Part shown: piece after piece, positions 1-64,000 of the stretch
How the letters are laid out: the number at the start of each line of letters is the position of its first letter
How positions within the stretch are numbered: position 1 is the first letter of the stretch
Source: an uncultured Pseudomonadales bacterium
Lineage (GTDB): Bacteria > Pseudomonadota > Gammaproteobacteria > Pseudomonadales > Pseudohongiellaceae
Length of the DNA: 64,000 nucleotides
Direction: 5' to 3'
NCBI GenBank assembly: GCA_943789485.1
Contig: CALSUH010000030.1
Location: 1 to 64,000 of the forward strand
The notes under the pieces: generated by a model
The model's input: the letters and a program-made list of their open reading frames with translations, nothing else
Told to the model about the DNA's origin: nothing
Database searches by the model: none
Position numbers and translations under genes: made by a program

Positions 1-4
1 CACT

Positions 5-22
5 ATGCATCAGGCATTAAAA
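5..22 (+). repeat. Dispersed repeat core atgcatcaggcattaaaa, copy 1
   Basis: Exact match to 242-259; shorter core atcaggcattaaaa recurs at 1932-1945. Confidence 0.7.
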
Positions 23-28
23 AAATGA

Positions 29-60
29 GGCTCACCCCTAACGGGGTGGGCCTTTTTTTT
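29..60. terminator. Intrinsic terminator, probably bidirectional
   Basis: ggctcacccc-taac-ggggtgggcc stem followed by a T run, preceded by an A run. Confidence 0.75.
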
Positions 61-241
61 TAGTGCCTGACAATGACCTGTTCTGCCGAATGCTGTGAGA
101 GTAGGGTGAAGAACGGTTGGCGCAGCCAAAACAAAGTGCAGCTTTGTTAGTGATGAACGACCCGCCAAGGATGGCGGGGCTGGGGCTAAAGAGAATAACT
201 GAAGCTGCGCCAGGGATGGCAACACAAAGCACCCTTACACC

Positions 242-259
242 ATGCATCAGGCATTAAAA
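242..259 (+). repeat. Dispersed repeat core atgcatcaggcattaaaa, copy 2
   Basis: Exact 18-bp match to 5-22. Confidence 0.7.
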
Positions 260-429
260 TACTGGGGCAAGACCACTAGTCATTTAATAACTTATTAGTG
301 TTCTTCAATAGTTCACTTTCCTCCATTTCCAAGTGGGGGAAATGCAAAATCTTTAGACCTAAGGTCTAGTGATTGATATTCGAGACTGTATCTGACCCCT
401 TTTGATCGTTTTTCCTCCAGCACCTTGCT

Positions 430-1554
430 CTAAGGAGCTGTATTTAGGCGTGCGGCAATGAGAGGTAAATGCTGTCGTCCAATTAATAGTTCATCGTCCA
501 AAAGGACGACGATACCCACCGTTGCTGGACGAATTACTTGTTCTGGCCCTTCTTTTTTCGCAGAGATTTGATTCTGCTGCAAAAGCTGTTCTATAGCAGT
601 TGCATAGTCCTGCGAAGCAGATCCCGTTGAATCATAGCGATCAAGGTTTAGCTGCCGGTTTTTTTCGCGCCACTGCATGTGCAGAGCACTGCGTGAACCT
701 TCAGCATACGAAGTGGGCGCGGAGGTTTTGCTTGCTTCAATCATCACCCAACTGAGGCTTCCAGAATAATTTGAAAGAAGCTTGAAGAGCTGAGGTAGAG
801 CTAACAGGCTATCTAGGGAATCGTCTATGCCGATGGTAACTTGGGAGGGAGGCTGCGGTAGCGCCAGCAGTTCGACTGGCAGGGGATTTCCAATATCTGG
901 AGTAGGCCCATTTTGCCCGGCTATTTGCCAGTGTACGCGAGGTAGGTTTTCACGCCCAAAGTACACATCCGACCCAACAACATAGGAGGGGACACCGAAG
1001 ATGCCATCGGAGAAAGCTGACGATTGTAGTTGAGCATTAATTGCCGTGCCTTCGTCGCGAGCCCATTCGCCGAATGCTGCACCGTCGGCTCCAACTTGGT
1101 CCAATAGCTGTTCAATTGCAGTACTGTTTTCTACATCGAGTTCGCGCTTCCAGAACGGCTGGAAAACGAGATCAATAAATTTCTGCTGCGTGTCGTAGTC
1201 ATAGTTCTTTGTCCACAGCATCGCAGTGGCCGCTAGATTAGTATCCCAAATTTTCACGGTGCCGCGTATGGTCTGTTGGTACAGGGTCGCGTAGCGCCTA
1301 CAATCGTAGTACGCGTACTTAACGCCAGCCCACTGCTCAGTACTACGGCTTTGCTCGACGACCTTGCCTGCTTCGTCGAGACGTGCGCTGCCCAGATAAC
1401 TCGGAATATCTAGCACGAAAGGGCGCCAATCGAATTGAACGCCCAATTTTCGTTCAAGTGCGCGTGTAGGCTCGATAGCAAGATAGGCATAGGGACTTTT
1501 GAAATCTAGGTACACGATGGCGGGACTATCGGTGGCGAGTGGCTGTAGTATCAA
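430..1554 (-). CDS. DsbA-family thioredoxin-fold protein (2-hydroxychromene-2-carboxylate isomerase-like)
   Basis: N-terminal YLDFKSPYAYLA and C-terminal GIFGVPSYVVGSDVYFGRENL are typical of the HCCA isomerase/DsbA family; the ~150-aa C-terminal extension is not recognised. Confidence 0.8.
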   Translation of the reverse strand: MILQPLATDSPAIVYLDFKSPYAYLAIEPTRALERKLGVQFDWRPFVLDIPSYLGSARLDEAGKVVEQSRSTEQWAGVKYAYYDCRRYATLYQQTIRGTVKIWDTNLAATAMLWTKNYDYDTQQKFIDLVFQPFWKRELDVENSTAIEQLLDQVGADGAAFGEWARDEGTAINAQLQSSAFSDGIFGVPSYVVGSDVYFGRENLPRVHWQIAGQNGPTPDIGNPLPVELLALPQPPSQVTIGIDDSLDSLLALPQLFKLLSNYSGSLSWVMIEASKTSAPTSYAEGSRSALHMQWREKNRQLNLDRYDSTGSASQDYATAIEQLLQQNQISAKKEGPEQVIRPATVGIVVLLDDELLIGRQHLPLIAARLNTAP

Positions 1555-1907
1555 GGTGTTATCCTTTAGGTTATTTTTCTATTTAATTTACTAGTTAAAG
1601 CTGGCTGCTCGGTGTTGTTCGTGAGAAGTGCGCAAGCCCAGTTGAGCTATCTCATAAACAAATGGAGTCAGAGCAAGAATACAGTAGTTGGGATTTCAAT
1701 AAGAAAGAAATATTGCTTAGCTAAGTTCTTATTTCTACTGCCTACTGATAGTTTTCCGAAGGAATTAATTAACTAGCGACTTAGCTACACGAGACTACCT
1801 TAGGCTATGTATCAGGCATGGCTTGGATGAACACAGTAGTGGACTGGACGGCAATCAATGATTCGAACTCTGGCTGAGCCAGACTCCTCACCCTTGCGGG
1901 CCGCGTT

Positions 1908-1925
1908 GCGGTCTTGAATGCTGCG
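1908..1925 (+). repeat. Dispersed repeat segment gcggtcttgaatgctgcg
   Basis: Exact 18-bp match to 18249-18266. Confidence 0.65.
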
Positions 1926-1931
1926 CATTCG

Positions 1932-1945
1932 ATCAGGCATTAAAA
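1932..1945 (+). repeat. Dispersed repeat core atcaggcattaaaa, copy 3
   Basis: Same core as 5-22 and 242-259. Confidence 0.6.
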
Positions 1946-1961
1946 TAAGAAGGCCCCGTTA

Positions 1962-2237
1962 TTGGTAGCCATGGAGCTGTGTCCGGGTGGAACAGAGTCT
2001 AATTTTTCGACGGTGGCCTCTGAAAATTCAGAAGTAATAAGTGCCAGAACTGTCGAAATGGGGGTCTCAAGTCTTAGTGCCGAATTGGTTGCAAACGAGT
2101 GTTTAGATGCTTTCTTAAAAGACAGAATGTATGTGATTACAGGTAGAAGCAGCAAGATCATGCGCGCAATCGGCCGTTTGACCTATTGTCCATGTGGATG
2201 CCATCCCATTTACTTAGAAAAAAGCAATAGGGTCTGA
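1962..2237 (+). pseudogene. C-terminal fragment of a short-chain dehydrogenase (SDR)
   Basis: ELCPGGTESNF...LVANECLDAFLKDRMYVITGRSSKIMRAIGRL resembles the SDR C-terminal half; the Rossmann and catalytic part is absent and the dispersed repeat lies immediately upstream. Confidence 0.6.
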
Positions 2238-2374
2238 TAGCAAAGGGAATTTCCGACCGATTTCTTTGATCTTGATCTTGAGCTTTACTTTTGCTGTACA
2301 AAACCAAAATACCGCTGCTAGCGTTTACTTGTTGTCATTTCCTAAATCTTCCTATTAGCCTGTAAGCTTAACCT

Positions 2375-3211
2375 ATGCCCGAAGGACCAGAAATACGGCT
2401 TGCCGCAGACAAAATTGCGAAGGTGCTTGTCGACAAACCAGTACTATCATTTTTTTTCGGATTGCCAAACCTAGCTCGTTGGGAAGGGGATTTTGCGTCC
2501 AGCTACGTGATTTCCATTGAAACTCGAGGCAAGGCCTTGCTAACACACTTCGCAAATGGCTTAACTATATACTCTCACAACCAACTCTATGGTCGGTGGT
2601 ATGTAGTTAAAAGGAATCGTTTGCCATCCTCAGGCCGTTCTTTGCGCATGGCGATACACACAGCCGAGCACAGTGCGCTGCTGTATAGCGCTTCAGATAT
2701 TAGTGTTTGGGAAACCCAGCGGATTTTAGAGCATCCATTTTTAGCGAAGCTTGGCCCGGACATATTGAGCGAAGAGCTAACCTGGAGGCAGGTTGCAAGC
2801 CTCTTAGCCTCACTTAAGTTTCGCAATCGCAGAGTTGGAGCCTTTTATCTGGACCAAGGCTTTGTCGCTGGAATAGGAAACTATTTGCGATCTGAAATCC
2901 TTTTCTTTGCCAAGGTCAATCCCTGGGCTAAGCCAAATCAATTAAGCACTAAAGAGTTAAATCAGCTAGCTAGGGCTACGTTGTCCGTGTCTCGTCGCAG
3001 CTATAAAACAAAAGGAGTGACGAACGAGGCGTCTAGAGTAACTCAATTAAAGAAGCTGGGTAAGACTCGAAGTCAATTTCGTCACGCGGTATTCGGAAGA
3101 GAATCCCAAGCCTGTTATGACTGTGGCTGCGATATAATTAAAGACAGCGTGGCATCAAGACGACTTTACTGGTGCCCTGCATGCCAATATGAAACGAGCG
3201 AGAGACAATGA
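2375..3211 (+). CDS. nei: Endonuclease VIII / Fpg-Nei family DNA glycosylase
   Basis: MPEGPEIRLAADK N-terminus, GNYLRSEIL helix, C-terminal zinc finger CYDCGC...CPAC. Confidence 0.92.
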   Translation: MPEGPEIRLAADKIAKVLVDKPVLSFFFGLPNLARWEGDFASSYVISIETRGKALLTHFANGLTIYSHNQLYGRWYVVKRNRLPSSGRSLRMAIHTAEHSALLYSASDISVWETQRILEHPFLAKLGPDILSEELTWRQVASLLASLKFRNRRVGAFYLDQGFVAGIGNYLRSEILFFAKVNPWAKPNQLSTKELNQLARATLSVSRRSYKTKGVTNEASRVTQLKKLGKTRSQFRHAVFGRESQACYDCGCDIIKDSVASRRLYWCPACQYETSERQ

Positions 3212-4572
3212 TCCCCGGGCAAAAAGACTTTTTATTCGTGCCTCTCGGCGGATGCGGTGAAATCGGGATGAACTTAAACTTGTTCGGCCATGCCGGTCAG
3301 TGGTTGATGGTAGACTGCGGAATTACTTTTGAGAAGGATGATACTAACCCGGGAGGTGGCAATAGAGTTGAAATGCCCGACCCAATATTTATTAGCAACC
3401 GCAGTGATGCCCTTGTTGGAATGATCGCGACTCATGCACACGAAGACCACATAGGGGCAATCGCTCATCTATGGCCCCAGTTAAGATGTCCTATTTACAC
3501 GACGCCGTTTACGCGGAATGTATTGCTTCGAAAACTAAGACAAAAGGGGGTTGATGCACCTATTGTGACCGTTCAGGAGGGCGAGACAATCACTCTTGGG
3601 GGTTTTAGGGTTACTTGGCTTCCCATTACCCATTCGACTGTAGAAACCAATGCGCTGCTTATAGAAACCTCAGCTGGGCGGACGTTGCATACAGCAGATT
3701 GGAAGATTGACTCAGCGCCTATTGTTGGTCGAGCGTTTGAACCGGATGTTTATCGACGGCTAGGCAATGATGGCATCGACGCTATAGTGTGTGACTCAAC
3801 CAACGCCAATCAAGCTGGCCATTCCACTTCTGAGTCAGAATTGTTTGAAGGACTGTTAGCAGCCGTTAAATGCTCCACGGGACGGGTAGTAGTTGCTTGT
3901 TTTTCTAGCAACATTGCGCGCCTGCAAACTCTTGGTCATGTGGCGGAAGTGTCAGGGCGCTATATAGGAGTGATTGGCCGATCGATAGAGGCCATGGTGA
4001 CGAATGCCAGAATGGCGGGTTACTTAAACGAACATTTCAACCTAGTCGATTCTTTTAACCTAGGCTATCTTCTGCCTAATGAGGTATTGGCTGTGGCGAC
4101 GGGGAGTCAGGGAGAGTCGCGAGCTGCTTTGCAGCGACTGGCGATGGATACTCATCCGGACATTACCTTAGCTACGGGGGATCACGTGATCTTCAGCGCC
4201 AAAACTATTCCTGGCAACGAGATCGAAGTGCATCGATTGGTGGCTGCCCTTGTGAGCAAAGGTGTTGAGGTGACGCTTTCAGAGACCAGTTTGCAGCCTA
4301 TTCATGCCTCGGGGCACCCTTGTCGGGACGAATTACAGCAAATGTATGATTGGATAAAGCCTAAAATTGCAATACCTGTTCATGGTGAAGCTTTGCATAT
4401 GCAATGCAATGCAGATATAGCAAAGTCATGTGGCGTACCAATACAGTTGACTGGAAGCAATGGTGATGTGTTTGACATAGTTACTGGAAAAATACTGAAA
4501 GAGCGCGTACCAGTAGGTCGGCTCTGGTTAGATGATTCAAAGCGAGAGGCGCTTTTAGCAAAGGTTGAGTAG
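3208..4572 (+). CDS. Ribonuclease J-like metallo-beta-lactamase-fold RNase
   Basis: HAHEDHIGA MBL motif and RNase J-like architecture; start overlaps nei stop (ATGA). Confidence 0.85.
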   Translation: MIPGQKDFLFVPLGGCGEIGMNLNLFGHAGQWLMVDCGITFEKDDTNPGGGNRVEMPDPIFISNRSDALVGMIATHAHEDHIGAIAHLWPQLRCPIYTTPFTRNVLLRKLRQKGVDAPIVTVQEGETITLGGFRVTWLPITHSTVETNALLIETSAGRTLHTADWKIDSAPIVGRAFEPDVYRRLGNDGIDAIVCDSTNANQAGHSTSESELFEGLLAAVKCSTGRVVVACFSSNIARLQTLGHVAEVSGRYIGVIGRSIEAMVTNARMAGYLNEHFNLVDSFNLGYLLPNEVLAVATGSQGESRAALQRLAMDTHPDITLATGDHVIFSAKTIPGNEIEVHRLVAALVSKGVEVTLSETSLQPIHASGHPCRDELQQMYDWIKPKIAIPVHGEALHMQCNADIAKSCGVPIQLTGSNGDVFDIVTGKILKERVPVGRLWLDDSKREALLAKVE

Positions 4573-4660
4573 CGGCCGACTCGCCAGTGCGGCTATGGCA
4601 CAGATGTATTCCTGTAAAGAAATTAGAAATCCAAATGCCGTAACGGTGCGTAATTTAATT

Positions 4661-5002
4661 ATGGATAAAGACACATTGTTCTACGACGATGCCTGCCCAA
4701 TTTGTTCGGCAGAAATGGCAAAGCTAGCGAAGCATCATGACAAAGGTCTAGAACTTACGCCCATTTCCACGCTTCCAGTGGAACGCCAGGCTGCTCTGCG
4801 CACGGAACTGCATCTTAGAACCGAGGGTGGTGAATGGCTAAAAGGATTAGAGGCAAACGTGCGTGCCTGGCAACATACACGTTACAGCAAGGCGACGAAT
4901 TTGTTGCTCCACCCCATGTTTCGTTGGATAGCTGAACTGGCCTACCAAACTTGGCTCTCCTATTACCAATGGACGCGAAAGCGCAGAGAAGCTAAGGATT
5001 GA
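4661..5002 (+). CDS. DCC-family thiol-disulfide oxidoreductase-like protein (DUF393)
   Basis: LFYDDACPICSAEM motif; start trimmed from ORF start 4565 to the ATG at 4661. Confidence 0.8.
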   Translation: MDKDTLFYDDACPICSAEMAKLAKHHDKGLELTPISTLPVERQAALRTELHLRTEGGEWLKGLEANVRAWQHTRYSKATNLLLHPMFRWIAELAYQTWLSYYQWTRKRREAKD

Positions 5003-5397
5003 TGTGTTACCCCAATAGCGTGAAATTAATCTGCCCCCTCTGACTCTACAGGGCAAAGTACCATTCTTATTTTAGTAAACAGTATTGATAAATTAACTCT
5101 CTAAATCCACAACAACCCTGTAAAAGCACTTCTACGCTGCAACCGCCTTTCCCGAAGGCGCAAAGGCAAGTCCTTAGAAATATCGATAGCTTTCTACTAC
5201 ACCAAATGCCTGCCCAGGAAAAGTAAGTTACAGACTCTATGAACTTTTAAAAATCACAGCGCCTGATACATTTATTGGTTTGTGATCGATTAGAAATGAC
5301 CCATTTAGCGCATTGTTACGTATCGGTTATAGAAGTGTTTTTTAGTGCTCGCTTCTTAAGAATTTAAGCACTTAAATTCAAGTAAAAAGGATGAACA

Positions 5398-5841
5398 ATG
5401 AAATTTCTAAACACGATGCTGGTCGGTTCTTTAGTAATATTCTCTGGGTCGGCGCTCGCGGAAAGCTACGAAGTGCAAATGCTCAATACAGGCGAAGATG
5501 GTGTAATGGTTTTTGAGCCGGCAGTTTTAAGTATAAATCCTGGGGACTCTGTTACGTTTAAAGCAACGAATCCTGGTCATAATTCAGAGTCTATGCAAGA
5601 AATGATGCCAGAAGGTGCGCAAGGGTGGAAGGGAGGCATGGGTCAAGACGTTACCGTGACTTTCGATCAGGACGGTGTTTACGTATACCAATGCACTCCC
5701 CACCTTATGATGGCTATGGTAGGAGTTATCAAGGTCGGTTCTGGACCGAATCTAGAAGCTATTAAAACTGCCGCGACAGGCAAGAAAGCAGCATTTATGA
5801 TGGCCCAGGATCGTTTAGATGATTACTTAAATCAATTATGA
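5398..5841 (+). CDS. Pseudoazurin (type I copper protein)
   Basis: Signal peptide; cupredoxin ligand pattern NPGHNS...YQCTPHLMMAM. Confidence 0.9.
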   Translation: MKFLNTMLVGSLVIFSGSALAESYEVQMLNTGEDGVMVFEPAVLSINPGDSVTFKATNPGHNSESMQEMMPEGAQGWKGGMGQDVTVTFDQDGVYVYQCTPHLMMAMVGVIKVGSGPNLEAIKTAATGKKAAFMMAQDRLDDYLNQL

Positions 5842-6165
5842 GTTTGCATTATATAGCGATCTGAAGGTTAGGTGGTTTACCTGCTTTTTAGGAAGCCACC
5901 GATTAATGCACGCGGTGACAATGAATATTACTGAATAGTCTCTATAGGCAGCTGTTATGTAGTGGCATCAAATTCTAAGGCCCAGCTGCTGCACAAGCGC
6001 CACAGAAGTAAATAACCACTGCTGTTTTCCGTCAAAAATGGATGACACCGGACTACCAGCGCCGAGCTTATCACTATGGATCGACTAAGAACCTAGCCAT
6101 AGGCATGAGCGCTCTGCAACCGAGTAAAGCGTATTTTCCTCAAGAACCTGCGCACAGGCCTAATC

Positions 6166-6537
6166 ATGAACAAACTACTAACAATAGTAATTTTATTTTG
6201 CTTCACCGCAGTCGCTAGTGCGGATATTTATTATTGTGAAGACACTATGGGAGTTTCAATAGACAGGTTTGATTTTGAGGCTTTGAATAATGATAGCGAT
6301 AATTTCATCGCACATAGCTGGCTGATTGATACTGATAAAGGCTGGCGGCGTACAGATAATCCTCACTATGAAGGAATATGCGAAGTGAATAAAGGCTATA
6401 CTGTTTGTAGTGTTCGCGATATAGCTTTTGGGGAAGCAACTTTTGCGATTCATCCCGATGGCTCAAATTTTACTCTCGTATATCTCGATTACGGTTTGGA
6501 TGTATTGGCGTTTGTCGGAACCTGTACTAAGGCATAA
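6166..6537 (+). CDS. Hypothetical exported protein
   Basis: 123-aa ORF with signal peptide; family not recognised. Confidence 0.5.
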   Translation: MNKLLTIVILFCFTAVASADIYYCEDTMGVSIDRFDFEALNNDSDNFIAHSWLIDTDKGWRRTDNPHYEGICEVNKGYTVCSVRDIAFGEATFAIHPDGSNFTLVYLDYGLDVLAFVGTCTKA

Positions 6538-6754
6538 TCATGGACCAACACTAGCAGCAATAACCCTACCCTGCTTTTCCAAGCACTAATCAGTCCTCAC
6601 AACCGTTTATGCTGAAAATCATTGCACAGTGGCTAGCAACTTGTCAGAGGCCTCTGTGAGTATTCTGCTGGCTTCCTGGAAGCCCGATATTGCGACCACT
6701 CCAGCTACTTGGGGTGATTAAACAGAAACCTTCGATCAGGATCATTCTTCAACT

Positions 6755-7123
6755 ATGACTGACAAAATCTCGACTATCGCAGACCTTAAAGACCTTCTCC
6801 AGACGTTCAGGGATGAAAGGGATTGGAATCAATTCCACGATGCGAAAAATCTAGCCGAGGCTATATCAATTGAAGCTGCAGAACTTCAAGAACTGTTTCT
6901 ATGGCAAGACAGTAACACTGTAATGGAGAAACTCGTTACTGACGAAAGCTTTAAAAAAAGTGTGGAAGAGGAACTAGCAGATATAGTCGCCTACTGTCTG
7001 AACTTTGCGAATGCAACAGGCATAGACATATCAAGTGCTGTAGTGGACAAAGTCGGCAAAAATGCCGAGAAGTATCCAGTAGAGAAAGCCAAGGGCATAG
7101 CTAAGAAGTACGACCAATTATGA
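6755..7123 (+). CDS. MazG-like / RS21-C6-type nucleotide pyrophosphohydrolase
   Basis: EAAELQELFLW and EEELADIVAYCLNFA helical motifs. Confidence 0.85.
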   Translation: MTDKISTIADLKDLLQTFRDERDWNQFHDAKNLAEAISIEAAELQELFLWQDSNTVMEKLVTDESFKKSVEEELADIVAYCLNFANATGIDISSAVVDKVGKNAEKYPVEKAKGIAKKYDQL

Positions 7124-7569
7124 CTTTTCTTTGAATCAGAGACTAACAAACCAGAAAGTTCTCTGAATCAGGAAAACCATTCGCTAAAAAGCCAATGCTG
7201 ATTTCCTTACTCCCCGTGACACTAGCAGACAATGTGTATGGCTCCACTTCCAAAGTCACCTGTCCTGCGAGATTATGATAGTCACTCATGATAACGTTCC
7301 TTTGAATTTTGTAGGTCAAAAATTAGCAGAGCTAGACTAGGAACCCTTTCAAGCGTGTACCCTAAAGCGATATTGCCAAGATAACTACCAAAGCTGGGAA
7401 AACCTTCAATCACAGGAAATAAGGCTACTGTTTTATCCCAAGAAGCATTGGTCGACTAGCTGTGCTTTTCTCCTAGCCATCTCAATGTGCATAACGAAAT
7501 TTTTATCTCTCTACATCTAGCTAATCCGTTGTCATCAGCTCAGCGTATCAGTATTTTCTGGAGTATTTA

Positions 7570-8835
7570 ATGGCACACACCCTTTACTGGCTTACTCACG
7601 ATCTGAGGCTCGATGATAACCCTGCCCTACTGCGAGCGGCGCTTGGTGAGTCATTGCTGCTTGTTTACTGTGTAAATCCTGATTGGTTCGTCCCAGGTCG
7701 ATTACTCTCGGCCTCGATGGGTGCTCATCGCTTGCAGTTTCTGAGGGAGGCGCTAGTAGGCCTAAGCAACTCATTAAACGGGATCGGGCAGCACCTTCTG
7801 ATTCTTGAGGAACGCCCTCAAATCGCTTTAGCCAGATTGGTCCGCCAGAATGCTATCCAACGGTTAGTCTGCTCTAGCCAATTTGGTATGGATGAAAAAT
7901 GCGAGCTACAGGCGCTAGCTAAAAATTTGCCTGACCTTGAAATAGAAGAGGTGGACACTTATACGCTTTTCAATCGACAAGCGATAGATTCTATCAATGA
8001 TGGGGTTCTGACAACGTACTCCAGATTTAGGCGCCAAGCTGAGAAATGGGAAGCGATGCCTGTACTCCCTACTCCAGAGCGCCTCCCACCTCCACCCAAG
8101 GCAGTTATCCGTAAGGAAAAGATGCCTCCCAACTTCCTTGCTGAACAGGCAGCAAGCGAAAAGCTAATCACCGGGGGGGAAAGGGCGGCTCAGGAGCATC
8201 TTGCACAGTATTTTGCCGGTGACCTGCCTCTATCTTACAAAGCTGTGCGCAATGAATTGGACGGTTTCAACAATTCCTCAAAAATGTCGTCGTGGCTTAA
8301 TATGGGTTGTCTTTCTATCAGGCGCCTGCGATGGACGGTCGAGGATTATGAATCAAAGCACGGTGGAAACGAATCCACATACTGGCTCTTTGTTGAGCTA
8401 TTGTGGCGTGAGTATTTTTTGTGGTTAGCGTTACATATTGAAAGTCAGCTTTTCAGTTTTCACGGTGCTGCAGCGCAGCCACCGATGACTAAGTTTCAGC
8501 AAGAAAAGTTTGAGTGCTGGTGTAAGGGAGACACGCCTTATCCATTAGTGAATGCCTGCATGAGGCAGTTGAATCGGAGTGGGTTTTTATCTAACCGGGG
8601 GCGACAGATTGCGGCAAGCTGTTTTGTGAACGAGTTAGCCCAAGACTGGCGCTACGGTGCGGCTTTCTTTGAACAGCAACTTGTGGACTATAACGTGGCG
8701 GTGAACTGGGGTAATTGGCAGTATATTGCTGGAGTAGGTGCCGACCCAAGGGGAGGCCGGCATTTTAATCTGAAAAAACAAACAGAACTCTATGATGCTA
8801 ATGGCGAATATCGGCGTCGCTGGGCGCGTAGCTGA
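7570..8835 (+). CDS. DASH-family cryptochrome / deoxyribodipyrimidine photolyase
   Basis: [17 protein letters not shown]-terminus; [59 protein letters not shown]-binding region. Confidence 0.93.
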
Positions 8836-8836
8836 T

Positions 8837-8995
8837 ATGACTCACCACAAAATCATTCTTCCCAGCAAAATTTGCAAAGTCTGTGGACTTTCTTTTAACT
8901 GGCGGAAAAAATGGAAGCTTAATTGGAATGAAGTGCTTTATTGCTCAGATCGTTGTCGGCGTAACAAGCCTGCCAAAGGTGAGAATAAATCGTGA
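8837..8995 (+). CDS. DUF2256 small zinc-ribbon-like protein
   Basis: [34 protein letters not shown] cysteine pattern; starts 2 nt after the photolyase stop; start trimmed from 8792. Confidence 0.85.
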
Positions 8996-9044
8996 ACAGC
9001 TACCACTCCACTTAGCGTAAAAACACTGTATTTTTACTCTGACT

Positions 9045-9632
9045 CCATCCATCAGCCAGCGGATTGCCAGCTTACTGGAAAGAAGAGGCCTATTGGAGCG
9101 TGATGAAGACAATAGCTACCTGACCCTGGATAGTCTGGATGAAGATCCCATGCAGGGGCTCCATTCTCACTCGCTTCCACGGGGTCTCTGCGCCAAACAG
9201 TAATCAGCGGATTCACGTCACACCGGCAAAGCGTGGCAAAGGCCGAAAAGGTCTGGCACCACGATCTTGGGACGAGAAGACTCCGTCAGAGCAGCATGCG
9301 GCTATGACCTGAATGCAAAGATTGAAACGAGTGTTCAATATCGATATCTGCGAGAAGTGTAAAGGCCCGATCTCCACCAGACAGGGCTGCACCACAGATT
9401 AGTTGTTTGACCGGCCTTAATTTTCTTCTTTTGCTACTTGCTGCCTGGCAAGGTGGTAGGGTAATCATACCCTTTTTAACCAACCCCAAAAGTAGATGTC
9501 ATGCTGCTGTCAGCATTCGTTTCGGTAACAAGCCACCATTAGCCTTGTTAGTCCGTTCGTTATTGTAGAAACAAAGCCACTGCGTGGCATAGACTTAGAT
9601 GGAGATAGCTTTTATTCTACTTATACTACTTG
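9045..9632. mobile_element. Left degenerate IS91-family + IS3-family transposase remnant
   Basis: Plus strand: IS91-type fragments (RGLLERDEDNSYLTLD...; KRVFNIDICEKCKGPI). Minus strand: IS3-type C-terminus YATQWLCFYNNERTNKANGGLLPKRML. Homologous to 16676-17175. Confidence 0.75.
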
Positions 9633-9691
9633 GTTATTCCTGTTTGGATGCTCTTACAAAAATTGTGGCCAGGTTATAAACATCTAGCAGA

Positions 9692-10321
9692 ATGCAAAAT
9701 ACGATAATAAACTCAGGAATGTTTATGCAAGTAATTACGATTTCCGGTGCAAGCGGATCAGGAAAGACTACATTAGCGGAATTTATCCATCAATCCACTC
9801 CGGGTAGTCTGCTTTTGAGTTTAGATCGCTATTATTTAAGCAAGAAAGAGCAAGTTGACAAAAACGGCTTTTGCAATTTTGACGACCCATCGGCCATAGA
9901 TACTTTTTTATTAAAAGAACATCTCTCAGAATTGAGAACAACTGGCCGGACAAATGTTCCGGTATACGACTTCACCATAAGTGAAAGAACCGGTCACGAG
10001 GAGGTGGCCACCAGCGGTTTAATCATAATAGAAGGATTGTTCGCAGGATCTATTTTACCAATAGAAAGTAATGTAAAAATTTTTGTCGAATCTGACCTGG
10101 ATTTAGCTCTTTTAAGACGCATAAAAAGAGACATGAACGAACGGGGCAGAACATTAGAAAGCGTTACAGAACAATATATTAAATCTGTCAGACCTGCATA
10201 TTTCAAGCATGTCGAAAATATCAAATCTAATGCTCATCACATTTTGATCAATAACGGATCAACGGATCAACTCATCGAAGATGGCAAATTCATCATCGAA
10301 GAATTAAAGTTGAATAAATAA
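9692..10321 (+). CDS. Uridine kinase-family P-loop kinase
   Basis: Walker A SGASGSGKTT, LSLDRYY, VYDFTISERTG, IIIEGLFA; real start may be 9719 or 9725. Confidence 0.82.
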   Translation: MQNTIINSGMFMQVITISGASGSGKTTLAEFIHQSTPGSLLLSLDRYYLSKKEQVDKNGFCNFDDPSAIDTFLLKEHLSELRTTGRTNVPVYDFTISERTGHEEVATSGLIIIEGLFAGSILPIESNVKIFVESDLDLALLRRIKRDMNERGRTLESVTEQYIKSVRPAYFKHVENIKSNAHHILINNGSTDQLIEDGKFIIEELKLNK

Positions 10322-10327
10322 AACTCC

Positions 10328-11323
10328 CTAGTTGGACACCGTAAATTTATCCACCAGATATTGTCCCGCCCGAACAGGTGGATAAAGTGGTGACGTGCCT
10401 TCTTCAACACATGTTGGTATAGCTTCTATATTTGCATCATAATTCGGGTTCATGAAATAAGCCATCGACTGCCTCTTTGCAGTAGGATTGCCCGGCACAC
10501 CCACTGGATCAACAACACGGTGTAATGTTGATACCCAACGATCATTAGACCATCGCGCCATAAGGTCACCAATATTGATTATGAATGCGTCTTCGATTAT
10601 TGGCGCAGATATCCAATTACCCGAAGGTGATTTTACTTCAAGTCCACCAACATCCGGGTCAGCATTTAATATCGTTACTGTTCCATAATCAGAGTGGGCT
10701 CCTGCACGCAATTGACCCGGTAATAAATCACCTGACAATGAAGGATAATTTTGTGATCTCAACGCGCTAATATGGTGGGTATGATATTTAACAAAAAAAT
10801 TATCCTCAAGTCCAAGAGCCGCGGCAAGCAATTGCATTATTTGTGCCCCCAAAAGCTCCATGGCTAAATAGTAATCAGTCCAATATACGCGAAAATTTAG
10901 AGGCGACTGCGGCCAGATATTTGGGCCGTAAAAGAAATGAAAATTTTTATCTTCGTGATGACCTGCAGGCGGCATAAGTGAACCAATACTGAATAATTCC
11001 TTGCGGTCAGGCGGCGCTTCAATGCCGAGTGTTTTACCGAGAGCTTCGCCTTCTATCGGTGTATATCCGCGAGGACAAGCGGGATCATCAGAATAAGCGG
11101 TATTTTTTTCGGCAGACGTCTGTTCGAAAAATTTCTTTGCGGACAGCCACGCGCGATCACAGATATTTTTCGGCACATCATGATTTTTTATAATCAGAAA
11201 CCCAATTGAACGAAAAATTTCATCGACTCGTTGAGCCAATTTCAGGCGTTCATCGGAGGTTCCGCTTAAAAATGCACCAAGATCAACAACCGGTATATTT
11301 TGATCGTCCAATTTTACAGGCAT
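10328..11323 (-). CDS. 2-oxoglutarate/Fe(II)-dependent oxygenase, isopenicillin N synthase-like
   Basis: IPVVDLGAF N-terminus, AHSDYGTVTIL (HxD), STLHRVV (distal His), RQSMAYFMNPN (RxS); start trimmed from 11368 to the ATG at 11323. Confidence 0.9.
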   Translation of the reverse strand: MPVKLDDQNIPVVDLGAFLSGTSDERLKLAQRVDEIFRSIGFLIIKNHDVPKNICDRAWLSAKKFFEQTSAEKNTAYSDDPACPRGYTPIEGEALGKTLGIEAPPDRKELFSIGSLMPPAGHHEDKNFHFFYGPNIWPQSPLNFRVYWTDYYLAMELLGAQIMQLLAAALGLEDNFFVKYHTHHISALRSQNYPSLSGDLLPGQLRAGAHSDYGTVTILNADPDVGGLEVKSPSGNWISAPIIEDAFIINIGDLMARWSNDRWVSTLHRVVDPVGVPGNPTAKRQSMAYFMNPNYDANIEAIPTCVEEGTSPLYPPVRAGQYLVDKFTVSN

Positions 11324-11327
11324 ATTA

Positions 11328-12275
11328 TCAACCCTGATTCGACGCCAATGCAAGATTGCTATATTCAACGGCTATCATAGCGGCGACTTTAGCATTGTTC
11401 AGTACGAGCTTTATATTGGTTTCCAGACTTTCACCATCCGTTTGCTCGGCTATTCGTGCTAATAAAAATGGTGTGGTCTCTTTTCCTGTTATGCCACGAC
11501 TGTCCATTTCTGTTAGTGCTTCATCGATCGTATTTTCAATGTCTTGCGGATCAAGCGCATACTCCTGCGGAACCGGGTTGGTTATTAAAACGGATCCGTC
11601 AATGCCAAGCTCATATTTTGATAGTAGAGCCTTTGCCACTTCTTGCGGTGTATCAATTCTATAATCAACAGGAAATCCACTACTACGGGCATAAAAAGCA
11701 GGCACCGTATCGGTCTGGTAACCAACAACAGGAACTCCCGCCGTTTCCAAATATTCGAGCGAACGACCAATATCTAATATGGATTTCATTCCCGCGCATA
11801 CAACAGCAACATTTGTTCGAGAAAGTTCATCCAGGTCTGCCGATACATCCATTGACAGTGCGCCGCCGCGATGAACTCCACCGACACCCCCTGTTGCAAA
11901 TATTCTAATACCCGCCATTGCGGCTATGATCATTGTCGCTGCGACTGTTGTCGCGCCGTCTTTATCGCCTGAAACTATGAATGGAATATCGCGTCTGCTT
12001 GTTTTGGTAACGTTCAAGCCACTTTTGCCCAAATATTCAAGCTCTGCCCCACTAAGACCTACTTTTAGACGACCTTTAAGAATAGCAATTGTGGCGGGTA
12101 CTGCGCCATTGTTCCTTACCACTGCTTCAACTTCACGGGCGGTTTGTACATTCTTTGGATAAGGCATGCCGTGGGATATAATTGTCGATTCAAGTGCAAC
12201 CACGGGCTGACCATTTTCTATTGCTTGTGAAATTTCCGGCAAAACGTCAAGATACTCAGCGTTTAATTCATTCAC
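11328..12275 (-). CDS. psuG: Pseudouridine-5'-phosphate glycosidase
   Basis: ALESTIISHGMPYP, TGGVGGVHRG, VPVVGYQTDTVPAFY and C-terminal NNAKVAAMIAVEYSNL are PsuG hallmarks. Confidence 0.93.
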   Translation of the reverse strand: MNELNAEYLDVLPEISQAIENGQPVVALESTIISHGMPYPKNVQTAREVEAVVRNNGAVPATIAILKGRLKVGLSGAELEYLGKSGLNVTKTSRRDIPFIVSGDKDGATTVAATMIIAAMAGIRIFATGGVGGVHRGGALSMDVSADLDELSRTNVAVVCAGMKSILDIGRSLEYLETAGVPVVGYQTDTVPAFYARSSGFPVDYRIDTPQEVAKALLSKYELGIDGSVLITNPVPQEYALDPQDIENTIDEALTEMDSRGITGKETTPFLLARIAEQTDGESLETNIKLVLNNAKVAAMIAVEYSNLALASNQG

Positions 12276-13224
12276 CGTATTCGTTGCTCCTTATCTCATT
12301 AACTGTCGATACTGACATATCTGGATTGATAGTTGCGCTGTGCGACAACGCAACATTAGCGGCAGAAATAGCAAATTCAGCTGTTGCTTTGATTTCCTGT
12401 TCATCAAACCAAGCAAATGCAACCGCCGCTACAAATGCGTCCCCCGCGCCGCTTGCGTTTATCACCGGACTTTTCAATCTACTCTCTACTATTCCATGAT
12501 CATATGCATCACTATAGAAAACACCTTGCGGGCCTAGAGTGATAAAAATACGTTTTACTCCACTGTCATGAAACCACTGCGCCATTTCAAGATATGTTCC
12601 GCAGGCAGATGGTTTAATGCCGCACAACACCTCTGCTTCTAATAAGTTTGCTTTTAAAGTATGAACGTACCCAAGATGTGGTTTGATGCGAACCGCTTTT
12701 GTGATGGAAACGGCGTCAACAATAAGAGGATTCGCTGCACCACTTTTTACGAGATAAGCCAGCGCGCTTTCACTTAGATTTGTATCAGCAATTACAATTG
12801 CCGCTTGTTTTATTATTTTCAGACGCTGTTGAAGAAATTCTGCGTCTAACTTATCAACAATCTCCATATCATTTATCGCCACAAGCAAATCACCTGTACC
12901 GTCAAGAACGCTTAAATAAGTGGATGTCTTTTGACCTTCAAGACGCACCATATCACTCACGTCGATGCCAGCAGCATTTGCCTGGGTTAGCAAAATTTCG
13001 CCAAATTGATCTGCTCCGACTGCTGAGAGCAATTTGGTACGCACGCCAAGGCGCACCAGGTTCTCTGCGATATTACGGGCTACGCCGCCGGGGCTCGTGA
13101 TCAGATTGCCGATGTTAGAATCGTGCATATTTAGTGCGTTGGCAGGACGACCACAGACGTCGATATTTGCGCCGCCGATGACCACGATGTAAGGTTCATT
13201 ACTATCAAGAGAAGCATTGTTCAT
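12268..13224 (-). CDS. psuK: PfkB-family sugar kinase, probable pseudouridine kinase
   Basis: VIGGANIDVCG N-terminus and NASGAGDAFVAA PfkB motif; overlaps psuG by 8 nt. Confidence 0.85.
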   Translation of the reverse strand: MNNASLDSNEPYIVVIGGANIDVCGRPANALNMHDSNIGNLITSPGGVARNIAENLVRLGVRTKLLSAVGADQFGEILLTQANAAGIDVSDMVRLEGQKTSTYLSVLDGTGDLLVAINDMEIVDKLDAEFLQQRLKIIKQAAIVIADTNLSESALAYLVKSGAANPLIVDAVSITKAVRIKPHLGYVHTLKANLLEAEVLCGIKPSACGTYLEMAQWFHDSGVKRIFITLGPQGVFYSDAYDHGIVESRLKSPVINASGAGDAFVAAVAFAWFDEQEIKATAEFAISAANVALSHSATINPDMSVSTVNEIRSNEYGE

Positions 13225-13230
13225 GGTAAT

Positions 13231-14550
13231 TTACAGAGTATTTTGTTCATTAGTAATGCTATTTTGATGTTTTGCTCTGAAATGAATATAGATAATAACA
13301 AAAATAATATAAGCAACGATCATCAACCTTCCAGTGTTATCGATATCCGAAAAGGCCAAATTGGCTTGAACAAGTAGTATAAGAATGCCAATCACACTTA
13401 TTGTCTTAACAGTCTTTTCAGACATTTTAATTTGTGCATTTGCGAAAATTTCAGGCAGCTTTTTGGCAAAATAAAACGCAGCAAGCAATGGAACAATATC
13501 ATAAATAAATACAAGCCCACTTCCGAGCATGATGATATAGGGCATGTCCTTGCCCGCGATGATTGGAATTGATCCTACAACCAGCAGAATGGTCAATAAT
13601 ATATGGGGAGTATTAAATCTTTTGTTGACGGCAGCTAAACCCTTAGGTAACCAACCATCTTCACAGGCAATGATCACGGACTTTGTCGCCCACGAAAATG
13701 TAGAATTTATACTGGTGGCAAAAGCGAATAAAGCGGCACCAACGATAAATGCAGTATATAGTGAGGGCGGTAAAATCACTCTCGCGACTTCAGCCAACGT
13801 CTTCCCAGCTGTTTGCTCAATAGGTAAAACTCCTACCGCTACAATGGAAACCGTCGCGATAAAAAAAGCTGCAAGAAGTGTGCTGTAGATAATCGCACGA
13901 GGAAGATCATGGTGTGGATTTTTCATTTCGCCGCCGAGTTCAGAGACATAATAGGCACCCCCCGTGGCAAAAGACATAAGAACACATGCCATCCCAAAAC
14001 CGTACCAACCGTCCGGGAACAATTTTTCCTGATCGGTAAAATTACTGTAATCTACTTCTAAAATTCCAAAGAAAATCAGTGAGGATAACCCGAAAAGAAG
14101 CAAGGCAATCATAACTTTTTGAATTGCTGCTGCCTGATGAATGCCGAGAAGATTAACTGTATAAAAAGTAACCAAAATACCGAGCGCGACATATTTTGCA
14201 TTTAACTGTGGAAGAAGTGCTATGGCATATTCAGCGAACCCCAACGCAAACAAAGCAATAAGTATGTGAGTGACAAGTAAAAGCGAGAGAAAAAAGAAAC
14301 CAACCTTTGGACCCAAAACACGCTTGCAATAGACATAAAGTCCGCCCGTTGCCGGCATCGCAGAGCCCATAAACACAACCGGTAATTGTTTGATGATGGA
14401 AAATATTGCTGAAAGAATGATGGCGAATGGAACCGCATACGCAGTGAATCCGATACCAATACCGATAAGCACCAAAACTCCCGAACCAATGACCTGCCCT
14501 AATGCAATTGCAAATACGTCCCAGAAGCTAAGTGTCTTATTTAATTTCAT
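13231..14550 (-). CDS. APC-superfamily amino acid permease
   Basis: Multi-TM protein, GQVIGSGVLVLIG N-terminal motif, GGAYYVSELGGEMKNPHHDLPRAI loop. Confidence 0.88.
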   Translation of the reverse strand: MKLNKTLSFWDVFAIALGQVIGSGVLVLIGIGIGFTAYAVPFAIILSAIFSIIKQLPVVFMGSAMPATGGLYVYCKRVLGPKVGFFFLSLLLVTHILIALFALGFAEYAIALLPQLNAKYVALGILVTFYTVNLLGIHQAAAIQKVMIALLLFGLSSLIFFGILEVDYSNFTDQEKLFPDGWYGFGMACVLMSFATGGAYYVSELGGEMKNPHHDLPRAIIYSTLLAAFFIATVSIVAVGVLPIEQTAGKTLAEVARVILPPSLYTAFIVGAALFAFATSINSTFSWATKSVIIACEDGWLPKGLAAVNKRFNTPHILLTILLVVGSIPIIAGKDMPYIIMLGSGLVFIYDIVPLLAAFYFAKKLPEIFANAQIKMSEKTVKTISVIGILILLVQANLAFSDIDNTGRLMIVAYIIFVIIYIHFRAKHQNSITNEQNTL

Positions 14551-14575
14551 TAATCAATACCCATGTTGGTCACGT

Positions 14576-15778
14576 TTAATTCAATTTAGATAATGCAGCA
14601 TCAAAATCTTCGATTAAATCATCTGCATCTTCAAGACCAGTTGACACCCTGATCATACCGTCCCTGATACCCATTTCTTCACGTTCCGACTTAGGAATAT
14701 CAAGAAAGGCCATAAGTGCCGGAATTTGCGTTGTTGAACGTACACCGCCAAGGCTTGCTGAAAAACAAGTTAATTCTAAGTTATCTAATACTTTTAATGC
14801 TGCGTCGCCGTCTTCCACTTCAAAAGTGAGCATGGCGCCAAATTTTGGCATTTGCTCTTTTGCTACTTCGTGCTGCGGGTGTGAAGCGAGACCGGGATAC
14901 CAAACCTGTTTAATGATGGGGTGTGCTTCAAAATGTGCGGCGAGTTTCGCAGCCGATTGGCATTGACGCTCTACACGAACACTTAATGTTTGTATGCCGC
15001 GGATCAACATCCAAGCATTGAAAGGTGCTATCGGCGCTCCTAATTTGACCATAGTGTTCCAGCGGATTTGTTCAAGAAAATCACTAGGCAGCAAATTTGA
15101 TTTCATGCAAATAGAACCGCCAATCACATCACTATGACCACCAATGAATTTAGTCGCGCTTTCCACCACAATATCAACGCCCCATTCAAGCGGACGCATG
15201 ACATAAGGACTGGCGAAGGTATTGTCACACACCACAACAATATCGCGTGCATGTGCAAGTTCAACTAACGGCGCAACAGGTGCGACCTTCATGGAAGGGT
15301 TTGCGATGGTTTCAAAATAAATAATCTTGGTGTTTGGACGAATTGCCGCGCGCACTGCTTCAATATTGGATGTATCAACAAATGTTGTTTCAATATTATA
15401 ATCCGTGAGGCGATGGTCCAGCATTTCATGAGTTGAACTGTAGGTGGTCCAGTCACAGACAATATGATCACCACTTTTTAATAGTCCCAGTAATGTGATC
15501 GAAATAGCAGCCATACCGGATGCGGTAGCAAGGCAGGCGTCGGCACCTTCTATCATCATCATTTGTTCTTCAAACTGATATTCTGTCGGATTTCCGCAAC
15601 GGCCGTAAATATTTACATCCTTACGTTCACCTTCAACAATCCGCTGAAAAATTTCTGCGTCATACTGGAAGCTGGATGACATTACAATATTCGGAGTTAT
15701 TGATTTAGTAGCCTCGTCAGGAGGGCAATAAACCGCTTTACTGTCGAAACGAAGGTTTGACCTTTTGTCTTTTTTCAT
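14576..15778 (-). CDS. Cys/Met-metabolism PLP-dependent enzyme (methionine gamma-lyase / cystathionine gamma-lyase-like)
   Basis: Fold-type I PLP motif ESATKFIGGHSDVIGG, YGRCGNPTEYQFEEQMMMIEGAD, FSASLGGVRSTTQIPA. Confidence 0.9.
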   Translation of the reverse strand: MKKDKRSNLRFDSKAVYCPPDEATKSITPNIVMSSSFQYDAEIFQRIVEGERKDVNIYGRCGNPTEYQFEEQMMMIEGADACLATASGMAAISITLLGLLKSGDHIVCDWTTYSSTHEMLDHRLTDYNIETTFVDTSNIEAVRAAIRPNTKIIYFETIANPSMKVAPVAPLVELAHARDIVVVCDNTFASPYVMRPLEWGVDIVVESATKFIGGHSDVIGGSICMKSNLLPSDFLEQIRWNTMVKLGAPIAPFNAWMLIRGIQTLSVRVERQCQSAAKLAAHFEAHPIIKQVWYPGLASHPQHEVAKEQMPKFGAMLTFEVEDGDAALKVLDNLELTCFSASLGGVRSTTQIPALMAFLDIPKSEREEMGIRDGMIRVSTGLEDADDLIEDFDAALSKLN

Positions 15779-15968
15779 AGTGTTCCTGTTTCAAAATTTT
15801 TTAATTTGGCCCAGAATGTTAGAAAATCACCAAAGATACCAAACCATAGCGATACTGGGTAAAATAAGTAAGACGCAGTTTTACCAATTGGCTATGTAAA
15901 GATCAATTCAATTCATCATAGTGTGTAGGATCATGTGTAAGCTGATAGCGCTGAATAATATAAAGATG

Positions 15969-16007
15969 CAAAAAACTTAAACGCCCGCTAGCAACAGTTG
16001 GCAGGCG
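15969..16007 (-). terminator. Intrinsic terminator between FAH remnant and gamma-lyase operon
   Basis: Minus strand: cgcctgccaactgttgctagcgggcg hairpin then tttaagtttttt. Confidence 0.6.
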
Positions 16008-16042
16008 CTTAATATTAAGGTGAAACCTTTTATCGGATAGTG

Positions 16043-16640
16043 TTAATTTGACGGAGTATCAGATTTAACAACCTTTTGGTTGAGACGACCGAAAATAGTA
16101 TTTCCTGCTTTATCGAATATATTAATTTCCACACGGTCACCAAAATTCATGAAAGGTGTTGATGGTTTCCCGTGCTTAATCGTTTCTAAACATCTAACTT
16201 CAGCCAGACAACAGGACCCATCCAATCACCCTTTGTTGGTAACGGTACCAGCGCCAACCACTGTCCCCGCCATCAAGGGCCTTGCTGTAGCGGCATGAAA
16301 AATGAGTTCGCAAAAATCGAAAGTGATGTCAATGCCAGCATCCGGAGAACCAACCTTTACGCCGTTTTATATTGCCAGCAGCGGTAGGGAAAGTTTTTTT
16401 TCCCGTCCCATGCATCACCAAGTTCGTCGTTTTTTTATAAAAACGGGTGCGAACAAGGTCCATGGCTTTGATTGGTAACAAACAAATTGTTTAGCCAGTT
16501 CAGCAGGGATAAGATTACGAAGTGGCACGTCATTTAATAGGGAAAGAAGCTTGATGTTTTTTAGCGCCGTCAGCTGAGATCCCGGGGGGAACATCACCAG
16601 TGATAACCGCAACCTCCGCTTCGAAATCAATACCCCAGTC
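16043..16640 (-). pseudogene. Frameshifted, 5'-truncated fumarylacetoacetate hydrolase-family gene
   Basis: Minus-strand frames encode ALKNIKLLSLLNDVPLRNLIPAELAKQF.CYQSKPWTLFAPV and GSCCLAEVRCLETIKHGKPSTPFMNFGDRVEINIFDKAGNTIFGRLNQKV in different frames; the 5' part is missing and IS91 sequence follows. Confidence 0.75.
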
Positions 16641-16675
16641 TTCTGATCCTGCCATTACATCGTCGTGCGGGCCGC

Positions 16676-17175
16676 TTATCCTGAATATCCACTTTCACAT
16701 GTTGTTTCTTGATGGAGTGTATCTCCACCACGAATCAGGAAATTTCGCTTATCACTACAACAAAGCCCCTACAGAAGAGCAACTCACTGATTTACTGCAC
16801 ACCATCAATCAGCGGATTGCCAGGTTTCTGAAAAGAAGAGGCCTACTGGAGCGTGATGAAGACAATAGCTACCTCACCCTGAATGGACTGGATGAAAATC
16901 CCATGCAGGAGCTCCATTCTCACTCGGTGACATACCGGATAGCCATGGGCCCCCAGCAATGGCGCAAAGTGCTCACTCTGCAATCCATCCCGCCCCAGCC
17001 AGACTTACGCTAATCATCCTCTTTTTAACCAACCCCCAAGGTAGATGCCATGCTACTGTGAGCATTCGTTTCGGTGGCAAGCCACCATTAGCCTTGTTAG
17101 GCCGTTCGTTATCGTAGAATCAAAGCCACTGTGTGGCATAGACTTAGATGGAAATAGCTTTTATTCTACTTGTAC
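16676..17175. mobile_element. Right degenerate IS91-family + IS3-family transposase remnant
   Basis: LNIHFHMLFLDGVYLHHE...HTINQRIARFLKRRGLLERDEDNSYLTLNGLDENPMQELHSHSVTYRIAMGPQQWRKVLTLQSIP is IS91-type; followed by an IS3-type C-terminal fragment on the minus strand carrying an in-frame stop. Confidence 0.8.
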
Positions 17176-18156
17176 TCTATGGAGACTGAGAGCGAGCCGA
17201 TGAGGACTTCTCTCCAACATGGGCTGTCCCGAAAACAACTGATCAAACTGGACTTTTCTATGTTTGCCCGAAATACTTTTTCTATGCCTTTACGCTTTAT
17301 GCGCAATTCACCCCTTGCACTGATACTGCTAATTCTGAATGCGTGCAGTGGTATGGTCGATGTTCCCTCGGCCAACTTCAATAGCCGAATTGACTATCTA
17401 GTGATTCACGCAACTTCGGAAAACTTTGAACAATCGCTCAGGCTTCTTACCCAACCTTCTGAGAACTCAGTAAGCTCTCACTACCTAATTCCGACACACG
17501 ATGACGCAAGTTACCCCCGTAACCGGCTTCAAATTTACCGCCTTGTACCGGAACACGAACGAGCCTGGCATGCGGGGCTGAGTTATTGGGGAGAAGAAAC
17601 TGGGTTGAATGACCGCTCTATTGGCATCGAAATCGTCAACGAATTTAAGTGCGAAGGCACTACAAATCCGATAGAAGAAACGAATCCTGAAGACATTAAC
17701 TGCGATTTCCGAGGCTATGATGAGGAACAGATAGCAAGGGTTGTTGCATTGACAACCGATATTCTTTCCCGTTATCCGACTATCAACCCCATTGATGTCG
17801 TTGGCCATTCAGACATAGCGATTCTGCGAAGATCAGACCCCGGTCCAAATTTCCCCTGGAAAGTCTTGTACGAGGCAGGCGTGGGCGCTTGGTATGATGA
17901 TGAAACTAAGCAACAATACCAACAAAATTTCGCCCAAAAAATGCCCGCCATCGCCAGTATTCAGGAAGCGCTCAATCAACTAGGTTATCTGGTAGAGGTG
18001 TCCGGTCGATTTGATCGACAAACGCGCTATGCTCTTCGCGCCATGCAGCTGCATTACCGATCAGAGGACTATTCAGGTAATGTCGACGTTGAATCTGCCG
18101 CGATTATCTGGGCCTTGCTGGAGAAATATCGGCCACAGAAAATGGTTGTACTTTAG
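17170..18156 (+). CDS. N-acetylmuramoyl-L-alanine amidase (Amidase_2, AmiD-like) with peptidoglycan-binding domain, lipoprotein
   Basis: IDYLVIHATSENF, GIEIVNEF, VVGHSDIA; lipobox LILNACSG; the true start is probably 17284 or 17299 because the ORF start touches the IS remnant. Confidence 0.85.
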   Translation: MYSMETESEPMRTSLQHGLSRKQLIKLDFSMFARNTFSMPLRFMRNSPLALILLILNACSGMVDVPSANFNSRIDYLVIHATSENFEQSLRLLTQPSENSVSSHYLIPTHDDASYPRNRLQIYRLVPEHERAWHAGLSYWGEETGLNDRSIGIEIVNEFKCEGTTNPIEETNPEDINCDFRGYDEEQIARVVALTTDILSRYPTINPIDVVGHSDIAILRRSDPGPNFPWKVLYEAGVGAWYDDETKQQYQQNFAQKMPAIASIQEALNQLGYLVEVSGRFDRQTRYALRAMQLHYRSEDYSGNVDVESAAIIWALLEKYRPQKMVVL

Positions 18157-18248
18157 TGCTTTCGCAGACCACAAGATTATCAAAAATAAATTGAGAAAAT
18201 TTGGCAGCTGACGTCAGCGAGTGAGCCTAACTATAAACCAAACACAAA

Positions 18249-18266
18249 GCGGTCTTGAATGCTGCG
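18249..18266 (+). repeat. Dispersed repeat segment gcggtcttgaatgctgcg
   Basis: Exact match to 1908-1925; the preceding aacacaaagc also occurs at ~221-230. Confidence 0.65.
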
Positions 18267-18362
18267 TAATAAATGGCGGGGCTCGGACTAAAATGGAGCC
18301 ACATTGAGGCCGTAAACACCGGCGCTTTCTGGGAAATTTCATCGCTTGATCACTGCTGAGAC

Positions 18363-20126
18363 TTAGTCCGGCAAATGGTGCTTAGGATCAACCGGTCGCA
18401 TCAAAGCGTTGGCGAGTAGTGCAATTCCCAATAGCATCGCCATCAAAATCATTGTGGAATTATAGATGCTGCTGGTTGGATCTGTGGTTCCTGCAGGTGC
18501 AATTTCCATTAGGCGGGATAGGGTCACCGAGTTCTGAGCAACTAGCAACTCCAGTTGATCTACCCCCGCCCCGAATTGAGTCTGGAAAGCAACGGGGTCG
18601 ATTATCGATACCAGATCGTTAATGGCACTGTTAACAGAGCTTTCTCTTAACGAAGTTATTGCCAACGGTCCCAGCACGCCAGCAGTACTCCACGCCGTTA
18701 GCAGCCTGCCATGTATGCCGCCGACATACTTAGCGCCAAAGATGTCGGCTAGGTAGGCCGGAATGGTGGCAAAACCACCGCCGTACATAGTGAATATGAT
18801 CATGGTGGCGGCGTAGAAGTACACTAGCCACACCACAGACGGATTGACACTCACTTGTGCCGCAGCGAAGGGTATAGAAAGATAAAGCACGATACCCAAC
18901 ACAAAGAATATCCAGTAGGTGTTGCGTCTACCAACATAGTCTGACGCGCTGGCCCAGATAAAACGGCCAACCATGTTGAACGCACTAATCATAACGACGT
19001 AAGTGGCAGCAAATGACGTATCCACGATTTGGGGGAGGCTGGAACCAAAGATCTCCGTGATCATGGTTCTTGCGACGCCAAGTACACCAATGCCTGCAGT
19101 CACATTGAGACAGAGTACGATCCAAAGCTGGTAAAACTGTGGCGTTTTTAAGGCTTGGTCGATATCCACATTCTTTGCTGAAACTAATGCCCCGCGCTTT
19201 TCATCACTCGGTTCTACCCAGCCTTGGGGCTTCCAATTTTCTGCCGGTATGCGATAGGAGAAGGCAGCAAACAGCATCACTATTAGGTAGATAACACCGA
19301 GTATTAGGAATGTTTCTGCCACACCTGCGGCGCCGGTATTTACTAGATAAACACCCTCCGCTCCGGGCATAGTCAAATTTCTAACTTCTGCCGCACCAAT
19401 TATTACGACTTCCTGTAATGCACCACTAATCTCGACGAAGCGACGTCCTGCTTCTGTAACCAAGCTAACTTGGTCCACTGTCCCGAGGTATTCAGGTGCT
19501 CGATAAAATAGGCGAATGAAAAATTCTTTCAACGGTGTGCCGATCATGGCGCCGCCACCGAATCCCATAATGGCCATGCCTGCAGCCATGCCGCGTCGAT
19601 CAGGGAACCATCTTATCAAGGTACTCACGGGTGAAACGTAGCCCAGTCCCAAACCGCAACCACCGATCACGCCGTAGCCGAGGTATAGCAACCATAGTTG
19701 GTGTGTCATGATACCAACGCCACCGACAAGATAACCGCCACCCCAACAGCAGGCCGCGACTACGCCGACTTTTCGAGGTCCAACACTTTCCAGCCATTTA
19801 CCGGCAAACGCAGCTGCCAGGCCCAAAAACACGATGGCTACCGTGAACACCCAGACAACTTCACTCAAACTCCAATCATCGCCGCTACTTGCGACCACAC
19901 CATAAACTCGGGTCAGAGAAGGATTGTAAATGCTCCACGCATAGACCGAGCCGATACACAGGTGAATGGCGATGGAGGCTAAGGGCACACGCCAGCGATT
20001 ATAATCAGGTGCAGCAATGATATGTTCTTTGGACAGAAATCCAGCCATAGTAGGCGTCCTTAATCTTATTGTTGTCAAGAGAGCTAGCAAGGATTCTCGA
20101 GCACGCTCTTGGTTTATAGGTGTCAA
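18363..20126 (-). CDS. MFS transporter, OFA (oxalate/formate antiporter-like) family
   Basis: 12-TM-like ORF, LCIGSVYAWSIYNPSL and MAIMGFGGGAMIGTPL motifs. Confidence 0.85.
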   Translation of the reverse strand: MTPINQERARESLLALLTTIRLRTPTMAGFLSKEHIIAAPDYNRWRVPLASIAIHLCIGSVYAWSIYNPSLTRVYGVVASSGDDWSLSEVVWVFTVAIVFLGLAAAFAGKWLESVGPRKVGVVAACCWGGGYLVGGVGIMTHQLWLLYLGYGVIGGCGLGLGYVSPVSTLIRWFPDRRGMAAGMAIMGFGGGAMIGTPLKEFFIRLFYRAPEYLGTVDQVSLVTEAGRRFVEISGALQEVVIIGAAEVRNLTMPGAEGVYLVNTGAAGVAETFLILGVIYLIVMLFAAFSYRIPAENWKPQGWVEPSDEKRGALVSAKNVDIDQALKTPQFYQLWIVLCLNVTAGIGVLGVARTMITEIFGSSLPQIVDTSFAATYVVMISAFNMVGRFIWASASDYVGRRNTYWIFFVLGIVLYLSIPFAAAQVSVNPSVVWLVYFYAATMIIFTMYGGGFATIPAYLADIFGAKYVGGIHGRLLTAWSTAGVLGPLAITSLRESSVNSAINDLVSIIDPVAFQTQFGAGVDQLELLVAQNSVTLSRLMEIAPAGTTDPTSSIYNSTMILMAMLLGIALLANALMRPVDPKHHLPD

Positions 20127-20329
20127 ACTAGCCTATTAGGCTCATCCTGTAAAACATTGGGCTAGGTTAAGTTGTTACGACCAAGGGGTCAGAGTACATT
20201 GCTATATTCAAGCGGCGGTGATAATTGGCGGGGCGCTTGAATTCCATCATAGTAGAGGTGATTGCAAACTAAAATTACTATTTACATGCTGAAGCTATTC
20301 TACCGTTTTTGCCGGTGCCAAATTAAACC

Positions 20330-20765
20330 GCTGTTACAAATAAGCCAGTCCCATAAACGACGCCACTCGCAGTAATCCCTCTAGGTCAGCCCTATCAAAC
20401 AAAAATATCTTCCCTATAACTAGCATTATCACCCCAAATCCTGCGCGATAGACGTTGGGGCCAAAGCGAATAGCTCCCCCAAGAAGACAGGCTATAGCGT
20501 TGTGTTAATAGAGAATTCCACAAGATCAAACTGTGGTCCAAATACTTCTCCATCGTAAATAGTATAGCGAGTCTCTGCCCACAAAGTGAGAGCTAATAGG
20601 TGCAGCGATGCTAACGCTAACCATTGCCAAGCGTCACGTTATCGCGAAGACGCCAGGCCCCAAGAGCGGCGAACAAAGTTGCGCCACCGTAGGTCCAGAA
20701 TGACCAGTGCACATCAGGCGAACCGGTTGATGCTTTGCGAGTACGGGAAAATGGTTAGCACACCA
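20330..20765 (-). pseudogene. Degraded C-terminal fragment of a DUF2339-like membrane protein
   Basis: Minus-strand frames give LALASLHLLALTLWAETRYTIYDGEVFGPQF and VYRAGFGVIMLVIGKIFLFDRADLEGLLRVASFMGLAYL with frame breaks. Confidence 0.5.
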
Positions 20766-20814
20766 CTAACTTTCTTCGGCGCAACACAATAAATAAGAGT
20801 TCAGGTCCGAGTTG

Positions 20815-21150
20815 AGTTATGGATGATGGGCGAGATAGTTGCGAGCGCATTCAGCTCACCCTAAAAGGTCTCGGGTTCGAGGTGTTGCTGTGTCATAGCG
20901 GCGAAGAAGGATTGTGTTTTTTTGCTCCAAGGGGAACTAAATTCAGTTGATTTTTCTCTATTTGGCGATGCCTGAGCTAGGCGGTGTAGATTTTCTTGCA
21001 AGGGTAACGCAGGAATATCCTGATGTACTAGTGATTGCCTATGTCACCTAAAAAACCAAAGCCTCAGCTCTTCGAGCGACAGATGTTCTAAAGAATTCGT
21101 TTCTGCTCAGCGATGTCGAAGAGCGGCTTAAGTTTGTACAGAATAAATAG
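20815..21150 (+). pseudogene. Frameshifted response-regulator receiver domain remnant
   Basis: DDGRDSCERIQLTLKGLGFEVLLCHSGEEGL then, in another frame, GGVDFLARVTQEYPDVLVIAYVT(stop)KTKASALRATDVLKNSFLLSDVEERLKFVQNK. Confidence 0.6.
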
Positions 21151-21316
21151 AGCAGTGAGCTAATCCGGAAAGCTAAATAGAAATTGAAGTTTTTGAAATA
21201 TTCTGCCTGTGCAAGCAAATCAAACGGCTAGTAGTTTAGTAAATAAATTGACTCGCCAACACATCTGCGACGCAGGTGAATGGCGAGTCAATCACTACAA
21301 TTTTCTTGTATGTGTT

Positions 21317-22234
21317 CTATAGGGGGATAAAAGCCAATGCATAGTTTCCATTAAGTGGAATGACTAGCTGATTTTGAACCGAGTCATAGCACATGGATGC
21401 GGCACTAGGAATACCGGATGCGATTACCTCTGCGTCTTGCCCCGGGCGAATGCGAGAAACGCTACCGAAACGCACGCTGCTGACGTATTTGGTGCCATCT
21501 TCGGTCACTACGATACCATCGTTGCCACCTTCGACGGCGTACTCGGTGAGGATAACTTCACCGCGGGTGTTGTAAGTAATTACCGCAGAGTCGCCTACGT
21601 TCACGACTACAATATTCCCGTCTCTATCTATGGCCACGCCGTTCGGGGCGGCTAGGGGAGCGCCATCGGCGAATGTCGAGACCTCGCCATTTGGAGCGAC
21701 CTTGTAAATTCTTTCCGGAGATCGTGTGTTAGATGCATAGATAGTTCCGTCATCAGATACCGCTATGCCATTTAAAATTGTCGACCCTGGAATTGCGACA
21801 GCATCTAAAGGTTGTCCACTAGCAAGGTCGAATGAGCGAACATAGCCAACATCAACAGTATATAGGACGCCATTGCTTACAGCGCTTCCCAGGGGGTGGT
21901 GCAGCTCAAGTCCATCACGGGTTGCGCCTATCCATTTTGGTGTGTGCACGCTGCCATCTGGATTTATTAGTGATACGAATCCATCGTTTTCGGTGCCGTC
22001 ACCGCGTGTTGCGTTGTTCATAGCTAATACAAGGTTTTTATTCGGATCGAAGGTGCAGCTCTCAGAAAAGTGAAAGCTCCCGTAGACTTTTACATTGCTC
22101 GACATAGGAACGCGAACGCCGGCCTCGTTCACTGAGCCAATAGGTTCGCCCGCTACAAATTCTTGTGCGAGGAGCTGCGAATTAAAGCCAGCAACGAGTA
22201 GAGTGGAAATTAGACTTCGTGCAATAAATTTCAT
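21317..22234 (-). CDS. Exported SMP-30/gluconolactonase-like beta-propeller protein
   Basis: GIAVSDDGTIYASNTRSPERIYKVAPNGEVSTFADG...PNGVAIDRDGNIVVVNVGDS; signal peptide after M at 22234. Confidence 0.8.
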   Translation of the reverse strand: MKFIARSLISTLLVAGFNSQLLAQEFVAGEPIGSVNEAGVRVPMSSNVKVYGSFHFSESCTFDPNKNLVLAMNNATRGDGTENDGFVSLINPDGSVHTPKWIGATRDGLELHHPLGSAVSNGVLYTVDVGYVRSFDLASGQPLDAVAIPGSTILNGIAVSDDGTIYASNTRSPERIYKVAPNGEVSTFADGAPLAAPNGVAIDRDGNIVVVNVGDSAVITYNTRGEVILTEYAVEGGNDGIVVTEDGTKYVSSVRFGSVSRIRPGQDAEVIASGIPSAASMCYDSVQNQLVIPLNGNYALAFIPL

Positions 22235-22295
22235 ATCGTACTTTTCTCCATTAGTGAAAATTTGTATTGAGTAATTTCGAATTTGCGTAGATTGA

Positions 22296-23489
22296 CTATT
22301 TGAGGCCAAAATAGGGGCGTAGTTTCGTGCCGAGAGAGCTACCCATGAAGGCGGCGACAAACCAGAGCCAGCCATGCATGCTGGTTGAACCAATGCCGCC
22401 AAAATAGGCTCCTATATTACAGCCGTAGGCAATGCGGGCGCCGTAGCCAAGCAGTAATCCACCAACGACGGCTGCTATTATTGATCTGAGAGGCAGTCGA
22501 AAGTTCGGTGCAAATTTCCCAGCGAGGCCCGCGGCGAGGAGTGCTCCCAACATAATGCCAATATTCATAACGGATGTAATATCAGTAAAGATGCTTTGCT
22601 CTAAGGCATTGCTAAGTGCCTGTCGTTGCCAATAGGTCCAGCTGTGAACGTCTATTCCGAGGAATAATGCAATCTTACCGCCCCAGAGGGCGAAGGCCGA
22701 GGTAACGCCCCAAGGGCGGCCAGCTAACAGTAAAGTGGATACATTTACCGCCGCTAGTGCAATTGCCCCAGCTATCAATGGCCATGGACCTGTTAGCCAG
22801 GAGTAGGCGCGCTCAACATCCCGGTCGCTCTTAAGGCTGCCATGACGCTTGCGTTCATAGGCTGTGCTTGCAAACCAGACTGCGGAGAACAAGCCTATGC
22901 TAATTAGAATAGCCCATATCGAGCCGAAGCTTTGGGCGAGAGAGAAAGGCGCTACACCTGGAACGCCCTGCCACATTGACCATTGCCATGTGCCTAAAAC
23001 AGATCCAGCGATGAAGGCCACAAGTGTAATAAGCATTCGCATATTGCCGCCACCTGCGGTGAATAGGGTGCCTGATGCGCAGCCACCACCTAGTTGCATG
23101 CCAACACCGAATAGGAAGGCACCACAGATGACCGCGATATTTAAAGGCGCAACACTGCCTCTTAGGCTCATCCCCCACACCTCGCCTTGTGCAATCAACG
23201 GTGTGAATATCAGCACTGTAATCGCGAGCATGATCATCTGAGCGCGCAGCCCAGCGCCTCGACCTGTGCTAACTACTTCGCGCCAAGCCGCAGTGAAACC
23301 AAAAGCGGCATGATAAAGAATAATGCCAGCCGCAAGACCGACTATGAATAGAGCGCCCTGGCGCCAGCCGTAATTACTGCTCAGATAGGCATAAATAACG
23401 AGGGCCAATAGCGCGCTCGCTATAATGCTGCCGCGATTGCTAGGCAGTGTGGAGGTCAAAATGGCTGGGCCAGTAGCTGTTGTGTTCAA
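22296..23489 (-). CDS. YeeE/YedE-family (TsuA-like) membrane transporter
   Basis: GVGMQLGGGCASGTLFTAGGG and GYGARIAYGCNIGAYFGGI motifs containing conserved Cys. Confidence 0.88.
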   Translation of the reverse strand: MNTTATGPAILTSTLPSNRGSIIASALLALVIYAYLSSNYGWRQGALFIVGLAAGIILYHAAFGFTAAWREVVSTGRGAGLRAQMIMLAITVLIFTPLIAQGEVWGMSLRGSVAPLNIAVICGAFLFGVGMQLGGGCASGTLFTAGGGNMRMLITLVAFIAGSVLGTWQWSMWQGVPGVAPFSLAQSFGSIWAILISIGLFSAVWFASTAYERKRHGSLKSDRDVERAYSWLTGPWPLIAGAIALAAVNVSTLLLAGRPWGVTSAFALWGGKIALFLGIDVHSWTYWQRQALSNALEQSIFTDITSVMNIGIMLGALLAAGLAGKFAPNFRLPLRSIIAAVVGGLLLGYGARIAYGCNIGAYFGGIGSTSMHGWLWFVAAFMGSSLGTKLRPYFGLK

Positions 23490-23780
23490 GGGAGATCCTT
23501 ATGGCTAAGAGTGCTGTACGATAGAGTTATTATTAATATTGCCTAAGCCGTGAATGTGCAGCTTGCGAGAAATAGTCTACAGCTTTTTATCTGACTTTCT
23601 ACATAAATAGGCGACAAATCCAAGCGAGCAAAGTATCTTTTGACAGCCTTTCGGTCAGATTATAGGGGAAGCCTAGTCTGACATGTGTTACAAATTGTAG
23701 GTGTTTCGCGGCTTGTGCCTTCTGCTCTCAACGACTGCAGAAGGGTGAGTTACCCGTCCTGCAAATTCGGAGAAATTAGA

Positions 23781-24293
23781 ATGATGATAAGAATTATTGC
23801 TTCACTGCTTGTGCTTATGAACTCGTTTGTATTAGCGCAGACCCCACCCCCTGCGACACCTCAAGTTGCAACGGATATAACCGGTGTTGAAATTCAGGCA
23901 TTCATCGATGGCTTGCCTAGGGACCGTGTCAGCGATGCGCCCATTCGCGTCGTGGAAACAACAGGTGATATGCGCTTGGGCATATTTGGTGTCTACAGAC
24001 CGGACGGAATCACTGGTGACGTCAATGTGCATTTAGTTGATACCACTGAAATCTACTACATGCTGAAAGGGGCTGCCACGTTAGTAACTGGTGGCATGTT
24101 AGTAGAGCCCTACCAGAGTAATGAAAGTTGGCTGAGAGCGAAATCTATTGAGGGAGGTGTAAGTCGACGGGTGGTGCCTGGCGATGTCATTGTAATTCCA
24201 GGCCATACTGCACATTGGTGGAGTGAACTGGAAGGGGAGATCGAGTATTTGATTTTTAGGCCAGACCCAGATAAACGGCTAGATCTTCAATAA
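23781..24293 (+). CDS. Exported cupin-domain protein
   Basis: Signal peptide after M at 23781; VHLVDTTEIYYMLKGAATLVTGG...PGDVIVIPGHTAHWWSELEGEIEYLIFRPDP. Confidence 0.8.
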   Translation: MMIRIIASLLVLMNSFVLAQTPPPATPQVATDITGVEIQAFIDGLPRDRVSDAPIRVVETTGDMRLGIFGVYRPDGITGDVNVHLVDTTEIYYMLKGAATLVTGGMLVEPYQSNESWLRAKSIEGGVSRRVVPGDVIVIPGHTAHWWSELEGEIEYLIFRPDPDKRLDLQ

Positions 24294-24339
24294 CGGCATC
24301 TGTTAGCGTTTACGCGCGCTAAATCTGGCAGTTTGTTTA

Positions 24340-24500
24340 GCTGGTGCTGGTGGCGATCATATTTTCTGCTTGTTGCTTGGCGGCGCTTAGACCCTAGATG
24401 TCGGAGGTCGTGAATTCGCGGCGGCTGCGAAGTTTGTAGTCAACCTGCTGCGTATTGATGATGCCGACAGATACGTCGGTGATTCGGTCGGTGAATAGTT
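24340..24500 (-). pseudogene. SIMPL-domain (DUF541) protein fragment
   Basis: Minus strand encodes QVDYKLRSRREFTTSDI(stop)GLSAAKQQAENM. Confidence 0.45.
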
Positions 24501-25389
24501 TGATTGATAGTTTGATTGATAGGGCCACCTTGTTCTCTGGGGATTCTCCTAGTTTACCGAGATTTCAATAAACAAATCGTGATAATTACTATCTATTACT
24601 TCGCCGTAAAGCGTCTTGGCCAAGACTGTTTTTCTGGCTAGTCATCTCTAATGCGAGCGGAATAATAACTTTGATACAAGGTCTCTTTCTTCCTGAGCAG
24701 CGTGGTATTTCAATAGTGTGTGGTTGCGCCGTTGCAGGTAATTTATAGCGTTTGACGACATCACGAACCCTTTAATTCCTACTCGATTTGGTGGGCAGGC
24801 TGCAACAAAATTCTTTGCTCCGTTGCTAAGTGGTTTCGCTAATAAGTATCTGCCCTCCAAGGCAATGAGCCTCTAAAGCGAGGTTAGATTCCCTTCGTCT
24901 TGGTTGATTGTTTACCGATAATAGTGCTCGGGCCCCAAATCTCCGACAACTGTGCAGGGAAATGACTAGCACTGCCTACGTATAAACCTGGCACGCTCAG
25001 GGCATCAAAGTAACGCTTCAGCATCCGCACCACATCGGCTGCAGGATAGAGTTCAGCTATGTTTGAGAAACTACGAGTATCAAAGACAAGGGTGATAATA
25101 TTTCCGTTACTACGTCACGCTCAGGAAATACAGCACAGACGAGAATGGCAGGAAGGTTTTTTAGCCCTTCAGCGTGGCTTTTGTTTGTAGGGCTTAACAG
25201 ACCGCTAGCTCTTAGGGGCTACAGGATTTATTGGGCCACTTCAGTCGCATTTTTGACTCGTGGACATTGCTTGCAGCAAGAGTGTTGTTGATACTGAGTG
25301 TGTATTTATAGGCTATTGACCCTTCTTTCGCCAAGGCTTGTATTTTCTGCTAGCCGTTAGCGAAAGAGGGGAGCGGCGCGATACTTCTA

Positions 25390-26517
25390 CTAAGGCACGT
25401 AGGCTTTACCTAATATAAGATCTGGGTCGGCATCGGTGCGTGGCGTCAACTTCTGCGGACGCCCGGCTTGATTGTCAGTGCCATACAGATTGCCATCGGA
25501 ATCGACAGATAGCGAGTGCATCTCTATCCAGCGGTGTGGCCCCTCCACTGGTAAATTCCAAGTATATTTACGCGTACCGTCCAAATTGAATTGTACAATC
25601 TTAGGAGGATTGAGGTCGGTAACCCAGGCGCTGTCTTTGCTAACCAATATATCGAGCGGCATGCCTAGGTCGGCCCAAGTAGCCTCATGCTCGTAAGTAG
25701 GATAGTTGCTTGAACCGGGTGTTGCTGTCTGTTTAAAATTCTGGATTCTAAGTAGATCTCGGTCCAAGACAAACAAGTTGCCCTCTGGGCCCATCGCTAG
25801 CGCGTGGACGCTGGCAAATTGCCCGGGCCCTTCACCTGTCTCGCCAAATTCAGACAAGTACTTGCCCGCAGAATCGCGTACCACTATTCGGTTGTTTCCA
25901 CCGAGGCCATCTGCGATTAGTATTTTTCCATCTGGAAGGAATGCAACGTCCTGGGGTTGATTGAAGTGATACTCGTCCTTGCCGGCAACATTCTTTTCGC
26001 CCAGCGTCATCAGCAACTGCGAGCCGTCATTGGAGAATACATAGATGATGTGGCCAGTTTCGTCGACTAACCAGAGACGTTTCTCGGGGTCGTAAGGATT
26101 CATGCGAAGCCGGTGTGGCCCAGGGCCGTCTGTGCCCGCGAACAAATGATCCCATTGATTCCAGACTTCAAGTAAATTACCTTGGCTATCAATAACATAG
26201 ATACAGTTCTGCCATACTCGTCCACGACCACGAAGCACGTTCCATCCCATCGATCCGGCAAAGCTGGTGTATTCTGGGGGAATTGGGTCAGGTAGTTGTG
26301 TCTCACCGCGTTGAAGGACAAAAATTCTGTCTTTCGACTCTACAACTACGCCCGAAGTGCCGCCCCAAGATAGGCCATCTCCGGCGAAAGGTTGCATCCA
26401 AGTCTCAGTATTAAAGTCATAGGGGCTAGGGCCAATGGGCCCGGTGTCCTGCGCCAATATTGGCGTTGCTAATAGATTGGCCAAAACTAGGCTTAATAAG
26501 ATTTTCCGGTAATGCAT
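25390..26517 (-). CDS. Exported NHL-repeat / 6-bladed beta-propeller protein
   Basis: Signal peptide; repeated FNQPQDVAFLPDGKILIADG...GEGPGQFASVHALAMGPEGNLFVLDR units. Confidence 0.85.
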   Translation of the reverse strand: MHYRKILLSLVLANLLATPILAQDTGPIGPSPYDFNTETWMQPFAGDGLSWGGTSGVVVESKDRIFVLQRGETQLPDPIPPEYTSFAGSMGWNVLRGRGRVWQNCIYVIDSQGNLLEVWNQWDHLFAGTDGPGPHRLRMNPYDPEKRLWLVDETGHIIYVFSNDGSQLLMTLGEKNVAGKDEYHFNQPQDVAFLPDGKILIADGLGGNNRIVVRDSAGKYLSEFGETGEGPGQFASVHALAMGPEGNLFVLDRDLLRIQNFKQTATPGSSNYPTYEHEATWADLGMPLDILVSKDSAWVTDLNPPKIVQFNLDGTRKYTWNLPVEGPHRWIEMHSLSVDSDGNLYGTDNQAGRPQKLTPRTDADPDLILGKAYVP

Positions 26518-26862
26518 AGTCGTTGAGACTCCCTTGATGGGCCATTATTGGTATTGATTAATGTGTAACGAAATCTATCATCTGCAATCACGCAATTGAA
26601 GGACTTATTTGACTCAAAGCCATTTGCCGTAAGTGGCTTGCCGCAGAGGTGAATGTTAGAAACTATAGGACATGCAGAGACTTAACAAGACAAGTGGGGG
26701 TAGCACTCCAGCTATTGCATAGTGGCGCTCTTGTTATTGCGGGTTCCTATTTTTGCTTTCGCTGCGCGTTCGATCTTGGTCCATGGCTATCTTTGCCTGC
26801 GCGAATAGATATAGGCGGCTTCGGCGTCGTGCGAAATCTATTCTCCTAGATAATGCTTACTT

Positions 26863-27612
26863 TTAGTCCGAGTAAAGTTCATGACCTTCCATGATTTGCA
26901 TAATTTCGGCCGGACTCATATAGGCCCCATTTCCATTTTCGGCAGTAAATGCGGATGCATTGGCTGGCGCAATTTGACTTCTAACAAATGTCGCATGGTC
27001 GAAGCGTTGCCAGCCGAGGCCGTGGTCAATCAGACGGCTGTCGGTGGCGCGTTCGAATTTGATTCGGCAATCAGTCAATTGACACAAAGCATCCCCGGCT
27101 ATCCCGGAGAAGGAGCGACTCAGATAGTAGATGGTATGCGCGAGTTCATGCCCGATAATACCAACCTGGGCATTAAATGGTTGATTCTTTAGCAGCAAAG
27201 CTTTTCTTGTTCCTTCTAGTTCGTTATCTATGATTATTTGGTAGGTTCTATTCTTTGCTGAACGAAGCATGCTGCTCCAATGGGGGCGTGAGGAAAGCGG
27301 TATCGATACATCATCAACGATGAAGTTGATTTTCGTATTACGTAATTCTGGGTAATGTCTTAGGGCGAGCAATGCCTGAAGTTCGAAATCTTTGGGCAAC
27401 TTCTTGTTGTTGCCAAATTCTACTAGCAAGGCGTCGTAGTTCATCCGCTGCTCGTGTTCGAGATACTCTCTAATAGGACCTTGCGGAACGAGGTTGTTTT
27501 GGGCGGCGAGATTATTGACAGGACCTAATAGCACTGGAAAGAAAAAACATAGAAGAATTTTTCCTGCCTTGGTATTGAATTGATTAGCGGCTATTTTGTA
27601 ACGTGACATGTC
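26863..27612 (-). CDS. Putative exported zincin-like protein with HELAH motif
   Basis: VGIIGHELAHTIYYLSRSF; N-terminal hydrophobic segment; start trimmed from 27669. Confidence 0.6.
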   Translation of the reverse strand, partial: DMSRYKIAANQFNTKAGKILLCFFFPVLLGPVNNLAAQNNLVPQGPIREYLEHEQRMNYDALLVEFGNNKKLPKDFELQALLALRHYPELRNTKINFIVDDVSIPLSSRPHWSSMLRSAKNRTYQIIIDNELEGTRKALLLKNQPFNAQVGIIGHELAHTIYYLSRSFSGIAGDALCQLTDCRIKFERATDSRLIDHGLGWQRFDHATFVRSQIAPANASAFTAENGNGAYMSPAEIMQIMEGHELYSD

Positions 27613-28217
27613 GCTTCTCTTGTGCTGAGTTAGTGCTGCAAGTTGTAAAGCTGCGTTTGTTGCGGTCATGACTTCGAAAAATTTTCAGCAGGTCTAAATC
27701 TAGTCAACAAGTGCTAGGACTATGAAGTGGTTGGAGTAATGTTGTAACCCTGTTTACTTTATTCGATAACCAATGTTACGAGCAATGAAATTATCCTCGA
27801 CTCGACTTGCGTGGTGAGGCGAATATTCGCCTAGCAGACATTGTGTGAAATGGTATTTTGATGAATCTACGTCCAGCAGGCAGCCAAATCGAGAGCCGTC
27901 ACTGGCTGGTCGAGCAGCTAAGAAAAATGCAGCTTAGAGGCAGGGTATTTCCCAGACTTCTAATTAGAATTTTACCTGCCAGCAGCACGGCGCTGTACTC
28001 AAAAAATCAAATCTACTTGTACTGCTTCTGGTTGCCGCAGTCAACGTCAGGGCGGTTAGCACCTTGACCCTAATTTTCGAGCATTAGCTGCGCAGGATGA
28101 GAAGTAGCTCAGCGAATTGCCTAGCCATTAAGTCGCTGCCTGACCATTAGCCTAGAGACCAGCGGGCTTCGGTCATTGCAGATTTCCATTCGTGGCAATA
28201 TCCATTATCATAGGAGC

Positions 28218-29396
28218 ATGAAAACAGCAGCTGCATTCCTTCTGTTCCTCTTGCTCAGTTCCTCAGCATTGTCTCAAGATCATTCGTTTGGCGATTGGGT
28301 TGCTCAGTTACGCGTCGAAGCTGCTTCGCTGGGCATTAGCGCGGCAACTCTAGAGGCGCTTGATGACCTTGAAGAGCCACTACCCCGAGTCCTTGAGTTA
28401 GATAGCAGCCAGCCTGAGTTCGTGCAGACATTTACCCGTTACCTAGGCCTGAGGGTCACTGATAGGCAGGTGGAACGTGGCCAGCAATTATTAACACAGC
28501 ATAGGGCATTGTTAGAAGAGGTGCGCCAACGGCATGGTGTACAGCCGCAGTACCTCGTGGCGTTCTGGGCGATTGAGACTAATTTTGGCAGCAATACAGG
28601 CGGCTTTTCTGTCTTACAGGCACTCGCTACTCTCGCTTATGATCCGCGCAGAGCTGAATTTTTCCGTTCCCAGATGCTTACAGCTTTGCAGATCATTGAT
28701 GAGGGTCATATTTCGGCAGAGAACATGAGCGGATCTTGGGCGGGAGCCATGGGTCAGTTGCAATTCATGCCTTCGGTGTTCTCTTTGCATGCCGTGGATG
28801 GCGATGGCGATGGCAAAATCGACATCTGGAATAGTCTGCCGGATGTGTTTAATTCAGCAGCAAACTTTCTCTCCAAGTCCGGTTGGAAGGGTGACGAGCG
28901 TTGGGGTAGGGAAATATTGCTTCCCTCTGACTTTAATTTTGCACTCGCTGGCACCAACTCGCGTAAATCGTTACAAGAATGGCGTGATATGGGGCTGTTG
29001 CAGACATCGGGTGCTCCGATACCGGTAGCAGACATGCAGGCATCGGTAGTTATTCCCGCAGGTGCACAGGGTCCGGCCTTTCTTGCCTACGACAATTTTA
29101 GAGTTACGCGCGTCTACAATCCGCCAATTTTCTATGCGCTAACGGTAGGACACCTAGCAGATAGGTTTGCCGGTGGCCCCCCAATACTGCACATGCCGGA
29201 AAACGAGCAGGCGATGAGCATCGCTCAGGTTAAGGAATTACAGGAATTGCTAAACGCTCTCGACTTCGATTCAGGCGAGCCAGACGGTCGCGTAGGAAGT
29301 CGAACCAGAAGCGCCATTCGAGCGTATCAAGAGCAACAGGATCTGCCGATGGACAGCTACCCATCGATATCTCTGCTAGAAGCCCTGCGTCGTTAA
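28218..29396 (+). CDS. Lytic murein transglycosylase (MltB/SLT_2 type) with peptidoglycan-binding domain
   Basis: VAFWAIETNFGSNTGGFSVLQALATLAYD, GSWAGAMGQLQFMPSVF, PG_binding C-terminus. Confidence 0.92.
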   Translation: MKTAAAFLLFLLLSSSALSQDHSFGDWVAQLRVEAASLGISAATLEALDDLEEPLPRVLELDSSQPEFVQTFTRYLGLRVTDRQVERGQQLLTQHRALLEEVRQRHGVQPQYLVAFWAIETNFGSNTGGFSVLQALATLAYDPRRAEFFRSQMLTALQIIDEGHISAENMSGSWAGAMGQLQFMPSVFSLHAVDGDGDGKIDIWNSLPDVFNSAANFLSKSGWKGDERWGREILLPSDFNFALAGTNSRKSLQEWRDMGLLQTSGAPIPVADMQASVVIPAGAQGPAFLAYDNFRVTRVYNPPIFYALTVGHLADRFAGGPPILHMPENEQAMSIAQVKELQELLNALDFDSGEPDGRVGSRTRSAIRAYQEQQDLPMDSYPSISLLEALRR

Positions 29397-29467
29397 AACA
29401 ATCAACAATGATTTAGTAGAATTGGCCCTGCCTAGGTCGGGCTTAATCAGAGGTCTCCTCAGGTTTT

Positions 29468-30508
29468 ATGAATATGCAAACAGACAATCCCGCACTTAAA
29501 CGCTATCGCCGCATGGCTTGGATAACCCTGGGCGCGGTTTATTTTTTAATACTGGTTGGCGCTACAGTGCGCGCATCAGGTGCTGGTATGGGCTGCCCAG
29601 ACTGGCCCACATGTTTTGGTAGTTGGATCCCGCCGACGAGCGAAGCGCAGTTGCCAGCAAACTATCAGGAAATATACGCAGAGCTAGGTTACTCCGACAC
29701 GCGCTTCAACGTGGCTAAGACTTGGACGGAATATGCTAATAGGCTGCTAGGGGTAAGTATTGGCTTGTTAATATTCCTGACAGCTATCTACTCTTGGTCT
29801 TGCCGCGCGCATGATACACGGATATTCAAAGCTTCAGTTGCAGCTTTCCTAATGGTGGGGTTTCAGGGGTGGCTTGGTTCCAAGGTGGTGGGTTCGAATT
29901 TGCAGCCCGGTATGATCACCGTGCATATGTTGATGGCCTTGGCGATTGTAGGCACGCTGCTGTATGCCCTTGCGCAGGCGCGGCGCGGGATCATGGCATC
30001 ACAGCCCGCTGGGAACATAGACCCGCGCTTTGAAAAATGGCTCTATATAGTGCTCGGGCTCACGATTTTGCAGGTGGCTATGGGTACGCAGGTTCGAGAG
30101 ATGACAGACTTCATACGTGAATCTCAAGGTGAAGAACTACGGTCAAGTTGGGTAGAGGCAATGCCCTGGTTTTTCTATGTGCACAGAAGCTTCTCCGCTG
30201 CCGTTCTCTTCGCTAATTTGTGGCTCGCTCGGCTACTAGTTATGTCGCTAGGATGGCAACACACACTAAGTAAACTCACACTAGCTATGATCTGTGTAAT
30301 AGGGGCTGCAGTGCTTTCAGGGGCGACCTTGGGTCATTTGGGAATGCCGGCGCTTGTTCAGCCTACGCATTTATTAGCGGCGTCCTTGCTTTTCGGATTA
30401 CAGTTTTTAATTTGGATGAGCTATCGGCATTCACGTGATGGTAATGTCAGTAATTCGTCTTCAAAGAGTGATGCCGAATTGCCGGTAGGCAGCAAAGTTA
30501 CAGTCTAA
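29468..30508 (+). CDS. ctaA: Heme A synthase (CtaA/COX15)
   Basis: VGATVRASGAGMGCPDWPTCFGSWIPP; EYANRLLG; GTQVREMTD. Confidence 0.92.
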   Translation: MNMQTDNPALKRYRRMAWITLGAVYFLILVGATVRASGAGMGCPDWPTCFGSWIPPTSEAQLPANYQEIYAELGYSDTRFNVAKTWTEYANRLLGVSIGLLIFLTAIYSWSCRAHDTRIFKASVAAFLMVGFQGWLGSKVVGSNLQPGMITVHMLMALAIVGTLLYALAQARRGIMASQPAGNIDPRFEKWLYIVLGLTILQVAMGTQVREMTDFIRESQGEELRSSWVEAMPWFFYVHRSFSAAVLFANLWLARLLVMSLGWQHTLSKLTLAMICVIGAAVLSGATLGHLGMPALVQPTHLLAASLLFGLQFLIWMSYRHSRDGNVSNSSSKSDAELPVGSKVTV

Positions 30509-30526
30509 AATTCAGGAGCAGGGGAA

Positions 30527-31813
30527 ATGATTAACAAAGAATTTGATATTGTAGTTTTCGGTGCGACTAGCTTCGTCGGCAAAATTCTCTGTAACTATCT
30601 CGCAAACGAATACACTGAGCCGAATTTAACGTGGGCCATGGCTGCCCGCTCAGAAAAGAAATTAAAAAAACTGAAAGTTTCGTTAGGTGAAAATGCAGCA
30701 GAAATTCCTCTCATTATTGCAGATTCCTCAGATGAACAGGCACTGCAATCCATGTGTGAGAAGACCGAACTCATCATCTCGACGGTTGGCCCCTATGCCC
30801 TTTACGGTGAGTTGCTGGTAAAGGTTTGTTGCCAACTTGGAACTGACTACTGTGACCTCACAGGGGAACCACAATGGATTCGCCGAATGATTAGCCAGTA
30901 CGAGGATGATGCGAAACGCAGTGGTGCCAGGATCGTGAACTGCTGTGGCTTCGATTCCATTCCTTCCGATTTGGGTGTTAAGTTTCTGCAAGATCATGCG
31001 CAGCGACACTTTGGAAGCTATTGCGATGTGGTCAAACTGCGCGTGAAGGTTTTAAAGGGTGGCGCATCGGGTGGGACGATAGCCAGCGGTTTAAACCTTT
31101 ATAAGGAAGCATCCGTCGATCCGGAAATTCGTAAAGAAATGCGTGATCCCTATTCGCTGTGCCCGACGGGGCATGCTTTTACGACGCGCCAGCACAATGT
31201 GTCTGTGGAATTCGATGAAGATTTCGACTCCTGGGCAGGCCCGTTCATAATGGCGTCTATCAATACTCGGGTTGTGCTGCGCAGCAATGCCCTACTCGAC
31301 GGGCACTATAATGAAAACTTTAAGTACGATGAAGCAATGCTTACCAGCGCCACAAAGAAAGGCGAAAAAGCGGCGAAGCGAATATCCACCGGCACAAAAG
31401 TGTCGATGTTCATGATGGCTTTCGCTGGGATGCGCTGGTTGGCGACTCGTTTTTTCCTGCCTAGCCCAGGCGAGGGTCCGACTCCCGAACAACAGTTGAA
31501 GGGTTGCTATGATTTGCGGTTGCTCGGAAGGACGCCGCTGGGGGGGAGAGTGCGTGTTAAGGTGACTGGTGATCGTGATCCTGGATATGGGTCCACGGCA
31601 AAAATGTTGGCGCAGGCTGGATTAAGTCTGCGCCGCGATGTCGATGAGGGTGAAGTTGGTGGTGGTTTCTGGACGCCAGCAACTGTATTTAATGACAAAC
31701 TGATTACGCGCCTGATTGACTATGCCGGAATGAACTTCGAATTAGAGTCTCTATCGCCGGCAATGACCGCAATCGAGGAAGTCGTAGTTGACGAGACTGT
31801 CCCTCCTGCCTAG
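30527..31813 (+). CDS. Saccharopine dehydrogenase-like / trans-acting enoyl reductase-family NAD(P)-binding protein
   Basis: FDIVVFGATSFVGKILCNYLA, VGPYALYGELLVKVCCQLGTDYCDLTGEPQWIRRMI, NCCGFDSIPSDLGV. Confidence 0.88.
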   Translation: MINKEFDIVVFGATSFVGKILCNYLANEYTEPNLTWAMAARSEKKLKKLKVSLGENAAEIPLIIADSSDEQALQSMCEKTELIISTVGPYALYGELLVKVCCQLGTDYCDLTGEPQWIRRMISQYEDDAKRSGARIVNCCGFDSIPSDLGVKFLQDHAQRHFGSYCDVVKLRVKVLKGGASGGTIASGLNLYKEASVDPEIRKEMRDPYSLCPTGHAFTTRQHNVSVEFDEDFDSWAGPFIMASINTRVVLRSNALLDGHYNENFKYDEAMLTSATKKGEKAAKRISTGTKVSMFMMAFAGMRWLATRFFLPSPGEGPTPEQQLKGCYDLRLLGRTPLGGRVRVKVTGDRDPGYGSTAKMLAQAGLSLRRDVDEGEVGGGFWTPATVFNDKLITRLIDYAGMNFELESLSPAMTAIEEVVVDETVPPA

Positions 31814-32323
31814 TTGATAGGGCCTTGCCGATCTTCGGTGCAGCAGCCTTATACACAATTACACCCCTACTCTTTTGAAGTTTCGTTCTGCTAGCCTAAC
31901 TTCAACTATGTTCTGCTTGAGACATTCTCGCGACACCGTCAGTCGGCATAAATAGCCATTCGTTGGTTATTTTGCTTACTTCTGATTCCTGTATGTTTAA
32001 AAGTTGTAATTAGACACAATGATGGTGAGTGTTGGCACAAAAAATGACTGCTACATCGATAGTCAACACTGTGCTTGGACGCGTCTAAAGTCGGAGTGGA
32101 TAACATGGGTCAGTCGAGCTAGTCCCAAGGCAACGGGCGCAATGGATGTGTAATGGTACTAAGCTCGGAATAAGGTGGCAGGGTAGATTTAGACGTTAAG
32201 CCCTCGAGAATATCGCCTAGGTAAACATCTATTTTTGCCCTAATTGAGCAGTGAGCCCTTTGAATTTTGTCAATTGATCAGTTATTGTCGTAGGCGCTAG
32301 CCTAAGATATTCAGGAATTTCTT

Positions 32324-33421
32324 TTGCCAAACCCGCTCCTCCTTTTTTCCGCTCAGATTATTGCCATGATTGCCGTCCTTCTCTTAGCGTCGGGTTACGT
32401 TAAGGCAGAGCCGCGTGCGGGAAGTGCTAGGGTATTTGCTCTAATGGCGGTATTCATAATTTTCTACTTGCTGAATGGAATGACACGTCAGCATATCGAC
32501 CCACAGTTTCGGCTAGACCTAAGTCAATGGCAATTGATCATACAGATAGGCATAGCTGCGATTCCGGGGTTGTTCATGATCTATTGTTTCCTGGTCTTTC
32601 AAGAGCAGCAGAAATTTCCAATCTTGTTGGGTCTCGCATTTACTGCTCAAGTAGTTCTCGATTCTATTCTTCTGGGCGTGTCTCTTTACTTTAGCAGTAG
32701 CATCGGTTCGGGTTCACTAGCATTTCTAACCGCTTGCATGGATGTCATGGCGTTGGCTTTCGTTGCTTCCGCGATGTATTGGACTCTCAAAGGTTGGAGG
32801 ACAGATTTGGTATATGATCGCAGAATCCTGCGTTGGTTCATCATCGGCGTGCAGGGTGCTATGATCTTCAGTGTCTTGTTCGTTGAAAGCTTCCTGCTTG
32901 ATGGTGACTCAGCCAGCTATGCTATTGCCCAGACAATCATCGTCAACTCGATAGCGTTTTTAGCTATGGGTATGTTACTGGTGGCGATGCGTTTTGATTA
33001 CGTTTCGCTGAGCAATGTGATTCGCAAGGTCGCAGAACTGGCAGAGGAAGCGGAGCCAGGAAGTAGGGCGCCATTTGATAAAGACAGTTTCAATGAAGTA
33101 TTTAAAGGAGGAAAACTGTACCGGGAAGCTGGCCTAACAATCGCGATGCTAGCAAAGAAATTAAATTTACCCGAGTACAGACTGCGCGCTTTTATTCACA
33201 AGCAATTAGGGTATAGAAACTTCAATGCTATGCTGCATAAATACCGCATCGAAGACGCTGGGGAAGCGTTAGCAAATAAGGATAAGCCGAACGTGCCAGT
33301 GCTGACGATAGCCCTTTCTGTGGGTTATCAATCGATAACTCCATTCAACAATGCATTTCGCCAGATTAAGGGTGTGACTCCTTCCGAATACCGAAAACGC
33401 GAAATCCTAGCGCAAACTTAA
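32324..33421 (+). CDS. AraC-family regulator with multi-TM N-terminal sensor
   Basis: Hydrophobic multi-TM N-terminus; C-terminal helix-turn-helix LTIAMLAKKLNLPEYRLRAFIHKQLGYRNFNAMLHKYRI...FNNAFRQIKGVTPSEYRK. Confidence 0.88.
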   Translation: MPNPLLLFSAQIIAMIAVLLLASGYVKAEPRAGSARVFALMAVFIIFYLLNGMTRQHIDPQFRLDLSQWQLIIQIGIAAIPGLFMIYCFLVFQEQQKFPILLGLAFTAQVVLDSILLGVSLYFSSSIGSGSLAFLTACMDVMALAFVASAMYWTLKGWRTDLVYDRRILRWFIIGVQGAMIFSVLFVESFLLDGDSASYAIAQTIIVNSIAFLAMGMLLVAMRFDYVSLSNVIRKVAELAEEAEPGSRAPFDKDSFNEVFKGGKLYREAGLTIAMLAKKLNLPEYRLRAFIHKQLGYRNFNAMLHKYRIEDAGEALANKDKPNVPVLTIALSVGYQSITPFNNAFRQIKGVTPSEYRKREILAQT

Positions 33422-33429
33422 GCTATGTA

Positions 33430-33461
33430 ATTCGACATCATTGGTGTATTCGACATCATTG
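33430..33461 (+). promoter_or_regulatory. Direct repeat (attcgacatcattg x2, 18-bp period), candidate operator
   Basis: Two identical 14-mers at 33430-33443 and 33448-33461, between the AraC-family gene and the next operon. Confidence 0.6.
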
Positions 33462-33548
33462 CGGTGGACTATGGGCTTAAGGGTGTTTATTCTTCCACTA
33501 AAATAATACTCAGGATACTAATTCTGAGAAACAAGGAGGTCCATCGAC

Positions 33549-34121
33549 GTGATAAATGAGTTATTACTGCAATTTGCTCAATACTTAGAAGCGCAGGAAT
33601 ATAGCCAAATGTTGGTTTCAGGTTACTACAGTTGGAACTGGCTAGAAGCAACTCACGTTCTCACATTGATGATTAGTATAGGCTCACTTTTCATCATTGA
33701 TTTTCGTATGCTTGGTTGGGTGTTACCTGGTGTGTCGGCAACAACTATTGCCGATAGATTACATAAACCAATGATAATTGGCTTTGTCATCATGTTTATC
33801 ACTGGGATATTGCTGGTGTATGCGAAGCCAGTTGAGAACGTTCAGAGTCTTTGGTTTCGCATTAAAATGATACTGTTAGTATTGGCTTTTATAAATGCTT
33901 GGGTTTTTAATTCGAGGATGCGAGCAGCAGACGGCACCTGGGAATCTGCTCGAGTCGCCCCGAAGGCGCTGCGAACAGGCGCGATTATATCTCTTAGTCT
34001 CTGGTGCGGCGTTGTCGCTATGGGACGTTTTATTCCTTATGACTGGGTAGATTGTCCCAAAGTGAGTAACACTGCACTTCTTTGGGCCTCAGGCTGCGTG
34101 GAGCAACTGAACGCGCTGTAG
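33549..34121 (+). CDS. Uncharacterised integral membrane protein (DUF6644-like)
   Basis: Multi-TM; EATHVLTLMISIGSLFIIDFRMLGWVLPGV; paralogous to the next ORF. Confidence 0.6.
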   Translation: MINELLLQFAQYLEAQEYSQMLVSGYYSWNWLEATHVLTLMISIGSLFIIDFRMLGWVLPGVSATTIADRLHKPMIIGFVIMFITGILLVYAKPVENVQSLWFRIKMILLVLAFINAWVFNSRMRAADGTWESARVAPKALRTGAIISLSLWCGVVAMGRFIPYDWVDCPKVSNTALLWASGCVEQLNAL

Positions 34122-34152
34122 AGAATTAGTAGAAACCAATTTGGAGCTTTAG

Positions 34153-34740
34153 ATGTTGAGTAATTTCCTGAGTAATTATAGGAGTGTGGCGGGCCTGATA
34201 TTTGTAGTGCTGGCCATTGTGTTGGTAGAATTCTTCGAAGTTAGGACTTCAGTTTATCCGAGTTTACTGCCATTTTTTGAATGGTTGAAATATTCCTCTT
34301 GGATTGGCTATTTGGGGATAACCTACGGATCAATATATGCAACTATTCAAGCGGTGCATCTAATTTCCATGGCGATAATCGGTGGAACGGTATTGGTTAC
34401 TGATCTGCGATTGTTGGGAGTACTCCTTAAAGATATTCCCTCTGAGACCATCACCAAGGGTACTCACCAATGTTTCAAGTATAGTTTGAGCGTTGCAATT
34501 GCGACAGGCATCTTCTGTGCGGCCGGCGTAGCCGATAAAGTTTATTATATGTCAGTGTTTTGGATTAAAATGCTCGCCTTACTTGTAGGTTCCTGCTTTA
34601 TGTTCTTCATCAAGCAACCCCTGTTGAATAGTCGTTCACATAGTGAGATAGATCCGTGGATTCTGCGCATACTAGCAGTGGCATCTATTACTATTTGGTT
34701 TACAGTCGCCGCTACTGGTCGCTGGATTGGATTTAGTTAA
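34153..34740 (+). CDS. Uncharacterised integral membrane protein, paralogue of upstream ORF
   Basis: QAVHLISMAIIGGTVLVTDLRLLGVLLKDI aligns with the upstream ORF. Confidence 0.6.
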   Translation: MLSNFLSNYRSVAGLIFVVLAIVLVEFFEVRTSVYPSLLPFFEWLKYSSWIGYLGITYGSIYATIQAVHLISMAIIGGTVLVTDLRLLGVLLKDIPSETITKGTHQCFKYSLSVAIATGIFCAAGVADKVYYMSVFWIKMLALLVGSCFMFFIKQPLLNSRSHSEIDPWILRILAVASITIWFTVAATGRWIGFS

Positions 34741-34999
34741 GAGAAAATTGGACTCAATTGTTAGGAGAGCGTATGAACAATAGTAAGTGGGATGACAGAA
34801 CAATCGCGGCGGCGAGTTCCTCTGTAATTATAGTGGGTGCCTTGCTTTACTATTGGGTAGGCGAGGTGCAGTCTACAGTAGAATTATTGGAGTTGGCCTA
34901 TGGCTCATTCAAGTTTTTTAACAATCCGATGATTTTTTAAAATACTCCCGACTTTATTGGTAGGCTTGTAGGTATAATGAGAATCACATAGTAAGAGAA

Positions 35000-35033
35000 A
35001 AGGGACGGCTAAGATTAGCTGTCCCTTTTTTTT
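35000..35033. terminator. Intrinsic terminator, probably bidirectional
   Basis: aagggacggctaa-ga-ttagctgtccctt hairpin then T run. Confidence 0.8.
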
Positions 35034-35079
35034 CCATTATTGCAGTGGAGAGTAGTCAGTCGCTGACATGTAGCGTCGT

Positions 35080-35466
35080 TCAACCCCCTGCCAATATTGG
35101 GCCATTCGCATTAGATGCATCAGAGACCGATTTCCACTCTGGATCCTGTCCAAATGCTAGCCACGAAGCGTCTGCCGCATCTTGACTAGCGTGTTCTAGG
35201 ACGTATATAAGCGTGTCATCGGCGTCCTCCTCACTCAATGGTGACCAGAATCCGACTATTTTCATGCCATGATTTTCAAATATACGGATTGTGTGTTCAC
35301 GAAAACGGGCATGAAGATTGCCCAAGTTCCCTGGCGTCGCCGTGTAGATTCTAAGCTCATATACTTTGCCGTCTTGTGCTGCTGACGAACTGGCGAAAAT
35401 TCCAGCGCTTAGACTTATTATCAGTGTTAGTAGGGAAAAGCCTAGGGTTTTGCTGATTTTTCTCAC
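35080..35466 (-). CDS. NIPSNAP-family protein, exported
   Basis: GKVYELRIYTATPGNLGNLHARFREHTIRIFENHGMKIVGFWSP. Confidence 0.85.
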   Translation of the reverse strand: MRKISKTLGFSLLTLIISLSAGIFASSSAAQDGKVYELRIYTATPGNLGNLHARFREHTIRIFENHGMKIVGFWSPLSEEDADDTLIYVLEHASQDAADASWLAFGQDPEWKSVSDASNANGPILAGG

Positions 35467-35636
35467 ATTATTCTCCTAAATTCAGTCATTTTTAATACTC
35501 TCATCGAGTATAATCAAGAGACTAGTAAATAGCGACTCATAGGGTTTCCCGACAACGCGGGCATTACGGCGAGCCGTTGGTCGCTATTCACCCGAATATG
35601 CAGCTTAAAGCTAAAAGAGTTAAGCAGAGAACTACG

Positions 35637-37040
35637 ATGAAGAAGCGACTTGCCGCAGTCTTGCTTATTTTTCTGGCAAGCCCCATTGGACCTGTTTACG
35701 GACAATTTGAGCCTGCTCTAGATTCTCTTGATGAATTAGCGCTTTCGCGTGCTTTGTTAGATGGCCAGCAGGATCGTTTTGGGCCCATGGATTCGCGCCT
35801 AGTCGAGCCGCTCGAGCAACTGGCTGATCAGCTAATGCTATTGGGTCAATTTGATGACGCTCACGTGCTACTCGACCGAGCAATGCAAATCGGCCGTGTC
35901 GAAGATGGTCTTTATACCGAAACCCAACGCCCCTTACTTCGAAAGAAAATCGAAAACTTTGCCAATCAAGGAAACTGGGAAAGCGCTAGAGAGAGTATGG
36001 AGCATTTGCTTTGGCTCTATACCTTTAAGAGCCTACGAATCGATCAGCTATTGATCGAGGACCTGCTAGAATTGTCACGGATGCACCTGCGTGCTTTTGC
36101 GGAAGATAACAGGTCTTGGCAAGGTTATCATTTCGGACAATCCTCTCGTATTCGATGGCTTGCGATTGGCGTGGCTCAGTCTGTTTGGGGAAAGGCAGAC
36201 GAGCGGCTCGTGCCAATAATTTACGAACAGCTGCGCCAGCTTCATCTTCAGACCGTTGCATTGTGGCGGGGCGGCCCAACCAGCTATTCGCTGAGACGGA
36301 TCGCGCCAGGCCTGGAAATCATGCGTGATCGCTCGGACGTAAACGAAAATTTTTACCTGACGGGACTGGGCTTGCTCGACAATTTGTTTTCGATCTATGC
36401 CGAGGGTGAGTCACCGGACCTGAAAGCCATAGCGATGACGCATGTGTATCTCGCCGATTGGCATATTCTTTATAACAAACCTCAGGTCGCGGTAGAAGCT
36501 TATAGACAAGCGTATCAAGAGTTATTAGCGGCTGGTGTGGATGCTACGCTGGCGAATGAATTCTTTAATCAACCGATGGTGATACCAGATATAGAATTTT
36601 ATGCGAGTCTGGAAGTGGCTGTCGCGGCGCAACGTAATAGGATGGTGACGATAGGCGAAGCAAACTCCGATGCCTATTTGTCCTTCAGTGAATGGTCTGC
36701 CGCACTGCCAAATGTGCGTAGTCCAATCCCTGGCAATACGACTGATAGTGCAGCGGCAAATTCAAACTTTGCTCTGTTTTCGTTTCAACTTGCGGGAGTG
36801 AATAAGGCGTCTAGCTGGTATAGCCATCGTTTCAGCAGCATGGTAAGCACGATTCAGCAGGAAGAACTTCTCGGGCATTATTTGGAAACTCCTCCAGAAG
36901 AGGGGCAGTTGCTTGAGAAATTGAAAAGTTTGACCTTTCGACCCAGATTAGTGGACGGAGAGCCGCGACAGGCGACTGGGCGATTAAAATACTATCTTGC
37001 TAAAGGAACCCTAAGCTCCTCTTTGGGAGGGCGGCCTTAG
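35637..37040 (+). CDS. Exported TPR-like helical-repeat protein
   Basis: Signal peptide after M at 35637; LEQLADQLMLLGQFDDAHVLLDRAMQI repeat-like segments. Confidence 0.6.
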   Translation: MKKRLAAVLLIFLASPIGPVYGQFEPALDSLDELALSRALLDGQQDRFGPMDSRLVEPLEQLADQLMLLGQFDDAHVLLDRAMQIGRVEDGLYTETQRPLLRKKIENFANQGNWESARESMEHLLWLYTFKSLRIDQLLIEDLLELSRMHLRAFAEDNRSWQGYHFGQSSRIRWLAIGVAQSVWGKADERLVPIIYEQLRQLHLQTVALWRGGPTSYSLRRIAPGLEIMRDRSDVNENFYLTGLGLLDNLFSIYAEGESPDLKAIAMTHVYLADWHILYNKPQVAVEAYRQAYQELLAAGVDATLANEFFNQPMVIPDIEFYASLEVAVAAQRNRMVTIGEANSDAYLSFSEWSAALPNVRSPIPGNTTDSAAANSNFALFSFQLAGVNKASSWYSHRFSSMVSTIQQEELLGHYLETPPEEGQLLEKLKSLTFRPRLVDGEPRQATGRLKYYLAKGTLSSSLGGRP

Positions 37041-37106
37041 TCAGCCTAATATTGTTTGTATCAAGTCGCACTACAGCGTCGCTGTATGCCATCAAATGGA
37101 TGTTAG

Positions 37107-37883
37107 TTAGTCAAAGAAATTCTGATTCATAGTTTCTGATGGCATCTCTGCGCAAGGCTTTCCAGTAGCCTTGGCGGGGATTCCGACAACGGTAGTGTGT
37201 GGCTCAACATTATTTAGAACGACACTGCCAGCACCGACCTTTGCCCCGATACCAATTTCAATGTTACCAAGCACCTTGGCTCCCGCTGAAATCAATACAC
37301 CTGATCGAATCTTAGGATGTCGGTCCCCTTTCTCATTACCTGTGCCGCCTAGAGTGACCTGCTGCAGAATCGAAACGTTATCTTCTATGACAGTAGTTTC
37401 GCCGATTACGATGCCGGTCGCGTGGTCGAACATGACGCCGCGACCAATTTTACAGGCAGGATGAATATCGACCCCGAATACTTCGGAATTCTGACTCTGC
37501 ATGAATAATGCGAGCTCCTTCCGGTCGTTAAGCCACAGGAAATGCGCTAGCCGATGAACCTGTATAGATTGAAAGCCTTTCATATAGAGAATGACTGCTA
37601 GATGTGTGCTCACGGCTGCGTCGCGCTCAAACACCGCCTTAATATCGCAAGAGGCATCCTCAATAATGTTTGACGATTCGCTGAATGCTTTGTCAAACAG
37701 TTCTTGAACAATCGCCGCCGGCATTACATTGTCTGATAGCTTATTTGCGAGAATGAAGCTGAGAGCGGATTTCAGGTTGTTGTGATTTAGAACGCACGCG
37801 GTAACATAACTCGCTAAAAGAGGTTCTTGCTGTATGACCTGCTGGGCCTCTGATTTAAGTTGCTGCCAGAGTTCTTGGGACAT
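37107..37883 (-). CDS. cysE: Serine O-acetyltransferase
   Basis: Left-handed beta-helix HPACKIGRGVMFDHATGIVIGETTVIEDNVSILQQVTLGGTG. Confidence 0.95.
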   Translation of the reverse strand: MSQELWQQLKSEAQQVIQQEPLLASYVTACVLNHNNLKSALSFILANKLSDNVMPAAIVQELFDKAFSESSNIIEDASCDIKAVFERDAAVSTHLAVILYMKGFQSIQVHRLAHFLWLNDRKELALFMQSQNSEVFGVDIHPACKIGRGVMFDHATGIVIGETTVIEDNVSILQQVTLGGTGNEKGDRHPKIRSGVLISAGAKVLGNIEIGIGAKVGAGSVVLNNVEPHTTVVGIPAKATGKPCAEMPSETMNQNFFD

Positions 37884-38014
37884 AGTCTAGTTTCCGGATC
37901 AATTTAAGAAGGGTGATTATAAGGTTTGAGGGCTTCGATACAACTAATTGGGCGCAGCTATCGATAGCGCATAAAGTTAAGTTTGTGGAGAAATTTTGGG
38001 GATCATGCCCGGCG

Positions 38015-38869
38015 CTAAGTTGAGAAGAAGCGGGGAGTTCGTAACTTTTTTTGCTGTACGTAATGTATGTCTTCAAGCGCAAGTTTAATGTGTTTGTCGG
38101 TCAATGCATAGTCACGTTTGCCAAAGGCTACCATTAGAGCTTTGTGGGCGATTATATTGATGAGTCTTGGAATCCCATTTGAGCTACGGGAAATAAGATC
38201 AACCGCTTTATGAGTAAACAGGTTCGAGCCATTGTATCCGGCCTTGATGAGGCGGTGATCTAGGTAGGCTTCAACGTCATTTCTCTCTAGCCTGGCTAGC
38301 TCATAGGATACCGGGCTCAATTCGTGCAAGGCCAGCCGTTGTAACAGGTCATCTAATTCTGGTTGTCCAAATAGAATTACTTGCAGTGGTATGGGTTGGT
38401 CGGCGCCTTTTTTGATTGCTGTTAATAGATAAATAGCTTCTAGAGATTCTTCTGTTATCGCCTGAGCATCATCGATGAGCAATACCGTAGTCCATCCCAG
38501 TACCGATAAGCGGATCAGCTCTTCGCTGATAAGCTTTAAAAGCACATAGTAGCTCTCAAAGGGGTCGAAGCTGAGTTTTAATTCCTCAGCGATTGCGTAC
38601 ATCATGCTTTCCTCGTCTAATACCGGGTTGGGAATAAGCGCTGTCACGTATTTGTTGTCAAGAGCGTCGAGTGCGTTCAATACCTTTCGGCAGAGAATGG
38701 TCTTGCCGATTCCTACCTCTCCAGTGATTTTTGTGAAGCTGCTTTCATCCTGAAGCGCCTCAACGACGAAATCGAAAGCGCGTTGGTGGCTCGGCAACTT
38801 TAAGAAGTACCGCGTATCCGGAGTTAGCGAAAATGGATATTGGGCTAGGCCAAAATGTTGTATATACAT
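38015..38869 (-). CDS. ExeA/MshM-like AAA ATPase
   Basis: YIQHFGLAQYPFSLTPDTRYFL N-terminus, Walker A GEVGIGKT, Walker B VLLIDDAQAI. Confidence 0.85.
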   Translation of the reverse strand: MYIQHFGLAQYPFSLTPDTRYFLKLPSHQRAFDFVVEALQDESSFTKITGEVGIGKTILCRKVLNALDALDNKYVTALIPNPVLDEESMMYAIAEELKLSFDPFESYYVLLKLISEELIRLSVLGWTTVLLIDDAQAITEESLEAIYLLTAIKKGADQPIPLQVILFGQPELDDLLQRLALHELSPVSYELARLERNDVEAYLDHRLIKAGYNGSNLFTHKAVDLISRSSNGIPRLINIIAHKALMVAFGKRDYALTDKHIKLALEDIHYVQQKKLRTPRFFST

Positions 38870-39052
38870 AGTGATCGCAGAATTTGAGCCTGGTTTATTA
38901 ATCCAAAGAGTGAATTGCTATACAGCTAAAAAGTTTCAAGAAGCAGCCAATAGGGTATGACTAGATTCCTACAAATTGTTTGCCTTGTATGGGCAAGCAG
39001 TCTGTATTGTTAAGGGCATGCTGAAGACTATCCTCAGCAGCGAACGGGGGTA

Positions 39053-42000
39053 TTAACCAATCGCTGCTTTTTTCAAAATTGACTTGGTTTTCTCGAGTTC
39101 AGATTCTAGAGACCTCCGCGTTACGGGCTCGATCGCTGGATTCGATAGAACGAAGTAAGCAGTTCTTACAACTTCCCGCCAGCGTGGAATTTTCGGCAGC
39201 TGTTCAATTCTAAGGTAGCGATCGAAGGTTCGCGTCCTCAATCTTCCGTCGTCAATACTTACAGCCCAAATATTACTTTCTTCTGCGAGTTCAATCTTTG
39301 TCTTCTGGGTCGTCACTTCCCAAGTATGTAGGGCTGAGCGCATGAGAGTGACCAACTGCTGGCGATATTCTCCTTCGCTGGTAACGTTTGGAAGTTGTTT
39401 ATCGATAAAGTTAATCAGGTCTTCGATGCCCGTTAACTTGTCTAGCAAAGCCGGGTGCCCGCTTATCTCCGTGGGCGTGAGTACACTCAAGCGAGTGCCG
39501 ATGCGGCGTATATTCCGCTGCGCCTGTCCTAGAAAACTGAGCAATTCAACGGTGTCGGTTACAACATTGCTACTGGCAAGTGACTGCAAGGGCTCGGTGT
39601 CTTCTAGAAAAAGTATGCCGGTACCCTCATCGCTGCCAAATAAGTTTAGTTTGCTATTGAATTGAACAGGCTTGGCTGAAGACTTGCTTGAGCTACTGTA
39701 GGGATAGCTCACTTCTACATTAATGCTTAGACTAGTCGCACGATTCTGCAAGGTCTGTTGCTGACCGTCATTATCTTCGCCTCCCTCCCAGCGTTGAAGT
39801 GCAGACAGTATTTCATTGTTCGTTTCTGAATCAGAAAATAGTGAGTGTATGTTCCTGCCTAAAACGTCGTCACGAGCAGTGCCAAGCAACTCAGTTGCTC
39901 GCTGGTTGAGACTGAATATTTTTCCTGGCAATTCGAAAGCAATAAAGCCGGCGTTGATTGATTCCAGTACCTGTTGCAGTCTAAAACGTGAGCTGCGCAA
40001 TTCGGAGTCGGCCTTCGCATAGGACTCAATTTGCGAGCGCATGCGTAGGTTGTCTTCATTGACTCGATGCAGCAAGCTGAGTCGTAGTTGGTTTTCTACT
40101 CTGGAGCGCAGTTCTTCATTGTGAAATGGCTTTGCTAGATAGTCGTTGGCGCCTGTCTTGAAGCCTTGAGTGAGGTCTTCGAGATGGTTCTTTGCGGTAA
40201 CTAAAATTATCGGCAATTCGATCTGACTATATTGCCGTCTTAATTTCTGACAGACCTCATACCCATTCAGGCCTGGCATCATCAAATCGAGCAATATCAA
40301 ATCCGGTTTTTCTCCTTCAACCACGGTCAGTGCATCGAGTCCGTTCGAGCATTTGATGACATTGTACTCATCCAGCTGCTGACCCATAACCACGCGATTA
40401 ATCTCATCATCGTCTACTACCAATATGGTGATGTCTTGTTCGCTGCGTAGCTTCGGCGCTTTCGGCTTTTTGTTGGCCTGCTGGAGATAGTCCGCGCGCC
40501 GAATCATCTGTTTGTGGATGCTCGGTGATTTGACCGCTCTGGCCTGATCCATTGACACGCGTAATTTAAAACTAAAAGTTGAACCTAAATCCAATTCGCT
40601 TTCTACTTTCAATTCACTACGATGCAACTCAACTATACTCTTTGCAAGCGGTAGGCCCAAGCCGATGCCAAAAGCGTTTAAATGCTGTGACGGTAGTTTT
40701 TCGAATGTCTTGAAGATATTGTCGTGGTCAGTTTTATGTATGCCAATGCCGGTATCGCGGATTTTTACGATTACGTCGTAGTCGGACGTAAGCTGGGCGG
40801 AGATCACGACTTCCCCAGAGTAGGTGAATTTGAGTGCGTTAGAGGTGAGGTTGACCAGAACTTGCTGCAGCCTATCCTCGTCGCCAGCTACTAGCGGTAG
40901 GTTAGGGTCTATTTCGACTCGTAGGTCGAGGTTCTTCTCTTTGATTAATGGTTTGCATATAGCGACTGCCAGGGCAGAGATGCTATTCAGGTCAACTGGC
41001 CGAAATTTAATATAAGCTTCCTTTTCTTTCGCGCTGGAGAAGTCGAGCAGGTCATTAACTAATTTAGTGAGTCGGTCGCCGCTGGTCTGAATTAGTTCTA
41101 GGTTTTGAGTAATAAGTTCGGCATTATTATTATTTGATCTGAATTCTGTTAATGCTATTTCGGCTAAGCCGTTGATGCCGTAGAGCGGTGTTCGAAGTTC
41201 GTGTGAGACATTGGTTAGTAAGTCATCTTTAATTTTTTCAGACTTAACCAAATTATCGATAGCTTGTTTTTGAGCATCTTCTTTCTCTTGTTTGATTTGA
41301 TTGTATTGCGCGCTCAGGCTAAGAGAGAGAAGCAGTGACTGCATGACAATGCCTATATTATAGGCATTGTTGGTAAAAGCATTGCTAGGAAAGTCAGGCC
41401 AAAGTTGCAGCAGAATCAAGACGATGGCTCCAGTTAGGAAAATACTTGTCGCAGCCAGGTGCACTACCGCAGTCAGGCTTCCTCTGCGAATAGCGTCGAT
41501 GTTGCTATAGAAAGCAAGAGGTATCGCAACGATTAACAGGGTAATAAATAGATATTGGAATACCTTTTCGTTGGTAACGAATGTCAGCAGTATGACTAGA
41601 CCAAAGGCGCCGAGTATAACTTTGATGACCATATCCAGTCTTGGATTGTATTCATATATTCGTAGCAAAGAGCGTTGTGCCAAGAGGGCTGTTATAACCA
41701 CCAGCGGATAGATTATCCGTTCGGACATATTCACCCACCAACTGCTTAGGTAAAAATCGTCGAGTAGATAACGTAAATGTTTGGAGTCTAAGAAAAGAAA
41801 GATGGCTTGGCTAGTAATAGCAATCACATAGAAAAGGTAGCTGCTCTCGCGAATCGTTAAGTACAGGAATAAATTGTAAAAAGCCATGGCGAGCAGAATG
41901 CCATACAGCAGTCCAAGGCCTGCATCGGAGCGTATAGATTGCTCAAGAAACGCTTCCTCGCTCCAGAGTGATATTGGCAATCGCACTGGGCGCTCACTCG

Positions 42001-42598
42001 TTATCCTGAGATAGAAATGCTCGCCATACATTTTATTTATCTTTAATGCGAACCCTCGATTGAGTGTTTTTAGTTCGTTCGGACTTTGTTGCGTGCCCAA
42101 TATATATTGCGAAACAAGCTCTCCGTCATCGCCCACGATGAATACTTCTATGCCGCCCCTACTGACACCGGGAACATGTTTCGGCGGCCCCAATTCGAGT
42201 ATTTTACTTTCCTGGTTTTCGAGGGCCGACCAATCGAGATCGAATCGAACCCAGTAAGCTGAATTGCTGATGCCGAAGTTGAGGATATCTTCATCGTGGG
42301 CTATGAAATTTACGCCAAAGTTAGGTGCCACCACATCATCGATGGTCAGTGATTCGGAGCTGTCCTCATAGTAGTCGACAGCATCGGCAATTTGTAGAAA
42401 CTCTGACTCTCTATCCACAAGTACAGTGCTAGCATGGCTAAGGCTTATGCAAAGCAAAGCGGTAATTGCCAACAGGGCTTCTTGAATGCCTAAGTATCGT
42501 GTTTTTCTTTGCACAATTGGGTTTCGGTGACGGTTGCCTGGCTGAATAATACCGACGCTGGTGGTGCTGCGTTTTGCTCTATGGTCAGGGCAGGTCAT
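39053..42598 (-). CDS. 7TMR-DISM hybrid sensor histidine kinase/response regulator with PAS domain
   Basis: 7TMR-DISM extracellular and 7TM regions; NVSHELRTPLYGINGLAEIAL (HisKA); GIGLGLPLAKSIVELH (HATPase); ILVVDDDEINRVVMG receiver; downstream PAS-like segment. Confidence 0.9.
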   Translation of the reverse strand: MTCPDHRAKRSTTSVGIIQPGNRHRNPIVQRKTRYLGIQEALLAITALLCISLSHASTVLVDRESEFLQIADAVDYYEDSSESLTIDDVVAPNFGVNFIAHDEDILNFGISNSAYWVRFDLDWSALENQESKILELGPPKHVPGVSRGGIEVFIVGDDGELVSQYILGTQQSPNELKTLNRGFALKINKMYGEHFYLRITSERPVRLPISLWSEEAFLEQSIRSDAGLGLLYGILLAMAFYNLFLYLTIRESSYLFYVIAITSQAIFLFLDSKHLRYLLDDFYLSSWWVNMSERIIYPLVVITALLAQRSLLRIYEYNPRLDMVIKVILGAFGLVILLTFVTNEKVFQYLFITLLIVAIPLAFYSNIDAIRRGSLTAVVHLAATSIFLTGAIVLILLQLWPDFPSNAFTNNAYNIGIVMQSLLLSLSLSAQYNQIKQEKEDAQKQAIDNLVKSEKIKDDLLTNVSHELRTPLYGINGLAEIALTEFRSNNNNAELITQNLELIQTSGDRLTKLVNDLLDFSSAKEKEAYIKFRPVDLNSISALAVAICKPLIKEKNLDLRVEIDPNLPLVAGDEDRLQQVLVNLTSNALKFTYSGEVVISAQLTSDYDVIVKIRDTGIGIHKTDHDNIFKTFEKLPSQHLNAFGIGLGLPLAKSIVELHRSELKVESELDLGSTFSFKLRVSMDQARAVKSPSIHKQMIRRADYLQQANKKPKAPKLRSEQDITILVVDDDEINRVVMGQQLDEYNVIKCSNGLDALTVVEGEKPDLILLDLMMPGLNGYEVCQKLRRQYSQIELPIILVTAKNHLEDLTQGFKTGANDYLAKPFHNEELRSRVENQLRLSLLHRVNEDNLRMRSQIESYAKADSELRSSRFRLQQVLESINAGFIAFELPGKIFSLNQRATELLGTARDDVLGRNIHSLFSDSETNNEILSALQRWEGGEDNDGQQQTLQNRATSLSINVEVSYPYSSSSKSSAKPVQFNSKLNLFGSDEGTGILFLEDTEPLQSLASSNVVTDTVELLSFLGQAQRNIRRIGTRLSVLTPTEISGHPALLDKLTGIEDLINFIDKQLPNVTSEGEYRQQLVTLMRSALHTWEVTTQKTKIELAEESNIWAVSIDDGRLRTRTFDRYLRIEQLPKIPRWREVVRTAYFVLSNPAIEPVTRRSLESELEKTKSILKKAAIG

Positions 42599-42767
42599 TC
42601 TAGCGGTTCATCACTACTAGAACAATCAATAGTACTAATGCTGGCCTTTTTAGTGAGTGATTTTGACACTAAATTTATTAGCTATTTTCTAGAACTGACG
42701 CTGCTTATAGCTGCCTCGAGAGATTTTTAGGCTAGTTAAGGTGCAGGAATAAGACTATTATTGATCG

Positions 42768-43757
42768 ATGCTCATAATCGAAGAAAAAACGGCAGTAGTA
42801 GGGTGCGCAGACTGGAATAAGCGGTTATTACTGCTGTTGCTGATTGGTTTTCAATTCATAACGGTGGAGGCGCAGGAGCGGAAACCGAGTGAAGTGCCTT
42901 TACAAACCCAAGAGGTGAGTCAATATCAGCACTGGTTAGATTTGATGGCTGCTGATCAGGGCTTTGCGGATAGATCTGTAGAGATTGGCAGAACCGGTGC
43001 GTTTCTCGAATTTTTAGGGCGAGGGTCTACAGTCTTCCGAGACGGCCCAGTCGACGCCATCGACTTGTACGCTTCTGAAACCTTCCAAAACAGTGCGAAT
43101 GAGATTAGTTGGGAGGCACACTATGTGGATGTTTCCCGTGCTGGCGACTTGGGTTTGACGGCAGGGCCGTTGAATTTTCTAGCGGATGAATTAACTGGTC
43201 AATTCGGACACCTTATTTCAATTTGGAAAAAGCAGGAAGGTCGCTGGGTATTGATGGCAGATATCGTGGCTCCCATTCCTGGGTTTTTGAGTTTGGAAGT
43301 AGAGCCAAATTTCGATGACACTAGACCTGTACTGGAAGAAACTGCCCATCCGGTCATGGCGACTGCACAAAGTAATAATATGCAGATGCTTATCGATCGC
43401 GACAACTTATTCGGGCAATCGATAAATTTCCGCGGCGGGCAACGTGCGCTGCTAAGATACGGATTGGAAAACACACGGGTTTATGTGCCAGGCATGGCTC
43501 CAGCGGTAGGTGCCGATGCAGCAAGTTCGATCTATGGCGCGTTCCTAGACAACCAATTATCAACTACGAATCAAATTAGCCTCACTTACATGGGCGGATT
43601 TCTTTCTGCATCCAAGGAAGTGGGTTATACCTATGGTACGATGGAAACGCTAGAAGATGGTTCCGAGCAGAGCTTTCGAACCAGCTATATGCGATTGTGG
43701 CGTTTCACTGCAAGTAACGAGTGGAAGATTGCAGTCGAAGTGCTAAGCCCCTATTAG
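42768..43757 (+). CDS. Exported protein with two tandem NTF2/SnoaL-like segments
   Basis: Similar segments WEAHYVDVSRAGDLGLTAGPL...KKQEGRWVLMADIVAPIPG and KEVGYTYGTMET...RFTASNEWKIAVEVLSPY. Confidence 0.5.
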   Translation: MLIIEEKTAVVGCADWNKRLLLLLLIGFQFITVEAQERKPSEVPLQTQEVSQYQHWLDLMAADQGFADRSVEIGRTGAFLEFLGRGSTVFRDGPVDAIDLYASETFQNSANEISWEAHYVDVSRAGDLGLTAGPLNFLADELTGQFGHLISIWKKQEGRWVLMADIVAPIPGFLSLEVEPNFDDTRPVLEETAHPVMATAQSNNMQMLIDRDNLFGQSINFRGGQRALLRYGLENTRVYVPGMAPAVGADAASSIYGAFLDNQLSTTNQISLTYMGGFLSASKEVGYTYGTMETLEDGSEQSFRTSYMRLWRFTASNEWKIAVEVLSPY

Positions 43758-43767
43758 TTAGTGTGCC

Positions 43768-45699
43768 TTAGTTATTCACTTCAACCGTGCGCTCGCCGAA
43801 ACGCTGCGTGATTCCCAGATGGTTCCTTGTCTCTATTTCTAGTTGATGAGAACCGTTGTCCAATTGATTGCTGTCGAACCTGTAGTTATAGCCGATGTTA
43901 GGGCTGTTGGGGTCACTCATCACCTGCATAACTTCGACAACATCGGGGCGGGTTCCTCCATAATCGACTAGGCCTAGAGATTCCCTATCGATGAGTAGCG
44001 TGATGCTGTCGATACCAATATCTTCGTTGAACGCCCAGCCATTCACATCTACTATCCCGCTAAGTTCGGCGCCTCGTCTGGGAGTATCAATCCAGGCGAA
44101 GGAGGGGAATGGGCAAGCCGATGTCTGAATTTGTTCGAGGTCCTCAACGCGGTGCAGTGCAGTTCCTCGATAAAAACTAAATCGTTTGTCACCATTGAAT
44201 AGATTCAATTCCCCGAGATGAGTCAAACGCTCAGTCCTGGCGCAAAGCCCGGAGAGCAAGTCGTGCTTTGCCGCTGTGTCCAAGGTGCTGTCCTCGGCTA
44301 TAAATAGATACTCGCTCGCGGCTACGCGCTCTAAGCCGAGTCTGTCTTTATGCCAGAGTTGATACTGAGTTAAACGACCATCACGGACTGCTTTTTCCTG
44401 ATCAAGTGTAAATCCTTGGCGCGTTAGCCCGGCAAATTCGAGCTGGGCGAGCGTGTAGTAGTTATCGGTTACCAACAGCGGTGATTCTGCAAATTCGCGT
44501 TCTAATAATTCATCTACATGACTGTTAAATTGTGTCCATCCGGCCATTTTATTCGACAGTACGCCCGTTCCAATAAGCGGTTGGAGTTGCAATTGAAAAG
44601 CCTGGGAGCCGACGCCGAACAGAGCCGTGAGGGTGCCAAGAAAGCCGATAACTGGAATGGCAATGACGAGCCGGTGGGCCGTTTGTACAGTAAAATAGGT
44701 GCCGAGTAAATTCGCAGCGTTTCGCAGAGCATAGGGTACGTAAATGAGCAGAGGGAAGTACCCGGAAAGAGGCCAGTGAATAGACGTGCTGGTAGCATCT
44801 GTCCAGGGAGCGAGCAGGAGATAGACTAGTACATTGGCCAGCGAAAAGCTGAGTAGCAGTGCAGCACTGCGATCACCGAGACTAGCCTTTCGATACATCA
44901 GATAAATCGTGTACGCAAATAATATATATAGCGGGGGTGTTACCAGTCCTGCTTGCTTAAATAGGTGCAGCATACCGGACGCTTGGAATTCCCATGGGTG
45001 TCTATCTACGAGGTAGAAACCTGCGCTGCTCAATTGGTTGCTTAGATTGAACCAAAGGATGGGTATTAATCCAATGCTTGCAACGAGGATGCTTAACCAT
45101 AGGCGCGGATTTTTCCATTGCTTGTGTTCCGTTCTAAAGCACGTCAGGAAAAGTAGTGCGGCGGCGGGGTATAGGAAGAAACGGTAGTGTGTGCACAGAC
45201 CGAGTGCGACAAATGAACCGGTAAGTGCCCAGTACAATAATTGATTGGTGCGCAGTGCTCGCTCGAAGCAGCCAATTGCTAAGAGGCCAAAGAAAATTAG
45301 CGGAACGTCGGGCACTGCTAAAAGGCCAAGGAAGCCTGCAAGCGGCAGGCACAAGCTTAACGCGGCGGACTCTAAGGCATGCTTCGGATTTGTGATTGGC
45401 TTGGAAATCCAATAGACGAGCAGCGGCAAGGCGCTCCCCATCAAGATGAATAGGCTTCGTGCTGCGAGAGTGTTGTATGAATCGACAGCTGAACCTAATC
45501 CGATCAGCAGCGCAGTCATGAAGGGTAGGTCGCTGTACGCGATGGCTGGATTTTTTGAAGCTTGCCAGTAGAAGGCTTCGTCGCTGTAAAAGTCGAGGGT
45601 AGTTGCTAAAACAATCTTGCTCAGCAGAAGAAGAGTAATCCCGCCCACGAGAAACGTCGAGACAGGGAGTCGGACACCCTGTTGCACTGAGTCCTGCAA
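43768..45699 (-). CDS. GT39/ArnT-like integral membrane glycosyltransferase with C-terminal beta-sandwich-like extension
   Basis: TLDFYSDEAFYWQASKNPAIAYSDLPFMTALLIGLG; multi-TM; C-terminal RRGAELSGIVDVNGWAFNEDIGIDSITLLIDRESLGLVDYGGTRPDV. Confidence 0.8.
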   Translation of the reverse strand: MQDSVQQGVRLPVSTFLVGGITLLLLSKIVLATTLDFYSDEAFYWQASKNPAIAYSDLPFMTALLIGLGSAVDSYNTLAARSLFILMGSALPLLVYWISKPITNPKHALESAALSLCLPLAGFLGLLAVPDVPLIFFGLLAIGCFERALRTNQLLYWALTGSFVALGLCTHYRFFLYPAAALLFLTCFRTEHKQWKNPRLWLSILVASIGLIPILWFNLSNQLSSAGFYLVDRHPWEFQASGMLHLFKQAGLVTPPLYILFAYTIYLMYRKASLGDRSAALLLSFSLANVLVYLLLAPWTDATSTSIHWPLSGYFPLLIYVPYALRNAANLLGTYFTVQTAHRLVIAIPVIGFLGTLTALFGVGSQAFQLQLQPLIGTGVLSNKMAGWTQFNSHVDELLEREFAESPLLVTDNYYTLAQLEFAGLTRQGFTLDQEKAVRDGRLTQYQLWHKDRLGLERVAASEYLFIAEDSTLDTAAKHDLLSGLCARTERLTHLGELNLFNGDKRFSFYRGTALHRVEDLEQIQTSACPFPSFAWIDTPRRGAELSGIVDVNGWAFNEDIGIDSITLLIDRESLGLVDYGGTRPDVVEVMQVMSDPNSPNIGYNYRFDSNQLDNGSHQLEIETRNHLGITQRFGERTVEVNN

Positions 45700-45712
45700 G
45701 TTCTTTCTCCTG

Positions 45713-47842
45713 CTATAATTGAACAGCCGGAATGAGGTTTTTCGGCTCCATCTTACTTGAGAGTCTCTTTAGATTAAGAATAAAGACAGCCAAGATGCTA
45801 AGCATGCTCACTATCCATATTGAGGAGAATAGGGGGTTTACCGAGAAAGTGCCAATCTGATAAATAACCGTAGCCGTGATGTAGGCAAGCCCAGTGCTCC
45901 AGCCGAACACCAGTAGCATCCAGTGCCAGCCGGCTTCTTTATTAATGGCACCAAGTACGGCTACACACGGAGCGTAGAGTAAGATAAAAACCAGGTAGCA
46001 GAATGCGGCAAATGGCCCGGGAAAGAGGGCGGCCATATTGGTGAGGGTTGAGGATTCAATTTCCTGTTCGTCGGCAACAGCATTTAGGTCGCTAACATCG
46101 CCAATCGATATGCCCAGGGGGTCGGTCAGGGTAGTGCTCAGCGCTAATAACTCTGTGCCAATAGAGGCGATGGCTTCGCCTGTGGCAGCGATGAGGTCGG
46201 GCGGTGAGCCATCATAAGCATCCGCGCTTGATTCGCTATAGAGTGCGTCGAGGGTTCCAACGATCGCCTCTTTGGCAAACATGCCAGTAAATAGCCCTAC
46301 TGTTGCCGGCCAATTGTCTTCTTCGATACCTAACGGTGCGAATGCTGGGGTAATTGACTTGCCTATTACGCTAAGAACAGAGTCTTCCGAATCTTCATTG
46401 CCAAAACTAAGGTCGGTGCTAATGGAATTCAGGAAACTCAGCGCAATCACCACGACAACGATTGTCTTTCCGGCGCGAAGGATGAAAGACCTCAACCTAA
46501 ACCAGGTCGTGAGCAAAATATTGCGTGCGATTGGAACATGATACGCCGGCATTTCTTGAAACGAAGGCGTTATCTCATTGGCAAAGAGTTGTTTGCGGAA
46601 TACCCAGCCGGTAAATATCGCGAGCGCTATGCCCAGCAGATAGAGGCCGAATACGATGTTCTGCCCATTCTCCTGAAAGAATGCAGCGGCGAAGAGCGCG
46701 TAGACTGTCAGTCGCGCACCGCAACTCATAAACGGAGCCATAGCGATAGTCATCAGCCTGTCGCTGTCTCTTCCTAGACTTCGTGCGGCCATTACTGCAG
46801 GCACGTTGCAGCCGAAGCCGACGATTAATGGCACGAAGGCGTTGCCGGGCAAGCCAATGCCGCTCATCGCTCTATCAATTACGAAGGCAGCACGAGACAT
46901 ATAACCGGAGCCTTCCAGCACGGAGAGACAGAGATAGAGAAAGCCAATGACTGGTATAAAGGTTGCGACCAGCGTTACACCGCCGCCGACTCCCTGAGCA
47001 AGTAAAGTGACTATTACCTCGTGTGCGGAGACTTCCCGTAGCAGCCAAGTCGTTCCATCTACCAGCACTGCATCGAATAATATATCGAAGAAATCGATGA
47101 AGACGGCACCAAGATTTACAGCGATAGTGAAGATCATGTAAATCATTAGCAGAAAGAAAGGAATGCCTAGCCATTTATTTATCACCACCGCGTCGATACG
47201 TTCTGACAGGCTATGGTGAGTGGGCGAGACTTCGACAACCCCATTGATGAGTTGGCGTGACTGATGGTAGCGCTGTAGTAGCTTTTCTTCGGTGGTAGTA
47301 ATGGCAAGGGGTTGTTGCGATTCGTTTTTGCTAACTGTTTCTGGAGCGCTATTGATCTTGCGGGTCAGTTTACTGCACAACTCATCGATGCCTCTTTTCT
47401 GTGAGGCAATCATCTCAATCACTGGCAGTTGTAGTTTGTCGGCCAGCATGCTCGTGCTAACGGTGATGCCTTGTTGCTCGGCCACATCGAGCATATTCAT
47501 AACAAGGAGCATTGGGACGTCGCGCTCCATCAGTTGCTGTGTCAATACCAGACTTCTCTCGAGATTGGTCGCATCAACGATGTTGATAATTAGGTCTATT
47601 CCATCTTGTTCCAAATAGTCTTGGGCGATCTTTTCATCTATGCCGCTGTAGTCTTGTTCTAACGAATAGATGCCGGGTAGGTCGACCAGTTCGATCGATT
47701 CGTTTTCGAGTTTGAAATAACCAAATTTCTTCTCGACAGTTACGCCAGGCCAGTTTCCAACCTTTTGGTTAGCGCCGGTTAGTACGTTAAAGAGGGTTGT
47801 CTTCCCACAATTGGGATTGCCTATAAGTGCGATTTTCTGCAT
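45713..47842 (-). CDS. feoB: Ferrous iron transporter FeoB
   Basis: GNPNCGKTTLFNVLTG, VGNWPGVTVEKK, VDLPGIYSL, GCNVPAVMAAR. Confidence 0.97.
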   Translation of the reverse strand: MQKIALIGNPNCGKTTLFNVLTGANQKVGNWPGVTVEKKFGYFKLENESIELVDLPGIYSLEQDYSGIDEKIAQDYLEQDGIDLIINIVDATNLERSLVLTQQLMERDVPMLLVMNMLDVAEQQGITVSTSMLADKLQLPVIEMIASQKRGIDELCSKLTRKINSAPETVSKNESQQPLAITTTEEKLLQRYHQSRQLINGVVEVSPTHHSLSERIDAVVINKWLGIPFFLLMIYMIFTIAVNLGAVFIDFFDILFDAVLVDGTTWLLREVSAHEVIVTLLAQGVGGGVTLVATFIPVIGFLYLCLSVLEGSGYMSRAAFVIDRAMSGIGLPGNAFVPLIVGFGCNVPAVMAARSLGRDSDRLMTIAMAPFMSCGARLTVYALFAAAFFQENGQNIVFGLYLLGIALAIFTGWVFRKQLFANEITPSFQEMPAYHVPIARNILLTTWFRLRSFILRAGKTIVVVVIALSFLNSISTDLSFGNEDSEDSVLSVIGKSITPAFAPLGIEEDNWPATVGLFTGMFAKEAIVGTLDALYSESSADAYDGSPPDLIAATGEAIASIGTELLALSTTLTDPLGISIGDVSDLNAVADEQEIESSTLTNMAALFPGPFAAFCYLVFILLYAPCVAVLGAINKEAGWHWMLLVFGWSTGLAYITATVIYQIGTFSVNPLFSSIWIVSMLSILAVFILNLKRLSSKMEPKNLIPAVQL

Positions 47843-47845
47843 GTG

Positions 47846-48082
47846 CTATTGAATATCCACGCTAATGATTGCTGCTTCGGATTTACGAATGCTGATAAAG
47901 CTCCCGCCAATCTTTACCTGCATGGGGTCACCGAGAGGGGCGAAACGTAGTAATTTTAGTACTGAGCCGGGAATGATGCCCAAGGAATAGAGTCGACTCT
48001 TGAGTTCTGCCGGCTCGGAGGCTATTTCGAGTACGACGCAATGATCACCGCGCTTGGCGGTGGAGAGAGTGGTGGCTGGCAT
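47846..48082 (-). CDS. feoA: FeoA family protein
   Basis: LYSLGIIPGSVLKLLRFAPLGDPMQVKIGGSFISIRKSEA; adjacent to feoB. Confidence 0.92.
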   Translation of the reverse strand: MPATTLSTAKRGDHCVVLEIASEPAELKSRLYSLGIIPGSVLKLLRFAPLGDPMQVKIGGSFISIRKSEAAIISVDIQ

Positions 48083-48171
48083 GACTTTCTTTCTAGCCTT
48101 TTAAAAACAATAACTTACGTCATTGACTGGATGTTGTTAGATACAGCTAAATTAACAGATATTAATGTTGT

Positions 48172-48196
48172 TGACAATCATTCTCATTATGATCTA
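48172..48196. promoter_or_regulatory. Candidate Fur box in the feoA/bfd intergenic region
   Basis: gacaatcattctcattatgatct resembles the Fur consensus (GATAATGATAATCATTATC, related arrays). Confidence 0.65.
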
Positions 48197-48223
48197 AGGT
48201 ATCATCCTCATTAAGGACAAGAC

Positions 48224-48412
48224 ATGTACGTATGTATTTGCAGACAGATTACCGATAATCAAATTCGCGACCTTTGTCGTGGTGGTGCGAGTAATTTGAC
48301 TGATTTGCGAGTAAAGCTCGGTGTTGCTAGTGAATGCGGCAAATGCGGCAAGCTCGCCCAGACTATCGTCAAAGAATTTCATAAGACAGGCTCTTACACG
48401 AACGCAGCCTAG
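48224..48412 (+). CDS. bfd: Bacterioferritin-associated ferredoxin
   Basis: MYVCICRQITDNQIRDL...SECGKCGKLAQ; CxC...CxxC [2Fe-2S] pattern. Confidence 0.9.
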   Translation: MYVCICRQITDNQIRDLCRGGASNLTDLRVKLGVASECGKCGKLAQTIVKEFHKTGSYTNAA

Positions 48413-48652
48413 CCTGCCCTCCCATTCGTAAACTAGTTTTGCTATTTCACCCCTTCAGTTCTCATCAATTGCTCTATATCTAAGCGTGCTCTAGCGCTAT
48501 TCTCTCGGTGATGGGAATGGGATTGCTTATCATTTAGTTTTATCATTTATATCAATGACTTACAGCTATTTGGCTTGACTTTTTCTAGCTAAAAAGCGAA
48601 GCTTGCACGAACTCAACTAAGTCATTTTAATTAAGCAATTGGGGAACTATTT

Positions 48653-49117
48653 ATGAAGTCGGACGCCAACGTAATCAAGCACCTGAACAAGGCGCTTGGC
48701 AATGAACTCATCGCTATTAATCAGTACTTCCTCCACTCACGTATGTATCAGGATTGGGGTCTGGAGAAATTGGCTGCGAAAGAATACGAGGAGTCAATTG
48801 ACGAAATGAAGCATGCAGACCTACTTATGCAACGTATACTCTTTCTAGAAGGGCTTCCTAATGTTCAAAACCTAGGTAAATTGATGATCGGAGAGAACAC
48901 CAAGGAAATGCTAGAGTGCGACCTCAAGCTTGAGCTAATCGCCTGTCCGGACCTCAAAGAAGGCATTGCTTATTGTGAATCTATCAGTGACTTCGTGAGC
49001 CGTGATCTATTGAGTGAAATTCTCAGCAGCGAAGAAGAACATATCGATTTTCTTGAGGCTCAACTCACTCTGATCGATAAGGTCGGTATTGAGAATTATC
49101 AACAGTCGATGATCTAG
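48653..49117 (+). CDS. bfr: Bacterioferritin
   Basis: [31 protein letters not shown]...[14 protein letters not shown]. Confidence 0.95.
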
Positions 49118-49292
49118 TTGCGCGCCAGCGCACATTCAGACTCCTGTCACATCTGACGATAAAGAATAGTAGAGCTAGTAAAGCAGCGCTGAGACTCTTC
49201 CGTTTACCACTACTTCTTCAGAGAACCCGGAAGAGTCACGGCTGCATTTACGCAGCACACACTCATACTTCAATTGTCGCTACTCTTCCCCT

Positions 49293-50258
49293 ATGCATGC
49301 ATGCATCGATCTTGGATCCAATAGTTTTCACATATTGATTGGGCGATGGGTCGATGGGCGGATAGAAATTGTTGAGCGCAGCAGTGATTCGGTTCAGCTG
49401 GGCGAAGACGTTAGGAATACCGGCAGCATCTCGCCAGCTGCTTTTAAGCGAGGTCTGAGCTGCCTACAGCACTTCAAAACTCTGATGGATCAATATCCGC
49501 TTGAGCAGTACTGGGCTCTTGGTACCAATACCTTTCGTGTCACCGATAATGCCCAAGATTTTATTCTGGCTGCGCGCGATATTGGTATTGAAATCTCGCC
49601 GATCAGCGGTGTTCAGGAAGCAGTATTGATCTATGCGGGTGTTATCACCTCGCTACCAGTCCTCGAAAATCATAGCCTCGTTATCGATATTGGAGGCGGC
49701 AGCACAGAAATCATCATAGGTCACAAGCACAGTCGACTCCTAACCGAGAGCATGGCTGTTGGCAGCATTGCCTGGCGCGATAAGTTCTTTTCCCCGAAAA
49801 CTGCTGACTTACTGCTCTTGAATAAGCAACTTGATGCAGCCACAGCAGCCTCTAAGTCTGTCTTCGATAGTATTAATATTGGCGTTAGAAAGGCTGGATG
49901 GGATGAGGCTTATGCTTCTTCAGGGACAGTAAAGATGCTCGCCACTATCTGCAAAGCCCATGGCCTTGGGAAGGGGGAGATTGAACTCGCTTCGCTACTT
50001 ACATTAAGGCCACAGATTATTACTGCGATTGCGGGCGGCGGCGACCTGCCCGGGCTAAAGGAGCGTCGGCGTGAGCTGTTGTTACCCGGGTTGGCGGTGT
50101 TAGTGGGTTTGATGCAATCTTATGCAGTGGATCGGATAAACTTCAGTGCGACAGCTCTGAGAGAGGGGATGTTGGATTTTATGGTGAAGAATAAGAAGAC
50201 CCTAGCTGTTATGGAGAATAGTCAGCTACCGGAAGTCAGTCTGACCGATAATTTATGA
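49293..50258 (+). CDS. ppx: Ppx/GppA-family exopolyphosphatase
   Basis: CIDLGSNSFHILIGRW, LVIDIGGGSTEIIIG, INFSATALREGML. Confidence 0.9.
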   Translation: MHACIDLGSNSFHILIGRWVDGRIEIVERSSDSVQLGEDVRNTGSISPAAFKRGLSCLQHFKTLMDQYPLEQYWALGTNTFRVTDNAQDFILAARDIGIEISPISGVQEAVLIYAGVITSLPVLENHSLVIDIGGGSTEIIIGHKHSRLLTESMAVGSIAWRDKFFSPKTADLLLLNKQLDAATAASKSVFDSINIGVRKAGWDEAYASSGTVKMLATICKAHGLGKGEIELASLLTLRPQIITAIAGGGDLPGLKERRRELLLPGLAVLVGLMQSYAVDRINFSATALREGMLDFMVKNKKTLAVMENSQLPEVSLTDNL

Positions 50259-50281
50259 TATCTACAGCTTACTGAAAAATA

Positions 50282-52456
50282 TTAGGAAAACTGCTTCAGT
50301 AACAGCTGTTGCACGTCCTCTACTGCTTCTCCCGCCGCCGTGTTTGTTAAGGGGCGGTACTCGCCATCGGCGCTAAGCTCCCAACTCTGTCCACGATCAT
50401 TGAGATACATTTCTAGCTCGGCCTTAATCCGTGTACTGTGTTTCTTTTTCAAGATGGGGAAGCAAACTTCAATTCGGTTGTCTAGGTTTCGCTCCATCCA
50501 ATCTGCACTGGAGCAGTAGACTTGGGGGTCGGCGTTTTGGAAATAGTAAACGCGCGAATGTTCGAGAAAGCGACCGATAATTGATACGACCCGAATATTG
50601 TCACTTACTCCGGCTATTCCAGGCCGCAGGCAGCAGATGCCACGCACCACAAGGTCGATCTTCACGCCTGCTATAGAGGCTTTGTAGAGAGCCTTGATGA
50701 GAGCAGGGTCGGTTATTGAATTCATCTTTGCTACTATTCGCGCTTTTTGATCCGCAGTAGCAGCAGCAATTTCCCCATTTATCATCTTAAGCAAAGACTT
50801 TCTCAAATTGAAGGGCGCATGGATCAGTAATTTGGGATGAATTTTCTTACCCATTCCGGTGATTTGCTGAAATACCTTGTGTACATCGGCGCAGAGAACT
50901 TCGTCTGAGGTGAGCAAACTATAGTCGGTATAAAGGAGTGAGTTTTTGCGGTGATAGTTGCCAGTCCCTAGGTGCGCGTAGCGCTTTAGTGCGCCGCCGA
51001 TGCGGCGCACTATTAACAGCATCTTGGCATGGGTTTTGTAACCCATTACTCCATAGACAACGACGGCACCAGCTTCCTGAAGGATGCTGGCGAAATGAAT
51101 ATTCTCTTCTTCGTCGAACCGTGCTCGGAGCTCGATGACGACGGTTACCTCTTTGCCATTTCGTGCCGCCTCGGCCAGCGCTTCGACCAGTTCCGAAGAT
51201 TCATTGGTGCGGTACAAGGTCTGCTTAATGGACAACACCGTTGGATCTTTCGCGGCCTGACGAACCCAATCGATGATAGGTATAAACGACTGGAAAGGAT
51301 GCTGCAGTAGCTGCTCTTCTTTGTCTACTGCGGCGAAAATATACGCGTCTTCCTCCAATAATTTGGGCGTGCCGGGGGAAAACTGTGGAAAGCGCAGATC
51401 TGCGCGCTCAATCATTCCGTAAAGAGCCATTAGGCGCCGCAGGTTCACGGGCCCGTCTAACTGGAACAATTCATTGTTGTTGAGGTTAAAGCGCTCGAGA
51501 AGGAAATCAGTAAGCTCTACCGGGCAATCCATGCTCACTTCTAATTTGGTGGCAGCACCGAAGCGTCGACTATGCAGCTGCCCTTGGAGAGCCATTGCAT
51601 AATCTTCAACTTCAACGTTGGTCATTTCCAGATCGGAATTCCGAGTCACTCGAAACTGATGGCATTCTATTACCTTCATGCCTGGAAACAACTCATCGAC
51701 ATAAGCATGGATAATCGATGAGAGGAAGATGAAGTTGTCACCCACAGGCACAATCTCAGGGGGCACCTTGATTAGCCTCGGGAGGGATCGAGGGGCAGGG
51801 ACTATGGCAAGACCGCTATCCCGGCCAAAGGCGTCCTTCCCATCCAGTGAAAGAATGAAATTCAGGCTTTTATTGACGAGTCTGGGGAAGGGATGTGCCG
51901 GATCCAGACCGAGCGGGCTTACAACTGGCTGAATCTCTTCGTCGAAATAGTCCCGCGTCCATTTCTTTAGCTTGTCGTTCCAATCGTGACGTGGCAGGAA
52001 GTGTATGTTTTCTTCGGCAAGGTTCGGTAATAAGTCTTTATTTAGAATTTTGTATTGCTCGGCAAGGGCATCTTTAACCTGTAGGTGGATATTCTTGAGG
52101 ACCTGTTCGGGATATTGACCGTCTGGTCCTGGCCGCTGCCTACCGAAATCTAGCTGTTTCCTTAGGCCGGAAACCCTAACCTCGAAGAACTCGTCAAGGT
52201 TGGAGCTAAATATCAGCAGAAACATGAGGCGTTCGAGCAGCGGATGTTTGGTATTTCTCGCCTGACTCAGTACGCGCAGATTGAACTTGAAATAGCTTAC
52301 CTCGCGGTTCTCATAATAAGCGATATTGTCTAGGTCAATTGCCTTGCTAGAATCCACAGATGAAGCCTGTTGTTTCGCTACGGGCAGCGGTACTTCAGCA
52401 TCGGCAGTATAAGCAACTGCAAGCTTCAATGGTTTGTTCTCTGCCTGTTCAGACAT
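50282..52456 (-). CDS. ppk1: Polyphosphate kinase 1
   Basis: EVSYFKFNLRVLSQA, LMFLLIFSSNLDEFFEVRVSGL, KTHAKMLLIVRR, HLGTGNYH. Confidence 0.96.
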   Translation of the reverse strand: MSEQAENKPLKLAVAYTADAEVPLPVAKQQASSVDSSKAIDLDNIAYYENREVSYFKFNLRVLSQARNTKHPLLERLMFLLIFSSNLDEFFEVRVSGLRKQLDFGRQRPGPDGQYPEQVLKNIHLQVKDALAEQYKILNKDLLPNLAEENIHFLPRHDWNDKLKKWTRDYFDEEIQPVVSPLGLDPAHPFPRLVNKSLNFILSLDGKDAFGRDSGLAIVPAPRSLPRLIKVPPEIVPVGDNFIFLSSIIHAYVDELFPGMKVIECHQFRVTRNSDLEMTNVEVEDYAMALQGQLHSRRFGAATKLEVSMDCPVELTDFLLERFNLNNNELFQLDGPVNLRRLMALYGMIERADLRFPQFSPGTPKLLEEDAYIFAAVDKEEQLLQHPFQSFIPIIDWVRQAAKDPTVLSIKQTLYRTNESSELVEALAEAARNGKEVTVVIELRARFDEEENIHFASILQEAGAVVVYGVMGYKTHAKMLLIVRRIGGALKRYAHLGTGNYHRKNSLLYTDYSLLTSDEVLCADVHKVFQQITGMGKKIHPKLLIHAPFNLRKSLLKMINGEIAAATADQKARIVAKMNSITDPALIKALYKASIAGVKIDLVVRGICCLRPGIAGVSDNIRVVSIIGRFLEHSRVYYFQNADPQVYCSSADWMERNLDNRIEVCFPILKKKHSTRIKAELEMYLNDRGQSWELSADGEYRPLTNTAAGEAVEDVQQLLLKQFS

Positions 52457-52698
52457 GTTGTTCTCTATCCGGCACGGCCTATAAAGTGGGTGATTAGTGT
52501 AACTGGTTTGTAGGCCAGGTTATGACGTTATCGGGGCAACTACATTGCTAGCACTCAGCCCGCTTCTAACAGTTTTTTTGCGTTTAAGGGGGTCCCCTCT
52601 AACTGCTAAGCCTTAGACTGTACTTTCATCTTAGCACAATCACCGTTAGACATTCCTCTGTCACCCCATAGCTAATGCGGCTGCTCCCTGAAATCTCA

Positions 52699-52716
52699 TT
52701 GTCATAATTCTGTAAT
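52699..52716 (+). promoter_or_regulatory. Candidate Pho box upstream of pstS
   Basis: ttgtcataattctgtaat resembles tandem CTGTCAT half-sites with 11-bp period. Confidence 0.65.
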
Positions 52717-52775
52717 ATTCTATGGATATAGTTGCTCTATCGAATTTAGGCTTCAACCCGCCTTTTGGAGTTCAT

Positions 52776-53753
52776 ATGCAGTTCAAAGCACTAAGAAAAA
52801 CCCTAGCACTATCGGTTCTAGCGACAGCCTCACTTGCTGTACAGGCCGCTGATATAGATCACGAGATTCCTGATTACGAGCGCACTAGCGGTGTTTCAGG
52901 AAATCTTTCGAGTGTCGGTTCAGATACTCTCGCGAACCTCATGACGCTCTGGGCTGAGGATTTCAAGCGGGCGTATCCGAATGTAAACATTCAAATCCAA
53001 GCGGCTGGCTCATCCACTGCGCCACCAGCGTTAACTGAGCGTACTTCAAACATTGGCCCCATGAGTCGTGAGATGAAAGACAATGAAGTTGAGGCTTTCG
53101 AGTCGCGCTACGGCTACAAGCCAACGCCGATTCCCGTGGCGATAGATGCGCTCGCGGTATATGTGCACAAGGACAATCCAATTGCAGGCATGACTATCCC
53201 CCAGATAGATGCCATTTTTTCCTCGAATCAACGCTGCGGTGGGCTTGGCGGTATAGATAGTTGGGGAGAATTAGAGTTGAAGGGTGCGTGGGAGCGTCGA
53301 GACATACAACTCTTCGGCAGGAATTCGGTATCTGGCACCTACGGGTATTTTAAAGATGTTGCGCTGTGTGACGGTGACTTTAAGAACACCGTTAACGAGC
53401 AGCCCGGCTCCGCTTCGGTAGTGCAGTCAGTGAGCACATCGATCAACGGTATTGGCTATTCTGGTATTGGTTATCGTACATCTAGTGTTAGGGCTGTGCC
53501 TATTGCGAAAGTAACGGGCAGTGAGTTTTTTGAAGCAACCCCAGAGAATTCGGTGACTGGTAATTATCCACTGGCGCGTTTTCTTTACGTTTATGTAAAC
53601 AAAGAGCCGAACAAGCCTTTGCCGCCGCTAGAGCGCGAATTCGTAAAGCTCATCCTGTCAAAGACTGGTCAGGAGGTGGTGTTGAAAGACGGTTATATCC
53701 CGCTGCCAGGTCGAGTAGTGCAAGGCACAATGCGCAATCTGCAGCTTGATTGA
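52776..53753 (+). CDS. pstS: Phosphate ABC transporter substrate-binding protein
   Basis: Signal peptide; [33 protein letters not shown]; start trimmed from 52722. Confidence 0.93.
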
Positions 53754-53796
53754 GAGGCGAGATCATCGAGAGGGGACATAATTCGCTCTTGAATAC

Positions 53797-53831
53797 GCAA
53801 AGGTTCAGTCTGCAAAAAATTGAGCCTTTGC
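53797..53831 (+). promoter_or_regulatory. Intergenic mRNA hairpin between pstS and pstC
   Basis: gcaaaggttca ... tgagcctttgc, near-perfect 11-bp stem with ~13-nt loop and no clear T tract. Confidence 0.5.
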
Positions 53832-53898
53832 GATGTAAGAATGCGCTGTAAGAAAGTAGAGACAGTTTGAACTCATTAAACCGATATTTGAGACCTGC

Positions 53899-56241
53899 AT
53901 GTCAATTGATGTAAAGCAACCAGCTGCAACACAGGCCACACAAAGCCTCGAAGCAGGCGCCTCGGTATTGGATATGTCGTCCAATCGCGTGGTTCTGCGA
54001 CGAAAGCTTCGCCATTTCTACGATCAATCAGCCAGTGTTGCCATCGCCATCGGTGGCGTTAGCGTCATTCTAGCGATACTGCTTATTTTTATGTACTTGT
54101 TTTACGAAGTGCTTCCGCTTTTTGAGTCCGCGACCCTAAAGAGAGTAGGCGAATATCAGATAGAGAATCGCTCCAACTCAAGCTCGCTGCATCTGGCGAT
54201 AGAAGAACAGTCAGAAATCGGAATGCGTATCGGTGATCAGGCAGATGTCCTGTTCTTCGATGTGAGCGATGGAGAGACTGTTGCCTTCATCGAGATTGCG
54301 CTGCCGGCCGGCACCATCATTACCCACTTTGCCTTGGATACAGAAAGCAGTGGAATTTTTGCCTTGGGGTTGGACAACGGTGAAGCGGTAGTGGCGCGTT
54401 ATAGCTACGACACGAATTACGTTGGCGAGAATAATACGCGAACTCTCACCCCTACTATCGACTTTCCTTTTGGGGAGCAACCTTACGCGCTATTTCCTGA
54501 ATCGGAATTGGCAGAGCTGGCTGTACGCTCGAACGGTGACAGCATGATGATAGCTGGCGTGGATGAGAATGGTGGTGTTAAGTTGATCAATGCAACGAAG
54601 CGGACGAATCTCTTCTCGGCCTTTGATATTGGAGGAGGAGGCGCCGATTTTGAAATCGGAAACTACCCTGTGGATGTTGTCGCTCAAGACGTGGAGCAGA
54701 TGTTTATTGGTGGAGATCAACGCTGGCTCTATTTCATTTCTAGCAGTGGACTTATCCGCGCCCTAGACCTGGTGGCAGCCATGAACGGAGACAGCGATCG
54801 CTTTGGCATCCAGAGCGTGCTGACCGAAGATGGGACCAGGCCAACGCAGGTGGTTTTCCTCTTAGGTGGAATCTCGCTGTTGGTCGCCGACGATTCTGGG
54901 GCTATATCGCAGTGGTTTCTCTCTCGTGAAGAAGGCCAGACAAGGTTGCGCAAGGCCCGTGAATTCAGCCCAGGAGCACAGCCGATTCTGCGCATGACGC
55001 CGGAACAGCGGCGTAAGAATTTTGTAAGCGTAGACGACGAAGGTAGATTGGCAATCTACAATACTACGGCGCATCGCGCCGTATTCTCAGCAGATATTAC
55101 TGATAGAGTACCCAATCTACTCGCGCTTTCTCCCCGTGGCGATGGTTTGTTACTAGAAACTGTTGGTGGAGGTGTAGGTTTCTGGGAAGTTCACAATGAG
55201 CACCCCGAGGTCTCTTGGTCTGTGTTGTGGGATAAGGTTTGGTATGAGGGCTACTCGGAGCCGGATTATATTTGGCAGTCTTCTGCCTCCAGCAATGAGT
55301 TCGAGCCGAAGTATTCTCTCATGCCGCTGACATTTGGAACCTTGAAGGCGGCTTTCTATGCCATGTTGCTGGCGGCACCTCTGGCGATATGTGGCGCCAT
55401 ATATACTGGCTATTTCATGGCGCCAGCGATGCGTCGCAAGGTTAAGCCTCTGATCGAATTGATGGAGGCGCTGCCGACTGTGGTTCTGGGTTTTCTGGCT
55501 GGCCTGTGGCTCGCCCCTTTCGTCGAAAAAAACTTGTTGGGTATATTCTCGATTCTAATTGTATTGCCTTTGAGTATCTTGGCGGCGAGTTTTGCGTGGA
55601 CACAGCTGCCAAGAAGGATCCGAAATTCCCTACCTGATGGCTGGGAGGCAGGCATATTGATGCCAGTGATACTTATCTTTTCCTATTTGTCTTTCGCTCT
55701 CGCTGTGCCTATCGAAAATAGTTTCTTCGGCGGCGACATGCGTTTCTGGATCAGCAACGATTTGGGTATCAGTTATGACCAGCGCAATGCAATGGTTGTT
55801 GGTTTCGCAATGGGCTTTGCAGTCATACCGACAATTTTTTCTATAGCTGAAGACGCAATCTTCACCGTTCCCAAACAACTAACCTATGGTTCTTTGGCGT
55901 TGGGTGCAACCCCCTGGCAAAGTCTGCAGCGCGTTGTTCTGCCCACGGCGAGCCCCGGTATTTTTAGTGCACTCATGATAGGCATGGGTAGAGCCGTTGG
56001 TGAAACTATGATCGTGTTGATGGCTACAGGCAATACGCCGATCATGGACATCAATATTTTTGAAGGTATGCGCACTTTGGCGGCCAATATTGCTGTCGAA
56101 ATTCCAGAATCCGAAGTCGACAGTACGCACTATCGAATTCTTTTTCTCGCAGCTCTGGTTCTTTTTATGTCCACGTTCGTATTCAATACGATTGCCGAAG
56201 TAGTGCGGCAAAGGTTAAGAACTAAATACAGCACAATATGA
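53899..56241 (+). CDS. pstC: Phosphate ABC transporter permease PstC (long form)
   Basis: PLTFGTLKAAFYAMLLAAPLAICGAIYTGYFM and LALGATPWQSLQRVVLPTASPGIFSALMIGMGRAVGETM; ~400-aa N-terminal insertion. Confidence 0.92.
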   Translation: MSIDVKQPAATQATQSLEAGASVLDMSSNRVVLRRKLRHFYDQSASVAIAIGGVSVILAILLIFMYLFYEVLPLFESATLKRVGEYQIENRSNSSSLHLAIEEQSEIGMRIGDQADVLFFDVSDGETVAFIEIALPAGTIITHFALDTESSGIFALGLDNGEAVVARYSYDTNYVGENNTRTLTPTIDFPFGEQPYALFPESELAELAVRSNGDSMMIAGVDENGGVKLINATKRTNLFSAFDIGGGGADFEIGNYPVDVVAQDVEQMFIGGDQRWLYFISSSGLIRALDLVAAMNGDSDRFGIQSVLTEDGTRPTQVVFLLGGISLLVADDSGAISQWFLSREEGQTRLRKAREFSPGAQPILRMTPEQRRKNFVSVDDEGRLAIYNTTAHRAVFSADITDRVPNLLALSPRGDGLLLETVGGGVGFWEVHNEHPEVSWSVLWDKVWYEGYSEPDYIWQSSASSNEFEPKYSLMPLTFGTLKAAFYAMLLAAPLAICGAIYTGYFMAPAMRRKVKPLIELMEALPTVVLGFLAGLWLAPFVEKNLLGIFSILIVLPLSILAASFAWTQLPRRIRNSLPDGWEAGILMPVILIFSYLSFALAVPIENSFFGGDMRFWISNDLGISYDQRNAMVVGFAMGFAVIPTIFSIAEDAIFTVPKQLTYGSLALGATPWQSLQRVVLPTASPGIFSALMIGMGRAVGETMIVLMATGNTPIMDINIFEGMRTLAANIAVEIPESEVDSTHYRILFLAALVLFMSTFVFNTIAEVVRQRLRTKYSTI

Positions 56242-57953
56242 AAAAACCGCAAAATACGAATAGTGAATTTTCCGCTTGGATGCGCAGAGGCACTCCTTGG
56301 GTGTGGCTAAATGCTGGTGCTGTCGCGATTTGTATCGTGATGGTAGTCGGATTGCTGATTCTTCTTACGGTCCGAGGAATGAGCCATTTCTGGCCTAGAG
56401 ATGTATTGCAGGCCAATTACGCACCTCCGACTTCAACTGGTGAGCTGCTTACGACGCAGCTCATTGGTGAGTTTGTTGAGAGTGAGATGGTCGTAGCAGG
56501 GCAGATCGCATCCTCGGGTATTCCGATAGACGAGACGCAAGACTTCTACGAAAGGCAGTTATTAAAACTGGGCAATCGAGATCTTACTGGGGCAGACTTT
56601 ACTTGGGCTCTCAGCGATTTTGTTAAAGACGTAGAGTATCCTTTGGAAGTTGTAGCAATGGAAAGGCGCGAATGGGGTAATTTCTACGGCTTCTTAGAAG
56701 CTATCCATCAGGACGGTGTGCCGATCGCGTTCTCAGGTGAGGCTCTGGATATCGAAGCGAACAGATGGTTCGAATTTAATCGTCGTTTGGATCGGGCACT
56801 GAATATTCGCGACGATATCTATGTGATAGAAAATGAAGAGATAGGTCTGATTAACTATGCCATGGAGCGACTAAGGCTGCGTGAGCGCCGGCTACAGCTG
56901 GATGGAGAAGAATCGCCAGAGACTACGACCGAGATCGCAGCACGCAGGCAAGAGCTAAATGCCGAATACGGGGTCCTCCAGCGTAAACTCATAGCGCTGT
57001 ACGAGACAGTGAATAGGGACTCGGCGATTTTTCTTGCAGCCAACGAGCAGGAAATAGAGATTGTCTTCGCAGATATTGTGCGGGCCTATAAGCCTAATCA
57101 GATGGGGCCATTCTCTAAACTGCTAACCTACTTTTCTAAGCTTGGTGAATTCATGACTGCTGAACCGCGCGAGGCGAATACCGAGGGAGGAATCTTTCCA
57201 GCTATATTCGGCACGGTAATGATGGTGATGCTGATGTCGGTATTCGTTACGCCTTTCGGCGTAGTAGCTGCAGTTTACTTGCGTGAGTACGCACGGCAGG
57301 GATTTGTTACGCGCGCTATACGAATTGCTGTAAATAATTTGGCGGGTGTACCGTCCATCGTCTATGGTGTATTTGGACTAGGCTTCTTTATCTACATTAT
57401 TGGTGCAGAGATAGATCAGGTGTTTTATCCGGAGGCGTTACCGGCACCTACATTTGGAACGCCAGGCTTACTCTGGGCGTCATTAACATTAGCGTTGCTT
57501 ACAGTGCCGGTAGTGATAGTGGCCACGGAAGAAGGGCTAGCTAGAATTCCAAGAAGTGTCCGAGAGGGAAGCTTAGCGTTAGGTGCAACAAAGTTCGAGA
57601 CGTTATGGCGTGTTGTTCTGCCTATGGCAAGTCCGGCGATGATGACCGGTTTGATCCTTGCAGTTGCCAGAGCGGCAGGTGAAGTGGCGCCATTGATGCT
57701 CGTAGGTGTGGTCAAGTTGGCTCCATCTCTACCGTTGGATGGAAATTATCCGTACTTGCACCTGGAGCAAAAGTTTATGCATTTAGGATTTCATATTTAC
57801 GATGTTGGTTTTCAGAGCCCTAACATCGAGGCGGCTAGACCGCTAGTCTTCGCGACGGCTTTATTGCTCGTAATAGTTATTGCGAGCTTGAACCTAACTG
57901 CTGTCGCCCTGCGAAACCACCTTCGAGAGAAATACAAAGCACTAGATGTATAA
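56238..57953 (+). CDS. pstA: Phosphate ABC transporter permease PstA (long form)
   Basis: FGVVAAVYLREYARQG, GVPSIVYGVFGLGFF, LALGATKFETLWRVVLPMASPAMMTGLILAVARAAGEVAPL. Confidence 0.92.
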   Translation: MKKPQNTNSEFSAWMRRGTPWVWLNAGAVAICIVMVVGLLILLTVRGMSHFWPRDVLQANYAPPTSTGELLTTQLIGEFVESEMVVAGQIASSGIPIDETQDFYERQLLKLGNRDLTGADFTWALSDFVKDVEYPLEVVAMERREWGNFYGFLEAIHQDGVPIAFSGEALDIEANRWFEFNRRLDRALNIRDDIYVIENEEIGLINYAMERLRLRERRLQLDGEESPETTTEIAARRQELNAEYGVLQRKLIALYETVNRDSAIFLAANEQEIEIVFADIVRAYKPNQMGPFSKLLTYFSKLGEFMTAEPREANTEGGIFPAIFGTVMMVMLMSVFVTPFGVVAAVYLREYARQGFVTRAIRIAVNNLAGVPSIVYGVFGLGFFIYIIGAEIDQVFYPEALPAPTFGTPGLLWASLTLALLTVPVVIVATEEGLARIPRSVREGSLALGATKFETLWRVVLPMASPAMMTGLILAVARAAGEVAPLMLVGVVKLAPSLPLDGNYPYLHLEQKFMHLGFHIYDVGFQSPNIEAARPLVFATALLLVIVIASLNLTAVALRNHLREKYKALDV

Positions 57954-57964
57954 CAGCTATTTAA

Positions 57965-58843
57965 ATGGATCAGATTGCAATGAATGACACGAGTAGTGAG
58001 CAGACCGAAGGCGCGCCATTAACATCCATGAAGGTGGATGTGTCGGCTGTTCTAGGTGATAAGACCAAGACTGGAGGTGAGACGCTCTCTAGTTGCATTG
58101 ATATTGAAGATCTTAATCTTTTCTATTCGAAAGACAAGCAGGCGCTAATCGATATCAATCTGACGATACCCAAGCAACGAGTGACAGCGTTTATTGGACC
58201 AAGTGGTTGTGGTAAATCAAGCCTACTTCGCTGTTTTAATCGAATGAATGACTTGGTTGATGACTGTGTTATCGAAGGCTTAGTGTCACTAGATGGTATT
58301 GATATTTACCAGAAGTCTATTGATGTCGCCGATCTAAGACGTAGGGTAGGAATGGTGTTCCAGAAACCCAATCCATTTCCAAAGTCCATTTATGAAAACG
58401 TCGCCTATGGTCTGCGCATTCAAGGAATAAACTCAAAGCGTATTCTGGATGATGCAGTAGAGAAGTCACTAATGGCAGCGGCGCTATGGGACGAAGTGAA
58501 AGACAGACTTAACGACAGTGCTCTCGGCATGTCTGGCGGTCAGCAACAGCGTTTAGTTATTGCGAGAACGATCGCGGTAGAACCGGAGGTATTGCTGCTG
58601 GATGAGCCTGCGTCAGCATTGGATCCTATCTCAACCTTAAAAATCGAAGAGTTAATCAACGAACTTAAGACTGACTACACGATCGTCATAGTCACGCACA
58701 ACATGCAGCAGGCCGCGCGGGTGTCAGATTTTACGGCCTTCATGTACATGGGCAATATGGTTGAGTTCGATTCAACAAACTCAATTTTTACCAATCCCCG
58801 GCAAAAACAAACCGAGGACTATATTACTGGCCGTTACGGCTAA
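57965..58843 (+). CDS. pstB: Phosphate ABC transporter ATP-binding protein
   Basis: [53 protein letters not shown]. Confidence 0.97.
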
Positions 58844-58875
58844 ATCGAACAAGTCATTATTGACAGGAATTTACA

Positions 58876-59601
58876 ATGAACCCTCAAGCGGAAGGTCACG
58901 GCGATCATATTTCCAAGCAGTTTAATTCTGAGTTGGAAGACGTCAAGAATCAATTGTTAGAGATGGGTGGCGCCGTGGAGCAGCAGTTGGCTGATGCGCT
59001 CGTTGCAATGACGTCTGCAGATACTGGCATTGCTGCTGAAGTCTTGGTGCAGGAAGACGTAATCGATTCTATGGAGATTAAGATCGACGAAGAGTGCAAT
59101 TTAATTCTTGCCCGACGCCAGCCAGCGGCCAGCGATTTGCGCTTGGTTCTGACTATCATCAAGACTGTGCGCGACCTTGAGAGAATAGGCGACGAATCCT
59201 CGAAGATTGCGCGTATGGCAATCAAACTCGCCGAGGAAGGAGACTATCCAGAAGGTATCGTGGAATTCAGGCACTTGGGTGATCGGGTAGCTCGTATGGT
59301 AAATTTGACACTAGATGCTTTCGCTCGCTATGACGCGAAATCGGCACTAGAAATTGCCCATGACGATCTAGTGGTCGATAACGAATATGGCTCAGCGATG
59401 CGATCTCTTATTACTTATATGATGGAAGACCCAAGAAGCATTAGTCGCATGCTGAATCTGTTGTGGGCATTGCGAGCGCTGGAGCGCATTGGTGATCACG
59501 CGAAAAACATATCTGAGCACGTTATCTACTTGGTAAAAGGTATGGATGTTAGACATGCTCCACTGGCAAATATTGCAGATCAGTTGTCTGAATCAGATTA
59601 G
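58876..59601 (+). CDS. phoU: Phosphate uptake regulator PhoU
   Basis: HISKQFNSELEDVKNQLLEMGGAVEQQL, LERIGDESSKIARMA, ALERIGDHAKNISEHVIYLVKG. Confidence 0.95.
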   Translation: MNPQAEGHGDHISKQFNSELEDVKNQLLEMGGAVEQQLADALVAMTSADTGIAAEVLVQEDVIDSMEIKIDEECNLILARRQPAASDLRLVLTIIKTVRDLERIGDESSKIARMAIKLAEEGDYPEGIVEFRHLGDRVARMVNLTLDAFARYDAKSALEIAHDDLVVDNEYGSAMRSLITYMMEDPRSISRMLNLLWALRALERIGDHAKNISEHVIYLVKGMDVRHAPLANIADQLSESD

Positions 59602-60953
59602 ACATGGTCAGTCTCTTTATCTGTAGAAATTAGACTGCTTTTATCAATGATGGAGTTAGAGGCTGCCCGACTTAGCGGCAGCCTGCAGATGAAGCTACTG
59701 CCCTCGCCTATAGCACTATTGATCTCTAGTTCAGCCTCGTGTCTCGCCAGAATATGTTTCACGATAGCCAGGCCCAAACCAGTTCCACCGGTATCCGACG
59801 ATCGATTCCCATCGATTCGATAGAACCGTTCTGTGAGTCGCGGGATATGATGGTTCTCAATGCCAATGCCATTGTCCGTTACTGCTATATCTAAGGAACT
59901 CTTCCCTTCGTTAGCTGATAGTTTTATACGCCCGCCAGCAGCTGTGTATTTGGCCGCGTTTATGAGCAAGTTGGAAATTGCACTGTACAGCTCACTCCGT
60001 TTGCCAACGAGGCATAGAGACGGGGGGCAGACAAGCTCAAAGGTATGCGCCTTGTCCTTGAACATCTGCTGAGTGTCGCTGTGTATTTCGGAAAATAAAC
60101 TCTTCAGGTCAATAACGTCTTGTGTCTTGGTAAGTCCCTTCGTCTCGAGGCTAGATAACATCAGCAAATCTCGAACTATATTTTCCATGCGCTTCGAGTG
60201 CTGCTGCATCTGATGCATGGGCTTATGCCATTTCTCGTCGATTCCGTCGAGATTGTCGAGAATCGCTTCGAGGTATCCCTTTATGACGGTTATCGGAGTG
60301 CCTAGCTCGTGAGAGACGTTACCAACGAAGTCTTTGCGCATGGACTCGAGGCGGTGCAGCAACGTAATGTCGCGGACAATCATCAGGCGTTCGTTCTCGC
60401 CAAATAAGGCTATCTGAAACTCGAGTATTTTGCTGCTCTCCCCAGGTGCCTCCATTTTTAGCGTCTCATCATAATTTCCGCTATGGAAATACTCCGCGAA
60501 GCTCGGATTGCGTATGAGGTTGGTTATGGATTGATTGCGGTCCTTTGGATGTTGTAGGCCGAGTAATTTTTCGGCCGCGAAATTCCACCAATCCAGATTG
60601 CCTTGCTTATTGATCATGACAACAGCCATTTCAAGTGCTGCAGAAGATTCCTGTGCCTTGTTGACGATATTAGCTAGATAAGAGCTCGCGCGCCGTTCTT
60701 GCTTCTGTAGGCGGTATATTCCGTCGAATATATCTCCCCAGAGTCCAATGCTTTCTGGTGGTTCGGAATCACTTTCGGAAGAATCTCGGTTTAGCCATAA
60801 ATTGAAGCGTCTTAGCTGATAGAGATTATACAGGTAGTAGACGCACAGGCTGATCAGCATAACCCAGCTGATATGACCCACGGCATAGCCGATGACGGCG
60901 GCCAATGATAATAGCAGGCAGAGCCGATTTAGTTCAGTGCGCCAATTCTGCAA
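59598..60953 (-). CDS. phoR: PhoR-type sensor histidine kinase
   Basis: N-terminal TM pair, PAS, FVGNVSHELGTPITVIKGYLEAI, GTGLGLAIVKHILARHEAEL; converges on phoU. Confidence 0.88.
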   Translation of the reverse strand: MQNWRTELNRLCLLLSLAAVIGYAVGHISWVMLISLCVYYLYNLYQLRRFNLWLNRDSSESDSEPPESIGLWGDIFDGIYRLQKQERRASSYLANIVNKAQESSAALEMAVVMINKQGNLDWWNFAAEKLLGLQHPKDRNQSITNLIRNPSFAEYFHSGNYDETLKMEAPGESSKILEFQIALFGENERLMIVRDITLLHRLESMRKDFVGNVSHELGTPITVIKGYLEAILDNLDGIDEKWHKPMHQMQQHSKRMENIVRDLLMLSSLETKGLTKTQDVIDLKSLFSEIHSDTQQMFKDKAHTFELVCPPSLCLVGKRSELYSAISNLLINAAKYTAAGGRIKLSANEGKSSLDIAVTDNGIGIENHHIPRLTERFYRIDGNRSSDTGGTGLGLAIVKHILARHEAELEINSAIGEGSSFICRLPLSRAASNSIIDKSSLISTDKETDHV

Positions 60954-61324
60954 GCTGAGATACCTAGAAACATAATCGATGATCTGCCTATTGGGCTGCT
61001 AAGAGAGGTGGTCATCAAAGACTACTCAGAAGCCATTGTGGTGTCGGTATATTGTAGTTGTATGAAAGTGCACCGGCTAGCTCTAAGTGCATACTCGCGG
61101 CCTAAACAGGGATTTTTTGCCGTTCTCAAAATAGTCGATACTCTCGGTTGAGTCTAAGCTTCTCAAGGGAAGGCGTCTTCCGTTTTACGAGGGCATGGCG
61201 CTATTTAATATAGATCAGGAGGAAAAGGTAAAAATGTTAGATTAGTTCTGTAAATGAGCAGCTAAATCACTATAATGCGCTGGAATTTTTTAACCAATCA
61301 TTATGTGAATAATCTGGAAACGAC

Positions 61325-62365
61325 ATGAGTTTACGTACCCAAATATCTTCAGCTTTACTTGTCTCAGTAGGGCTTATCTCTCCCGCTGTGCTAGCCGATA
61401 CAGGCCAGTTCTATGTAGCCCCCGGGCTGCAGTGGATGGATTTCGATGATACGACTGGCCTCAAAGAAGATGTGAATTACTTCCTCGGGATCGGCTACGA
61501 TTTAACCGACCGACTTAGTTTTGAGCTGAGCACGTTTGATTTGGATACTAAAGTCTCAGGTGGCCGGGAGATTGACATTGATCACTACAAATTAGATCTC
61601 ATCTACGATTTAGGTGTAAATCTTGGTGCTTTCGATACCTTTGTTCTTGGTGGTGTGGGCAATAGCAATTTTGGTGGTGAAAACGACACGCTGTGGGATA
61701 TGGGCGGCGGAGTAAGCTACAAGATTACCGATAACTGGTCTTGGCGGACAACAGTCCGCTCTTTTCAGTACATAGGTCGTGATCACGAAGATTTGGATGT
61801 GGGTATTGAGACCGCCTTGGTCTACCGCTTTGGTGGTAACAAGTCTCGTCCAGCAGCGGCTAGGACAGCAACTTCTGCAGCTTCAACAGTGGACCCTGAT
61901 ACAGATAGAGATGGTGTGCTGGATAGCCGTGATAACTGCCCAGACACACTTATAAGCTACGCAGTCGATACCGATGGTTGCCCGATTTCAGTGGAAGAAG
62001 TGGCAAGGGTTGAGCTGATGGTTAATTTTGATTTTGACCGTTCTGAAGTCAAATCTGAATATTTTTCAGAAATACAGGAAGTGGCTGATTTCATGACACG
62101 GTTTCCAGATGTCGATATAGAGCTTGAAGGGCATACCGATAGCCGCGGATCACAGGCCTACAATCTTGGTCTTTCAAATCGTCGTGTCGCTGCTGTTCGT
62201 CAAGTTATGATTGATCGCTTTAACGTACAAGCAAGCCGTGTATCGTCTCGCGGCTACGGTGAGTCTCAACCGCTTGCAAGCAACGACTCTGACGCCGGCC
62301 GTGCCGAGAATCGGCGTGTAATGACTGTAGTTATCAACACAGTTGAGAGCTACCGACCGCGCTAG
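61325..62365 (+). CDS. OmpA-family outer membrane protein with TSP3-like repeat
   Basis: Signal peptide, beta-barrel-like N-terminus, DTDRDGVLDSRDNCPDT, C-terminal ELEGHTDSRGSQAYNLGLSNRRVAAV. Confidence 0.93.
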   Translation: MSLRTQISSALLVSVGLISPAVLADTGQFYVAPGLQWMDFDDTTGLKEDVNYFLGIGYDLTDRLSFELSTFDLDTKVSGGREIDIDHYKLDLIYDLGVNLGAFDTFVLGGVGNSNFGGENDTLWDMGGGVSYKITDNWSWRTTVRSFQYIGRDHEDLDVGIETALVYRFGGNKSRPAAARTATSAASTVDPDTDRDGVLDSRDNCPDTLISYAVDTDGCPISVEEVARVELMVNFDFDRSEVKSEYFSEIQEVADFMTRFPDVDIELEGHTDSRGSQAYNLGLSNRRVAAVRQVMIDRFNVQASRVSSRGYGESQPLASNDSDAGRAENRRVMTVVINTVESYRPR

Positions 62366-62403
62366 TAGCTGGCACCGTCGCTAGGTAGTCGACTGTAAAA
62401 TCG

Positions 62404-62430
62404 GCCCCCACTGCACTGTGCAGTGGGGGC
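62404..62430. other. Perfect 12-bp inverted repeat hairpin
   Basis: gcccccactgca-ctg-tgcagtgggggc between the OmpA gene and ubiC. Confidence 0.75.
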
Positions 62431-62454
62431 GCCCATTCCCGCCATTCTCGATAA

Positions 62455-63021
62455 TTGATGCCCTTGCAATCGAAACCTGACTCCAAGCTATTGTCCGAGA
62501 AACCGTCTCTTGCGGTCCCTGATATCTCGGATTCAAGTCTCGACTGGCATAGCCAGGGAGAGCGTCGCTCGCTGCCTGTTGAGGCGTGGAGGCAATGGCT
62601 ATACGACTCGAGCTCACTCACCAAGTTGTTGATTCGAAAGAGCGCTGGAGACTTTCGCGTTGAGGTTCTTGAAGAGGCGTGGTTGCTGCCTCTAAATTCA
62701 GCCGTTCGCTCCTGCTTTGGACCCTTGGCGAGTGACCATCGATTCTGGTCCCGCAAGGTGGTACTTATTGGCGATAATACTCCTTGGGTATTGGCGCACA
62801 CGCTGATTCCTGAATTTAGTCTGACGGGTCCGCTCAAGCATGTACTAGAGCTAAACGAGAAACCACTCGGTGAATACCTGTTCAGCCACCCCGATCTGAT
62901 CAGAAGCGGTATCGATATAACCCCCCTGGCAGGGAATTCCTGGGGAAGGCGCAGTCTTTTCTATCTCTTCGGGAAGCCAATAATGGTGGCCGAATTTTTC
63001 TTGCCCGCCATATTGGACTAG
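62455..63021 (+). CDS. ubiC: Chorismate lyase
   Basis: WLYDSSSLTKLLIRKSAGDFRVEVL, RKVVLIGDNTPWVLAHTLIPE, WGRRSLFYLFGKPIMVAEFFLPAI. Confidence 0.88.
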   Translation: MMPLQSKPDSKLLSEKPSLAVPDISDSSLDWHSQGERRSLPVEAWRQWLYDSSSLTKLLIRKSAGDFRVEVLEEAWLLPLNSAVRSCFGPLASDHRFWSRKVVLIGDNTPWVLAHTLIPEFSLTGPLKHVLELNEKPLGEYLFSHPDLIRSGIDITPLAGNSWGRRSLFYLFGKPIMVAEFFLPAILD

Positions 63022-63174
63022 CCGCGTTAATCGATTCGACTTTTTCGCAAAGCATTCTATACTTTAGTTAAGTAATCTCCGCGCACGTCTAGATTTTATT
63101 TTTAGAAGGCGCAGGCAATGGAACACAATGGATGTGTTCGCCGGATTATTTGTCTACAGAGAAGGAGTCTCTGC

Positions 63175-64000
63175 ATGAATAATAAGAAACTGACGCTGAA
63201 TATTAATGATTCTGAGAAGCCGCAAAGCGTCACCGCCAAATCGATAAACACTGCTCTAGATGTAACCCGACTCTACCTCAAAGAAATTGGCCATACGCCT
63301 TTGCTGTCCGCGGAAGAAGAGGTGTATTATGCGCGGCGCGCGTTACGCGGAGATAGTGCCAGCAGGCGCAGGTTGATTGAAAGCAATCTGCGCCTCGTCG
63401 TAAAAATTGCGCGGCGCTATCTGAATAGAGGGCTCTGCCTACTCGACTTAATAGAGGAGGGTAATCTGGGATTGATTCACGCTGTGGAGAAATTTGATCC
63501 TGAGAAGGGCTTTCGTTTCTCTACGTACGCGACGTGGTGGATTCGGCAAAATATCGAGCGTGGTTTGATGAATCAGTCGAGAACTATTCGTTTGCCGGTT
63601 CATATTGTTAAACGGCTGAACGGCTTTCTTAGAGCTCAGCGAGACTACGTCACAGAGACAGGGCAAGAGGCAGGCAGTCGCGAAATCGCGATGTCGACCG
63701 GCTGCTCGCGGCTGGATATTGAACGATTGATGATTCTGAATGAGAGTCTAAGCTCGATAGATGCACCAGCCGCCGCTGATTCTGAAACGGCGGTAGTCGA
63801 CATGCTCAGCGCAGAGACAAAACAGAATCCCCGCAATCACGTTCAAGCATCTGAGATGCGCGCTCGAATAGAGTGCTGGTTACTGCAACTGTCCGAGAAG
63901 CAGCGGGAGATTATCTGTCGACGTTTCGGATTGAGAGGCTTTGATACCGACACACTTGAGAACGTGGGTGTAGAAGTGGGACTTACGCGGGAAAGAGTTA
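63175..64000 (+). CDS. rpoS: RNA polymerase sigma factor RpoS, 5' partial (runs off window)
   Basis: Manual translation: [32 protein letters not shown]...[54 protein letters not shown]. Confidence 0.88.

Follow-up and report, generated by a model that had tools for sequence, protein, structure and literature searches.

The five minus-strand genes at positions 10328-15778 of the window, which is the whole 64-kb stretch of DNA analysed here, are probably a catabolic cassette of mobile character for RNA nucleosides carrying a 3-amino-3-carboxypropyl (acp) side chain, although this is held with only somewhat better than even confidence. In several phyla one and the same type of lyase is encoded beside differing nucleoside-degrading enzymes, which suggests an undescribed recycling route for RNA nucleosides with an amino-acid side chain. 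Four acp-bearing pyrimidine nucleosides are listed, namely acp3U, acp3D, acp3Psi and m1acp3Psi (PMC7694415), and the fate of modified nucleosides in bacteria has been described as unknown (PMC11708014). The literature searched yielded no published route for breaking down acp nucleosides or for taking off their acp group.

All five reading frames are intact. The original prediction of a single five-gene operon with intergenic distances of 25, 6, -8 and 4 nt was reproduced, given that the oxygenase gene starts at the ATG at position 11323 and not at the upstream TTG. Starting from the lyase, the operon encodes a PLP-dependent Cys/Met enzyme (14576-15778; PF01053, 425 bits), an APC-superfamily amino-acid permease (13231-14550; PF13520, 135 bits), the pseudouridine kinase PsuK of the PfkB family (12268-13224), the pseudouridine-5'-phosphate glycosidase PsuG (11328-12275; PF04227, 442 bits) and an Fe(II)/2OG oxygenase resembling thymine-7-hydroxylase (10328-11323). 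A sixth gene on the plus strand, convergent with the operon, codes for a uridine-kinase-like nucleoside kinase (9692-10321; PF00485, 111 bits). The whole six-gene island is bracketed by decayed transposase-type repeats (9049-9627 and 16802-17176), which are about 90% identical and in direct orientation; an open reading frame overlapping the right repeat weakly matches Y2_Tnp. The island is probably mobile and may have moved between Alpha- and Gammaproteobacteria. Beside the operon lies the remnant of a fumarylacetoacetate-hydrolase-like gene (16046-16673, minus strand; tblastn, 76-83% identity), decayed by stops and frame breaks; in one related locus (L040) this gene (PF01557) is intact upstream of the island. 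Scans for promoters and terminators gave matches at chance level.

Together with relatives in at least five phyla, the lyase forms a monophyletic clade (support 97/96) which is separate from methionine gamma-lyase (MGL). Pseudosulfitobacter pseudonitzschiae, Sinorhizobium medicae and Micromonospora are among its carriers. The best NCBIfam model was that of MGL (TIGR01328), but the score of 395.7 bits lay under the cut-off of 549.7. Both enzymes have the fold, the PLP lysine, the catalytic Tyr, Arg and Asp and probably gamma-elimination chemistry in common; in the window lyase the respective residues are Lys210, Tyr113, Asp185 and Arg377. Unlike in MGL, the active-site cysteine (Cys116 type) is replaced by Ser in the window lyase, the clade members shown have either Ser or Thr there, the substrate-side residues of the clade differ, and the genes nearby are nucleoside genes. 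Examples of residues specific to the clade are Asn56, Glu66, Tyr67, Trp240 and Lys245. In the SLGGxE motif, Glu occurs in four of six outgroup rows and Arg in the lyase clade. Gamma-elimination of an N-linked imide by an enzyme of this fold is chemically reasonable and, to our knowledge, undocumented. The proposed function as acp-nucleoside gamma-lyase is read from the neighbouring genes only.

These neighbourhoods were compared in 66 loci of the lyase clade. A gene for nucleoside breakdown was present near the lyase in 27 of them, with varying partners. psuG was located within about 9 kb of the lyase in 14 of the 66 loci, where at most 0.3 were expected, while none of nine other gammaproteobacterial psuG loci used as control had the lyase or the oxygenase nearby. 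The original prediction had made itself dependent on recurrence of the gene set elsewhere; the full set was found again in another gammaproteobacterium and in one alphaproteobacterium. In view of these recurrences and of the psuG count, the arrangement of lyase and psuG is not due to chance. PsuK, PsuG and the oxygenase accompany the lyase in L039, L040, L044, L051, L054 and L057, PsuG, oxygenase and PfkB in L097, and the uridine-kinase-like protein alone in L041, L042 and L045-L048. In another version (L033, L038, L068, L071, L079 and L081), a pyrimidine-type nucleoside hydrolase, the oxygenase and an amino-acid ABC importer were detected. Furthermore, the Chloroflexota version comprises a Bmp-type ABC importer and a nucleoside hydrolase, and in Micromonospora and Leptolinea the lyase is found with PsuG, PfkB and a sugar-type ABC importer. 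The remaining 39 loci showed no recognised nucleoside gene; about 25 of these represent a rhizobial cluster of sugar ABC transporter, PfkB and TrpF-like genes, and about 12 consist of the lyase, mostly plus a permease, with no such partner.

The logic common to the versions suggests that a nucleoside bearing an amino acid is imported, its side chain removed and the nucleoside opened, which fits acp3U and (m1)acp3-pseudouridine. Throughout its half of the clade, with few exceptions, the permease gene lies immediately downstream of the lyase gene, and amino-acid-type importers accompany the lyase in two versions of the locus, as is expected if the lyase acts on nucleosides with an amino-acid side chain. 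A C-nucleoside would not be an expected substrate of the versions with the kinase alone or with the nucleoside hydrolase, so that the enzyme is better read as a general lyase of acp-pyrimidine nucleosides. Thus, of the original prediction of a pathway for m1acp3-pseudouridine, the part concerning a lyase of amino-acid-bearing nucleosides gained support from several independent arrangements of nucleoside genes and from the importers. The substrate might also be acp3U, acp3-pseudouridine or another conjugate; m1acp3-pseudouridine is one likely substrate of the version in the window. This hypermodified nucleoside occurs in eukaryotic 18S rRNA.

The assignment of kinase and glycosidase to the PsuK and PsuG types held. 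Among solved chains, the kinase comes nearest to PsuK of E. coli (269 bits) and the glycosidase to PsuG of the same species (394 bits); the catalytic Lys of PsuG is aligned and kept, and the GAGD motif of PsuK is conserved. With the model PRK09850 the kinase reached 290 bits, under the equivalog cut-off of 540 in NCBIfam. Same-family genes are adjacent in E. coli, and in the window they overlap; the window operon differs from this catabolic system in the additional gamma-lyase, APC permease and thymine-7-hydroxylase-like oxygenase and in the neighbouring uridine-kinase-like gene. The latter, overlooked in the original prediction, adjoins lyase and permease genes in eight of the 66 loci. The nearest solved chains of its product are uridine kinases, and its score of 153 bits does not reach the NCBIfam uridine kinase cut-offs of 180 and 220. 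In uridine kinases, the position corresponding to TtUCK 93 (His or Tyr in Udk) carries weight in base recognition; it is Ser in all eight uridine-kinase-like proteins.

From this gene content we infer both the substrates and the order of steps. The APC permease would take up the nucleoside via its alpha-amino-acid moiety, and the PLP enzyme would then release the acp group by gamma-elimination, yielding 2-oxobutyrate, ammonia and the nucleoside with free N3. Pseudouridine-type products would be converted by PsuK and PsuG to ribose-5-phosphate and the uracil base, as established for the E. coli enzymes, and uridine-type products would be taken over by the convergent uridine-kinase-like enzyme. 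The oxygenase may oxidatively strip one more substituent, for which the N1-methyl group left over from m1acp3-pseudouridine is the likeliest candidate, at the level of the nucleoside or the base. In its operation, this scheme is similar to the fructoselysine (frl) operon, in which a PfkB kinase, together with a cleaving enzyme, acts after an APC permease has imported an amino-acid conjugate; substrate class and enzymes differ. Taken to its full extent, the reading would describe the first degradation pathway for aminocarboxypropylated RNA nucleosides, with a new class of PLP enzyme cutting N-linked acp, with N1-demethylation and thereby full breakdown of m1acp3-pseudouridine, and with transfer of the island between the two proteobacterial classes. 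For this whole combination, our confidence stays slightly below even.

It is rather unlikely that acp nucleosides are not the main substrate and that the operon recycles or detoxifies another nucleoside-amino-acid conjugate, such as an SAH-like thioether or a C-nucleoside antibiotic. Enzymes of the lyase family usually carry out gamma-elimination on thioethers, and the substrate-side residues, which differ from those of MGL, name no substrate. An MTA/SAH-deaminase-like amidohydrolase in the Chloroflexota cluster would fit a thioether nucleoside too, but it is confined to two Chloroflexota loci, and products of pyrimidine and pseudouridine type, not adenosine, are indicated by PsuK/PsuG as well as by the uridine-kinase-like partner and the nucleoside hydrolase of pyrimidine type.

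More improbable still is a patchwork, in which lyase and permease form an ordinary pair for an amino acid (methionine, a homoserine derivative or canavanine) that is by chance co-transcribed with a pseudouridine salvage set. The approximately 12 relatives with no nucleoside gene and MGL as the top NCBIfam model, though far below its cut-off, would agree with this, whereas the recurrence of unrelated nucleoside-gene families with the lyase clade in separate lineages and the replaced Cys and Glu residues argue against it. The canavanine-gamma-lyase of Pseudomonas and Rhizobium, cited in PMC10018355, is a PLP gamma-lyase recruited in rhizobia for the breakdown of an unusual amino acid. Compared by gene context, the window lyase differs from it in its nucleoside genes; the canavanine marker, a B3/4 editing protein, was not seen among the partners examined with models not specific for B3/4. 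Very improbable is a biosynthetic cluster, in which a PsuG-family C-glycosynthase, the oxygenase and the PLP enzyme make a C-nucleoside natural product that the APC protein exports. PLP and 2OG enzymes are frequent in nucleoside antibiotic clusters, and the relatives in PF04227 include the solved AlnA; the glycosidase is, however, far nearer to E. coli PsuG than to AlnA (200 bits). Moreover, PsuK is a salvage kinase, importers and nucleoside hydrolases stand in for the set elsewhere, and no obvious tailoring or self-resistance genes lie next to the operon.

RNA turnover always releases modified nucleosides. If the acp-nucleoside pathway is correct, one enzyme family would explain how environmental bacteria tap acp3U and m1acp3-pseudouridine for carbon and nitrogen, biochemists would obtain a catalyst to take off acp marks, and the question of the fate of hypermodified nucleosides would be reduced to a handful of simple assays. 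The oxygenase step would also bear on the breakdown of N1-methylpseudouridine, the nucleoside of mRNA medicines.

N1-demethylation by this oxygenase is plausible. Its best solved relative is the fungal thymine-7-hydroxylase NcT7H (PDB 5c3p-5c3s; 34% identity), and the top 11 structural matches of the predicted fold were all NcT7H. The ligands of iron and 2OG, common to both enzymes, are kept (H210, D212 and H268 of the HxD..H motif; R284 and S286 of the RxS motif). Among the uracil contacts of T7H, Arg190, Tyr217, Phe292 and Asn294 are retained, whereas Asn87 is replaced by Pro and Glu122 by Ser; the loss of these two and the bacterial operon setting distinguish the protein from NcT7H. The four retained contacts are also present in unlinked homologues, and they were therefore rejected as proof of a pyrimidine substrate. 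Relatives of the oxygenase in 274 gammaproteobacteria and in a wider phylum sample had neither psuG nor a lyase of the clade as neighbour; the oxygenase alone is thus no marker of the pathway and was dropped as guide gene. A scan of viral contigs gave no match. Plasmid matches were found at 35-37% identity, in one case examined with unrelated neighbours. Oxygenases, whose nearest solved relative acts on the uracil ring, have joined lyase loci on at least two and probably three occasions, and two relatives are located in operons of PfkB, nucleoside hydrolase and thymidine kinase genes.

The five minus-strand genes of the operon (10328-15778) were all found intact, and the original prediction of their close spacing holds (junctions of 25, 6, -8 and 4 nt), given an oxygenase start at ATG 11323. 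Pfam and solved-structure searches likewise confirmed their families as a PLP-dependent Cys/Met enzyme (the lyase, 14576-15778), an APC permease, PsuK, PsuG and a 2OG-Fe(II) oxygenase. In the solved-structure search, the kinase matched PsuK of E. coli with 269 bits and the glycosidase, in which the catalytic Lys is retained, matched PsuG of E. coli with 394 bits. A uridine-kinase-like gene (9692-10321, plus strand; Pfam and solved-structure searches) lies convergent with the operon.

Scanning a lyase alignment against genomes of 84,980 species yielded 66 loci. The neighbourhood search suggested in the original prediction showed that the set of psuG, lyase and oxygenase co-occurs in other genomes, either as lyase-APC-PsuK-PsuG-oxygenase with the uridine-kinase-like gene convergent (loci L039 and L040) or with the same five genes in another order or divergent (L044, L051, L054 and L057); L050, L052 and L055 are interrupted by contig ends. 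Only lyase-APC and the convergent uridine-kinase-like gene occur in L041, L042 and L045-L048. A nucleoside hydrolase (nearest models UriH/RihA), an oxygenase and an amino-acid ABC importer accompany the lyase in L068, L071, L079 and L081, a LacI regulator, a Bmp-type importer and nucleoside hydrolases in Chloroflexota (L065, L066), and a nucleoside hydrolase in a spirochaete (L067). PsuG, oxygenase and PfkB are found near the lyase in L097. In Micromonospora (L069, L074, L104) and Leptolinea (L096), the cluster comprises a sugar-type ABC transporter, lyase, PsuG, PfkB, a TrpF-like gene and RpiR, and about 25 Rhizobiales loci show this version without PsuG. About 12 loci, mostly with APC, have no nucleoside gene. 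On plasmids, tblastn located relatives of the lyase (57-59% identity) in two settings. In Pseudosulfitobacter their neighbours are genes for a nucleoside hydrolase, a 2OG-Fe(II) oxygenase and an amino-acid ABC transporter; in rhizobia they are genes for a sugar ABC transporter, a PfkB kinase and a TrpF-like protein.

In Rhizobiales, Micromonospora and Leptolinea, the lyase is consistently accompanied by the TrpF-like gene (phosphoribosylanthranilate isomerase family) and the RpiR regulator, whether PsuG is present or not (L069, L072-L074, L096, L104; e.g. L073:5162-12227). The rhizobial version also occurs in L088 (NZ_JAIVFX010000080.1, labelled Nostoc) with a lyase almost identical to the one in Shinella (L085), which is probably an assembly contamination.

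psuG was located near the lyase at 14 of 66 loci (≤ 0.3 expected); these loci are not independent, although they come from no fewer than four separate lineages. In the class, psuG is an uncommon gene, present in 11 of 274 genomes, and neither lyase nor oxygenase was found near any of nine other psuG loci. Any nucleoside gene was present at 27 of 66 lyase loci, compared to 2 of 25 control loci centred on the oxygenase (Fisher p = 0.002), and both control matches are PfkB-nucleoside hydrolase-thymidine kinase operons containing an oxygenase of the same family. These operons (L028:8712-12098 and L030:8363-11794), with a T7H-like (thymine-7-hydroxylase-like) oxygenase, occur without the lyase in two gammaproteobacteria and possibly represent another pyrimidine nucleoside route.

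A tree that included seven outgroup rows recovered the lyase clade as monophyletic (support 97/96). The version with nucleoside hydrolase and oxygenase appeared at two places inside it, and therefore partners were exchanged within the clade. The lyase retains the catalytic residues Lys210, Tyr113, Asp185 and Arg377, while Ser or Thr takes the place of the methionine gamma-lyase Cys in the clade members compared, and Arg that of the Glu at the SLGGxE motif (4 of 6 outgroup rows). Altogether, 23 positions are clade-specific; conservation at positions 50-67 is partly circular, because they overlap the peptide patterns used for locus finding, and positions 112-126, 206, 240-245 and 357-359 are free of this overlap.

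The sole feature common to all nucleoside-linked versions is a predicted gamma-eliminating lyase beside enzymes opening pyrimidine nucleosides or pseudouridine, often accompanied by an amino-acid-type importer. Its predicted reaction removes the gamma-substituent of an amino acid. A review lists acp3U, acp3D, acp3Psi and m1acp3Psi (Psi, pseudouridine) as pyrimidine nucleosides bearing a 3-amino-3-carboxypropyl (acp) side chain, and acp3U occurs in tRNA, including that of bacteria (PMC7694415); its writers have been described (PMC6895100, PMC7026641). Gamma-elimination of acp would release uridine or pseudouridine, 2-oxobutyrate and ammonia, and in the window uridine could then enter via the kinase and pseudouridine via PsuK/PsuG. 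From m1acp3Psi, PsuG would leave 1-methyluracil, or demethylation would be needed beforehand, so that the oxygenase would have a task; this demethylation is the weakest step of the proposal. According to older literature, T7H may also N-demethylate 1-methylpyrimidines. Uracil phosphoribosyltransferase (PF14681) was not found in the genome containing the window, which is 84% complete. The central lyase is probably a new enzyme function within nucleoside catabolism. No description of acp-nucleoside breakdown was found in the literature searched, which is not proof of novelty because subscription journals were mostly outside its coverage.

The nearest solved chain to the oxygenase is Neurospora T7H (34% identity; 162 bits vs 122 for the next family), and the top 11 PDB matches of its AlphaFold model (pLDDT 92.8) are all T7H entries. 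T7H contacts uracil through Asn87, Glu122, Arg190, Tyr217, Phe292 and Asn294 (PMC4787775). Four of these six contacts are retained in the window oxygenase, whereas Asn87 and Glu122 are lost; the retained contacts are suggestive only, because unlinked homologues possess them too. The oxygenases linked to PsuG group together (100/99), those linked to the hydrolase make up a second clade (100/100), and that of L097 stands apart, which indicates separate recruitment.

The operon and the convergent gene form a mobile island flanked by direct repeats (9049-9627 and 16802-17176, ~90% identity), and an ORF on its right side has a weak match to a Y2-type transposase. Positions 9707-16674 are 83.5% identical to L040, an Emcibacteraceae contig (Alphaproteobacteria), where an intact fumarylacetoacetate-hydrolase-like gene adjoins the island upstream. 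The broken remnant of such a gene upstream of the operon in the window (16046-16673) is a footprint of transfer. The simplest reading is that the island was transferred from an Emcibacterales-like donor, a direction which we infer; mis-binning of one of the MAG contigs is a less likely alternative. Positions 9365-16020 share 95.8% identity with L039, another gammaproteobacterial MAG, whereas the neighbouring photolyases of the two share only 74%.
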